In this document: positions 1 to 64,000 of the stretch, in pieces
How the letters are laid out: each line of letters starts with the position of its first letter
Position numbering within the stretch: position 1 is the stretch's first letter
NCBI RefSeq assembly: GCF_000003815.2
Contig: NC_049986.1
Location: forward strand, 7,274,307 to 7,338,306
Direction of reading: 5' to 3'
From: Branchiostoma floridae
Taxonomy: Eukaryota; Chordata; Leptocardii; Amphioxiformes; Branchiostomatidae
DNA length: 64,000 nucleotides
The notes under the pieces: model-generated
Seen by the model: the letters and a program-made list of their open reading frames with translations, nothing else
The model's database searches: none
What the model was told of the DNA's origin: nothing
Translations under genes and position numbers: made by a program

Positions 1-165
1 GACAGTCCTACTCACATCTGTTGTGCTATACATGCTACACGTGACAGTCCTACTTTCATCTGTTGTGCTGTACATACTACATGACAGTCCTACTCACATC
101 TGTTGTGCTATACGTGCTACATATGACAGTCCTACTCACATCTGTTGTGCTGTACATAGTTGACA
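1..165. repeat. Tandem repeat (~41 bp x 4) carrying the exon 9 splice donor
   Basis: Four copies of a unit starting gacagtcctact, near 1, 43, 83 and 124. Read on the minus strand, each unit holds the last codons of C9orf78 exon 9 (TACAGCACAACAG or variants) plus the donor. The donor gtgagt is intact in three units and mutated to gaaagt in the second. The duplication therefore spans an exon-intron boundary. Confidence 0.85.
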
Positions 166-3100
166 GCCATGTTGACAGGTACAAAGGATGTTCCCTTGTC
201 CCTTTTCTTCCTCATCTGCTCCTGAAGTCTCTGCTTGGCATCTTCAGTGGCTTCAATATTCCTTATCTTCTCTCTGGAAAAAGTATGGACCACACATTAA
301 TTTTACATCTGCACTATCAACTCTAGTATTGTATCAGCAATAAATACAAACATCATAATTTATGATTAGTGAGTAAACATTTGGCCCCAGTATTGCTATG
401 CTCATCTACACTACATGACACTAAACTACACTACAATATACTGTACACTACACGTACACTACACTAGGCTACATCACAGTTCACTATAGGGGTGGGTACC
501 GGTACAGAAGATTCAGGTCCAGGTCCGGGCATGGACCTAATCCTCTGGACCTGATTCAGTATGTGAAAACTTTTGGATAGATGATACTCAAAACAATGGT
601 CCATTTTGCAACAAGGAAATCTGTTTTTGTGGACTAAGGTGTTCTAATATCCTACAAGGCCTCTGTATGACTGCCTCTGTACGACTGATTATAAAACTTG
701 GTAGAAATGACTATAGACTCTACTCTACTTCGCTCTTGTTATTTTCTTCGACTGGTAAGCCAAAATGTGTGATTACCTGATCACATAATCTGTTCATTTT
801 CCAATAGGTCCAACATCCGGTCGACTGAATTTTTTTCAGGTCCGTTTTTTCTTGACTGGTCCATTAAGAAAAAATGGTTTTGTACCGGTACACCGGTACA
901 CTGGTACCCCTAGTTCACTACACTTAAACTTTCATTATATTACATTACACTACACTTACTACACAACACACAACACTACACACTACGCTACACTACATAG
1001 TTTCAGCAGGGTTTCACTTACTGTATCCCAAGATCCACCTCCGGTATCCCGCTCAGCATCTGATTGGACAACATCTCCTCGGACCTGGTAGATGTGGCAG
1101 CCTTCAGAACAGAGCAAAAGTCAGTACGTTCCACAAGCCCAGAGCTCGCATGTTTCTGGCATGTTTTTTAAAGCACAAAGATTACAAAGCCACTAACAAC
1201 CTAATAAACATTCCAAACTATGGTATGTAAATATACTGTAGATTGTTAAATGGTTGTGAAAGAGATCAAATGGACAATGACCAATAATGATACACATTGA
1301 AACTGTCTATGAAATGTGTACTGCAAAATGTTTTCTTTAGCAAAAGGTTATTTAGCCATTGTATGGATGATATAGAAAAAGAATGTTTATCCATGAGTAA
1401 GACCCCGTTCACACTCAAAAAAATGAAGCGGCTTCAACGTCGAAGCCGCTTCAACGGGCAAGCCGCTTCAAAAAAATTACGTTCACACTCATTTCAGACA
1501 ATCCGATTAATCGCACACAATTCCATACCTGGACTTCAGGTACTTTTTTACAACATTGTTTGTAGGTTTTCTCAAACCCACTCTTAATAGTCTTATATCA
1601 TGATCCAGAGAGAAAGCTGTTCAAAGATATGCTTGTTTTTTGAGATTTTGTTTTAGCTTGCTGTGTTTCCTCTCTCTTCGCGTGATAATTAAAACTTTGT
1701 TTGCTTCCCATTCCACTTGCCTTGACCCTACAGCGATTTTGTTTTCTTTCCAGACATTATCATTGGGCACAAAAATCAGTAACGTGAGCAAACCTGTCAG
1801 TGTGGCGTGTGTTCCTGCTCCCGATACCTGGATATATAACCTCCAACAGGGGGCAAATCGGAAATTTGCATAGAATCTATCCCACGTTGCGTTCACACTC
1901 GCGATTTCAGCCAAGAGGCTTGTTCACAAGTGTCTCAAACTACCTCCCAGGGATGGATTGAAAACGAGCCGGATCGGTGAAAATCCAAGCCGCTTGGAGC
2001 GTTCACATTCAAGAAAACGATCCGGATCAAGCGGCTTCGACATTGAAGCCGCTTCATTTTTTTGAGTGTGAACGGGGTCTAAGTGAGTGAGTGAGTGGGT
2101 GCGTGCATGATTGAGTGAGTGTGAGTAAGTGAGTGCTTGAGTGAGTGGGTAGGTGGGTGAGTGAGTGCATGAGTTAGTGAGTGGGTGTGAGTGAGTGGGT
2201 GTGAGTGAGTAAGTGAGTGAGTAAGTGAGTGAGTGAATGAGTGAGTGAGTGAGTGAGCGAGCGAGCGAGAGAGTGAGTGAGTGATTACAGATTTAAAGAC
2301 AAAAGAAAATCCAACCTTACCTTTAATCTGTCTGGTAGTTCATACAGCAAGTCTTCAGCTCCTTTTATCCTAGGAATAAGCAGCACCAAAATTTGTATTA
2401 CTCAATTAGATACAATAATTGTAGCAACAAGAAAGCTGTAACAGTCAGTCCTTTGAATGTCCAAAGTGTGTTTGATACATAAGGTTGCCAAAATTATGTC
2501 CAATATTCAATCATATTGCGACATTCTAGATACAATTCCTAGCAGCTGAAACTTGGATTGAAATCGACTAATCAATGCAAGCATTATATTTCTTGGTCAT
2601 ATATTATAGTATTTTATAGTATTTATACTTCTACCATAGTATTTATACTTCTACCATAGTTAAAACAAATAATCTATAGGAGAGACACAAGGTTTATCCA
2701 ACAATGCACAACAAATGTGAAGGGAGAAAACGCATATTTTGTCACTTTCCTCGTCAGTTTTGTTGGATATCTACATTTATGTTACAATATGGGAAGACAT
2801 TTAGGTAACATCTTTAAGACAAGAGTAACATCTTCATTCATGGGAAGACATTTAGGTAACATCTTTAAGACAAGAGTAACATCTTCATTCATGGGAAGAC
2901 ATTTAGGTAACATCTTTAAGACAAGAGTAACATCTTCATTCATGGGAAGACATTTAGGTAACATCTTTAAGACAAGAGTAACATCTTCACTTACTTTGCT
3001 TGGCTAGCCTCCTTTTCCTTTTCTTGGCCTTTCCTTTTCTTCATTTCCACTTCAATGTACTTCATCCTGAATGAAGAAGATTTCACAAAGAATACTTCAT

Positions 3101-6100
3101 TGCACATTTTTCTCTTTGTTGGAAATTTTCATCTCATAGGTGTATCATTAGCGTGCAAATTCCATTACCTAACTCATTTACTCCATTTGGTATATCTATT
3201 TGCTTGTATCATATTTCTTTGGTTTGTTGTGTAATTTTTTTTATCATAGATCATGCACTTAAGTTGATTTTAGCCTGTTTTATGTTCATGTACAGAGGGC
3301 ACATTGGAAAACACACTACCAGTGACATATTCGTCCCTGGATAGATAATAATTTGAAATTAATATCAAAACCAGAAGTTCTTCTAGACTACCATATAGAA
3401 AGCTCTTAGGGGCCAATAGTTGACCTTGTTCTTGGCCATTTTGCCAACACATACCCACATACCATACATGTACGTTATAACAATCCATCCTTGTGTTATG
3501 CAGTCTACAAAGATACATACAAGCAAACCCACAAATGGCATAAAAAATGTGAAAAACATAATTTTCTTGGTGAGATTAAATGTTAAAAGAACAAGGTCCC
3601 TTGGCTTTAAGACATAGGAAGTCTTACATTTCCGCATGTTCATCTCTGGTGTTGGTCTCGGCTGAGAAGGATGTTCCCAAGTCTGACAGGTCTTTGTCAT
3701 CTTCTTCTCCTGTCCTGTTGGTGTTTTACAAAGGAAATATGTATCAATACAGTAGTTATGATATAGTTATATGGATGTTTACACGAGGGACTTGAGGACT
3801 TTTGCCCTGTTGATATTGACACAGAGCACTGGGATGACCTTGCAAATGACAGATCCAGCGGAGATGCACACTATCCAGGCAGCTGAAATCAGGAGAAACC
3901 AGACTGATGCACATGGCAGAAGACAAGTGGATCCTGCGAAAAGAACTCTGCAACAGACCTGAGTCAGCTTACAGATGTACCCTACATGTATGTGGCAGAG
4001 ACTGTCATTGTCCTATAGGACTTTTTAGCCACAGCTAACACTGTAGAGCTGATATCGGATAGGATTTTACCATGGTCAGTATTGACTGAAGGAGGCCATA
4101 TATATATATATCAAACAGACATGGTAGTAAATTTGTAGGATATATCTATCACACCAGAAACTGTCTACAATGTAGTTGTCATTCACAGTGATAATCAGTT
4201 AAGCAAAGGACATCCACCAAGTAGGAACAATTAGTCCATGGGCCAGGACCCCAAAAGTAAACATCCTTTTATTACTGAAAAGCTATTTTGGATACATTTT
4301 GGATATCATTTTACAGCGGTTTATGATTCAGTTATACCCCCTTTCCACTAGGACGGCGCTCTCGCCGCGCTCTCTCTGTGACATAGAATTTGACAGATCA
4401 TTCAACGAATTGTATAGAAAAGAAACTATTTTTTTACACTTTGTGTGCTTTGCTGTCCTCTCAGTCACACTTTGATATGCTGTATGATATACCCAGTATG
4501 AAATCAAATTAAGGTTACACATATCCTATTTAGGTCGCAGTGAGAGCGCAGCGCGATCGCCGTCTAGTGGAAAGGGGGCCTTACAACAGTGAGATTTCCA
4601 CAAAACGTATTCAGACTAACTTGAAAATATCTTAGTCTTATTTGATGGGAAGTAGGCCAGAATTCTATAATTGTAAACACCAAATAAGTAACTGGTTTAT
4701 CGATTCATAAACCCACAGATGTGGAGAAACAGATTATCATACAACAATGAAAAATAAATCATATATATGTTGGATGATAACATTTGCTTTTGAGTTTGCT
4801 TTACAAGCAATATGTAATCATCACTGGTAGCCTGCCGCCGATAGAACACCAAACTTGCAGGCATTCGGACCCATAAGCCTTGTTTTTCCTCCCTGTTTAG
4901 AAGTATTATATAGACTTAGACATTAATAGTTTGGCAAGCCATCCACCGACAGTCAAAACACTCCGCGTCACAAAAAATGTATGTAATAACAAACATTTTC
5001 ATTTGTGACATTTGAAAATTGTTGAAGAAACCTATAAACATACATCAATACAGATACTTGGTGCAAAACACATAATTAATCGAGTCAAATCTGGTCTAAG
5101 GTTTGTGTCCGTTCATTTGGGTCACTTCTTCTACTGTAACTGTAAAAGTCTTTCAAGGTTATTATATAACATATGTAACATATCAAAAGAAAATTATTTT
5201 ATTATAAATCTCATTTCGAGGCATCTTCATCATTTTACAGTGAATTTTCATAAAATGACATCGCTGCGATTTCCGATAACAAGTTCCTTTAGTCTAGAAA
5301 CGCAACAGTGACGCAAGTAAGTGGGATTGCAACAGAAAATCGGCGAAAAGAACAACAGTTAATCTCGAACCAGATCCACGGTGCGTAATGTATAGTATCA
5401 AACTCCCCTCCGGTGCCCGTTTGACTCCCTTAGCCGGCTATACTCCCTGGCCAGCTTTGATACTATCTTATGGCACCGTAGGATCTGCTTGGAGATTACG
5501 CAACAGTGACACAGTGGGCGGACCCCGCAGTGACGCAAGCGTGACGCGAGTCTAGTGGGAGCGCACCTTAAAGAAGACAAGGGTCGAATATCGCGTTTAT
5601 CAAGACTCTCCTAATATATATGCAAATGACGGAGCAGGGCCTGCCATGGGGTGTCGGGTTTTACTATGCGATAGCAACACATTTCCATTAGATCTCCTTC
5701 TGATTAAATTCTAACAGTTTCTTCATCATACTTGGTTACATGTATGATATTGATAATGAAGTAGCAGTTGTTTAAAAGTGTAAGATCGTCTTTATTTCTT
5801 CTAAATGAGATAGTATACAATGCGTGACACCAAAGCATGGCTTTTAGCGTCCAGATCTAACAGATATGCCTGTGCGTGACTTCTTCAACACTGATAATGA
5901 TCTGATAAACAAACATTCATGCCATGAATATTTGTGCACAGGCTTTTACTGGCACGACAATGGTCATGGTCATGGGACAAAATAGTAAACATTTGCGACC
6001 TGCATACTGCTCGGTTCTGCTTTTGTATCTTGTACAATATAATGTTTACATAAATAAGCATAGTACCGACCATGCTGGGGTGACGGTAAAGAAGGGAAGG

Positions 6101-9100
6101 GTCGAATTGTTTATCAAGACTCTCCTAATATATATGCAAATGGCGGAGCAGGACCTCTATCCTGCCATGGGGTGTCGGGTTTTACTACGCGATAGCAACA
6201 CATTTCGATTAGATCTACTTCTCATTCAATTCTAACAGTTTCTTCATCATTCTTGGTTACATTTATGATACTGATAATGAATAAGAAGCTATCTTAAGGG
6301 GTAATATCGTCTTTATTTGTTATAAATGAGATACTATGCGTAGCACTGAATGAACTTGCATGACAATTGGCTCCTTGCCTTGTTTTGAATGTCAAGCTCC
6401 AACAGATATGCCTGTAGGTGACTTCTCCTGCACTGATAATGATCTCTGAAACAATCGGCCGTGCCATGAATATGAGTGCATCGGCCGTAACTGCCACTGG
6501 ATCATAGCATGTATAAATTGCCGTGCAGCTCACTTGTCATCTGTACACAAAGTAAAGTACAGAATACTTCTTGTGCTGTAGTTCTGTACAGCGTAATTCT
6601 GTTCAAGCATCTTATGTTCGTATCTTCAGCAGATCTATGAGGGTAGCCATCGCAATTTCAGTAATTTTCGGCCATAACTTGATTTTAATTTCGAGGGCCT
6701 CTTAGGGCGGCCCCAAACCTCAATAACGAAGAAAACTCAAGGGTTTTAATCATATGGCTGTTCATAGTTCCAAATGCATAATCACACATACAAAGAATGA
6801 CCCAATTTGGCCTACCCCAACCTTCCGACTTCAGCATAGTTTGCCTGGTTTTCTCGTGCAATATTTTTTGAAGATTACACTCATCTGTACGAACTGATGA
6901 GCGTAATCTTCAAAGACTGTCACATTTTTATCAAGATGGCAGGAGCAAAATTACGTGTCAGAGAACTTGGTCAAGAAAATTACAATGTACTTGTATTCAT
7001 ACCAGAGTAGCCTTGTAGCTTTGTTATGGTCTTGTTTCTAGATAAATTTTCAATATGCATGACGTAGTACTGCATCAAAGTGTCCTTTGTACTAAATGGT
7101 GTCACATGGGTGGAGTCCTGGTAAGCCACATAAGGAACCTTTTTCATTGTTTACGATATAATAGACATACGCAGTGATTTAGTTAGGTATGCTTTTATAA
7201 TAGACATACGCAGTGATTTAGTTAGGTATCTATTAAAAGACGTTAAAGAGCAAAAATAAAATGTGTAAAATCAAGGTAATTCATTTTCAGGTATCCTCAT
7301 ATCCCCCATGTAGAGCCCAAATTAACAATTCCAATCAATTATGATATTTTTTACAGTTATTAGTGTGATTTACAAGATGACAGGAGCAAAATCACGTGTC
7401 AGAAAACTAAACTCCCTGCTTTTCTTTGCTTGAAACAGAACTGAGTACATCCTTAGCAACGGCCTCATCAACAGTTTTGCTAATGATTCTGAAAGATAAT
7501 AACGTACAACATATTTCTGCATCTGTTAAACGTTGAACATTACAACACTATTCCTCATATTTCTACTGAGGTAATCAGAGAAAATACTACAGAAAAGTTA
7601 GTTCTTTGTATCAGTTTTGTTGTGGAGTACGATCTAAAACCTCCTTAACAACAGCCTTAGCAACGGCCTTAGCAACGATATTGTCACTACAAGCTGGCAG
7701 GTGTGTCATTGTTCACACATTCATATCTCCGTATTTTGTTGACGGATTTTGATCATTTAAAGTTTGATATGCAGTGTATGATACGGACGGTAAGTCTAAC
7801 TCATCAGGCAAGGCCCCATATGTAATGTGAATTAATGCACGATATTGGAAAGTAAAGTATATATTTTTGACGAGAAAATTACTAAAAAATCCGATTTTAG
7901 GTGGTCATAATTTTGTGTTGAATCATGATATCGAAAATCAATTGATATTTTTATGATCCTCTTAGCGGGTTAGTAGCCTGTGAATTTTCATGGAAAAATA
8001 TTGATGTTTAATTTTTTGCCCCTCCCCACTGTTTAAGCCATGAAATTTCCGAATCATTTAGGTGGTGATAGGTTTGAAGGCTGATAGCCGGTAGAAAGCT
8101 ACCATACCAGAATGGCTATCACATCAGAATATATGCCACAGGCCTTCTGCTATTAAAAAATAACAATGAGAATTTGCCACCCCGGAGGTACCGATTTTTC
8201 CTCTGGCCCATGGACTAAATGTACATTGTAGTATATGTCTAAGTCATATATGTACAGTTCCAATTTTGCCTGACAATGTACATTTGTGCAGATTTGGATG
8301 TTTAAAATATGTAGTAAAATCGGTCCTTCCTGCTATATATAAACATTGTAGTACTTTGAGACTCGTGAATCGTCGATTCAGTCAGATTGCAATCTCTACA
8401 TTTAACGTTACACATACATGTATTGTATACCAAAGAGAAGAAAAAAACATTGATACCTGTCTCTGTTTCTGTCTTTGATGGCTTTCATGTCCACCATTCC
8501 TCCAGTCCTTAACTTGAAGGGGTCATTCTAAAGGGTGGAAGAGGGACGTTATTATAACAAAAAATACTTTCCTTCAAATATTGAGTGTCGATCATCACGT
8601 ATTTCACTTCATCGAACCCGACTGCCATGTTTCTTCACCGGGTCATATACTATAGACCTGTGGGTCTTGTTCACATATAGTAACTCTTACCATAAGTGAG
8701 TGGGGACTTTTTATATCATAGCTCTGGGTATGAGAGGAGTTAAACAAACAGTATATATACCAATATAAAAATGTACGTATATAAAAAAAGTTAACGTCCT
8801 TGGTTTGATGAGGTGAAATGGTCCAGGTGAAATATATGGGGATTGAACAGTGGTGGTGCAGCTAGTGCAGGGGGCTGTGGACCCCGAAAATGCCTGGGCC
8901 ACTAGATACAGCTGTTGGACAGCGAGGGACACAGAGTTTGGCAATCAATGAGTGTAGTGACACGTTTACCAGTCTAGTAGAACATTTTTCTATTTGCCAT
9001 AATGCAGACACCATGGCTGTTGATAGGACTAATGTATGCAAAAGCCCTCCAATGCGGCTAAATAAGTAATTGTAACATACACAAAAAAATCTATTTAACG

Positions 9101-10016
9101 TTTCTTGATCTTTTGTACAATAGAATCACTTAATTTGTGATAAAGGAATCTGAAAGTTGTACATGACAATCAACATTACAAGGATAATTTGCTTATCCAC
9201 AAATGAATCTTATACAATTTCTGAACATAACTTACAACGAGAGCAGCATTTCCTGAAAGCTTCTTTCCCAGAGCCAAGGCTGTCGCACTGTGTTGAAAAA
9301 TGATAATGGCAAAAATATGGGTCATGTGCAATACAGAAAATTATCTTCCTTTCTTTCAAAATTTCCATGATCTGAATTAGAAATTCCATACAGATCAGAA
9401 CACATGTGTGGCAACAGGAATTCTAGGTAATGCCAAAGGTATTAAGGCCTCGAAAAAGAAAGCAGTCTTTGCCTCGGCCATTGTTGCATTTGCATATCAA
9501 CGTTCCGGCGGGTTTTGTTTACTGTTTGTGGGCCTTTACCTTTGATATATTTCCTAGAATTCCTGTCGCCGCACATGCAATTCTGACCTCTGTGACAAGG
9601 CTTATAACGTATACAAATACAGCCATCTTTACAAAGAGCTTGTACCTGACTCCTTTAGGTCGCTGTCGAAATTTCTGAGCTTCCTTCGCCTCCTCCAGAA
9701 TCGAACTGTAATTTAAAATGCATCATATTTACCAGTATTTACTTGGTACTGCGTAACAGACTGGTAGAAAAAGGAAGAGACCTACTAGTACCATAATGTA
9801 GTGGGGAGGGGGGCATCTAAAGTATGTACAGTACTAGTTTTCACAACGTTTACAAGCGTTTCAAACGACATTTGCAGATGTAAATCATTCTTTCTAAGGC
9901 GGAACACGATAGAAACGGTGGCGACCATGTACAGACCTCACTTCCTGCACAGATTCGTCTTCTTCGTCACTGGAATCGCGGCGACGACGGAAATTTTTAC
10001 GCTTTTGCGACGCCAT
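140..10016 (-). CDS. C9orf78: TLS1/C9orf78 homologue, 3' end beyond window
   Basis: Nuclear spliceosome-associated protein family. Nine exons spliced by hand, all GT-AG and in frame: 9937-10016, 9646-9705, 9236-9287, 8457-8527, 3628-3714, 2995-3066, 2321-2369, 1022-1101 and 140-273. They give 228 residues plus one base; the human protein is about 289, so roughly the last 60 residues lie left of base 1. The start ATG (10014-10016) opens with MASQKRKNFRRRRDSS and an acidic DEEDE run, as in the human N-terminus. Further family landmarks are GTSFSAETN (exon 5), MMKYIE plus KKRKG (exon 6), AEDLLYELP (exon 7), EEMLSNQMLSGIPEVDLGI (exon 8) and NMAVNYVQHNR (exon 9). Intron 4 is unusually large (8456-3715) and holds repeats and two exon-like pieces. 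Identity is very secure. The only weak donor is that of exon 1 (GAG|gtctgt). Confidence 0.95.
274..1021 (-). other. C9orf78 intron 8: simple repeats and a TIR element
   Basis: Holds degenerate cacta/ctacact runs (about 400-480 and 910-1000) on either side of a short transposon-like element at 489-910. No other coding signal is seen. Confidence 0.6.
489..910. mobile_element. Non-autonomous TIR element (MITE), TA-flanked
   Basis: The left end ggggtgggtaccggtac and the right end accggtacactggtacccc are imperfect inverted repeats, flanked by TA at 487-488 and 911-912. The interior carries aggtccaggtccgg motifs that recur near 40,300. No transposase ORF. Confidence 0.6.
1401..2079. mobile_element. 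Harbinger-like MITE with TAA target duplication
   Basis: Terminal inverted repeats gaccccgttcacactc and gagtgtgaacggggtc are followed inward by matching subterminal blocks (tgaagcggcttcaa). TAA at 1398-1400 and 2080-2082 fits the 3 bp TWA duplication typical of PIF/Harbinger elements. About 680 bp with no transposase, so non-autonomous. Confidence 0.75.
2083..2284. repeat. (GTGA)n-type microsatellite
   Basis: Long run of gtga/gagt tetranucleotides with interruptions, directly beside the Harbinger-like element and inside C9orf78 intron 7. Confidence 0.9.
2789..2989. repeat. 51 bp minisatellite, about four copies
   Basis: The unit begins atgggaagacatttaggtaa and repeats nearly without change. 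It lies just inside the donor of C9orf78 exon 6 (exon end at 2995). Because 51 is a multiple of 3, it produces open reading frames on both strands, which are not genes. Confidence 0.95.
4335..4580. mobile_element. MITE with ccctttccactag termini
   Basis: Left end taccccctttccactag and right end ctagtggaaagggggcc are inverted repeats, with gacggcg/cgccgtc just inside. The interior (tttgacagatcattcaacgaa) resembles sequence near 31,230, so the family is dispersed. Lies in C9orf78 intron 4. Confidence 0.65.
5380..5494. mobile_element. Degraded TIR element, same family as 22,140-22,304
   Basis: Contains atagtatcaaactcccctc, ctccctggccagctttgatact and gtaggatctgcttggag, which match the better preserved copy at 22,140-22,304. 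In C9orf78 intron 4. Confidence 0.5.
5583..6540. repeat. Diverged tandem duplication of a ~520 bp intronic block
   Basis: The block starting gggtcgaatatcgcgtttat (5581) recurs as gggtcgaattgtttatcaag near 6108. The copies share tcaagactctcctaatatat, ccatggggtgtcgggtttta and cagatatgcctgt in the same order. No coding sequence is apparent; it lies in C9orf78 intron 4. Confidence 0.75.
6870..6911. repeat. Hairpin-forming inverted repeat
   Basis: Arms gaagattac-ctcat and atgag-gtaatcttc around a short loop, each with one unpaired base. In C9orf78 intron 4; no known function. Confidence 0.6.
7157..7229. repeat. ~40 bp tandem duplication
   Basis: The block ataatagacatacgcagtga followed by tttagttaggtat occurs twice in direct succession. 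Confidence 0.85.
7407..7488 (-). CDS. Candidate alternative terminal exon A of C9orf78
   Basis: Acceptor ttatctttcag is followed by 82 bases that join exon 4 (phase: AG of an arginine codon) in frame, add 26 residues beginning IISKTVDEAVAKDVL and then stop. Use of this exon would truncate the protein after about 85 residues and give it a short helical tail. Its sequence resembles exon-like piece B at 7611-7686. There is no homology to the conserved C9orf78 tail, so this is a hypothesis from phase and splice sites only. It could also belong to a nested gene or be chance. Confidence 0.3.
7611..7686 (-). CDS. Candidate alternative terminal exon B of C9orf78
   Basis: Acceptor cagcttgtag is followed by 76 bases that also join exon 4 in frame, adding 24 residues beginning DNIVAKAVAKAVVKEVL before a TGA stop. 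It shares the GAGGCCGTTGCTAAGG-type core with piece A, suggesting exon duplication. The peptide is an amphipathic helix in which small and hydrophobic residues fall in the spacing known for AKAP helices that bind PKA RII subunits. No expression evidence is available. Confidence 0.3.
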
Positions 10017-10277
10017 CTTGGGGTTATTTGAGGTCACGGACCATGATCCTCCAATTCCTCCAAGCAGATGTAAGGGTTGGGCTCTGTCTCATATAGCCGA
10101 TCGGCCCAGGAGTCTGCAAGATCTAAAGTACAAATTTTGACAGTACTATACGCCGATACGCCTGATGTTATGTCGGACATCGAGCGATATGATAAGCGAT
10201 ATAATAAGCTCCCGATCCAGAGCCACGTAACGTTTATTACGTCACAATATTTTCCGGGGAGAAATAATTACTCCGGC

Positions 10278-10448
10278 TACTCTCCAAGCAGAGGTTAGGC
10301 TCCGATTTTTTTTTTTGACGTTTTATTAGTCTTTTTTTCGGGTTTTCTATGCGTGACATCAAGTAAGAGTACAAAATAGAAAGCCCGATAAAATCGACTA
10401 AAAAACGTCAAAAAAACACCCTGAGCCTATCTTTTGCTTAGAAAGTAA
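10278..10448. mobile_element. Palindromic MITE, degraded copy
   Basis: Starts tactctccaagcagaggtta and contains tagaaagcccgataaaa. Same family as the intact copy at 24,844-25,045, but its right arm is mutated. Confidence 0.7.
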
Positions 10449-10608
10449 CTCAGGCGACCCTCTGATGATCAATTAGCAACGCGAATACAGCCGAAGATCC
10501 CTGACGGTATGACATAGACGATCATAGACATGGACATGGGATTTACATTTTGCAACGTAAGTATGTGCATTATGTATTTTACATATTAGGCCATGTTGAT
10601 TTGATTAT

Positions 10609-10993
10609 ATGGATGACATCCTCTGGGAATCCCAAAAATGACACGAGCGTGCGAATTAAAAAGTTGCCTTCATTATGAAATCTTAGGGTTCAGGAAGCTT
10701 GAACCAAGCAGAGAATACCGAACAATAAATTCGTCATCTTTGTTGTCATATCTTCTTCTTTGACCTTGAAATTGACGCTGATATAACAATATGTTTTCAT
10801 ATATGTATTTCCTTTATCAACAGCATGTATTTGCAAGGAGGTTGAAAGAGGCCCTCTTTCAACCTCCTTGGTTTTTGCTCCTTTTCCTGCTGCTTTGTAC
10901 GATGTAAAGCATGCATGGCTAAAAACTTTTTAATCTATTTTTGGAAACGGCCTAAAATTGATGCGCGCGCGGATGCCATCCATATAATCAAAT
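10609..10993. mobile_element. ~390 bp TIR element
   Basis: Left terminus atttgattatatggatgac and right terminus gccatccatataatcaaat are inverted repeats. Homologous ends occur at 26,648-27,037, including the subterminal gcgcgc block. No ORF. Confidence 0.65.
10834..10870. repeat. Perfect palindrome with CAAGGAG tips
   Basis: Arms of 18 bp (caaggaggttgaaagagg and its exact complement) around one base. Related palindromes lie at 39,328-39,362 and 53,176-53,206. Confidence 0.85.
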
Positions 10994-11120
10994 CAATTGG
11001 GGATTTTAAATCTTGGTAAATAATCTTAATTTCAAGCGTGTGACAAACACCATATACTTTTAACTTGGCTAGGGGCAGACATTTTCTTTGAAAAATTATA
11101 TAAGATTTTATATGACGTAA

Positions 11121-11309
11121 GTTCACCTTTATCCGCGGGGTAACCAATACTCTGTTTAAAAAAAACAGTGTATTCAGGGATATCAAGTCGATGTACGTTG
11201 GTTTCAAATTAGAAAAATGTCGCAGTTTGAAACCACCGCTCACCGAATCGATATCCCCAAATAATGTTTTTGAAAACAACGAAGGTCAAACCGCGGATAA
11301 AGGTGAACT
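11121..11309. mobile_element. MITE family A (gttcacctttatccgcgg ends)
   Basis: Ends gttcacctttatccgcgggg and ccgcggataaaggtgaac are inverted repeats; inner blocks gggatatcaagtcgat and atcgatatcccc pair as well. Other copies: 22,803-23,214, 38,455-38,658 and 49,817-50,051. Confidence 0.8.
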
Positions 11310-13254
11310 AGTGTTAGATATAATTTTTTTTTCTACTGTAAAGTCTATATGATATAGTCATCGTCAAACGTCAAACATTACCTATTGTACTGCCCTACCT
11401 ATACTTACCAGCACTCAGTCCTCTTCAGCAAGCTTTCTGGGATACTTGAACACTTAGTTGATTTTGATATCCTTGCAAAGAATGCCAAACAAATGTACTG
11501 ATTTTATGTGGAAGTCCTCTTTGTTCTTTTAAAGTTAATTGTAAAATTATATCGGACACACATGTTTACATTATATCTTCAAATCGTTTTTAAGTTTTAA
11601 TTATCATCTTCCGTTCTATTTTTCTACCGGTAGGGGGACTCATGCTCAGTGTTGTATTTTCATGTTTGTATATTCTTATCTTATTATTTACTGATTATAG
11701 TCCTGTGTCGACGGTCAAATTTGGACCAAAAGTTTCCATTCGAACCCAGAGTATCGGGTTACCGGGACTCCCGCGCGGTTCCCGCGGAGGGCTGACGGTG
11801 ACTGAAACATCTTCTACAAGATCGTGATAGTTTGAAAAACAACCTCTCGCACGTTCCTCGTCGATATTAAATGAAAACTGGCAGTGTGTACACGTCAAAA
11901 CTTACCCTGTACGTGTGCTGCACTGTTTTGTCTCAATGTTTTCTGAAATGTGCATAGTTGGTTGATTTAGAAAGGGTGTTCGGTTGACCAAAAAAACAAA
12001 TACCATATTTAGATTGGTCCTAAATTTGACTGAAAATCCAAATCTTTCATATCATATAGGTAATGATATCAATATCAAACTTTCTGTCTTAGGGATTTTT
12101 CAACTTCTACTTAAAACTATTTTTACAGCCAAGATAAGGTCGAAAAATCGTCATTTTTTCAAATTTTCACACTCAAACACTAGTAATTTAAAATTGCCTC
12201 CATGTTCCAAAAATCCCTAAGACACAAAGCTGGAGATATTAGTTGCCGACAATATTAGTCCTGAAAGAGTTGATTTGCACGCGTTTTGCAAGCGATTTAA
12301 ATACCATGTTTGGTCCTATGTCGAGTCGCACTGATAGTAACATAGAGTAATTGATACCGCCGTAAACAAGTGTTGTAACATTCAAGGTCACCAATAATGA
12401 CACCAGCAGCTTTGTTACATGTCACATGTTCCAAACTAAGCGGCAGCAAAACTAAGCTTGCCAAATAACGGTTTATATTTGTGAAAATGTTTGTTTTCTT
12501 CTGACGCACGGCACCCGGGGAAATGAGGCTGTTTTCTGCGTGTTTACTGTAACAACCTGCGGGTGACGGCGGATGACCCCAAATAGAACGCCCGTTCTGT
12601 TCGATCACGCCAGCGTTCTGTTCGATGGAAGATGATTCGTGTTCTAAATCCCCACAAAGAAGTCTGGAAATTTTGGGGCCAAATTTTACCATCGTGGTCA
12701 TATATTATTTTCAATTTATGTACAAGTGGCGGCACTACAATAAGTTGATTTACAACTTGAGTCCGCCGCCACTTCGTCCTCGTACTTTTATTTGCATAAC
12801 GTTATTTGTACTTTTCAATTAAAAAAACAACGCGTTTGAATGGTAACGGCGCCCATACATGTTGGCCGGGTAGCGACCTTCCAAGTGGGCTAAAGCGAGC
12901 AGAGTCCATGGCTCCAGGCTATAGGCCGAGAACCGGTTGTTTCACCATGCACATACGGAGCGGCACAATTTTACACCTTAGTCAAAATATTTCAGTAGTA
13001 CATGTAAGTCTTAGCCCCTGTAACTAACTGTTCATCCCAAGCGACTGAATATCGGTAAGAATTGCGAAATTGTACATGTCTTGTAGTTGAACCTGGCAAA
13101 ACTGTGCGTGTGCTAATGTCTCGATGCAAGTTGTAGTTTTGGGTGACTCAACTGGCGGTCGATAGTTAAATAGTCAATGTAAGCCATTCTTACTTTCACC
13201 GTGCTCGTGTTGATTGATGTTTATTAGGTTACGTTCTTCGTGTATACTAGTGTT

Positions 13255-13680
13255 GAATCTGGAACCTGTTGGCTCCTGACCTCCGTTGTATTGGACAGCT
13301 AGCAGCCAATCGGTCTGATGCGTTAGCATTTAAGCACAAGTTGGTAAAGTCTGCCTATAACAGACTCAGTTTACACTACAGTCTTAACCAACCTTACACT
13401 TGGTTCACTTCTTGTGGATGTGGCTCCTGTGTGGCTTTGATGCCATGCTAGGCAATAGTTTATCATGCGTAGTGCTACTCAGATTTTGCCTTCTATATAT
13501 ATATGACCTGTATGATTATTTTTTATCTGACCTGTTTTTTATGCATTGACGTTGTTGCTTGTATGTTATTGCTTTGTATGTGTTGGTGTTATTTCTATGT
13601 GAGGGAGGGCAACTTGTAAAGGTTGTTCCTACCTGTTTTGCCCTCCGAGCAATCGCTATTTGTTGAATACAAATAAACGA
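13255..13680 (+). mobile_element. Probable LINE 3' tail remnant
   Basis: A frame starting LLAPDLRCIGQLAANRSDAL is followed by an untranslated tail ending gttgaatacaaataaacgaa, the AT-rich short-repeat ending common in CR1/L2-type LINEs. Assignment rests on this ending and structure only; family uncertain. Confidence 0.35.
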
Positions 13681-14046
13681 ATGATGCCTCAAATTGTTGT
13701 GAAGTACAACTCAAGGGAATAAACTGAGATCCCACTGTCTTTTGTACTTCGTGACTACATGGCTGCTTAAACCAGTTCTAACCAGTTCTTGCTTTGTGTA
13801 CAACACCTTGTCCCACTTTTGACCTTGTTCTGAGCAAAACGTTGAGCAGTTTGAAATGAAGGGTCAGGGCCATGCGACATCTAGCGGGAGGAGGAGGTTG
13901 GTGCATAGAAAGTAGGATTCAAAATGTTTCCAACCCATGGTTCTCACTATTTTCGTAACATACTTCCCTGCTGAATGCAGAAATCTGTTTATTGCATATA
14001 CTCGTATTCAAATCAAGGACAAAAGCAAAATGTATTGATATATAGC

Positions 14047-14052
14047 TTTATT
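14047..14052 (-). promoter_or_regulatory. Possible poly(A) signal of the EctC-like gene
   Basis: TTTATT on the plus strand reads AATAAA on the minus strand, about 490 bases past the stop codon of the cupin gene. Confidence 0.4.
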
Positions 14053-14544
14053 ATGAATAATGCCTGAGAAGAAAAAGAACACTACCATGTTGCCGTAGTA
14101 TCGCTATCTTCGATTCGATAGTTCGAAACAAAACCAGAAGCTGAAATTCAGCAAACCAAACGAAGAAAACACACCCTGCACAGGAGAAGACAGATGTCGG
14201 CCTCCTTCGACAGGAGTGCATTCAGAAACTGCGTAAATTTGCTTACGAGGACATGTAATGATTTGTGCAATGTTGTCAATGTCATTACTTTGTTATTAGT
14301 CACTAGAAAGCTTTTAATGATGTCAAGCTGTAAAAAGGGTTGAACGAAATATGGGAACCAGTGGGCGTAAACAATCATCGCTTGCGGTCCTGTCAATCAC
14401 CATGACTGACGGCGACAAAGGAGGGCGTCCGGGATAGCCAGGATGCGCTGTGGCTTAGAGCGGTCGGCATTGAAGCACATTTTGGATAGATCACCGACAT
14501 ATTGGCGCCACTTGCTGTGGTAACTCGTTCCCATGGCAGGCTGC

Positions 14545-16168
14545 CTATGAAGCACCATATACGGAATAACCGCCACTGAAGACGTGCTTCTCGTTCCCAA
14601 CCAAGGCGGGAAAGAACGCACAGATCGTGATGGCCTCCCCTGTAGGCATTGCGTAGTGCGGGTCGTTCTTGTTCATCAAGAAAGCCGTACCCTTGGGATG
14701 GAACTCCGCTTCTTCTTTCCCTTCCTCCCACACGTATTTGCCGTTTCCTACAGAAAGTAATGGTAAAATTGATAACTGTGGTGATAAGAGAAGACCTTTA
14801 CGAACTAAACTTAGTACTTTGATACATTTGGTCATTTGCACAGAAAATGAGTAAATGCTACAATTGAAAATGGATAGGATTTCAGTGAAGGAGAAAAGCT
14901 ACGAAATCGCAGTGGTAAATGATGGGAATTTCATATTTGTGACATATACATAAAGTTTTGTAGATGGCATGTGCACCACCTTCTAATGTCATGCCGGTGA
15001 CATGTACAGTTGATATCAACCCACTCTCCATACGGCCCCAAAAAGGCTATGGGACTTCCCGGTTTACATTCTGTCTGTCTGTCCTTTGTGACACTGCCAA
15101 AATAAGTTAATAACTTGAGAGCAGTGTCACATTGTCCTCGTCTGTCTTAAAGTAAAATTTAAGATACAAACAGCTGTATAGAGATGGGTATCAAAAGTGA
15201 TAATAACTTGCGATTGTGTGTGATCACGGAAATGAAAGAACTGCCAATCATAAGCTTATCGTTGTGATGAGTGTTTACTGTTTACTTTGGAATTTTTATC
15301 TTTGCTTTCAGACAAGATATGTCCATAGCAACGTAACCAAACATACCACTGATATAGTAGCAGGCTTCTTTGTGGTGTTTGTACCACATGGGGACTCCCT
15401 TTTCTGTATCGTCTCCCATCATGATGGTCGTGTTGGTCACCGTGATCGGAAAACTGTCATCTCTAAGCAGGAATCTTCGGCTGTGGCCGCTCCCGAAGTC
15501 GACATCCCGATCGGTTCCGATGATCTCCGAGAGTGACCGAACAACCACTCCGTCTTTCGAGGGGTTGTCGTCTTGGCAGTAGAGACAGTACAGCCTCATG
15601 GGGTCATCCGAGGTCACTGTAACCTTAAGAACAAAACAAAAAGCAAAAAAAAAAAGATTTAATACGAATATTCTTGATGACACAATACAAGACATAGCTA
15701 TGCTTCTTTGTTAACAAAGAAGTAGCATTATTAGTACCGGTTCTTACTGGAGTTGTTCGTCATTTGTAGTACTTCTTTGTCATATTTTCAAGGAAAATCC
15801 GTGTCTTCCTGGCCCCTCCGTCCGTAAAAATTAAACACCTGTAACCATTCATTATATTTTGTACATACATGTGTGATCACCTTGCACTTAACAGCCGACG
15901 AAAACGCCATGAAGAAGTCCGGAGTGACTTTAAACTCCCTCCCGTCCTCCAGACTACAGCGCCCCCTACCGGAGATACAGTAGTACATGTGGTTACTGGC
16001 CAAACATTCACCAGGGTGCAGCTCGACTTCGTTCTGGTCCCGAGTCAGAACGATCTCGTACGCCGTGTAGCCCATCTCATCCGCCGGGGACACCAGCTCT
16101 TTCCCCCGAAGGACTGAGGTGTTTGGCACGGGGGCTATCGGAACATCTACGGTGTTACGGACGATCAT
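14545..16168 (-). CDS. EctC-like two-cupin protein (ectoine synthase family)
   Basis: Three exons (15881-16168, 15347-15623, 14545-14747) splice in frame into 255 residues. EctC closes N-gamma-acetyl-diaminobutyrate to the osmoprotectant ectoine; this protein's own substrate is unknown. It starts MIVRN like bacterial EctC. The C-terminal half has WYKHHKEACYYISG (about 176-189), DPHYAMP and a PALVGNEKHVF-x-GGY ending, all at EctC-like positions. The iron-ligand Glu (in HHKEA) and His (in DPHY) seem kept, while the usual ligand Tyr is Phe in GTAFLM. The N-terminal half (YYCISGRGRCSLEDG) looks like a second, degenerate cupin that has lost Glu and His. Bacterial EctC is a single cupin of about 130 residues, so this is a duplicated or fused form. 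No ectA or ectB relative lies nearby. Ureidoglycine aminohydrolase, also a bicupin, fits the motifs less well. Confidence 0.75.
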
Positions 16169-17060
16169 GGCGAGTTAGCGGTCAGTGTAGCAGTGTATGG
16201 CTGCGAAAATAACAAAATATTGACGAGAATAAATCGGCCAGTACCTTTTGAAAAGGGGTGTGCATGTAATACACTTTTTATAGCATTACCATTTACTTAG
16301 AGATAAATCATCATAAAAGATTAATAATCTTGATAATGATGAATTAAGGAAACCTCGCACATAATTAAATCGCTTCTTAATCCAGCCAACGCAGCTGCTA
16401 TGAAAATAGCAAAGAAGACTGGTAAGTTTTACGCACCTGTTTCTGAGTCTTTTTGAGAGCGAACAACCTTTGGAAGCTGCCTAAACCGGTCTAAACCGAC
16501 CCTTTTGCACACGGTGGTGTCTTGTTGTGAGAATAACAATAACAATGCCTTTAGCACCTGTACCTTGTGAAAAGGGGTGCGTATGTGATACACTTTTTAT
16601 TACATTACCATTAACTTAAAGATAAATAATAATATTAATGATATTTAAGTAAGGAAATCTCACATATAATGATTTAGCTTCTTAATGTAGCCAATGCAGT
16701 TGCTATGAAAATAGCAAAGAAGACTGGTAAATTTTACGCACCTGCTTCTGAGCCTTTTTGAGAGCGAACAACCTTTGGCAGCTGTCGAAACCGGTCTAAA
16801 CCGACCCATTCGCACTTAGCGGTGTCTGATTGTATGTGAGAATAACAAAGTGGCCTTGCGCACCTGCACCTCGTGAAAAGGGGTGTGTATGATGCAATTT
16901 TTTTATAACACATAATAATCTGATAATGATAAGGTATGGAAACCTCACACATTATGATGTCACGTCTTAATTCTACCAATTTAGCTGCTATAATATAGCA
17001 AATAATACGACCTTTGCCGAGCTACCCAAGCCGATTTAACCCGATCTTTTACTTGAAATT
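16169..17060 (-). promoter_or_regulatory. Upstream region of EctC-like gene: three tandem ~310 bp repeats
   Basis: Repeats start near 16,244, 16,563 and 16,868 (gaaaaggggtg, tgatacactttttat, atgaaaatagcaaagaagac). On the minus strand an acceptor (ttattttcgcag, exon from 16,200) sits 32 bases before the ATG. The first two repeats each carry a matching donor CAG|gtgcgt (exon ends 16,437 and 16,742). This looks like a spliced 5' UTR with alternative, duplicated first exons. The third repeat is more diverged. Confidence 0.6.
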
Positions 17061-17081
17061 CTTCCCTTCTTGTGATTGTTC

Positions 17082-17171
17082 GTCCACGGGGACAACAGCT
17101 TTCCCCCCGAAGGACTGAGTTGGTCGGCAGGGGGGCTATCGGAACATATATACGGTGTTACGGTCAATCAT
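17082..17171 (-). pseudogene. Broken copy of the first coding exon of the EctC-like gene
   Basis: Matches 16,080-16,168 over most of its length (ctatcggaaca, ggtgttacgg, ccgaaggactgag). The frame begins MIDRNTV, where the functional copy begins MIVRNTV, then is broken by a TA insertion and a stop. It sits beyond the third upstream repeat in the same orientation, so exon and promoter appear to have been duplicated together and the outer exon lost. Confidence 0.75.
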
Positions 17172-17724
17172 GGAGAGACTCAGAGAGTCTCTTTCTTAAG
17201 CAAGAAAGAGAAGATTATTTGTGGAGAAAAATTATGCAAATTAAGACTAAATCTGTTAAAAATACTATAAGTATAATTCAAATTTTTTAAATGCTACAAT
17301 GAAAGTGTGAAATAAACGAGTAGATTTCTATCAAGGTAGTAAATATAACGCGGCCTTCTATAGGACGGCCACCTATGTTTTGTTCTAGTTCCTGTTCGAT
17401 CCAGTTTAAACCGGTGCCCTGACCGATGCCTTGACCCACATTTGCGATGCTACATCGATAAGAGTACAAACAAAAGCAGCATGTATACGCTGCGTTAACA
17501 GCCCCCCGAAACCCAGACCGGCGACCGTCTACATTTAACGTTTAGGTATGCATGCGTTCGTGCATAAAGACTTTCTCCCAGGCCTTAGGTATTGAAAAAC
17601 CTTTCTTGAAGACAGCTTGTGAATTCTTGGTAGTTTGGGTGTTTATGTGAGACAGGGGAAGCTTTTTCCTCGTTGGTTTGTTGGCTGGTATACGGCTCTT
17701 CACCTTTAAAAGTGTTGTCTGCAG

Positions 17725-17774
17725 TCACTGCCTTCATTGTTGACTCAAGCTCAGGTGACTATTTCGTGGAGAAG
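17725..17774 (+). CDS. Isolated exon-like piece, acyl-CoA dehydrogenase-like
   Basis: Between acceptor ttgtctgcag and donor AAG|gtgagc lie 16 codons, TAFIVDSSSGDYFVEK. The TAFIV start resembles the stretch in acyl-CoA dehydrogenases that precedes the 'G(I/L)(R/K)xS' turn. No companion exons are visible, so it is a gene fragment or chance. Confidence 0.2.
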
Positions 17775-18544
17775 GTGAGCATTCTACAACACACGGGGTC
17801 CTCAAAACACGTTTACGGCAAGCAGAGGGAAGGTTTCAGAAACACATTTGGTGAGAAGTTGGAAAACAACCTGGTTCCAAATTCGACGGTGAGTTTTCAT
17901 GGTCTCAGAGTGAACTTGAGGCTAAGATAGGTTAGATAATGGTTTTGTTTGCATATTTTTCACGTTAAACATCAGTGGATTTAAAGTGGCATCTTTATCT
18001 ACGCTAACTGGATTTCAGCCCTTTTTGTTTGTATATTTTATGATATTATGATCATCGATATCTATGTCTATAAATCATTTTGACATAGATCTGAACACTA
18101 TCACAGAATAGCGTAATATCATACATGCATCATGCTCTGAGTTCATTATTACGAACCGATACACCGCGCTCGCCACTAGGCTATAGACTTCGCCACTCCT
18201 CTGAGGTCATTCGTTGGTATGCCAAAAAAGTTGAATGACTGGACAGTGTAGTGTTTTATAGGGACTCACAGCCTCCACCCCCCACTCCCCGCCCAACCTT
18301 TGCTAGCAGACTATTTTCATTGACCCTCCTTCAAGCAATGCAGCGCCGAACATACACTATCCCCTCCCCTGATGAAAACCATGCCTGATTAACGTTTTTC
18401 TCCAAACGCTCCCAAGATATTTTTTGTGTCTTGACTGAGCACATCAAAACGCAGATCTGTGGCTTTTTTATCAGCCAGGTAAAGATTTCACAAGGTAAGC
18501 ATAACATGGTATGTAATGATTAACGCAGCGCAGGGGCTTGCTTG

Positions 18545-19075
18545 TGTATACGTTCTATTGCTTGGTGGGTGATATGTTAATAATAGAAGTTTATTTGCAA
18601 GTTCGTGCCCGAGGGCTAATTGCAAGTACACACAGTGACAATGGAGGTGAATGGACAGTCATAAACAATATTTTAATCTAATACTAGTGTTGGCTATTTC
18701 TAAACAGGTTGGGTTTGACTTCTTTTTTGGAAGCAGAGGGAGACGAAAAGCCCCACATTTTCTAAAATTTGTGGGTTCTGCGATTTCAAGAGAAAAGTAG
18801 CTTTCTGTTCGTCTGTCAATGTGGGGAAGTTGGGATAATACTTTGTGACTTCTCTAAACAGAGTGATTCTTTCGGTTTCGTTGAATGAACATTTGGAAAT
18901 GAAATGTGTTTCGTCTCCCACTGCTTTAGATGTACAATATTTACAAATTCTTTCACACACTGGTAATCTCTTATATCTCCCTCTTTCCACTTCAAGAGGA
19001 TGAGCGCTAATTCTGACTTTGCTTATTGCGGAGCGCAGCTCGAAATCAACTAGTTCTAAGTACTTCTCTCTAGCG
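18545..19075 (-). mobile_element. LINE fragment: ORF2 C-terminus and 3' tail
   Basis: Minus-strand frame reading AREKYLELVDFELRSAISKV, RLPVCERICKYC, then DETHFISKC: the C-terminal Cys/His region of CR1/L2-type LINE ORF2 proteins. The tail contains ttgcaattagccctcgggca and ends in aataaac. The same tail occurs at 48,340-48,572 on the plus strand. No complete ORF. Confidence 0.75.
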
Positions 19076-19467
19076 TATACAGATTTACAAGTAATAGCAT
19101 GATATGTTTACGGATATGGGTATCACTGACTGTTCTATGTGTAAACGTATACGCGTCCATGGATATCGAGTCACGCCGTCGCACGTACCATTCAACTAAA
19201 ATAGGGGTGGAGATATGTAGAAAATGTGGGATAGCCCAAGTCAATATCAACGGGTCATCTAAGGGTCGGTGGTTTAGTGTTTACTAACAAAGTAGGTCAT
19301 CCATGACAGCTTGCTCTGCGCCGGACGTAACGTTATGGGCTGACATGACAGTTGATTCTCCCCATTGGCACACAGCATAAGAAGCCCTGAAACAAGACAT
19401 TGTAAAAGTACTTACGCACATAGAAACTTGCGGCATCTCACCTATGGACAATGGCGGCCATCTTGAA

Positions 19468-19571
19468 TTCAGTCAAACCTCACGAGATCACGCGAGATCT
19501 CGTGATTTTAGCCCCGAGATTCAGTCAAACCTCACGAGATCACGCGAGATCTCGCGATTTTAGCCCCGAGA
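19468..19571. repeat. 52 bp tandem duplication with CG-rich palindrome
   Basis: Two copies of a unit holding cacgagatcacgcgagatct, continuing into ctcgtgattttagccccgag (ctcgcg in the second). Each contains the near-palindrome cgagatcacgcgagatctcg. It sits upstream of a candidate minus-strand start (ATG at 19,461). Confidence 0.8.
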
Positions 19572-20652
19572 TTCAAGCAGATGCATGGTAGCAAGCATTA
19601 CATACGCACCTGAATAAAGTTTTGTTTAGAATAGGGTAGTCTTTTTGTGTAAAAATACATTTGAAAATGGTTTGCTTGTTAATTTGACATTTTTGTGCCT
19701 ACTAATTTCCAAATAAAGGTGCAAATGTTAAGACCACGGACTGAGAACTGACTGTATTATATATAGTTAAGTAGAAAGTGCAACAATAATTGAGACATTA
19801 AATATTTTGTCAAATATATTTATTATGACATGAATAAAAACACTGTACAGACGTTTCATTTAAGAAGTATGACTTTAGATACTTTAGTATAAGTTATTGA
19901 ACCTATTGTCTACTTCATGGTGGTCCTATCCATGTGATCATAATAAAAGTCACTATAGAATAGTCTTTGTACACCAACAGTTACACAATAAAAACAATAA
20001 AACAAAATGATAATCGTGAAAACGTATCTAACAATCAGTAATGAATTGTTTCGGTTTGCTAATTTGGTGGCCATTGAAATAATACTGTAATAAAATGTAT
20101 ACAATAACATTTTATGGTGTATTTCCCTCATCAAAGGGGAAAAGGCTACAAGCATCAGTGCTAGACTATATGTTCTTAAGTTATCTTACAAATGCTGCAC
20201 AAATGAGGCCTATAAATTATGATATATCATTTAATAACATATTTTGAAACTGTTGAACTTTGTTCAGTTAAGCCACATAGTTTTTTGGCTCAACAACAGA
20301 ACCCTCATGCAGTGGTCAGGTAGACTGAGAGGATGCTACAGCAGGCATGGTACTACTACTAGTACTAGGGGCCAGCCAGTTCCCAGTTCTCTTCAACTTT
20401 CAGCTGCTCTTGGGAGTCCTGCCAGGATGACAAAAAAGAATGATTAATCTACTGCTCAAAACAGTATTCTAAAAATACATGGCAACTTCTAACGTTACAA
20501 TTCAAGGAAGCTATTACATACTATACACATACTATGTAGAATGGGATGAGGCTATATAGTCTTCAGTCTTTCATGAAAATCAGCAGAATAACTAACACAG
20601 AACCGTGAGGGAACTGAACATTTGTCGAGATGAATACATAATGAATTAAAAA

Positions 20653-20660
<8 letters not shown>

Positions 20661-20719
<59 letters not shown>
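20661..20719. repeat. (TA)n microsatellite
   Basis: Uninterrupted TA dinucleotides for about 60 bases, followed by an AT-rich stretch. Confidence 0.98.
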
Positions 20720-20724
<5 letters not shown>

Positions 20725-22139
20725 ATATTATTAATATTAATAATAATCAAACAAGATGCAAAACTCTTCAGTTTTTCCCTTTGTTTAAAATCACCTATAT
20801 ACACATTCTTTTATTTACAGCATATTTATCAGCCCTGTCAGTCTCCTTTCCTCTATATACTACTTACTTGTTACTTGATAAGGTCTATATACATTTATTT
20901 ATCACTTGCGGCTTTCCTGGCTAAGAAAGTTTTCATGTCTTCAGAGCATGTCAATCATAATGCTATGCAGGTATATAAGCTATACTAAGACAATGATCAT
21001 TTCTGCTATTTAAGCTTCTGCGTCTAGAAATACGCCTTACTTCGAAAACTTTAGACCATGCAATAACATGCCAGGCCCCCTGGGACAGAGAGTTCAGGCG
21101 CACTTTTCATGCCAAAATCCATGCATATTGCTCGCGTCTAAAAATTTACGGCCGCGTCTAGAAAAAGTTCCTATGTAATAACGCGCCATGACGTGTCTGG
21201 AACCCACAAAAAAATCCGCTAGTTCCAGAAAAAATCATGCAGTTAATTACAGACTAATTACTCCAAGACATCCTTGAGATCATTAGTCATCACCTCATGG
21301 CCTTGTAAAATTTTCAAAAATTCATATCTCACCCGAAATTCGTCCTAGAAACCTCCGGTTTTTCGCATTCGGTAGGACGTCTTCTCCATTATTGAAACAA
21401 CAGCCAGTGCGCATGTCTAAAGCCCGCTCTCTTTCCCAGATCAGTCTGCAAGCTAGGCAAGGCATTAGTTCTACCGACCCTGGGGTCGAGATTTTCCCAG
21501 GTCACGTGGTACGATAATGAGCCAAGCTTTGCTCAGATCATCATCATCATATCCAAGATGGCGGCACCGGTTGTTCTATAGCAGGTTTCTATGTTTATAT
21601 ACGTATACCTTTATTTCAATCTCAAAAATTCTTCTCCACCAGAAAGTCACAAGGGTATACTAGCTAAACATGGAAAGAAAACAGAGTGTCAACCACCTCA
21701 AACTCTCGGCACAGCTGATTCAAGTAAACAGTAACCTCACCTTTGACCCAGTTTTACTCCTGTAGCCATCCGCTGGACCCAACAACTCAGATCTATCATT
21801 ACGCCATCAAAACTGGTCAACTGAAGAAATTTTGTCCAAAATATTAAAGATCAGACCCTAGTTGTCACTTCTAGCAAAAAAAACCCAAGGTTGGGCAAAA
21901 GTTTTCAAAGAAAAGAAGGATTTTCAAAGGTTTTAAGTAGGAACTATAATCGTCTTCCCATTTTTTGCTCCCTACCACGTAACTCAACTGTGACGTCAGC
22001 CCTTATACCTGCTATACACCTAATACCGACGAAACGTTCAGGTGATGTACAAAGGTTCTTTTTGTTAATTTGCTTTGGGACAGACGAGACACTGCACTCA
22101 AGTAAGTTTTTAAATTTCTGAACATTGCCACATAATGAT

Positions 22140-22304
22140 CTCCAAGTAGATCCTACGGCCGCATAACATAGTATCAAAAGCTGGCAGAGGAGTGAAGCCG
22201 GCCTAGGGGTGTATTTTGTTACATAGCAAATGGACACCTCTTGGCTGACTACACTCCTTGGCCAGTTTGGTACTATCATATGCCATTGTAGGATCTGCTT
22301 GGAG
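22140..22304. mobile_element. ~165 bp inverted-repeat element
   Basis: Left arm ctccaagtagatcctacgg ... agtatcaaaagctggcagag pairs with right arm ccttggccagtttggtacta ... gtaggatctgcttggag. Related to 5,380-5,494. Confidence 0.75.
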
Positions 22305-22802
22305 TTTACCACATACAGAGCACAGAAGGAAGGGACAGGCAGACTTTTTAGTTCTCCAACAAAGTCAAGTGCCCATTTATTCGCCTGGGTGAAGTGAGGA
22401 ATGTTGTGTAAAGTGCCTTTCCGTCGGCACAACGTCGGCGCATGGTGGGTCTTGAACTTGGGACTTGAGGACATGCATGTGCAAAGGTTGACTCGTACCT
22501 TAACCATCAGCCCAAAATTTGGGTAAGTCCCACACTATTACAGTGTTGGTCATGCACTTGAAGTTTACCTTTTCATAATGTTATGTAAACGTTATACCAA
22601 CACAGATGAACTGCCATGCTCGAAGGTTGACAGCTTATGTATTTAATGCGCTGATATGTCATTCCAGATCATACTAGTTTAGTAAGTATATATGCCAAGC
22701 TGGTCTGAAAGGTCGAATATTGTGCACGCCTCGTCTGCGCCATGTTTGATTCTATGGCACTGGAAAAGTCATGCGCAGTAGGCTACGTCGATACATGTAA
22801 CG

Positions 22803-23214
22803 CTACTCCACGGGGTAACCTATATTCGTTGGTTTTAAAAACAACATTGTATTTAGAGATGCCCAGTCCGGGGACCGGGGGTTTCCAACCTGTAATATAT
22901 TTCAAAATAATCTTTCAAAATATCCGCCAGTTTGAAAACCCCCCGGCCGTAACATGGTATCCCCAAATACTGTAAATGCATTTAGTTTCGCGGCAATTTA
23001 ATTTCGCGGTAGCGGGGAAAAGGACTTTTCGTGGTGGTTTTAAGTTCGGGGTAGGACCATTCACTGTAGTCTTTTACTGCCATGGAAAAATGTTCGCGGT
23101 GATTTTAAGTTTGCGGTGAAACGGCCACCGCGAAAACCGCGAACATAAAACCACCGCGAAAGTTTCTGCATTTACACAACGGATATAGGTTACCCCCGCA
23201 GATAAAGGTGAACT
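22803..23214. mobile_element. MITE family A copy interrupted by family B
   Basis: Outer sequence matches family A (cacggggtaacctatattcg at left, ggatataggttac ... gataaaggtgaac at right). At 22,968-23,176 it is split by a complete family B element, so A inserted first. Confidence 0.75.
22968..23176. mobile_element. MITE family B (tactgtaaatgca ends)
   Basis: Left end tactgtaaatgcattta and right end tttctgcattta(ca), with interior ttcgcggt/accgcgaa blocks on both sides. Other copies: 46,318-46,518, 49,043-49,254 and a partial copy at 41,602-41,690. Confidence 0.75.
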
Positions 23215-24255
23215 AGAGTTAACATAAATGTTTTTGATGAGATATTTCGGAGGGAATATTTCGGTCATAATTTGGTCCAACCCCTGTACAGCGTGGACAG
23301 ACGGTCACAGACCTAACGTGACACTTAAATCAAATGTGTTGTGCACTAGGCTTCTTAGACTATGTAGTTTAGTGACTGTGTCTTGAATATTTTTAGAAAC
23401 ATGAAACGAAAACCTTTAAGAATGTAACAAAATGCGAATTAAGCAAAAACAATTTGAAATGAATAATGTGAAAGAAATGTATATTGGAAAGTAGTTAAGT
23501 GACCGTGTGGGCAACCCATGATTGCGACAATACGTGAAAAGTGGAGCAGAGTGCAGATGACTTTTGAGTGACAGAAAAGGGGGTGTCGCCGTAGACAAAT
23601 ACTACAAGTGAAGATACTGTTAATTTGAATAGCGCGTGGAGGATACATGGAAGAATGCCAAAAGATCGGATTTAGGCTAGCTATAACCGTCTTGCTTATA
23701 CAATGCAAGTTAATGCTAGTGATTTTATGATTCTATGTTTATTGAAGTAAATTGAATTTGTAATATGTAACATGTATGTAATTCTTTCCCAGGGTTAGCC
23801 CTTGACAATAGCCTATGGCTAGTTGGGCAGCCCTGGCTGTATGTATGAATATTAACATAGTATTAACATCCCCACATGGTTCACATCCCCACGCCCAAAT
23901 AATATTTTCCATTTCATAGCTCTATCACTCGAAGCACATCATATTACACGTTTCCTCTAATTTTACTCCAGGTAGTGTTATAGATGATGCTACTGTAGCT
24001 CAAGTATTCACAGTAGCATGTCCACACAAAATCATCAACGATTTACGATTTAAAGTATCTTAAACGTCGTCGATGAAGGTTAGACATCCAGGTAATAAGA
24101 TACGCCGAAGCGTTAGCAGTTACTCAAGCAAGAGAATTTGTCTTAATTGTTTGATCATTTTGTATGACGCCATCATAAGCTATGGGCAATTGACCTTTGG
24201 CACGCATACCGAGTAACCCTAAAGGAGTGTGTATCCTGTCGCATCTCATTCCGCC

Positions 24256-27200
24256 ATGAAGTGTCATGGTAAGGGCTTGTTCGCGGCTATCGCGGCGGCA
24301 GTGGGTTATACCGCGGCGGCTTTGCTGTCCCGGCGGGTCGCAGAGGCAGGAGTCCCCGCCGTACAGCTCGTAGCGGTGAACGAGATCTCGGCAACTGCTG
24401 CGTTCATCCCGCTTGCCGTCATTTTCTGGTACGTACTATACAGAACTTTGATCTCTAATTTTTTCTCTCGTAAGGGACGCGGTCACATTTGACGTGCGAT
24501 CTTTTGTGGTAGAATATTCGGAGAACCTTTGACAGAGCCGACAGTCGAGAACGACTTAGCCTGAAGTAACCTTTTTTCGTCGCCAGGCAGCTTTCTTTGT
24601 ACGACACGGCAACGAATGTTCCGAGAATGACTTGAAGTTGTCGTAAACATATCGTACGACAAATGTGACCGGGTCCTTATAAGAGACCTGGTAATTTTCT
24701 GTAGTGTGGCACAATGACAATTATTGGACCGGTTGCCCTACCAATACTACCACACGTACCGTTGTTGTAATACGATTCCTTTTTGGACATGACGAGCACC
24801 CGATTTAGACTGACCGGAGCAAGACTAGAGGGCAGTTGCATGCAAGTACTCTCCAAGCAGAGGTTAGGCTCCGGCTGTTTTTTTAGTCGTTTTTATCGGG
24901 CTTTCTATTTTGTCACTTTTCTTGAAGTACGCCAGCAAGGTTTTGACACAGCAAGATATAAAAAAAAATAGAAAGCCCGATAAAAACGACTAAAAAAAAC
25001 GTTAAAAAAAACAGCCGGAGCCTAACCTCTGCTTGGAGAGTACTTCAAGGCCTTAACAGTTGTTTGCGTTGCTCTATACGTATATGGAGGTCACTTCGAT
25101 TTTGCAAAGGCACAAGCCATTTGGAAAACCAGGCAAAATGTATGGTCTACCTCTAAGTTAGACATCGGTGCGTAACTCTTGACGTACTGAGTATAGTGTT
25201 ATAAAAATGATTATCGATTTTTTGACCTCCTTGTTGCAACTAAAGACTTGATTCTCAACGAAATCCTAAAATGAGGTGCTCATATCCTTGTCAATCCACT
25301 GACCAAGCTATTCAATTTACTCCTTGCATGCGATTATTTCACCCAACAATAGCGAGTAAGCGTTAGCCACATATTTATCCAATACATAAAGGTGGGCCCA
25401 AAGAGGACCCGGATAATTACCGGGGTATTTCTGTTATAAGCTGTCTTGTTAGATTATTCACCACTGTAATTAAAACATGGCTTTGTAACCGAGGGTAAAA
25501 CCCAGGTTCTTTTTAGATGCCGCGGAAGACTAACACATCAGGGATAACAGAACAGACACAGAGACAGGGCTTTTCCGTACACCGGGCACGGGAGACTCAG
25601 TAAGGCAGGCAATCTATGACTATATGTTGTCTGGCTTAATCTCACAATTAACCTCCTCTCTGTCCGACTGTCTGGATACCTCCCTGATCAACTGCCTGCC
25701 TCATTAATCTCCCGTCAATTTATTCGTTCTTTCCAGACATATGCCTAGACAAATGTCTACAGCATGACATGGCACTAATTATATCATGTTCCTGCTATTG
25801 GCTTTGTTGTTCTTTCCATCTTCAGTTCATCAAAGAACAATACAAAGGATAACACCTTGTCAACAGTTATCACACAACAATAGCAGACTAATTACAGTTA
25901 CCAGATGGGCTGTCTGTGGCTTCTTAGAGCATGTACGTGACAAAATGATTACCATAACACCTTGCTTTAAATGATACAACCAATTCTTCAAAACAGTGTA
26001 TTTTATTTCTACCCCACTTACAGCTTACTAACTACCTAAACGAAAATAACCTCATTTCTCCAAACCAGGCTGGCTTTAGAATAAGACTTTGGGACTAACG
26101 ATAACCTCTTTGTCATCGACACACTAATATCCAAATACACCAATAATCGCCTTTTTGCATACTTCGTAGACTTTTGGAAAGCTTTTGATTGTGTTTGGCA
26201 GGTAGAACTGTCTACTCAGCTCCAGGGTAAATTCTAAAATCTAATCAAATCGATGTACTCCAACCCACAAACCTGTGTCAAAAATAACTTAACTTACACC
26301 TTTAATCATAACCGATAAAGGTGTCCGACGATACAAAGATCTAACTCGTATCTGTGGTACTATGGAGTGAAGTAGAATCATTGGCAGCATTACCCTATGG
26401 TACAATATTATAGATGACCTTTGGCCGAACTTGTCAATCCCCTGGTGGTCACTGCAAGGTCAGTCCAAAATCTCCATACCCTCAGTGGTATTTTTCGTCT
26501 GGATATTTGCCCACCGTCTGTAAGATTCAACGGGGCTAGCTATACATAGTGACCTGCAAACACAGAACAGTGTCTTAAGATCGTACGGTGTCCTTTTAAG
26601 CGACGTCTTTCGCTGGTGTGTGGCACCTGCTTAGGCCACACCGACTCAATTTTATGGATGACATCCTCTGGAGACCCCAAAACTAATGCGCGAGGACGAA
26701 AAAAGAAAAATCCAGAAAAGAAAATATGCTGCTAAATCACAGGACTAAACATCCAGACCATTCTTTCCCAGACTTGGTTTGTCTTATGCTCACCTCCAGT
26801 AAGACTGTAAGAGAAAATCGTCGCCATTTCTAGTTCTAGTTATGTTTATATTGCCGTTCTTGTTTGAAGAGGGAACAAGGGCGCTGCGGCCCCATGTGCC
26901 CCCTTTACCCCGCAGAGCAGATTCTCTGGCAAACATGAAATTCTGATTCACCAGGGATGCTATTGTGTAACATGTGGCAACATATTTTTGGAGAACATGC
27001 GAAAATCAATACGCGCGCAGATGTTATCTATAAAATTAAGTCAATGTGACTTTATGTATACGCACCTGGGTAAATTTTGATAAGGCTGCAACTGTCGTCT
27101 ATACTACGTTCAAGTGTGTGTTTAATTTATTGGATTGTCAACACACGCTAAGTAACGGTCACTTCAACTAAGAACGTCAGCTTTATTCAGTCTGTTGACC

Positions 27201-30025
27201 TAAGCAACTGTTAACTGATAAATCCGGCTACTGACATTGACTTTCAAGTCAAGTATGTCGCAGTTTACTTAGTGATTTCTACAAATACATTTCGTTCGCT
27301 GGTTACAGATTCACATCAGCGGATTCGGGCTATTAAGTAAAGGGTCAAGAACATTGCATCATCACACTTTTGTTATGTGTAGAGAAAGGTACTCGACAGA
27401 ACACAAATTACTAACAATGTAACATGTCAGCCATTCTTTATCATACGGCACTCTGTACCAAGTATTGCCTAGTGGCAAATTCTCCACGTATAGTAAACTT
27501 CCCGCTCATGCTAGGCCTGCCACTTGTATGTAACAGTCAGCAACCCTGACGTTCCGACCTGTGATTGGTCTTTTTTTAGCACTGGCATCCCTCACCGGCC
27601 AATCACGTTGCCACTTTCGGTCATGATGCAACGTGATTGGCTGGTAACTTTCGCTCTAGCAACAAGAGGGGAGTATCCAATCGGCTGACGGCTGCATGAT
27701 AGCGCTAACCAGCCAATATAAAGTTCGTATCGGAGGCCGGTGCACCAGGGGATTTTCTTGACATAATACAAGAATAGAATTTCAGTTCACCTTTGTCTAC
27801 ATATGACACCTTTATTTCAAATATAGCTGGGTTTGAATCTATAACAATTTTTTAAAAATTGTTTGCAGCTACAGAGAAGGCACATTTGCTCATGACGGCC
27901 CCTGGCACATGTACAGTTGGCAGACTTTGGTCCAGCTGTTGGCATGTGGGCTGATACGTGTGGTATGCACGAGTTGTATCCTCGTCTCAGCTCTACTCAT
28001 CCCACCAGGTAAGGCTATCCTATCTTGTCACCCCTCGATTTGTCTTATAAATCCCTTGCTGCCCATTCCTACGCAGAGACATCCAACGGCGCCAGCAAAC
28101 CGCCTCTTGTCTGTACTCTGTTATCTCAAACGTCCCCATCAGTTCCCGTGGGCGTCGCCAGAAACCAGCTGTCAGCCAATCAGAGAATAGGCCTTTCAGA
28201 TTTCAAAACGGATCCNNNNNNNNNNNNNNNNNNNNNNNNNNNNNNNNNNNNNNNNNNNNNNNNNNNNNNNNNNNNNNNNNNNNNNNNNNNNNNNNNNNNN
28301 NNNNNNNNNNNNNNNCGCCAGAAACCAGCTGTCAGCCAATCGAGAATAGGCCTTTCGATTTCAAAACGGATCTCGCATATATGAGGGTAATGTCAATATT
28401 CATAAGCAGGACGGTCAGGGTCTGATGGTGAGATAGCAGAGTACAGACAAGAGGCGGTTTGCTGGCGCCGTTGGATGTCTCTGCGTAGGAGAATGTGGCT
28501 GCCAAACACATCTTCAAGTACGGATCTTTAGTTGTTCTCATAGAAATTGAAAATATACGTAGTTGATTCTGGCTGTCAATCACATCTGGGTTTTTTCAAA
28601 CCTAGGTAACACCTTCGCCATTGGTCGTGGAGCTATAAGCCCAATCGTGACGTCACTGGTCGCCTGGCGACTCCTGAAGGAACCACCTGGACGTGTCGTC
28701 CTGGTGGGCGTGGTCATCAGGATCGCTGCCATTGGTCTAATCGTTGCCGGTAAGGGGGCACCCAGGATAGACTGATAGTCATACGTTTCTGGTACCTTTT
28801 GTTTGCTTAATGCAAAATAACATGATCCGTCCTTCATTGACTGCGTTTTAGAGTATATAGAGTTGATGTTGTGGGAACCCAAAGGTTTTATGATTCAACT
28901 AAGCTTCACTATGTAAGGATACAGTGCAAAAAAAAAGCTTTAGATCAGTCCTCTGATCATTCTTAAATCGAAATGACCTGAAACCTATGTCAAGTACCTG
29001 AACGGATGTGTGACGTCACATAGGGTCCAACGTGCCCGGCAGTCGGTATCGGCCCCCGTCTCGGTTAAGGTCATTTGACTTCGCTTCGGGTCATTACAGG
29101 TTGAGAAGAATCAGAGGACTGATCAAAAGCTTGTTGGTAAGAAGTTTACTATGTATACTGGAAAAGTATAGTATCTTTATGGTAATTACCGTCGCAGATC
29201 ATCTTACATTCGTATATACATGTATACGTATCTTTTTTTTTTACAGGTGGAGTTCCTGAAGAGGCGACAAACAACAAAAGCATGTCATTGAATTCTGCGA
29301 ACTATACACAGACAAGTGGCAACTCCCTCGACATTTTACAAGTGAACAACGCGACCTTCTGCGTGAACACAACATTCCCTGTCTACTGCGCCACCTACCG
29401 TGATTCGGCAAACACGACAGCCATGCCTCCAGCGAATCAACAACAAACAAGCTACATCGTCGGCAACATCCTAGCCTTCATAGGGCCGATTGGGTTTTGC
29501 TTTGTCAACGTGATGTACAGGTCCTTATTACTGCGACTACCCAGGACAACGTGTTTGGCGTTCGCAGAAGGGATAGGCTCTGTGTTTCTTGTACCTATTA
29601 TGTACGCCTTGGTGACTCCACAGTGGGAACTGGACTATGACACATCGCTATACCTTGCAGGGCAGGCGTTAACGTGGGTTATGGCTGCGTACTGCCTGTC
29701 TGTAGGTTTCCTTGAGGAGAAAGCCATCGTGGTAGAGATGCTACAAGGTGTGACTATCGCACTAGCCTTCTTGCTACAGTACCTGATATTTGCCATTAAA
29801 CCGTCAGCCATGGAGCTTGCTGGAGCGTGTATGATGGTGTTTACCATCGTACTTGTTTCAGTGGCGACGTGGAGAAAAGCGATGATAAAAGAAAGAAGAA
29901 GAAAGGAAGAACTGAAGTCCGACAGAGTTGAAGCGAAGGATGAAGATGAAGACAGTGCTGCGACAAAAATGTTAAACGGGAATGTTTGTCATCACAGCAC
30001 TGTAGAAAAAGAGACATATGTATAG
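24256..30025 (+). CDS. EamA/DMT-superfamily transporter (SLC35G-like)
   Basis: Four exons (24256-24428, 27869-28008, 28606-28749, 29247-30025) join in frame to 411 residues. The ATG at 24,256 has a good context (ccgccATGA); an upstream GTG frame extension is not needed. About ten hydrophobic segments are visible: roughly 7-25, 37-58, 75-104 (possibly two), 113-125, 130-152, then after a long loop 208-234, 240-262, 273-296, 303-325 and 330-352. The count fits two five-helix EamA repeats of the drug/metabolite transporter superfamily. The loop at 155-205 is rich in Asn and carries several N-x-S/T sequons (NYT, NAT, NTT), so it probably faces the lumen or outside. The charged tail (KERRRKEELKS ... 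DEDEDS) is cytosolic. Substrate cannot be told from sequence. A possible AATAAA lies at 30,866. Confidence 0.8.
24844..25045. mobile_element. Near-perfect palindromic MITE (~80 bp arms)
   Basis: Left arm starts tactctccaagcagaggtta and runs through gtcgtttttatcgggctttc; the right arm is its near-exact complement, ending gcttggagagta. The middle is only about 50 bases. The high match of the arms implies recent insertion into intron 1 of the transporter gene. Degraded relative at 10,278-10,448. Confidence 0.9.
25389..26560 (+). mobile_element. Dead LINE: reverse transcriptase fragments
   Basis: Translated pieces in different frames read KRTRIITGVFLL-type and, in the best frame, DPDNYRGISVISCLVRLFTT, ISPNQAGFR and AYFVDFWKAFDCVWQ. 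These match the conserved order NYRGIS, QAGFR and FxDFxKAFDxV of LINE reverse transcriptases. Stops and frameshifts break it. Lies in intron 1 of the transporter gene, same strand. Confidence 0.8.
26648..27037. mobile_element. ~390 bp TIR element, second copy
   Basis: Starts ttatggatgacatcctctgg and ends gcgcgcagatgttatctataa, mirroring the element at 10,609-10,993. Confidence 0.6.
28061..28510. mobile_element. MITE with acgcagagacatcc ends, containing the gap
   Basis: Left end ttcctacgcagagacatcc and right end ggatgtctctgcgtaggag are inverted repeats with long matching arms (ggcgccagcaaaccgcctct). Related to 30,910-31,184. The assembly gap lies inside it, in intron 2 of the transporter gene. 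Confidence 0.8.
28216..28315. other. 100-base assembly gap (N)
   Basis: Exactly 100 N, a placeholder length. The sequence just before it (28,164-28,215) is repeated just after it (28,316-28,372) with single-base dropouts. Confidence 0.95.
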
Positions 30026-30909
30026 GTTCAAACTGTTACTGGATTTGTATAAGAACGACATGTCACTAATTTTCCTTTTTGTTTCCCTGGATTGTGATTA
30101 GATTCATATGTGAGTATACATTTGAGAGGGAAAAAATTTGGTCCATCTAGCGACATTCTTTGAAAGTACAACAGAACATCAAATTATGAGGATTTTTGAG
30201 TGAACGCTGTTGGTTGAGTGTGCACGTTCACAGAAAATCTAGGGATCGAATTTGAACCTTGAACGGCAGCAATGATATTGTTTTTAGTAAATTGATTGCC
30301 AAGAACAAAAAAAGAATGTTATGGTTAATTGGTTAATGTCAGTATCTACAATATTACGCACAAATTATGTAAATAAGGGCGAAATTGTACAACATATCAT
30401 GATGTATCATAATATCAAGTGTCAATAAGTTGTCGATGCAAAAAAAATTGTATCCTGTCTTACCTTTGGATCTTCTATCTGATGAAATGTATTTTTTTTC
30501 TATCATGTCCTGTTGGTATAGATTATTGTTTCATGGTTCAATACAATATATTACTGGAATACCTAACAGGTTCAATGCGTCCCTATAGAGTCCATAGTAT
30601 GGACGTATTATTTCACCTTTATCAGAATTGATCGCCTTGATATTTGTGATGATTTTAATTATGTGAACTTTTCTTTTAACGTCACATAGTGACTTTTGAA
30701 ATGGAAAAACAATTGTTAAACGATAACCATTAAGAAATACCGATGCTCACTTGTGATGTAGGTTAAACATTCCCACATGCAACCTATGTAAAGAAGAATG
30801 TCATTTGAATGCTTTCGTGATTCATTGTCATAAATAGATATAGAGCGTTTTCAGTACGTTGCATCAATAAAGCAAGTATCTCACTGAAGCTGCGACACGT
30901 CATTCTCCA

Positions 30910-31184
30910 ACAAAAAGACATCCAAAGGCGCCTGTAAACCGCCTCTTGTCTGTACTCTGCTATCTCAACCATCACCATCAGTTCCTGACCGCCCTGCTCA
31001 TAAATATTAATGAGCTTACCCTTATATATGCGAGATCCCTGTTTTGAAAACTGAAAGGCCTATTCTCTGATTAGCTGACAGCTGGTTTGTGGCGACGCCC
31101 ACAAGAACTGATGATTACGGTTGAGATAGCAGAGTACAGACAAGAGGCGGTTTGCTGGCGCCGTTGGATGTCTCTGCGTAGGAA
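30910..31184. mobile_element. MITE with agacatcc ends
   Basis: Arms aaagacatccaaaggcg ... accgcctcttgtctgtactc and gagtacagacaagaggcggt ... ccgttggatgtct. Same family as 28,061-28,510; this copy is ungapped and shows the natural length (~275 bp). Confidence 0.85.
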
Positions 31185-31753
31185 CTCGAGAATGCGGCAC
31201 GCACGTTGGTGACCTTACTGCGGCCGTGCGATTTGACAGAGCGCTCAACGAATTTCGTCGATAAATAAACGAATCTTTTACGCTTCGTGTGTTGTGTTGT
31301 CTTTTGAGTCATTATAGAATGGTTCATTTCATACATACATTAATACATATACTAAAACAACACTGATATATACAGCATAACATAGAAAGTAATCGATACG
31401 CACCTAAAAATAGGGATTCTTAATCCTACAATTTGGTAATAATGTATCCAGACAACAGGCTATCAGAAAGGAATTCAAAAGTATATACAAGGAATAGCAC
31501 TGTTTTTGTACCTGTCAAATCTGGCGAATGTATATGTGCTAAGCTCGAACTCCCTTTAACCCTCTGTTCTAAACTTCATTACGGGTAGCAAGCAACCAGC
31601 AACGACACCTGTTTGAATTGAACATAGATGTGGAAAAATTATTCTCTTCTAGTTTTTAAAGCACAGAGGTTCAGTCTAGAAAGAATAATCAAGAATTGAG
31701 CACACGCTTCTGTATACGTTCTAATGCTGCTGATTGTTGGCTGGTTTATAGAG

Positions 31754-31815
31754 CTTTATGATGATGACGATGATGATGATGATGATGATTATGGTGACGA
31801 TGATGATGAAGATGA
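31754..31815. repeat. (GAT)n microsatellite
   Basis: Run of gat/gac triplets; the poly-Asp frame it creates is not a gene. Confidence 0.9.
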
Positions 31816-32018
31816 TGCTATGCCCTGTGAGCTGGTTGTTAAATTTCTTGATCTTTCCATCGGGACCCAATGTAACCTACAGCCAAGTTCCATTACATTG
31901 TCTGTAGATATCCTTTGATGTTCAACCGCTCTTTGATCTAATACACTTCACAGGCAAGCGGTACAGTTGATACTTACGTGACATCAAGGGAACTACCTAC
32001 CATCACATCTGCACGGTG

Positions 32019-35000
32019 ATGTCAAAGTGGGAAGATGAGACGTTTGCCGACTGGCACCCGAGGGACGTCCGGCGTCTCATCCGGGCCGGGGAGCTGCGAG
32101 ACAGGCCGACATCAGGGATGTGCTCTGGTAACATCCGTCTCTCTTGTAAAGCTCTACTCATTGTGGAACAAAGACTATACAGATATTGTAATTTAAATAG
32201 AATAGAGGATGAATGTCATATATTAGTAGAGTGTAGATTGTATACCGTAGAGAGAAATGAACTGTAGAAGGTTATACAGAACCTGTTTTCTCACTTCATA
32301 CACCTTAGAAGTGCTGTAGAAAAATTCATATTCCTAATGCAGCTAGACAGACCATCGATCATAAAACATATCTATGTTCTTTTATCTCCACTATAACAGA
32401 AAAGCGAGGAGTAGTTGAATTTATTCAACGATAGATTCATTTTGTATCTATTAACTGAATGTTTTCAACATGTCTTGTTGTGACCTGTAACTTGCCCGGT
32501 GTGGCCAAAATGTGCTATAAATGTCTTCAATCAATTATAAACTTCAAGCAGATACCGGGATTCAAGGCCTTATGGGCCGTAGCTTTCTCTTGGTCCTCCT
32601 AGCTATAGGTGGATTGGGCGGAAAAATAAAAATGGCCGAATAGAAGAAGTAAACGAATGTTTTCCTTTTCAACAGGTCATGATGTATTGGCCCAGTGGCA
32701 TGGATGAAAACTGCAATTTTTTTCCAAAACTGTCGTACTGCCATTTTTACAGGGTATGCCCAGGCCAACGTAACCATTTTGCCAAAGTCCCTGGCTGATG
32801 ACTTCGAGACTTTTTGCTCGCTGAATACGGGGGCCTTTCCTATGATGTACAGGTCTAAACCTGGTGAGCTGACCGCTCCACCGCTAGCGGAGGAATCCGA
32901 CATCAGGTAAGATGGCAAAGTAGTCACAGATCCATCCGCGTCCACATTTCCAAACCGGGGCCCGGTCGTGCAGCTTTCGGTAACAAAAAGTATGATATAA
33001 AACACACCAAACTACACAAGACGTAAAGAGAATAGTCGTGGGGATTACTTTTGTATATCTTTACGTATACATTGCTCCTTTTATTTTCACAAACAGCCAT
33101 GCCGCGCCCCGGTTTGGAAATGCGACATTAGCCTAAACGCTAGCTGAAAAAAGCTGGATTTTACATATTCACAAGCCAGATCCATCTATTGTGTATGTCA
33201 TGACAGCCAAACAACCGGCCTGTGATCTTTTCTTAGCCATGGCCAGTCGTCAGCCAATAATGTTGCTTCTTCACCGTAGTCGGCAACGTGATTGGCTAAT
33301 GATGCTGGCAAATAGCAGCTCACAGGTCGGTACGCCAGGGTCATGCACACGAGCGTTGGGCTTGGCATGGGAGGATGTAGCCTAAAACATATATGGTCGC
33401 ACATTCAACAATTTTTGTCTTTGCACAACCGTATGTAGATCTACTTAACCCGCCGGCCGCCGTATGTGCAAATACTTGCTGTCTACGTGCCAAAACGTGG
33501 GCAATCTTTTGGGATCCGTAAGTGGTTGTTACCGCCGCCGTACCAACTCGTAGGGAATCCGGCTGAATTGGAGCACGCAGACACGCCGTAGAACTTCATG
33601 TGCATGCAAAACTTTGTGTGCCATCGGGCTGCGGATTCAACCCCATACGTGCCAGTACGGGCGACGCGCCTGCCCTGTACAGCCTGAATGTTTGCAGAAA
33701 TACGTGGCGGACGTGGCCTCCGAAAAAAAAAAAAACGTACGGACAAATTGCACGAACGGCGGGTTGTGCCCTTAGGTTTACGAATTTTAACTTTCATGTT
33801 CTCGCAGAACGGATGGTGTGTACAGTGTTTGCAAGAATGGCAGAATTCTACCAGAGGCGGGCACCTTGCTGCAGTACACGGAAGAGATGAAGGACATGGT
33901 GACTTTCTACACCGGCTGCAGCTTCTCGTTTGAAGGGGCGTTCCTGGAAGCAGGTGTCCCATTACGGAACGTGGAGCAAAAGCTTGACGTCGGCATTTTT
34001 AGGGTATCTTTATTTGACACATCTTCCTATGCCAGGTCCGTACCTTGTATGCGTCAAGCAACGACCCTTCACCGCTTCTATGCGCTGGTCATGGCAAGCC
34101 ATCACTAGCCAGCCAATCGCGTTGCCGTCTACAGTCAAGAGACAGCATGATTGGCTAGTAACTTTCCCGCCAATAACAGGAGGTAGTCTCTGATTGGTTA
34201 AAATCTGACCAGCACTAACCCAGCGAAAAGGGTTGATCTCAGGGTTGTTGCTTGACATACACAAGCTGCAGGCTACCATTTTTATTTTTCTCCAGTTAGT
34301 ATACTATCATGGAATTCTTATGATGCTAAACTGTGATAATATATATTATGCGTAAAGTGATTGAGTGCCTCACGGATAGCATCGGACCATATAATGTGTC
34401 AAAGATCCTTCGTGCTACTTTTGTTTTGTTTCCAGACGAGTATTCGCTGCCAACCTTTCAACTCATTTGACTGTGAAGTTGTGGTGAGTATGCGCTACAT
34501 ACCAGCGGACAAATTAGAGACAGCCTTCCGGGTCACGCATTGGACGCCAACTTCACACGGAGCTCCTATCCACATTGGTGACCCAGGTATATAACTCTAG
34601 CTTGGTTTAATCTCGCTTAAATCAGCCCCCACAACATCCAAAAGGCCTCCTAGAAGAGGGGGTCAGTTACAGCCCCAGACAGTAGTGTTTGTGTTGTGTA
34701 TTCCTAGTATACGTCTAGGGTAGGAAAAAGTTCGTTGTTGTTTTTTAGTTCACGGAACTGCATGTGAAATGCCCTTTCTCTATAGAAATCGGTTCAGAAT
34801 AATGTAGAAGTGAAGTATGTATATTTTCTTTTCTTAAAAGATTACATTCAATCGTATTATAATATATCACAAATAATGTTTTCCAGCCGTGATAGGTATA
34901 AGTGACCTAGAGAACATTGACTGGGGTGATGTTGTGAAGCCCAGCCCGGGAGACGTACCCGCGTTCTGGCCATGTGGAGTCACCATGGAGCCAGCTGTAA

Positions 35001-38000
35001 TGTCTGCTTGTAAGTTCAAATTTAACATTTACGTCTCTGGTCCTAACCTCGTTCAGTTCAGTTCAGGTCATCCTTCCGGTGACACAATAAAGTTCCTCCA
35101 GGCGGCTCTGTCCCGCATGACAGACAGGAGGTCTCCGTCTTGGAGGCTAACATCCTCCTCAATCACCCTCTTAAGAGTCAGGGATGGTCGGCCACGTCTT
35201 CTCTTGTCGTCAGGCCGCCAGAGCAGAACCCTTCCGGCCACCTCGTCGTGGCGCATCACATGACCGGTAAGGGCCAGGCGTCGGTCGCGGATGACTCTGG
35301 TAATCCGTGGCAGGCCATTGTAGAGTTGTGTGTTGGTGGTATGACTCTTCCAGTCAACATTCAAGGTGGCACGAAGGAGCCGGGTATAGTTCCCGTCAAG
35401 TTTCTTGCAAGGGGTTTTGGTTAAGGACCATGAATCTGAACCGTAGAGCAGAATGGACTCAACACTCGATCTGAAGCCTTTGATCTTGGTGGCATTTTGA
35501 ATTGGAGCCTTCCACACCTAACCTCGACCTATCCCTAATACCTAATACTAGTTGGAAAAACAAGCATTATTACGATATACAAGAGTGCCCATTCACGATA
35601 CGGCCCATGACAGTTGACTTAAGTCACTTTTTTGACATCTGCAGGGTCACAACATTTGCTTAGTTCGTAAGCACCAACAACCAACGCTTGAAAATTTGCT
35701 TGAATTTCACCGCTTTGTCTTTGACGAGTTTTGACAAGGGTTTACTTAGTACATGTATCAAGTGCAACTTTACAAAACAACTGTACGGTCGTGTGGAAGA
35801 TAGGTCGGGATTAGGACCACTCGCGTTATGAAAAAAAAAATGTGCCGTAAAATTTACAACACCTCTCGTTTGTAAGGTTTACGATAATATTATAATATTA
35901 TCAACTTCTTCCAACAGCTCCGTCAATTGGTTTCTTTACACGTGGCACAAAGGGATGTCTGTTTCTCTGTGACACCAAGACGACCTTTGTCAAGGGCACA
36001 AACATGGCCGACACCCCTAGCGTTGTACAGATATCCCAGAATCCTCTACTGTACAGCGTGGCATCGGAAAACGCTGTTGGGATCGTCCATGAACTGGAGA
36101 GGCTGATACTGCCGGTTCGGGAGGCACAGAATGGATGTCTATCAGACGTGCACGAAGAAGGCACATTGTTGAAGTCAGCCCTGTCTCTGTCCCATGCGTC
36201 ATCAATCGCCGTGGTGGCCATTACGTGTCCTGATAAAGGTGGGCTACAAGTTCCTGCGTGCAATTTTCATGTTACTGTATTCTTAATATGAAACAGCTGA
36301 AAAAGGAACGAGTTACTTTGCATTTCTTTGTATGATGTTTGATACTATATCTTTTTTAAAGTTTCCAACCAGTTTTGTTACTGTAAACAAGATACTTAAT
36401 GATTGGGCCAATCATGAAAATCCAAGGAATTACCAAATGTGGCCACAAATTACACAGTGGCCAGGTGGACCTTCTCCTTAGGTGGTCACAAGTGCAACCA
36501 TATGCATTGCGTATTGCAATTGCCTCTTTTCCTTGCATGCCCTAAAAGCATAGCCTCTACCAGGCTTCATGGTTCAGTGGTCTAATTGTAGAAATTGGAC
36601 AAATAGGGTCAATAGTACGCTAGGGGAGTCAGCCGCCCGAGTAGATTACCAATATCCGAACCACGTGACTGACTCCCCTGGCGTACTATTGACCCTATTT
36701 GTCCAATTTCCACAATGAGGCCACCGAACCACGGAGCCTGGTAGAGGATACTAAAAAGCAAGCACACCAACATGAAAGTATCTCCTTTCCCAACAGAACC
36801 CAGCTCACAGAAGCAGTATGAGGGGCTTCAAAGCGCTGTTGCCATAACCGGCATGTTGCAGGCGTTAGGGAAGGACGTTACTGTGGTAACCGACGAGACC
36901 AGCACAAAACATGTGGAGAATATCGCAAGGGAACTCGTACATGTAGGTGGGTACTGAGCTATGCGGCTACAAGACTTTCTTTCTCATCAATTCAAGCTCG
37001 TTCACATCTTTTCATGTACTGTGATAGTTATCTAAGTACATGTAATGGAATTCAAAGGAGACCACCATATATGCACAAGGCTACCTTGATCCCCTGTCAC
37101 AAATTCGGGACCTTTCCACTTATAACCAGCAAAAGTTTACGTTGGCTTGTGAGTAGCCTAGAATTCATTTTATTCTATGCGCGTAAATGTCAACAAAATG
37201 TCAATAAAATACGCAACATAGGACAACAAAAGAAGGGAAATCAGATATATCGCATCTATTGTATCGACCACTGTTTGTATATTTGTCAATTTTAGATGAC
37301 ACAATGTCTTTCCATCCACAGGATATCTGAAGAAAGCCTTCACTGTTCTACCCTACCCACAAAACAACATTGCCAGTGCAGACAGAAACATGCCGCTGCA
37401 GTTTCTCACTGAGGAAAACGATCCGAGGAAACCTAAGTTCGACCATCTGGTGAGGATAGGAAGTTCTGTACAACCAGAAAAATCTTCCAATGACACGCAG
37501 GGCATTGACCAACTGTTTCTCGTAAAGCTGCCGTGGATCAAATCAACAGGTAATCTTTTTTGAAAGATCAGTTCTGAAACTCCGTACGGCGCAAACGTTT
37601 CCGTGACTATCATGGAAGCTCATCTGTGTTGGTAATAATCATAGTGCAATGCTAAACTTTCTTCCAACACAAAGTAATACACGGATCAAATTTTCAATGA
37701 CTACTGTCGCCTTCTTCAGGATCAATACTGATGACCAATCACTTCATACAGTAATCTCGCGAGAGTTACAGACACGTGATCTTATTAACACGTGATATTG
37801 CGGATACGTGTCGTCAGCAATTGGTCAAACGTGTCAGGAAGTTTATAACGCCTCGTCTCTGTTCAGTGATGGCTTGAGTGCCTGATTTATATGACCTCCT
37901 TTATATCTCTTACAATTCAATCCTGTTTTTTTCCATATATTTGTTACGGACACGTATATGTGTGATCTTGTGGATACGTGACGTCAGTAATTGGTCAAAA

Positions 38001-39188
38001 GTACATGTACCTGGAAAGTGTCAGTATTAGGAGGAAGTTTAGCATTGTACAATATTCCTGTGATAATTTTTTTTTAATGTCATTTTCATGTTTTCCTGTG
38101 TACGTAGCTCCTTTTGTTTATTGATGCATTCAAAATGTTTATTTCTGGCACAAATTTACGTCTTTTGTCAGGTATTGGTGCGGATCGCAGTGACACCGAG
38201 ATCTCGACAGACTATACCATTGAGACAGGGGTGTACAGCTCATGGGCGCTTACATTGGCGCTGTTAGTTCTGAATGCCTGTCCGATCCACGACCGCTACC
38301 GTAGGAGAAGCGTGGGGGCGGCAAAGGATATGAAGGATGCTACGGAAGCTGCTATCTCAATTGAAAGGGTACGTATATGCATGTTATGATAAACATACTA
38401 CTATGTTGCTGAGACGCAAAGAGCAATGTAAATGTGATTGAATAGTTAACGCTAGTTCACCTTTATCCGTAGGGTAAACTATATCCGTTCATTTTAAAAA
38501 CAATGTATTTAGGGATATCAAGTCGACAGATGGTGGTTTCAAACTGCAATATTTTGAAAATAGTACAATATGAAACTACCGTCCATCGACTTAATATCCC
38601 TGGATACCCTGTTTAGCAACACAACGGATATAGGTTACCCCGCGGATAAAGGTGAACTAACGTTAACCTGGAATCCAGTCCTTACGCTGCTTGGGCTGGC
38701 TTTGGCGGCCTACGGAGCTAGTATAGGCTGTCTACGGGGCAGATAAAGCTTTCTGCCGCCAAGGTGATCGTCTGCACCCGGTATGATTTTCACGCGGTAG
38801 GACTTTGCCCAGTACTAGTGGGAGTTAAATTTCCCAGCCACGGATGGCTGATTTAACTCCCACCGTGCAAAACTCCTACCGGGTGTGAAAGATTACCTCA
38901 GCCGCAAGAAGTTTCTCCTGTCCCAAAGGTAGTCTGGCCAATCCACGGTAGACTGGGTTCCAGGTTATTGAATAGTTTACAATCGCAAGATATCTCACAG
39001 GAAGGAATCCGCTATGTTTCGTAGTGCAAATCGTGAGTAAAACAAGCATTCGTTGATTTCAGGAACAACTGGCGCTGTCCGTGGTGCTGAAACAGACCAA
39101 CAATAGGGAGATCTTGGAGGAGCTGCAGTTTTCCGCTGAGCAGAAAGGGGTCATTACTGCAATGAGAAACTTGGCTGTACTGGTTTAA
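32019..39188 (+). CDS. DGLUCY: D-glutamate cyclase relative with divergent C-terminal domain
   Basis: Ten exons join in frame to 584 residues: 32019-32127, 32753-32906, 33808-34003, 34436-34586, 34887-35009, 35918-36238, 36797-36946, 37322-37549, 38172-38368 and 39063-39188. DGLUCY is a mitochondrial enzyme converting D-glutamate to 5-oxo-D-proline. The N-terminal DUF1445 hydro-lyase-like domain is clear: VRRLIRAGELRDRPTSGM, YAQANVTILPKSLADDF, EESDIRTDG, FYTGCSFSFEGAFLEAGVP and MEPAVMSA (about 17-243). The C-terminal DUF4392-like part (from about 270) has NAVGIVHELERLI, QKQYEGLQSAVAI and KFDHLVRIG. Where the family has a GDGGNE motif followed by a VSNWGGYAL-type block, this protein reads STGIGADRSDTE then GVYSSWALTLALL. 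Length is near the human protein's (about 616). Catalysis by that domain is doubtful. AATAAA at 39,427. Confidence 0.85.
32140..32540 (+). mobile_element. LINE fragment: ORF2 C-terminus and tail
   Basis: Frame reading RLYRYCNLNRIEDECHILVE then CRLYTVERNEL and stop: the C-terminal Cys/His motif of CR1-type LINEs. The tail to about 32,540 (aacttgcccggtgtggcc) is untranslated. It lies immediately after the donor of DGLUCY exon 1. Confidence 0.7.
35058..35517 (-). mobile_element. LINE fragment: ORF2 C-terminal region
   Basis: Minus-strand frame containing ESILLYGSDSWSLT, LLRATLNVDWKSHTTNTQLY, RRLALTGHVMRHDE and RRRGRPSLTLKRVIEEDV: the segment downstream of the reverse transcriptase in RTE/Jockey-like LINEs. 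Open for about 150 codons but lacking the catalytic domain. Inside DGLUCY intron 5, antisense. Confidence 0.85.
36554..36747. mobile_element. Inverted-repeat element, ~79 bp arms
   Basis: Left arm from cctctaccaggcttcatggt to gctaggggagtcag pairs with right arm ctgactcccctggcgtac ... gcctggtagagg with a handful of mismatches. Short centre, no ORF. In DGLUCY intron 6. Confidence 0.85.
37611..38045. repeat. Dispersed repeat with CACGTG boxes, copy 1
   Basis: Contains catggaagctcatctgtgtt, ggatcaatactgatgacca, acacgtgatcttattaacac and aggaagttta. Related copies at 41,930-42,130 and (inverted, diverged) 51,905-52,150. In DGLUCY intron 8. Confidence 0.65.
38455..38658. mobile_element. MITE family A copy
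   Basis: gttcacctttatccgtaggg at left and ccgcggataaaggtgaac at right, with paired agggatatcaagtcga and tcgacttaatatccct inside. In DGLUCY intron 9. Confidence 0.85.
38665..38966. mobile_element. MITE with aacctgga ends
   Basis: Left end aacctggaatccagtc and right end gactgggttccaggtt. It holds an inner palindrome (gtgggagttaaat ... atttaactcccac). Abuts the family A copy. Confidence 0.8.
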
Positions 39189-39327
39189 TAAACTAGTCCA
39201 TTCTTGACATGTACCGCAATAGCACATCATTTAACGGCATGGAGGGTGCCTTTTCATGTTATAATAATGGTGATGTAAACTTAGGATATAAGAAATTAAT
39301 TCTCATAAGCAAAAATACCCCGATTTC

Positions 39328-39362
39328 ATCAAGGAGGCTTTTTCATATAGAACCTCCTTGAT
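39328..39362. repeat. Short palindrome with CAAGGAGG tips
   Basis: atcaaggagg and cctccttgat pair around a 15-base loop, 140 bases past the DGLUCY stop and before its AATAAA, so likely transcribed in the 3' UTR. Confidence 0.75.
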
Positions 39363-39426
39363 TTCAGAAAGAATATTTAAGCATATAATATATTAATACT
39401 GCATTTGGAAAGGTGCCATTGTCTAA

Positions 39427-39432
39427 AATAAA
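39427..39432 (+). promoter_or_regulatory. Poly(A) signal AATAAA
   Basis: First AATAAA after the DGLUCY stop codon, 240 bases downstream. Confidence 0.6.
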
Positions 39433-40299
39433 GTAATGTGCATACAAATCAAACAGAACCCACCAATGTCAACCTATATTTTGTAACCTAGTTTTTAATC
39501 TATTTTTTGAATCTGGTGGATGGAAGAGTTGCGTTTGAAGGCCAAGTTCAAAAGTAGGAAATAAACAAGAAAGCTGTACTATTGTTTTCACATGACAATT
39601 TATTGCCACAAGTTACTGCCATCACTGTTTTTAAAGTTGACAATGTAACTTTTCAGTCAATTTACAATATACAACCATATGGAATGCAAAGTTTTCTTTA
39701 CTCTATGAATCTACATTGTCTTTGGTGGTGACTGACTATCGCTTCAACATATCCAAGAGCTGAAACTGGAAAAAAAGGTGCATCAACAAAAAGGTGCCTT
39801 GGGCCAGTCTGTAAAATGCAATTACCAATTCCAATGGTGATTGGTCATGTCATACTACTTAGTCTCTGATTGGCCATGTACTATCATTCTCCTTAATGTG
39901 ATTGGTCAATAATCTAGACTGCTATCTTTTGCCATATTTGGGCATTTAATTATTGGTCATGGCTAATTGGTTTGACACATAACATTCATTAGCCAATGAG
40001 AATGCAATCAATGGTGAAAGATCAGGAAAAGCTGTTAGATTTTGTGTACAATGACTGGAGTAACAGTCTTTACAGTGCTGTTTTAAAGAAATGTTTGAAT
40101 CTTTGTAATATCATTGATAATTCTGTCACATGTATATCATGTACTAAATAAATACATATCAGAAACATAGGTGCATGAAAACATATATCATCATCATCAT
40201 ACATATATCATTTCATATATGTACTCCACCAACCAGATTCCTTTGTAGCAAATTGGACCAATGTGTGAGTATCGCCCATTCACAAGTTTTCACAGATAA

Positions 40300-40370
40300 T
40301 TAGGTCCAGGTTCAGGTTCAGGTCCGGACCTGTCGCAATCCTCTGGACTTGAACTGGACCTGAATTTTTC
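40300..40370. repeat. Fragment of the aggtccagg repeat
   Basis: taggtccaggttcaggttca and tcctctggacttgaactgga repeat motifs found in the element at 489-910. Confidence 0.55.
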
Positions 40371-40847
40371 TTTATCAGTAACCACCCCGACTTATCAGTA
40401 AAAGATTCTTTGTGGTTCCAACATTGCGTGATTGGTGAGATGCATTGGCTCTAGCCAGCGTCCGTTTTCCGTCAATTGACGGAAATTTGCTGCGTGTGAC
40501 GGAAATTTCTTAAAACCAATCCGTCAACCTTGACGGACAAAAATTCTTGGTGGAAGCTACAGGCGGTTTGGGGACGCTGTCCACGGTCGTAAAAGCCACA
40601 AACTGATTGTTTTGCTATTGTTATGATCGTTGACAATGTGTGTCGGTGCCCTTTCGCATATGATAATCTCATTAAAAACCTGTTTTTCAAGGTCTCCGTT
40701 CCGTCTTTCTAACTTGATTTTTGCGGTTTTCGCGACAATGGGAATTGGTTGACGGAAAAAAAATTCGAGCTGGCTAGAGCCCTGATTGCGGGTAATATGT
40801 CAGAGGTGAAGGTCCAAAACACATGTATCAGGAATTGTCCAAACTAG

Positions 40848-40922
40848 CCTGAGTATCATCCTCCATAGTGACTGCTGGCTCACGACTTTTGCCAGCGGTC
40901 ACTATGGAGGATGATACTCAGG
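40848..40922. repeat. Inverted repeat, ~30 bp arms
   Basis: cctgagtatcatcctccata at left is the exact complement of tatggaggatgatactcagg at right; pairing continues inward (gtgac-gctgg). Confidence 0.9.
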
Positions 40923-41278
40923 GTAGGTCCAAACAAGAATTCTTTACAAGTTAGGGGCCTTTACATTTGACATTTCACCAACAATGCATCTTGCTGCACA
41001 TGCACATTTGTGACCTTGAACAGGCTTATTACTTGTATACACTGTGGGACAGAACACAATTTCCACATGTGATTCCATATGTTTTACAGCAATAAATACA
41101 CAAAGAATATCTGGTGTTTTTACTGCAATAGATGTGGTACGTATATCATTGGGGACAAGTTGCACAAGTTGCTCAGGCTCAGAGTGCAGGAACTCTACTG
41201 GTGTTACATTGAACAAAGGAAAAATACACAATAAGTACCATAAGTAAGAGAACTATCCTTTCACAATACATGTTATCA

Positions 41279-44200
41279 CTACATTTCCTCTAACTCCCCA
41301 ATCAGAACCATCATGTACACCCCAACTAGAAGGGCTGCGATCTCTTTGAAGGATTGCCAGATACTGGAGCGGCCGTCCAACAGTTCTGGTATTACTGAAA
41401 CCGTGGCGATGTAGATGAACCCCCCTGCTGTGAATGGTAGGATCCATATGGTTGCTGTAGCACCGCCTCCGCCTGCTAGGAGGCCGAACACAGTCCCAGC
41501 CATGGCACCAGTCGCTGTGCTGAATTGGAGAAGCATTGCCTGCATAGAAAACAAATAAAAACACACTTGAAGTTGAGGCGTTCTGTAAATGTAGGCATAC
41601 TGTAAATGCATTTAATTAATAAGTTTGCAGGGATTAACTTTTGTGGTAGCGGGAAAATGGAGTGATTGCGGTAGCGCCATAGACTGTAGACTTAAGATAT
41701 CAGCCTATTGGTGTCATGCTTATTAGCTTTTTGTGGCTCCCATACTTTCCACTTTGTTTGTTAGGAAAGAGAATGGGAGCCCTGGTAAACTGACTAGGAA
41801 TAGGGGTTTATCCAAAGTGTGAGTGGTCCAAACCTTACATTAAGTTACACTCTGGTCTCTGGACTGACATCTTGAAAAAGGTGACTGACACTACTTCCAA
41901 AAATGTGGTACATCTTAATCTATAATTATCATGGAAGCTCATCTGTGCTGGTAGTACTCATAGTACAATACCAAAACTTTCTTCCAATACAAACTTGTAC
42001 CTCACCTCACCTTAACAAACTTACACACGGATCAAATTTTCAATAACCACTGTCGCTTCTTCAGGATCAATACTGATGACCAATCACTTTAGAACGTAGA
42101 CTCTTGTTAACACGTGATCTTGGGGATACATAATGTCACCTCACCTCACCTCACCGGTCCCATAGCCTCATCGGCCGTAGGGGCAGTAATGCCATCAACG
42201 TAAGTTTTCCATCTCCTTCTATCTTCAGCCAGGGTTTCTAGCTGATGTACTGTTTGTCCCGACCATTCTTTCAGGTCACTTTCAGGTCACTACTAGTAGT
42301 CCAAGTCCGTCGTGGACGTCCCCTAGGTCTTACACCCTCCGCCCTTCCTTGCAGTATAGTGTGAGTTAGAGTGCCCTTTGCTCTTGTAGCATGGCCAAAC
42401 CACTGTAGTAATGTCAGCAGTTGATTAAACATGCTCAATCCATAGTTTTGTTACTAACCTTCTTCTTGGAGCAGCCTGACTGCACGAGGATGGCGAAGTC
42501 TCCGATCTCGTGTGGCACCTCGTGTAGGAGGATGGTGAGGGTGGTGATGATCCCCAGGCCGCGCCCCACCAGGAACGACGCCCCGATGGCCATCCCGTCC
42601 GTGAAGTTGTGCGAGAAGTCAGCCACCAGGTTCAGGTACCCGGCTATCTTGATGTCCTGAACAGGCTCTTCAACATCTGTGTCTGGAGAGCAAAATGGTA
42701 CATTGTGAATCAATTTAAACTAAAGATCCCATAGCCTTTTTGCAGCATATTCTAAAAGATATCAAAACTGGAAGTTCCCCTTGAGTACCATAGACAGCCA
42801 ATAGGGGACCCAAAGTATAAACATTTTCACGTCTCACCTACCCAGACACCAAATATTAAGAGAATCCATCCAACACAAATGCTGATAAAACTATAACATT
42901 CCTGGCAAACATAACAGCTTTAAAAGATTACAGAAGTGAAGGCCAAGACTCTCAGAGACAAATCCACTTTACAACAAACAAGAAAAAGATGAAATGGAGG
43001 ATTGCAGGAGTCTGCTGCAATCAACTAATTAACTATTAAGTATCTTTCCCTCAAAACTTAAAAATAATATTATAACTCACCTTCCTCCTCCTTCTTGACT
43101 TCTCCATCTTTCTCTTCTGAAGTTTCCTCTCCATCTCCTTTGCTGCTTTTCCTTTTTCTGAGCTCAGTTTCTCCCTCCCCCTCCTTATCATCAGTACTGC
43201 CCTCTTTCTCCTCTGCCTTGGGCTTGTCCTCCTCCTCTGCAGGTGCATTATGGGTATGCCCCGATGCACCATGGGAATGTCCGTGTCCCCCCTTTACATA
43301 CCGTACAAACTTCTCCACAATGAGGAATGCTAGGATGCCGGCTATTACCCAAAGCCCCACGCCGATGTCATGTGAGTGGCCGTGGTCACCACCATGAGAG
43401 TGACCGTGACCGTGAGAGTGACCATGTGAGTGACCATGACCATGACCATGACCGTGACCATCGTCCTCCCCATGTGAGTGTGGTGACGTGGCGTGTGGGA
43501 TGAGATGGAGGAAGGCATCTCCCAACAGGCCACCTGAGGCAAAACTCAACAACACCTGTGAACAAAAACAAACACATAAAGTTTGGTATCAATTCAGTCA
43601 GATTTTGTTACAAAATTCTGTCAATTACTCTCAATAACAAGCCATGACAGGTGTAGCAGGTGTAGCAAGCCAGACTACACTCCTGGCCAGAATATACCCA
43701 GGTACATTTTTGCATGGGGTATAATTTAACCTGCTACACTGTATGGTCATTGATATGTGTACATTGAAATTGCCATCTCTACAATATGAAAAAAGCATTC
43801 TTTTTTCAATCAAAAGCCATAACAGTACAGACATGGTTGATTTTAAATCATATTATTGGTTGATGTTAAGTGTGTCATTTACCATCATAAACAACTCAAA
43901 TGTTAATTCAGGTTAACATTTAACCATGTTATGATGTTAAATGATGTTATTGGTCGATGTTAAACATGTAATTTATTGTATTATGACCGATAGATGATAA
44001 GTGTTAGTATGACAACGTTGTAGTACTTAGTAGTTAAAATTTATTATATTTTATGGAAGAGGACTCCAGGAAGAGCAGTGGTTGGATGTCAACACTAAAT
44101 GAAGATTAATAAACAAACAAACAAACAAACAGACCTTGAGTAAGGGTTCGTGCTCCGCAGTGTTGGCCTCCAGTGGGATGAAGAGGAGGATAATGACTGG

Positions 44201-45112
44201 TGCAGCGCTGATGAGGGCAGTGGCAGTCAGGGATGTCAACCAGATAGTCATCTGTGGGGAAAAGATACAAAACATTATTAAAACACATTCTACTGTTTTG
44301 ATAAAAACCAAAACCAAACAAGAAATCAAAGATCTCAAACATGTATTTACATATGGATCTTTTGCAAACTTCTTGTTTCATTGATTATAATGATTATTGC
44401 GGACTGATTTTGTCCGATGTATTTTCCTGACAGCCTGCGGGAACAACCTTGGACCCGGGCCAAACCAACCTTCCTATCCTGCCAGTCTTTGGTCACACTA
44501 CCTTCTACCTCACATCCTGTCACTCTATATATTCAAATTACAACGGACACGTACAATAAGACAAACATACACAGAGACTGAAAACAATACCTCTTTTTAC
44601 TCGAGTACGACAGGAATGCAAGATTTTATTCTTTTGCAAACGACGTCGTTTTGATGTCTACTTACTGTGTCCCTCTGTGGTCCATTTCCTCCACGGCTGG
44701 AGGGTTTACTTCCTTCTTCGTGATGATGATGATGCTCATGCTCATTGGCTTGCTCGTATGCACTTCCATGGTAGAAGTGTTCGTGTGTTGGTTCGTGCGC
44801 ATGGTCATGGTCATGATGATGATCGTGATGATGATGTTCATGTTGATGTCCTTCCTCTTTCTCCTGGTAGGAGCTGCCGTGGTAGAAATGCTCGTGTGTG
44901 GGTTCGCCATGTCCATGGTCGTGCAAGTGTGCATCCTGTGCATGCCCGTTCGCGTGTGCATGCCCGTGCGCGTGTCCATGTCCATGCCCGTGCCCGTGCC
45001 CGTGACCATGGTCGTGCGCGTTCGTCAGACTCCACGCTACACAGAAGAACACTAAAACCGAGGCGGTGCACAGCCGTATGGTAGGAGAAAGTGAACGCCG
45101 GGTCCCTGCCAT
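41279..45112 (-). CDS. SLC39A7: Zinc transporter SLC39A7 / ZIP7 (KE4)
   Basis: Five exons (44666-45112, 44135-44251, 43081-43555, 42459-42682, 41279-41539) join in frame to 507 residues. ZIP7 releases zinc from the ER/Golgi lumen into the cytosol. The ATG at 45,112 is followed by a signal peptide (about 1-31, [16 protein letters not shown]) and a long His-rich luminal domain with two [11 protein letters not shown] repeats. Helices start at about 150 ([15 protein letters not shown]) and 189 ([20 protein letters not shown]). A second HGHGHSHG loop follows, then [19 protein letters not shown] and a charged cytosolic loop. Helix IV carries HNFTDG and helix V carries HEVPHE, the metal-binding signature of the LIV-1 subfamily. 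The last exon has [20 protein letters not shown]. Normal family length, all motifs intact. Head to head with GTPBP6. Confidence 0.97.
41602..41690. mobile_element. MITE family B, partial copy
   Basis: actgtaaatgcatttaatta then tttgtggtagcgggaaaa; the far end is missing. In SLC39A7 intron 4. Confidence 0.55.
41930..42130. repeat. Dispersed repeat with CACGTG box, copy 2
   Basis: catggaagctcatctgtgct, ggatcaatactgatgacca and taacacgtgatct in the same order as at 37,611-38,045. Confidence 0.7.
42131..42415 (-). mobile_element. LINE fragment: extreme ORF2 C-terminus
   Basis: Minus-strand translation, with one frameshift, reads [31 protein letters not shown], then [20 protein letters not shown] and [12 protein letters not shown]. 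This matches the conserved tail of Jockey/RTE-type LINE proteins. In SLC39A7 intron 4, same strand. Confidence 0.75.
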
Positions 45113-45454
45113 TGTGTAGTTTGTGTGCGTGTGGGAACATACGTGGCGTTCAGGGATCCGGGGGCAGAGGTCATACCCACAATGCTCTCAGTAGGTCAGA
45201 GGTTGCGGAAAGTCGTACCCGGAAGTAGAGGCAGCAGACGACGCAGCAACACATGCACACTGCACTGGACACTTTCTTTTCTCTTCTACACAGCATTGGG
45301 CAAGCACGTATCAGTTGGATAAGAAAAAGTTGGATTTTATAACATTTTGCACAGCCACAGTCAAAACATGCAACGTGGGCTGGAACATTGATTATATTCC
45401 TATGAAAATCGGAAGCAAAATTGATTTTATGTTCCTTGAGATCCAACGTTTGCC
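45113..45454. promoter_or_regulatory. Bidirectional promoter interval, SLC39A7 / GTPBP6
   Basis: Only 342 bases separate the two divergent start codons, and both 5' UTRs must also fit. No TATA box is obvious, consistent with a housekeeping bidirectional promoter. This follows from the spacing and is not shown by a specific motif. Confidence 0.65.
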
Positions 45455-48400
45455 ATGAAGCTCTACAACTTTGCGTTGTACCATGAGACACTCCTCAGAT
45501 CACATTGTCCATCACTGATGATGATGATGACAGCCTGGAAAAGATGCTGCAGCAAGGTTCTACAGTCTGTGATTGGTTCGACTGGCCAGCAGCGAACCGC
45601 AGCCAACATGTGCATGTCTTCACCAGGGCCAGGGGATATACTGAACTCAGATCGTCGCCAAGTTTCGATTCCAGAAAAGAGGAACCATACAACAGTAATA
45701 GGAAGAAACGCAAACGTGTGTAGGATTCACGGTGTTGTCTTTAGACTCAATTATGGGACAAGGAAAAGCCAAGTGGACGCTATGTCTCGGACCAAGCAAA
45801 ACTGGCGCTCAATTGCACCTTGCCAAAGATTGATATCAAGTCAAGAGATCTTCCAACAGAGAAGAGGGTATCTCAATTGTAGACAATCTTCTTTCCTAGA
45901 CAGTCCTCTAACAAGATGCTTTCATAGCTCTTCTAAAAGATACAGAAAGGACAGAAAGCAACCTAAGGAGAGAGCAGAAGTTACAGAGAGTACAGAAGAG
46001 GACAGGAATCCTGACATTGATCTTGACTCTGATGTCACTTATAGTGAAGATGAAGACGAGGAGTATGACAGTGAACTTGATGAGGAGGACTTGGCAGAAG
46101 AGTTGTACGAAGAGCAAGTGACCTTGGTGACCCCCAAGGGAGGCCACAAGGTCGTTGTGGTACAGCCCAATGTGAAGTGGGGAGCTAAGAAACAACACCT
46201 TACTACAGGTAAAGGTATTCATTCTCCATAGGTTAAAATGCCTATCAGGTAATGTTAATTGTTAGGTAAGAGAACTTACCTCTTGTAACACAATGAGTCT
46301 CAGGACAGTCATAGTCATACTGTAAATGCAGAATTGTTTGTGGTAGTTTTATAATGTTCACAGCTTTTGTGGTGGCCACTGCAAACTTAATGCTACCACA
46401 AATATCTATTCATCATATTAAATATGTGTAAACAGTGTATGGCACAACCGCAATTTTAGCTAAGACCACCACGAACACTCCATTTTCCTGCTACTGTGAA
46501 TTTAAATGCATTTACAGTGCTGTAAACTGTACAAAATATTCATGGTGGTTCATGGTTTTTATAGTGAGAAATGTGACAATGTTGTCCCAGGTTTGGTAGG
46601 TGGTACAGCAACTCTTCTTTAAAAACTTTCACAAAGACAAGAGCTGTACATTATTTCTTAATAACATTTCTTGTTGATATGTCCTTCAGGTGAGCTGATG
46701 CTGGCAGAGTCTGTGGCCCTTGTGGAGACGTTACCACACTGGAAGGTGGTGCACACAGTCCTGATGTCTACTAAAACACCAGACAAGAAGACAGTCTTCG
46801 GAAAGGGCAACTTTCAGGCCTTAACAGAGAAAATCAAGGTCATTGTTTAAAATTGTAGCTGATAACAATTATATTTAGATCAGAATAAGGCTTTCATAGA
46901 AGATGTTCATCACTCAGGTATGCATACAGTTACAACAATATAGATTCAAACAGTGACGGTTTTTGAAAGGCATAGAGACATACCTCAAAATTTTCGATGT
47001 CTTGTGACACATCTTGTTCACGGAGTGACCTTAGTCTCACAAGAGAGCACAAGACTAGGTCCAGACTTGCGTAGATAATTTGCCCCCTTCCCCTGCCTCC
47101 TTGCAGAGTAGGGTGGAGGTAAGACTTGAATAAGACTAAGGCTAGAACTAAGAAGTAGAATAAGGCTTCAACAAAGTCTTCTTTGTTACACAACCTTCTT
47201 TAAAGGTACATTATATCTTGATAACATTTCTTGATGTCATCGGGTTGAATCGATCTACCAACCTGATGAAACTATTTACGGAGGTAAAATAAGGCTTGAT
47301 TTAAAAGTAGCTTACAACTTTTGTACATATTGCTAGGATGGAGAAATTAACAGATAAAACCCACTTTTAAAAAAGCATTAGATATACTTCTTAAAAGATT
47401 TCACATGTATTACCATTGCAACAACCATACTACATCTGATGAAATATCATTTTTATAAGATTATTTGTTCTAACCCATTTTAAGGCCATGAAAGATGTGA
47501 CTGCAGTGTTCCTGAGTGTTGAGGCTCTGACAGGCCGGCAGCAAAAACAGATGGAAGAGGCATGGGGAGTCTCTGTGTTTGACAGGTATATCTTTATCCT
47601 TTTTTTTTTTTGCTTAAAAGGTTATACAGCCTGTGCCCTTGCCATATTGATCAAGTTCTATTTATTCAAAGGCAGTAGTAGCTGACAAGTTAAAACTCCT
47701 CTTAGCACAGTGGGAAGGGTTGCATCTGTCCTTTTGGTGTGTATGTGGGAGTTTTGCATATGAGCTTCAGGTGTCCTGCATATTAAAGAACCCAGCGCAC
47801 CTATATATATGTGAGAAGATGAGGGGTAATATGTAGTATGCTTGACTGAAAATACAAACCACAGGAAATAAAGCTGCATTCCTCTAGTACTAGGTACTTG
47901 TACTTGAAGAAAAGCATACATGCATCACCTCATCTAAGAAAGAATGCCTTCAATTGCCTTTTCCCTTCATTACAGAGTTGAATACATTTATTTTGTATTT
48001 GATACATGTATTGCTTTCTTGAGACTACAACAGCAAGCTCTGTTTATCTTCCTTGCAGATACACAGTTGTGCTACAGATCTTCAAAGACCATGCACGGAC
48101 CAAGGAGGCAAGGATGCAGATAGCCCTGGCAGAGATTCCCTATCTTAAGTAAGTATTTACAAGATACATGTGTATAATTGTTACAGTAACTATAAGGAGT
48201 GGGTAACTGTATGGCCATGGTGTACTGGTACAAAACCATTTTTTGCTTATTGGGCCAGTCCAGATAAACCAGACCTGAAAAAATTCACTGGGATTAAGAG
48301 ATAGGCCTGCCAGGATATTAACCAAGCCACTTTTCTCTTGAAATCGCAGAACCCACAAATTTTAGAAAAAGTGGGGCTTTTCATCTCCCTCTGCTTCCAA

Positions 48401-51400
48401 AAAAGAAGTCAAACCCAACCTGTTTAGAAATAGCCAACACTAAGTTTTAGAGTAGAATATTGTTCATTACTGTCCATTGTTACTTGTATATGTACAAATG
48501 TACTATGTTTATACCATGTACTTGCAATTAGCCCTCGGGCACGAACATGCAATAAACTTCTCTACATTAATGTGTTGCTTGACTTTGACGTTTGTGTTGT
48601 GTGATGACCAGTGGGCATGTAGTAATCTTCAGTAGCAATTCATTCATTCCATTCATTCTTGCCCCCTTAGGATGAGGATAAGTGAGGAGGTTGCCAACCT
48701 TGACCAGCAGCGAGGGGGGGTGAGGACTCGTGGAGGGGGTGGGGAGACGTTCCGAGAGCTCCGGAAGAGGGTCCTGAAGCAGAAGGAGACGGCCATCAAG
48801 AAGGCCCTGGTACGACTTAAGAAGAAACGTGACCTCCTCAGGTCGGGCAGGACAAAGAAGGAGATACCTGTAGTGTCTGTTGTGGGGTATACTAATTCAG
48901 GTAAACCATACTAAATTCTTGTTTGTTTGTTTGAACCTTTGTTTATTCATGAAAGCTAAAATTGGCCTGCAGGCCACTTTTCATTTCGGTCATCAGGGAA
49001 GAAGTAAGGGTCAGACAAAGTATATAGCAGAGATGCATTAAGTACCGTAAATGCAGAAACTTTCGTTGTGGTTTCATGTTTGTGGTTATCGCGGTGGCCG
49101 CTTCACCGCGAATTTAAAACCATTGCGAACATTTTTCCATGGCAGTAAGAGATTACAGTGCATGGTGCTACCTCGAACTTAAAACCTCCGTGAAAAGTCC
49201 TTTTTCCCGCTACCGTAAAATTAAATCCCCGCGGACTTAAATGCATTTACAGTATAATGTTGTAATAAAGTAGTTAGTTATAGAGTCAATTCAATTACCC
49301 TAAGGCGTACAGGAGTAATAAGGATGTTAAACAATTTTAAGATATAGCTTGGTGCAACAATGTTCTGACTGAGCCTGTGTCAAATTACCACACTGTGTAC
49401 AATGATCATTCTCTGAATGTCATTTATCAATGAACATTCTATAATCTATGAAAACTGGCAACTTTGTTAACTTGATATCCAGGTAAAACAACCCTTATAA
49501 AGGCCTTGACCGGTGAGGAGCGGATCCAGCCACAGGACCAGCTGTTTGCCACGCTGGACGTCACGGCCCACGCCGGTCAGCTGCCCTCCAAGATGACCGC
49601 CCTGTACGTGGATACAGTGGGGTTCCTGTCACAGCTGCCTCACCATCTCATCGCTTCATTCAATGCCACTTTAGAGGATGTCAGGCTGTCTGTAAGGAAT
49701 TTTTAGCTTTCTTTATACTGACCTTTATTTACTTTATGTAGATTTGATTATTCATATTATGCTTTCTTTTCTGCTGGATGTTTTTTTATGTAATTCAAAA
49801 CTTTTCAAAAAGTAGCACTAGATCATCTTTATCCGTGTGGTATTATATATATATATATATATATGCATTGTTTTAAAAATATGGGGGGTTTAGCGATATC
49901 AAGTTGACCACAATGGTTTCAAACTGTAATATTTCAAAAATACACATTGTGTATTGCAATTTGAAGCCACCTTCCATCAACTTGATATCCCTACATATCA
50001 TGTTTTCACAAACAATGGATATAGGTTATCCCATGGATAAAGTTGAAGTAGCATTATAACATCTATGATATTTTTGATAATGCCTCAGGGACAGAAGCAT
50101 TTTTGATGTCATCATTTGCTACTAAAGGGATTGAAATACATTTTTGTGTATACTGGTGCCCTGGTATCAGTGAAATTTGGGTGCACAACACACCGTTAGG
50201 ATAAGTGAAGTCAAATTCTGTAGATTACTTGAAAATTATGAAAATGACAAGTAAAACGTCCAACCCTTGCAAGACAGGGAACAGCGTACACTAAACCGGA
50301 TAGTGAGTGTTGGTGTGAATACACGGAAGGTTTTCCTATTTGTTCTGATACCTAAATGTCTATACTTCAAGTAAACAATAGTAAATGTAAGTTACCCTAC
50401 ACAAATCTACCAGTACCTGTAGGTATACCCACAGTCAAACATTTTGGAGCACAACTCCAATACTAAGCCCTGTACTAGGTATGCTGTCCCTAAATATGAT
50501 ATACTTGTAGTATTGAAATGTCCTGTCTTTGTTACTCCAGGATTTGATTGTTCACATTCGAGATGTGAGCCACCCAGACACTGTGAACCAGAAACACAAC
50601 GTCCTACAGGTTCTCAGCAACTTAAAACTACCTCAGCATCTACTGGACAACATGATAGAGGCCAACAACAAGATAGACCTGTTGGATGGAGAAAGGTATT
50701 GTCGATCTTTCACCTTCCATATCATTGATGTAGGCAGGTGCTGGCTGCCATGTTGGCTGTGCTCGAAATATTTTTTTTGCAGCCAGGTTGCCCAAGCAGC
50801 AACCTGTGTCAAAAGTCAGGTTGTGCCATCAACATTTCAGGTTGCCCCACTTCCAAGTTATAACTTTCTTCAAATCAGCTACTTAGCCAATATCTTTTTC
50901 TTCCAGTTGCATGTTGCAACTTTGTTTTATCTTACAAGAAATAGATACAAAAGCTTATGCACAAAGGTGGTGGAAAAGAGGTATTTCAACTGCAAAATTC
51001 CAGGTTGCACACTGTGCTGCCTGGGTTTGAAATTAAGTTGCACCAGGTTCACTGTTCTTTGTGCTTGTCAAAAAGAGCCGGGAGACTGTCCACGGTACAA
51101 TTAACCTGTAAATACTGTACATAGGCATCTTTCCCACTACCAATGGAGAAATAGCTCTTAAATGACTTAAAACTGGATCTGGATCACTTTCCATTTCAAT
51201 TTTTCCAAGATAAGGGTAAATTTAAGCTTTACAGACTACATTGAAAATGTTAAGAAACTGCCTTCCAACATAACCTTGAAAATTATGTTTCTTGCCTTCC
51301 CAGCTCAGTACCAGAGGAAGATGACAGCACTGTTATAAACATCTCAGCCCTGAAGGGTACAGGACTGGACAGGCTGAGGGATGTGGTAGAGGAGAGGCTG

Positions 51401-52319
51401 TTTGAAGCCACAGATACAGTCAAGACTACGCTCAGGATTCCCATGGCTGGACAACAACTCAGGTACATGTATAGTACTAGTAGTATCCAGTACAGTAGAA
51501 GCCAGTTAATTGCAGAATGGATGATGTTAATTGCGCGGAACCACAAAATCCTGTGGATAACTTCACTTTGTTGCACCATCCGGATAATTGCACAAAATAT
51601 GATGGCAAATAGGAGTGCAATTAAACGGCTTCTACTGTATTTGATTATACTGCCAGATGCTGGGGTCTGTGATGCACAGGTATGCAGCAGTCGGCTAGTC
51701 TTCACGCTTCCAAGCAAATCTGTCCAGTGGTTTCACCCTAGTTAGACTGCACATTTTGATGTCTCTACAAACTCATTCCATACAGGATTTCCGTGGTCTG
51801 CCATGTACTTGAAATACTATTCAAGGCCACACCAGTTTAATGTCTTGGTTTAGTTCAATAAAGCAATGTCATTGATTATCACCATCATCATTGAGTAGAG
51901 GCTGAATAAAAAGTTTTATATACAGAATTAAAACTTTGTTCCAGCACAAAATATTTGTGCATCAAGTGCCAGGAAGTTTATGACCAATTGCTGACATCAC
52001 ATGTCAATAAGGTCACGTGATCTGGTTGTTTGGTCACTTGAATTGAAATCTTGACTGCAGTAGGGTAATCGAAATTTTGATGCTCAAATATTTTCGTATT
52101 GGAACAAAGCTTCAGCTATATTTATACAATAACTACAAGCACAAATGAACTTTCATGCTAATAAAAAGTTTTTCTTCCAGTCAACTGTACAAGACAGCCA
52201 CAGTCCAGGGTGTGCAGGTGACAGAAGATGCTGAGCACTTGGATGTTGATGTCATCGTGGGAAAAGCTGCATTTGCCAAGTTCATGCATGCATTCAAAGG
52301 AAAAGTGAGACAGGCTTAG
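45455..52319 (+). CDS. GTPBP6: Mitochondrial HflX-type GTPase GTPBP6
   Basis: Nine exons join in frame to 661 residues: 45455-46208, 46690-46838, 47485-47585, 48059-48148, 48671-48900, 49483-49691, 50541-50695, 51304-51462 and 52181-52319. GTPBP6 is the mitochondrial HflX homologue that acts on mitoribosomes in recycling and large-subunit maturation. The HflX N-terminal domain is marked by TKTPDKKTVFGKGNFQ and FDRYTVVLQIFKDHARTKEA, then a coiled helical linker (ELRKRVLKQKETAIKKAL). The G domain is complete: G1 GYTNSGKTTL (split across exons 5/6), FATLDVT, G3 DTVGFLSQLP, G4 NKID and G5 SALKG. The first ATG is used here; ATGs at about 45,518 (MMMM) would leave a shorter Arg/Ser-rich presequence and may be the true start. 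An acidic stretch at about 180-220 precedes the conserved core. AATAAA at 52,559-52,564. Confidence 0.95.
46318..46518. mobile_element. MITE family B copy
   Basis: tactgtaaatgcagaatt at left, aatttaaatgcatttacagt at right. In GTPBP6 intron 1. Confidence 0.75.
48340..48572 (+). mobile_element. LINE 3' tail, same family as 18,545-19,075
   Basis: Matches that fragment on the opposite strand, including ccaaaaaagaagtcaaaccc and gcaattagccctcgggcacg, and ends gcaataaacttc. In GTPBP6 intron 4. Confidence 0.85.
49043..49254. mobile_element. MITE family B copy
   Basis: taccgtaaatgcagaaactt at left, ttaaatgcatttacagta at right, with accgcgaa interior motifs. In GTPBP6 intron 5. Confidence 0.8.
49817..50051. 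mobile_element. MITE family A copy, diverged
   Basis: atcatctttatccgtgtggt at left, ggatataggttatcccatgg then ataaagttgaa at right; a (TA)n tract has grown inside. In GTPBP6 intron 6. Confidence 0.75.
51905..52150. repeat. Dispersed repeat with CACGTG box, inverted relative
   Basis: Contains aggaagtttatgaccaattg, ggtcacgtgatct and, inverted, ttcgtattggaacaaagctt. In GTPBP6 intron 8. Confidence 0.45.
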
Positions 52320-52558
52320 AAGTATAGAATACTTTGTCATTCATGATAACTTACCAGTACTAAAGTTTTAGGGTACTATGTAAGTCAATGTACTGAAAGA
52401 CACTCAACTTAACGTATATATAACGTAATTCTTAGCATTTTTACAGTGGTTTATGTTACATCTAGATAGCTCACATCTCGTTACCAAATGAAGTGCATTA
52501 AACTGATCATGTGCCTAATAATTGACAAAAGAGTTGATTATAACACAATACCAGTAAC

Positions 52559-52564
52559 AATAAA
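52559..52564 (+). promoter_or_regulatory. Poly(A) signal AATAAA
   Basis: About 240 bases after the GTPBP6 stop codon. Confidence 0.6.
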
Positions 52565-53175
52565 GTTTTGACATCTATCACCATGTGTATCTCTTTGTGA
52601 TCATTTAAGTTGGAGCATTTGCCCACATTCTACCATTACGAGGGCAAGTTGAAACCTATAGTTAACCTAAAGCTGTATTGCAAGACAGCCAGAGCAGCCA
52701 ATCCAAGCAGCACTTACACATGGAGGCGCAGTGAAGAAATGTGATTTTATCTTTAGCACCCACGAATTATCACATGCTGTTATATAGTTGGCGAAAAGGC
52801 CCCATGTGTATGTAGTTTGCGGGGACGGGGACAGGTATGTTTACGTGTGTGGATGTTCAGCACCAAGGACTGGTACGCTAACTTATAATGGGTGGACGGT
52901 GTTCAGTGCCAGGGACAAATTTGCTTAAATGTGTGTGGATGGCGCTCAGAACCAAGGACAGGAACATTTGCCTTACGTAGGCAATGAATGAACAGATGCA
53001 GGAATAAAATTTCTTCATACACAAAAAGGCGACCGTAAGCAAGAAAAGCATGAAACAGTCAAAACGGCTATCTGATAACGTTAACGTTATACAAAATGTA
53101 GTTCGCAAGATTTGACCTTGCCTTCCCCAACTAGCGCAACCCTGGTATTTATCCTATTTTAGCTCCTGATTCTAC

Positions 53176-53206
53176 CAAGGAGCTTTTATCAGATAAAAGC
53201 TCCTTG
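53176..53206. repeat. Perfect palindrome with CAAGGAG tips
   Basis: Arms caaggagcttttatc and gataaaagctccttg around a single base. Confidence 0.85.
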
Positions 53207-55064
53207 ATTCTACAGAAGCAAACATAGGAGCAAATAAGAGCTTAGCAACAATAGAATGGGTGCCACCTCATTATCTGTGCCACTTAACCATAAGCTTCAG
53301 GAATAGTATAACCACAAAATGTCTCATAGAAGCCATTTTATGACGGATCCAGTTGTTGAAGTAACACAGCGACCCCTAGTGATCAGAAAGCAAAATGCAG
53401 ATCTTTCGTTGACTTAGGAGAGAGAAAGTTGATTGGCTAATTCGGGGTCTATCGCTGATATCATGGATATGATTATACAAAGCTAAACAATGGCAAACAG
53501 GCAAATCTGATAGACATGGTACAATATAACATCTATTATCATAATACCGGTACGTTTACGACGATTTCTCTAGCCATACTGATTTGACAAATTGTCAACG
53601 CATCATTTTCTCCAGTTACATGTTGCTGTCATAGGTTACCCTTGCCACTTCTTCTGTGTAACTTTTCTGCCACTCTTGTCCTGCTAAAAGCGTAATATTG
53701 TAATTGTAACACGCCGCGGAATTACACGGCGAACGGGCGCGTGGTTGGGAGGGGGTACAAAATACCGGTAGGAAGAAACACGGCACAATTAACTGCCGCT
53801 ATGTACATTTATACATCCTCTGATGTTCCTTCCTTTTCTGTCAGTAAATGCATAAAACATAAACCTGCATGAGCATACAAAATGTCATGAGAAAACGGAC
53901 GTATACTGTCAAGAATTTTCATTTAACTTCTGTCCGTCACAACCGCTATGACGTAACACTTCACTGCTAGCGTAGATATAAAAATGGCGGGAAAATGGCT
54001 GCGTACATTCAATTTTGCCCATTCAGTCGTAGATCCGGGCTATTATGCAACGGTTCTTCACACTTTTACATGAGTTGTAGGTCACCAACAGAAATTCAAG
54101 ATTGTTGTTGAATCATGTTCGTCTTGTGCCGTGAGCATGTGTAATTATGATCTATATAAATTTGGCAATGAATGTGACAGTGTGTTCGTCCCACGACGAG
54201 CTGCCTACCCCGAAATTTAAAAAAAAGTATACTGAAAACTTTTGGCCTTGTTGTCTTCGAATGCATTGTTATCGATGCTTTGTAAATGGTGTATTGGACA
54301 CCTAGATGTCTGAAGTGTGCACAGCTCAGAAATAACTATTGTTGCATGTGTAGATCTCTTTAAGTTCCAGTATTTTTAATCTACCGGTATAAGTCTTACT
54401 ACCGGTATTATGCCAATGCATGTTACCGTAGGTGTTGAATAGATCCCATAAAAATTTAGATCACTTCATTTGGAAGATTTTTGGGGGTGGGACAATTTCA
54501 TGGGTGGACCTAATATCTTAGAAGGGCCGTAAAAGTCGACCTGACCTGCTTAACAAATCACAGAATCGCCCCCCTACTATAAGAATAAACAAGTAATTTC
54601 TGAAACATATTTAGACTCATTTTCGGCTCGCTCAAGAAGCGTTTCAAGTATGAATGAATTGGAACCCAGCTCTTATCTCCTCTCTTACCCAGTTTAGATT
54701 ATGCATCAAGCAGTGTCCTGGGTACGAGACTTGGAAATTTCCAAGATGGTGGACAATCAAAACACACCGACGTCGCGTTGTTCTGAGAGTCGAATTTGCT
54801 CTCTGTTCGCTTCATATACATGGATACCACTTGGAGTCAAGGAAGGCGGCACCTGTTGTGGACTTAGAAGATGTTCTGGGTTCCCTTTGTTGAATTCGGG
54901 AACGTGAAGTACCATCACCAGAATTTTCGTCATTTGAACAAGATTCGAGGGCTGAGGGCACGACTGACCACCTTAGTCCGGGCTACGTTAACGTTACGCA
55001 CATGTTTTGAGGTGGGTGACTTCCTTTTTGCAATTATTTTGTTAAACATCAATGAAATTATCTA

Positions 55065-55764
55065 GAGTCCATTCCAAGACACCATGCGGATGTTTGTGGC
55101 CATTGTTTAAAATTGATTTTAAAGTTTTGTAATTATATGTCTAGGACATTTGATACTTCAGAAATATTTATAACACTGTTTCAACTTTAGAAATATTTCC
55201 CTGGTCCTGTTAAACTTTGGAAATATTCATGGTGTGGAATTGGATACTTCTAATGGTTTCTAAATAATGATATCAGCATTCTACCATTATTTACCATTTT
55301 CTACCATTTTCTACCATTTTTTGTAAATGGTTCAGTGGGCTGGGAAGATAGCAATTCACACATCCTTGCAAAGTATGGTTGGGTGCCATGCAACATTGGC
55401 CCACCACAAAGGATCCACCAGTGCCCAGCAGTGAAATCTAAAAATATACAGATACAACAATAGGGCTTACTTTTATGGGGGCAATAAACTAATTTAACCA
55501 TTTGGCGAGGTTTACCATTTTTTGCAAATATTTGTAAATGTGAAATAATCACACAGAGGTTTCACAATTATTCTAAATAATGATATTTTTGTTCAGTTAC
55601 TTTCAAATTGTTTCTAAAATATTCAAAGGAATTCAAATATATGAGTCAGTCATTTTTTTTAAAATAATTTAATTATTGTGGCTCAGATTATTCTTTTATT
55701 CAAAATAATTCAGACTAGTTATAAATATCGCCTAAAAACCCTCATGGTGTCTTGGAATGGACTC
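55065..55764. mobile_element. 700 bp TIR element, TA target duplication
   Basis: Left terminus gagtccattccaagacacca and right terminus tggtgtcttggaatggactc are perfect inverted repeats, flanked by TA (55,063-55,064 and 55,765-55,766). The interior is AT-rich, with ctaccatttt repeats and no transposase: a non-autonomous mariner-like element by its TA flanks. Confidence 0.8.
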
Positions 55765-56679
55765 TAACACACAAAAAATCAGCATTACAAAATATAAACA
55801 AAAACACGTAGATCTTCAGTCTAAAACACTATTATGTACATTTTTGTAAAGTTTTATTATTAACCATCTAAAAATGATCGACTGGCTTTATAATTCTTGA
55901 TGACGTCATCATGGCGTCATACTTATTTGCATAAATTATATTTATTTTACAAGGTCTATACATTAAAGTAATTTTGAAACGCCAAAAACACACAGAAAAC
56001 TCATCGGACACTACTTGAGTGCCTCATAAAAACGTTGACAAAAACGTGTCATGCGTTACATACGTTAGCAATCTAAAGTTGTTATCGGTATTTAGATATC
56101 TACATTAAAGGTTGAATTAGATCATTGTCGTACTTTACAAGGCTTAACATACATTATATTACACCCTTGACAAACATTTCAACTTCAGCACAATATTCCA
56201 GCAAGATATTCAGGAGGGTAAGCCTAATATTTAGTTCGACCTCACAGTCTTCCAAATGAAAGGATCTAAGTCATGACAATCAGTTTTATAAACACGGACA
56301 TCTCTACGTGAGTCTTGACGTTGCGATTTAAGATGTATATAGAAGTAGTTGCGGAACGATACTGACATTTTTAACGTTTCAGAATTGAATGTAGAACGAT
56401 ACTGCCGCCAGTGTCTAATGGGTATGTGGGTGTAGGGCTGACGTCACAGTTGAATTGCGCAGTAGAAGGCACAAAATGGGATTATAGTGCCAATTTTAAA
56501 TCCTTAAAAATGTTCTTTTTCCTTGAAAATTTTTGGCCCAACCGGGAGACTTTTTGGGGGTAAAAGGAACAGGTAGGGTGTAAGCTTTCCAATTTTGGTC
56601 AAAATTTGCTCAGTTTAGCAGTTTAGGTGGCGCGCGGAAGGATTTTAATTATTGGGTCATATGTGTGGTATCAGGAGTA

Positions 56680-56930
56680 ACCGCGAAACGAACCCTTCGG
56701 TAACCGACAAGTGACCCTCCAGAATCTTAAACAAAGTGTGCGTTACTGTCATCACTTTAATTTCATATTAAAACCCGTGGCGATTAGACAGAAAGCAATT
56801 TGAGTACTAAAAATTACTTCGTTATCGTTCTACAAGGCCTAAAAGGGAATGCAGGTTCGCCTGGTGTAACCGCTAAGGGAACCCTTCGCCTCGGTAACCG
56901 AAAAGCGACCCCATACGATGGAACTTCCAG
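56680..56930 (-). repeat. Inverted edge unit of satellite A
   Basis: Matches satellite A only on the opposite strand (cagaaagcaatttgagtact, ccccatacgatggaacttcc). About 1.2 units long, more diverged than the array. It meets the forward array head to head near 56,930. Confidence 0.85.
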
Positions 56931-59900
56931 CGGTTTCGCCAAGGGGAAACGTCTTTCGCTTACGAGCCTGCTCGTTGAAAAGTAAGGAAGTAATTTTTAG
57001 TACTCAAATTGCTTTCTGCCTAATCGTTACGGGTTTTACTATGAAATTCAAGTGACAAAAGTAACGCACATTTTGTTGAAGATTCTGAAAGTGCCATCGT
57101 ATGGGGTCACTTTGCAAAGACCGAAGTGTTCGCTTAGCGGTTTCGTCAAGGCCAAACGAAACGTCATTCGCTTTCGAGCCTTGTAGAAAAGTAAGGAAGT
57201 AATTTTTAGTACTCAAATTGCTTTCTGCCTATGCGTAACGTGTTGTACTTTGAAATTCAAATGACAAAAGTAACGCACATTTTGTTGAAGAATCTTGAAC
57301 TTCTATCGTATGGGGTCACGTTACGGTAAGCGAAGGGTTCGCTTAGCGGTTTCGCCAAGGGGAAACGTCATTCGCTTTCAATCCTTGTAGAAAAGTAAGG
57401 AAGTAAGTTTTAGTACTCAAATTGCTTTCTGCCTACTCGTTACGGGTTTTACTATGAAATTCAAGTGACAAAAAAAACGCACATTTTGTCTAAGAGTCTG
57501 GAAGTTCCATCGTATGGGGTCTCTTTGCGGTGACCGAAGGGTTCGCTTAGCGGTTTTGCCAAGGGGAAACGTCATTCGCTTTCGAGCCTTGTAGAAAAGA
57601 AAGGAAGTAATTTTTAGTACTCAACTGGCTTTCTGCCTAGTCGTAACGTGTTGTACTATGAAATTCAAATGACAAAAGTAACGCACATTTTGTTGAAGAT
57701 TCTGGATGTTCTATCGTACATCGGTCACGTTACGGTGACCGAAGGGTTCACTTAGCGGTTTCGCCAAGGGGAAACGTCATTCGCTTTCGAGCCTTGTAGA
57801 AAAGTAAGCAAGTAATTTTTAGTACTCAAATTGCATTCTGCCTAGTCGTTACGGATTTCACTATGAAATTAAAGTGACAAAAGTAACGCACATTTTGTTG
57901 AAGAGTCTGGAAGTTCCATAGTATTGGGTCACTTTGCGGTTACCGAAGGGTTCGCTTAGCGGAATCGCCAAGGGGAAGCGTCATCCGCTTTCGAGACTTG
58001 TAGAAAAGTAAGGAAGTAATTTTTAGTACTCAAATTGCTTTCTGCCTAGTCGTTTCGGCTTTTACTATGAAATTCAAGTGACAAAAGTAACGCACATTTT
58101 GTTGAAGATTCTGGAAGTTCCATCGTATGGGGTCACGTTGCGGTTACCGAAGTGTTCGCTTAGCGGTTTCGCCAAGGGGAAACGTCATTCGCTTTCAAGC
58201 CTTGTAGAAAAGTAAGGAAGTAATTTTTAGTACTCAAATTGCTTTCTGCCTACTCGTTTCGGGTCTTACTATGCAATTCAAGTGACAAAAGTAACGCACA
58301 TTTTGTTGAAGATTCTGGAAGTTCCATCGTTTGAAGTCACGTTGCGGTGACCAAAGGGTTCGCTTAGCGGTTTCGAAAAGTTAAACGTCATTCGCTTTCG
58401 AGCCTTGTAGAAAAGTAAGGAAGTAATTTGTAGTACTCAAATTGCTTTCTGCCTCGTCATTTCGGGTTTTACTATGAAATTCAAGTAACAAAAGTAACGC
58501 ACATTTTGTTGAAGAATCTCGAACTTCCATCGTATGGGGTCACGTTGCGGTTACCGAAGGTTTCGCTTAGCGGTTTCGCCAAGGGGAAACGTCATTCGCT
58601 TTCGAGCCTTGTAGAAAAGTAAGCAAGTAGTTTTTAGTACTCAAATGGCTTTCTGCCTACTCATTACGTGTTTAACTATGAAATTCAAGTGACAAAAGTA
58701 ACGCACATTTTGTTGAAGATTCTGGAAGTTCCATCGTATGGGGTCACTTTGCGGTGACCGAAGGGTTCGCTTAGCGGTTTCGCCAAGGGGAAACGTCTTT
58801 CGCTTACGAGCCTGCTCGTTGAAAAGTAAGGAAGTAATTTTTAGTACTCAAATTGCTTTCTGCCTACTCGTTACGTGTTGTACCATGAAATTCAAGTGAC
58901 AAAAGTAAAGCACATTTTGTTGAAGATTCTGGAAGTTCAATCGTATGGGGTCACTTTGCGGTGACCGAAGGGTTCGCTTATCGGTTTCGCCAAGGGGAAA
59001 CGTCATTCGCTTTCGAGCCTTGTAGAAAAGTAAGGAAGTAATTTTTAGTACTCAAATTGCTTTCTGCCTACTCGTTACGTATTTTACTATGAAATTCAAG
59101 TGACAAAAGTAACGCACATTATGTTGAAGATTCTGGAAGTTCCATCGTATGGGGTCACTTTGCGGTGACCGACGGGTTCGCTTATCGGTTTCGCCAAGGG
59201 GAAACGTCATTCTCTTTCGAGCCTTGTAGAAAAGTAAGGAAGTAATTTTTAGTACTCAAATTGCTTTCTGCCTACTCGTTACGTGTTTTACTATGAAATT
59301 CAAGTGACAAAAGTAACGCACATTTTGTTGAAGATTCTGAAAATGCCATCGTATGGGGTCACTTTGCGGAGACCGAAGTGTTCGCTTAGCGGTTTCGCCA
59401 AGGGGAAACGTCTTTCGCTTACGAGCCTGCTAGTTGAAAAGTAAGGAAGTAATTTTTAGTACTCAAATTGCTTTCTGCCTACTCGTTACGTGTTTTACTA
59501 TGAAATTCAAGTGACAAAAGTAACGCACATTTTGTTGAAGATTCTGGAAGTTCCATCGTAGGGGGTCACTTTGCGGTGACCGAAGGGTTCGCTTATATAG
59601 CGGTTTCGTCAAGGGGAAACGTCATTCTCTTTCGAGCCTTGTAGAAAAGCAAGGAAGTAATTTTTAGTACTCAAATTGCTTTCTGCCTACTCGTTACGTG
59701 TTTTACTATGAAATTCAAGTGACAAAAGTAACGCACATTTTGTTGAAGATTCTGGAAGTCCTATCATATTGGGTCACTTTGCGGTGACCGAAGGGTTCGC
59801 TTATTGGTTTCGTCAAGGCCAAACTTAATTCGCTTTCGAGCCTTGTAGAAAAGTAAGGAAGTAATTTTTAGTACTCAAATTGCTTTCTGCCTACTCGTTA

Positions 59901-61615
59901 CGGGTTTTACTATGAAATTCAAGTGACAAAAGTAACGCACATTTTGTCTAAGAGTCTGGAAGTTCCATCGTATGGGGTCTCTTTGCGGTGACCGAAGGGT
60001 TCGCTTAGCGGTTTTGCCAAGGGGAAACGTCATTCGCTTTCGAGCCTTGTAGAAAAGTAAGGAAGTAATTTTTAGTACTCAAATTGCATTCTGCCTAGTC
60101 GTTACGGGTTTCACTATGAAATTAAAGTGACAAAAGTAACGCACATTTTGTTGAAGAGTCTGGAAGTTCCATAGTATTGGGTCACTTTACGGTGACCGAA
60201 GGGTTCGCTTAGCGGAATCGCCAAGGGGAAACGTCATCCGCTTTCGAGACTGTAGAAAAGTAAGGAAGTAATTTTTAGCACTCAAATTGCTTTCTGCCTA
60301 GTCGTTTCGGCTTTTACTATGAAATTCAAGTGACAAAAGTAGCGCACATTTTGTTGAAGATTCTGGAAGTTCCATCGTATGGGGTCACGTTGCGGTGACC
60401 GAAGGGTTCGCTTAGCGGTTTCGCCAAGGGGAAACGTCATTCACTTTCAAGCCTTGTAGAAAAGTAAGGAAGTAGTTTTTAGTACTCAAATTGCTTTCTG
60501 CCTACTCGTTTCGGGTTTTACTATGCAATTCAAGTGACAAAAGTAACGCACATTTTGTTGAAGATTCTGGAAGATCCATCGTATGGGGTCACTTTGCGGT
60601 GACCGACGGGTTCGCTTATCGGTTTCGCCAAGGGGAAACGTCATTCGCTTTCGAGCCTTGTAGAAAAGCAAGGAAGTAATTTTTAGTACTCAAATTGCTT
60701 TCTGCCTAGTCGTTACGTATTTTACTATGAAATTCAAGTGACAAAAGTAACGCACATTTTGTTGAAGATTCTGGAAGATCCATCGTATGGGGTCACCGAC
60801 GGGTTCGCTTATCGGTTTCGCCAAGGGGAAACGTCATTCGCTTTCGAGCCTTGTAGAAAAGTAAGGAAGTAATTTTTAGTACTCAAATTGCTTTCTGCCT
60901 AGTCGTTACGTGTTTCACCATGAAATTCAAGTGACAAAAGTAACGCACATTTTGTTGAAGATTCTGGAAGTTCCATCGTATGGGGTCACTTTGCGGTGAC
61001 CGAAGGGTTCGCTTAGCGGTTTCGCCAAGGGGAAACGTCATTCGCTTTCGAGCCTTGTAGAAAAGTAAGCAAGTAATTTTTAGTACTCAAATTGCTTTCT
61101 GCCTACTCGTTACGTGTTTTACTATGAAATTCAAGTGACAAAAGTAACGCACATTTTGTTGAAGATTCTGGAAGTTCCATCGTAGGGGGTCACTTTGCGG
61201 TGACCGAAGGGTTCGCTTATATAGCGGTTTCGTCAAGGGGAAACGTCATTCGCTTTCGAGCCTTGTAGAAAAGTAAGGAAGTAATTTTTAGTACTCAAAT
61301 TGCTTTCTGCCTACTCGATACGTGTTTTACTATGAAATTCAAGTGACAAAAGTTACGCACATTTTGTTGAAGATTCTGGAAGTCCTATCATATGGGGTCA
61401 CTTTGCGGTGACCGAAGGGTTCGCTTATTGGTTTCGTCAAGGCCAAACGTCATTCGCTTTCGAGCCTTGTAGAAAAGTAAGCAAGTAATTTTTAGTACTC
61501 AAATTGCTTTCTGCCTACTCGATACGTGTTTTACTATGCAATTCAAGTGACAAAAGTAACGCACATTTTGTTGAAGATTCTGGAAGATCCATCGTATGGG
61601 GTCACTTTGCGGTGA
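56931..61615 (+). repeat. Satellite array A, ~205 bp unit, ~23 copies
   Basis: The segment tagtactcaaattgctttct recurs at 204-209 bp steps (57,210, 57,414, 57,618, 57,824 ...). The unit also contains gacaaaagtaacgcacattt, atcgtatggggtcac and gccaaggggaaacgtcattc. Shared variants show larger internal duplications. Open frames in it are short and not conserved, so it is non-coding. Confidence 0.95.
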
Positions 61616-63980
61616 CTCAAGAATAACTCGAGAAGGACGTATCCGTAAAATGCGGTTTGCACCCGTCGATTCCTTACTAAGCAACCTTTTGAATGATACC
61701 AAGTTTGCCGGGCCGGAACCTGAACTCTAAGCTACAATCGCGTTGTCAAGTCATCCCCTACCAGGTACCGTGACAGTGTTTCAAAAAAGAAGCTAGCGGT
61801 TGCGCCTAAAAAGAGCGCCTATACTCAAGAATAACTCGAGAAGGACGTATTCGATTAAATTGCGGTTTGCACCCGTCGATGCCTTACTGAGCAACCTTTC
61901 GAATGATACTAAGTTTGCCGAGCCGGAACCTGAACTGTAAGCTACAATCGCGTTATCATGTCATCCCCTACCAAGTTCCGTGACAGGCAGTGTTTCAAAA
62001 AAGAAGCCAGTGGTTGCGTCTAAAGAGAGTGCCATTACTCAAGAATAACTCAAGAAGGACGTATCTGATTAAATTGCGGTTAGCACCCGTCGATTCCTTA
62101 CGAAGCAACCTTTCGAATGATGCCAAGTTTGCCCGGCCGGAACCTGAACTGTAAGCTACAATCGCGTTATCAAGTCATCCCCTACCAGGTACCCTGACAA
62201 GCAGTGTTTCAAAAAAGAAGCTAGCGGTTGCGCCTAAAGAGAGCGCCTATACTGAAAAATACCTCAAGATGAACGTATCCGATTAAATTGCGGTTTGCAC
62301 CCGTCGATTCCTTACGAAGCAACCTTTCGAATGATACCAAGTTTGCCGGGACGGAACCTGAACTGTAAGCTACAATCGCGTTATTAAGTCATTCCCTACC
62401 AGGTACCGTGACAAGCAGTGTTTAAAAAAAAGCTAGCGGTTGCGCCTAAAGAGAGTGCTTATACTCAAGAATAACTCGAGAAGGACGTATCCGCTAAAAT
62501 TGCGGTTTGCACCCGTCGATTCCTTACGAAGCAACCTTTCGAATGATACCAAGTTTGCCTGGCCGGAACCTGAACTGTAAGCTATACATCTACAATAGCG
62601 TTATCAAGTCATCCCCTACCAGGTACCGTGACAAGCAGTGTTTCAAAAAAGAAGCTAGCGGTTGCGCTTAAGGAGCGTCTTTACTCAAAAATAACTCGAG
62701 AAGGACGTATCCGATTAAATTGTGGTTTGTACCCGTCGATTCCTTATTAAGCAACCTTTAGAATGATACCAAGCTTGCCGGGCCGGAACCTGAACTGTAA
62801 GCTACAATCGCGTTATCAAGTCATCCCCTATTAAGTACCGTAACAGGCAGTGTTTCAAAAAAGAAGCTAGCGGTTGCGCCTTAAGACAGCGCCTCCATCA
62901 AGAATAACTCGAGAAGGACGTATCCGATTGAATTGCGGTTTGCACCCGTTGATTTCTTATTAAGCATCCTTCGAGTAATACCAAGTTTGCCGGGCCGTAA
63001 CCTGAACTCTAAGCTGCAATTGCGTTATCAAGTCATCCCCCTACGAGGTACCGTTACAAGCAATGTTTCAAAAAAGAAGCTAACGGTTGCGCCTAAAGAG
63101 AGCGCCTATACTCAAGAATAACCCGAGAAGGACGTATCCGATTAAATTGCGGTTTGCACCCGTCGATTCCTTACTAAGCAACTTTTCGAATGATACTAAG
63201 TTTGCGGGGCCGGAACTTGAACTCTAAGCTACAATCGCGTTATCATGTCACCCCCTACCAAGTACCGTGACAGACAGTGTTTCAAAAAAGAAGCTAGTGG
63301 TTGCGTCTAAAGAGACCGCCTATACTCAAGAATAACTCGAGAAGGACGTATTCGATTGAATTGCGGTTTGCAGCCGACGATTCCTTACGAAGCAACCTTT
63401 CGAATAATACCAAGGATGGCGGGCCGGAACCCAAACTGTAAGCTACAATCGCGTTATCATGTCATCCCCTACCAAGTACCGTGACAGGCAGTGTTTCAAA
63501 AAAGAAGCTAGCAGTTGCGCCTAAAGAGAGCGCCTATACTCAAAAATAACTCGAGAAGGACGTATTCGATTGAATTGCGGTTTGCACCCGTCGATTCCTT
63601 ACTAAGCAACCTTTTGAATGATACCAAGGTTGGCGGGCCGGAACCTGAACTGTAAGCTACAATCGCGTTATCAAGTCATCCGCTATTAAGTATCGTGACA
63701 GGCAGTGTTTCAAAAAAGAAGCTAGCGGGTGCGCCTAAGGAGCGCCTTTACTCAAGAATAACTCGAGAAGGACGTATCCGATTAAATTGCGATTTGCACC
63801 CGTCGAGTCCTTACGAAGCAACCTTTCGAATGACACCAAGTTTGCCGGGCCGGAACCTGAACTGTAAGCTACAATCGCGTTATCAAGTCATCCCCTACCG
63901 GGTACCGTGACAGACAGTGTTTCAAAAAAGAAGCTAGCAGTTGCGACTAAGGAGCGCCTATACTCAAGAATAACCCGAGA
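61616..63980 (+). repeat. Satellite array B, ~213 bp unit, ~11 copies
   Basis: The segment actcaagaataactcgagaa recurs at about 213 bp steps (61,615, 61,824, 62,037, 62,461 ...). The unit contains gcggtttgcacccgtcgatt, gccggaacctgaactgtaag and aaaaaagaagctagcggttg. There is no clear similarity to unit A beyond length. It ends near 63,980, where the sequence turns into taataattttaaac. Confidence 0.95.
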
Positions 63981-64000
63981 TTTAATAATTTTAAACAAAG

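Follow-up and report, generated by a model that had tools for sequence, protein, structure and literature searches.

The window analysed here, a stretch of 64,000 nucleotides from Branchiostoma floridae, carries a gene whose three exons, all on the minus strand, splice into an open reading frame of 255 residues beginning MIVRN. Exon 1 (15881..16168) holds the start codon and most of a first, degenerate EctC-like cupin (residues 1-96), as judged from the spliced translation and a first-cupin profile search of the PDB (5e-4). It is followed by intron 1 (15624..15880; 257 bases, GT-AG, phase 0) and exon 2 (15347..15623), which encodes the end of the first cupin, a linker and the first half of a second cupin with the motif DFGSGHSRR and the Glu ligand in HHKEA. 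Intron 2 (14748..15346; 599 bases, GT-AG, phase 1) leads to exon 3 (14545..14747), which supplies the remainder of that cupin (Phe in place of Tyr-84, the His ligand in NDPHYA and the lid motif FFPALVGNEKH) and the stop codon. The coordinates and the 255-residue product given in a preliminary description of this gene were therefore correct. About 1 kb upstream, also on the minus strand, lies a degenerate, frameshifted copy of the first ~85 bases of exon 1 (17087..17171), recognised by a 50-base repeat at 88% identity and by alignment, and between the gene and this fragment a unit of ~305 bases recurs in tandem, in two to three diverged copies (16228-16991). Elsewhere in the window, His-rich exons of a ZIP-family zinc transporter (Pfam Zip), presumably resembling SLC39A7, occupy 41279-43588 on the minus strand, and no Rfam match was obtained across the 64,000 nt.

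Searched against Pfam, the window protein matched PF06339 (Ectoine_synth) with an E-value of 4.9e-30 and a score of 104.8 bits, above the gathering cut-off of 27, with the best stretch at residues 123-250, and the second cupin alone scored 87.8 bits (9.1e-25); the EctC-family search proposed in the preliminary description thus gave a positive answer. The best solved-structure matches in a PDB search were ectoine synthases, including 5onn (2.8e-14, residues 123-251), one of the entries 5ONM-5ONO, which we take to be the P. lautus enzyme. The S. alaskensis ectoine synthase (5BXX; excerpts of PMC5924519) matched at 5.4e-12 and was aligned from residue 123 to 250 or 251. For the first cupin of the window copy alone, the best Pfam match was Cupin_2 (5.9e-8), which together with the PF06339 match of the second gives the protein the bicupin architecture of two cupin domains in one chain. 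The first cupins of the two other complete gene models described below matched Ectoine_synth (C8b, 3.8e-4) and Cupin_2 (C14, 5.9e-4), both below the cut-off. A profile built from the three amphioxus first cupins was searched against all 177,635 distinct PDB sequences; 5onm-5ono ranked first (5e-4 to 9e-4), co-linear from residue 1, followed by unrelated proteins at 0.016-0.14 and the next cupin at 0.31, and the S. alaskensis EctC was absent from the profile's 18 PDB matches (up to E 10). Against 54 bacterial loci, which hold few competing cupins, the same profile matched EctC reading frames only (20 rows at E up to 1, best 5e-6). Scored against the NCBIfam ectoine synthase model PRK13290 (cut-off 128 bits), the window protein (105.1 bits), C8b (93.9 bits) and C14 (107.7 bits) all fell below the cut-off, and five bacterial proteins scored 135 to 192.8 bits. 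Judged by sequence, the second cupin is clearly related to EctC, and both halves of the window protein look EctC-like, the first half being degenerate and weakly so, which agrees with the earlier reading of two EctC-like cupins in an intron-bearing animal gene.

The gene has three sister loci in the same genome, on which the preliminary description was silent. A search of the 513-Mb assembly (431 contigs) returned seven exon matches with PF06339 and 13 with the window protein itself, at four loci, namely the window gene, C8:18.41 Mb (C8b; L010), C11:10.03 Mb (L008) and C14:12.86 Mb (L009). The C8b model comprises 254 residues in four exons and the C14 model 253 residues in three; the phase 0 and phase 1 introns are common to the three complete models, with an extra phase 2 intron in C8b. 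Exon 1 of C11 is frameshifted relative to C14, which may represent a pseudogene, an allele or an assembly error, and its second cupin is intact. Comparison of the window gene with C8b gave a dN of 0.30 and a dS of 1.37 (dN/dS ~0.22), and that of C11 with C14 over exons 2-3 a dN of 0.059 and a dS of 0.155 (dN/dS 0.38); the family is therefore under constraint (purifying selection). Membership in a mainly bacterial family could raise the suspicion of bacterial contamination or of an open reading frame that arose by chance, but the introns and the paralogues refute both: the gene has two introns, the three further loci sit on contigs of 21.8 to 25.6 Mb, zinc-transporter exons lie in the same window, and identity reaches at most 38.3% among the plasmid matches listed (40 of 112). 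Given introns, four loci and contigs over 21 Mb, we rejected contamination and a chance frame alike, and consider the probability of either negligible.

Bacterial relatives were surveyed with a profile of the three complete amphioxus proteins, which found matches in 57 of 398 Pseudomonadota genomes and 28 of 296 Actinomycetota genomes. Because all 62 and 31 rows start at profile position 98 or later, these matches cover the second cupin only. Among 72,556 plasmid records, 112 matched, none of them over 80% of the query, and the two-cupin form was seen in none of the 398 and 296 genomes or the 112 matching plasmid records. A pattern-based scan of genome contigs yielded three loci, and 48 stretches of viral contigs fitted a pattern, none of which encodes a relative. 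A bacterial or viral two-cupin parent was thus sought in the genomes of two bacterial phyla and in the plasmids, genome contigs and viral contigs sampled, and none was seen.

For comparison within the family, 52 bacterial EctC sequences were extracted, with three duplicate loci dropped. An EctB match was present in the flank of 37 and absent from that of 15, the flanks spanning ~1.5 or 4 kb and the contig of L014 starting just upstream, so that for this sequence only the other side is covered. Ten of the 15 EctB-less sequences carry WGNGxS, with Trp at position 18 instead of 21 (WGNGxSRR in six of the ten), and they constitute the orphan group used below, which was defined after sequence inspection. 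The amphioxus second cupins read DWG[SR]G[FH]SRR in three of four cases and DFGSGHSRR in the window copy, and WGxGxS is shared by those three and all ten orphans. In a 46-row tree that included the first cupins (14 near-copies dropped, ~130 columns), the amphioxus second cupins grouped with the ten orphans at 94/85, on a branch that was not starred and that amounts to a clade only with the root placed elsewhere; in a 57-row tree without the first cupins, they were placed where the orphans meet the remaining sequences, so that kinship with the orphans depends on the root. As a refined reading that relies on this unstarred branch, the closest bacterial kin within the sample would not be the ectoine-operon enzyme but orphan EctC proteins whose sampled flanks lack ectAB.

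The neighbourhoods of the orphans are mixed. Annotated flanks contain NRPS (L079), beta-ketoacyl synthase (L078) and halogenase (L075) genes, and that of L074 contains lysine 2,3-aminomutase and ATP-grasp genes amid transposase fragments. Pfam searches with 20 further frames around five other orphans gave matches for 12, namely an amidase, a glyoxalase, a penicillin-binding protein and a glycoside phosphorylase at L013, an ornithine cyclodeaminase, a creatinase, FKBP and EamA at L014, a transglutaminase and a PLP enzyme at L076, a histidine kinase at L015 and a LuxR regulator at L034. Such surroundings are compatible with amino-acid-derived metabolism, without naming a substrate. EctC has been linked to the anthelvencin cluster, which received no mention among the literature matches listed on EctC cluster chemistry. 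The function of orphan EctC is described as "so far unresolved" in excerpts of PMC5924519. Two other arrangements were recorded in the survey. At L036, in a Pseudomonadota genome (G207), two adjacent EctC frames lie ~170 bases apart in tandem, unfused. On a plasmid of Streptomyces sp. CA-256286 (L077), P450, ferredoxin and oxidoreductase genes lie between ectB/ectA and ectC, and the EctC has His at the Tyr-84 position, making this a possible modified-ectoine cluster.

We next considered the active-site residues, numbered as in P. lautus EctC and with roles taken from excerpts of PMC6344544. In the alignment, the window second cupin retains Ser-23, Arg-25, Thr-40, Tyr-52, His-55, Glu-57, His-92, Cys-104, Phe-106, Glu-114 and His-116; Tyr-84 and the orphan-type Trp-18 are each replaced by Phe, Asn-38 by Thr and Leu-86 by Met. 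The iron-ligand positions 57, 84 and 92 are occupied by Glu, Phe and His in the window copy and C8b, and by Glu, Tyr and His in C11 and C14; Trp at position 18 is kept in C8b, C11 and C14, so that C11 and C14 retain both Tyr-84 and Trp, and C8b retains Trp with Phe for Tyr-84. The alignment thus reproduced the earlier account of the second cupin, in which Glu and His were kept and Phe stood for Tyr, and added that the catalytic Trp is gone as well. It likewise bore out the loss of Glu and His from the first cupin: the first cupins lack metal or substrate residues, Glu-57 falling in a two-residue alignment gap and His-92 being replaced by Cys, and they still have His-55 and Cys-104, with Phe at position 106 in one and Tyr in two.

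Among the bacterial sequences, Tyr-84 is conserved in all ten orphans and 42 of the 43 other EctC sequences. Of those 43, 40 have Trp-21, and the remaining three (L053, L058 and L059), each with an EctB match alongside, naturally carry Phe, so replacement of Trp by Phe alone need not abolish function. Asn-38, which contacts substrate and product in P. lautus EctC (PMC6344544, in part), discriminates poorly, since Asn is found there in only four of the 43 others and one of the ten orphans. In S. alaskensis EctC, Tyr-85-Phe left 29% activity and an iron content of 9.4 mol% against 92.1 in the wild type (PMC4795551, Table 1), and Trp-21-Ala left 26% activity (PMC4795551), while Trp-21-Ala in the P. 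lautus enzyme left 9.7% (PMC6344544), as far as the excerpts of these papers go.

These substitutions could be taken to mean that the window copy has become a pseudoenzyme pure and simple, retained as a double-cupin protein for binding or scaffolding in a non-catalytic role. Replacement of Tyr by Phe and loss of Trp in the second cupin, together with a first cupin devoid of metal or substrate residues, would suit this, as would the continuing purifying selection. However, most other core residues of the second cupin are kept, including Thr-40, Tyr-52, His-55, Cys-104 and Phe-106, the bacterial Tyr-85-Phe enzyme is still partly active, and Phe at the Trp position has the three natural precedents above, and we therefore regard a pure pseudoenzyme as rather unlikely. 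The reading that we favour for the window copy is that, because Phe replaces both the Tyr ligand and Trp, it is probably weakened or non-catalytic, perhaps ligand-binding; having lost some key enzyme residues, it probably serves another function or a weaker version of the original one.

The genome was also searched for relatives of EctA and EctB, as the preliminary description had suggested. EctA (TIGR02406) gave no genome match at 1e-3 in this exon-by-exon search, which could overlook a gene that is highly split or has diverged far. EctB (TIGR02407), searched in the same exon-by-exon way, gave two single-exon matches, which scored 31.7 and 29.7 bits where the model's cut-off is 552.2; such matches are expected from other transaminases, since the model also matches below the cut-off in 14 of 14 control genomes. 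The osmolyte role that had been raised for the gene gained no support. The EctA and EctB results weigh against the idea that the lancelet proteins are genuine ectoine synthases, receiving N-gamma-acetyl-diaminobutyrate from food, symbionts or an undetected EctA. Two paralogues do retain the three iron ligands and Trp, and an orphan EctC of P. syringae yielded ectoine in an H. elongata ectC mutant (PMC5924519, in part). Nevertheless, besides the EctA and EctB results, the three proteins scored below the ectoine synthase cut-off and the window copy has neither Tyr nor Trp, which leaves ectoine synthesis an improbable function for the family.

As to origin, an animal gene that has introns, descends from EctC and encodes two EctC-like cupins was probably acquired long ago from outside animals. 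Of the ancient transfer followed by internal duplication that was first envisaged, the transfer is thus made plausible by the EctC ancestry, the two cupins and the introns, whereas the internal duplication found no clear support. Resemblance between the two halves is poor (hhalign probability 2.8), which leaves a recent internal duplication unsupported, and the best tree separates them; a topology uniting both halves of all copies was not rejected (p-AU 0.346), yet was not favoured. The first cupin might instead go back to a distinct EctC-like gene that was joined to the second cupin either before or after the acquisition. Its profile finds bacterial EctC but barely matches the second cupin, and the halves stay apart in the best tree; on the other hand, the first cupin forms a very long branch, and joining both halves survived the tree test. 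We hold this separate origin as a serious but tentative option, at somewhat less than even chances.

Overall, we lean towards a reading in which the window gene is one of four paralogous loci encoding a fused pseudo-dimer of orphan-type EctC descent, whose second cupin is a possible active site for EctC-type chemistry on another substrate, the window copy itself being probably weakened or non-catalytic. The gene model, its homology, the paralogues, the substitutions and the coding constraint are observations; the pseudo-dimer, the reaction and the substrate are interpretation built on them. EctC is a dimer in solution and in crystals (excerpts of PMC6344544), and the fusion of a dead cupin to a live one, EctC being a homodimer, leads us to infer a pseudo-dimer with one site. 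The first cupin would then probably be a built-in partner replacing the second subunit, and the second cupin the candidate active site. With Glu, Tyr and His ligands and Trp, the second cupins of C11 and C14 likely perform EctC-type chemistry. In the mechanism proposed for EctC, iron activates an amide carbonyl and an amine attacks it (PMC6344544, in part); by Lewis-acid activation of this kind, the amide carbonyl could condense with, or be released from, a neighbouring amine, so that a cyclic amidine would be made or opened. The substrate is probably not N-gamma-acetyl-diaminobutyrate, because the genome search returned no EctA. By analogy, one candidate is a glutamine-like amide: the EctC of H. 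elongata can also cyclise glutamine to ADPC, in a weak and reversible reaction (excerpts of PMC5924519). A more specific proposal, which we consider doubtful, is that of an animal-specific metal-dependent amidine cyclase or hydrolase, a fused EctC pseudo-dimer from orphan-type EctC that acts on a cyclic amino-acid derivative, in a family split into active copies and regulatory copies lacking Tyr and Trp.

EctC-related sequences in Branchiostoma floridae and Saccoglossus kowalevskii were reported by Harding et al. (via PMC5924519 and PMC5796728), and those sequences probably include these very genes. In the excerpts of PMC5924519 and PMC5796728, the lancelet relatives are given no analysis of architecture, copy number or residues, and a search of the open-licence literature, with most subscription journals outside it, returned no account of the two-cupin architecture, the paralogues and their number, the residue losses or the orphan ancestry. 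The existence of EctC relatives in lancelets is thus already known; the two-cupin build is unusual. An animal lineage has kept such a gene, fused it and duplicated it, apparently in the absence of EctA, and this suggests a useful reaction of the fold beyond ectoine. C14, with its intact site, and the two C8 copies, the window gene and C8b, which lack the Tyr ligand, provide a natural comparison.

Among known systems, the group nearest to the window copy in the tree including both cupins is that of the bacterial orphans from Rhizobium etli (L074), Mycetohabitans (L079), Gloeothece (L075) and Aliiroseovarius (L078), with which it shares Tyr-52, His-55, Glu-57, His-92, Phe-106 and the GxExH lid. 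These orphans read WGNGxSRR where the window copy reads DFGSGHSRR, with Phe for Trp; the orphans are single cupins of 125 to 129 residues without introns, in contrast to the two cupins and introns of the window gene, and Tyr-84 and Trp-18, found in every orphan, are both missing from the window copy. With the EctC of ectABC operons (5ONM-5ONO and 5BXX), it has in common the fold family as judged by sequence, the Glu and His ligands, most substrate residues and the lid region; the operon enzyme differs in being a homodimer of single cupins, with Trp at 21 rather than 18 and the Tyr ligand, and in P. lautus and S. alaskensis it presumably has EctA and EctB as operon partners. Bicupins such as oxalate decarboxylase also have two cupin domains per chain, as the window protein does, but belong to other sequence families with different metal sites.
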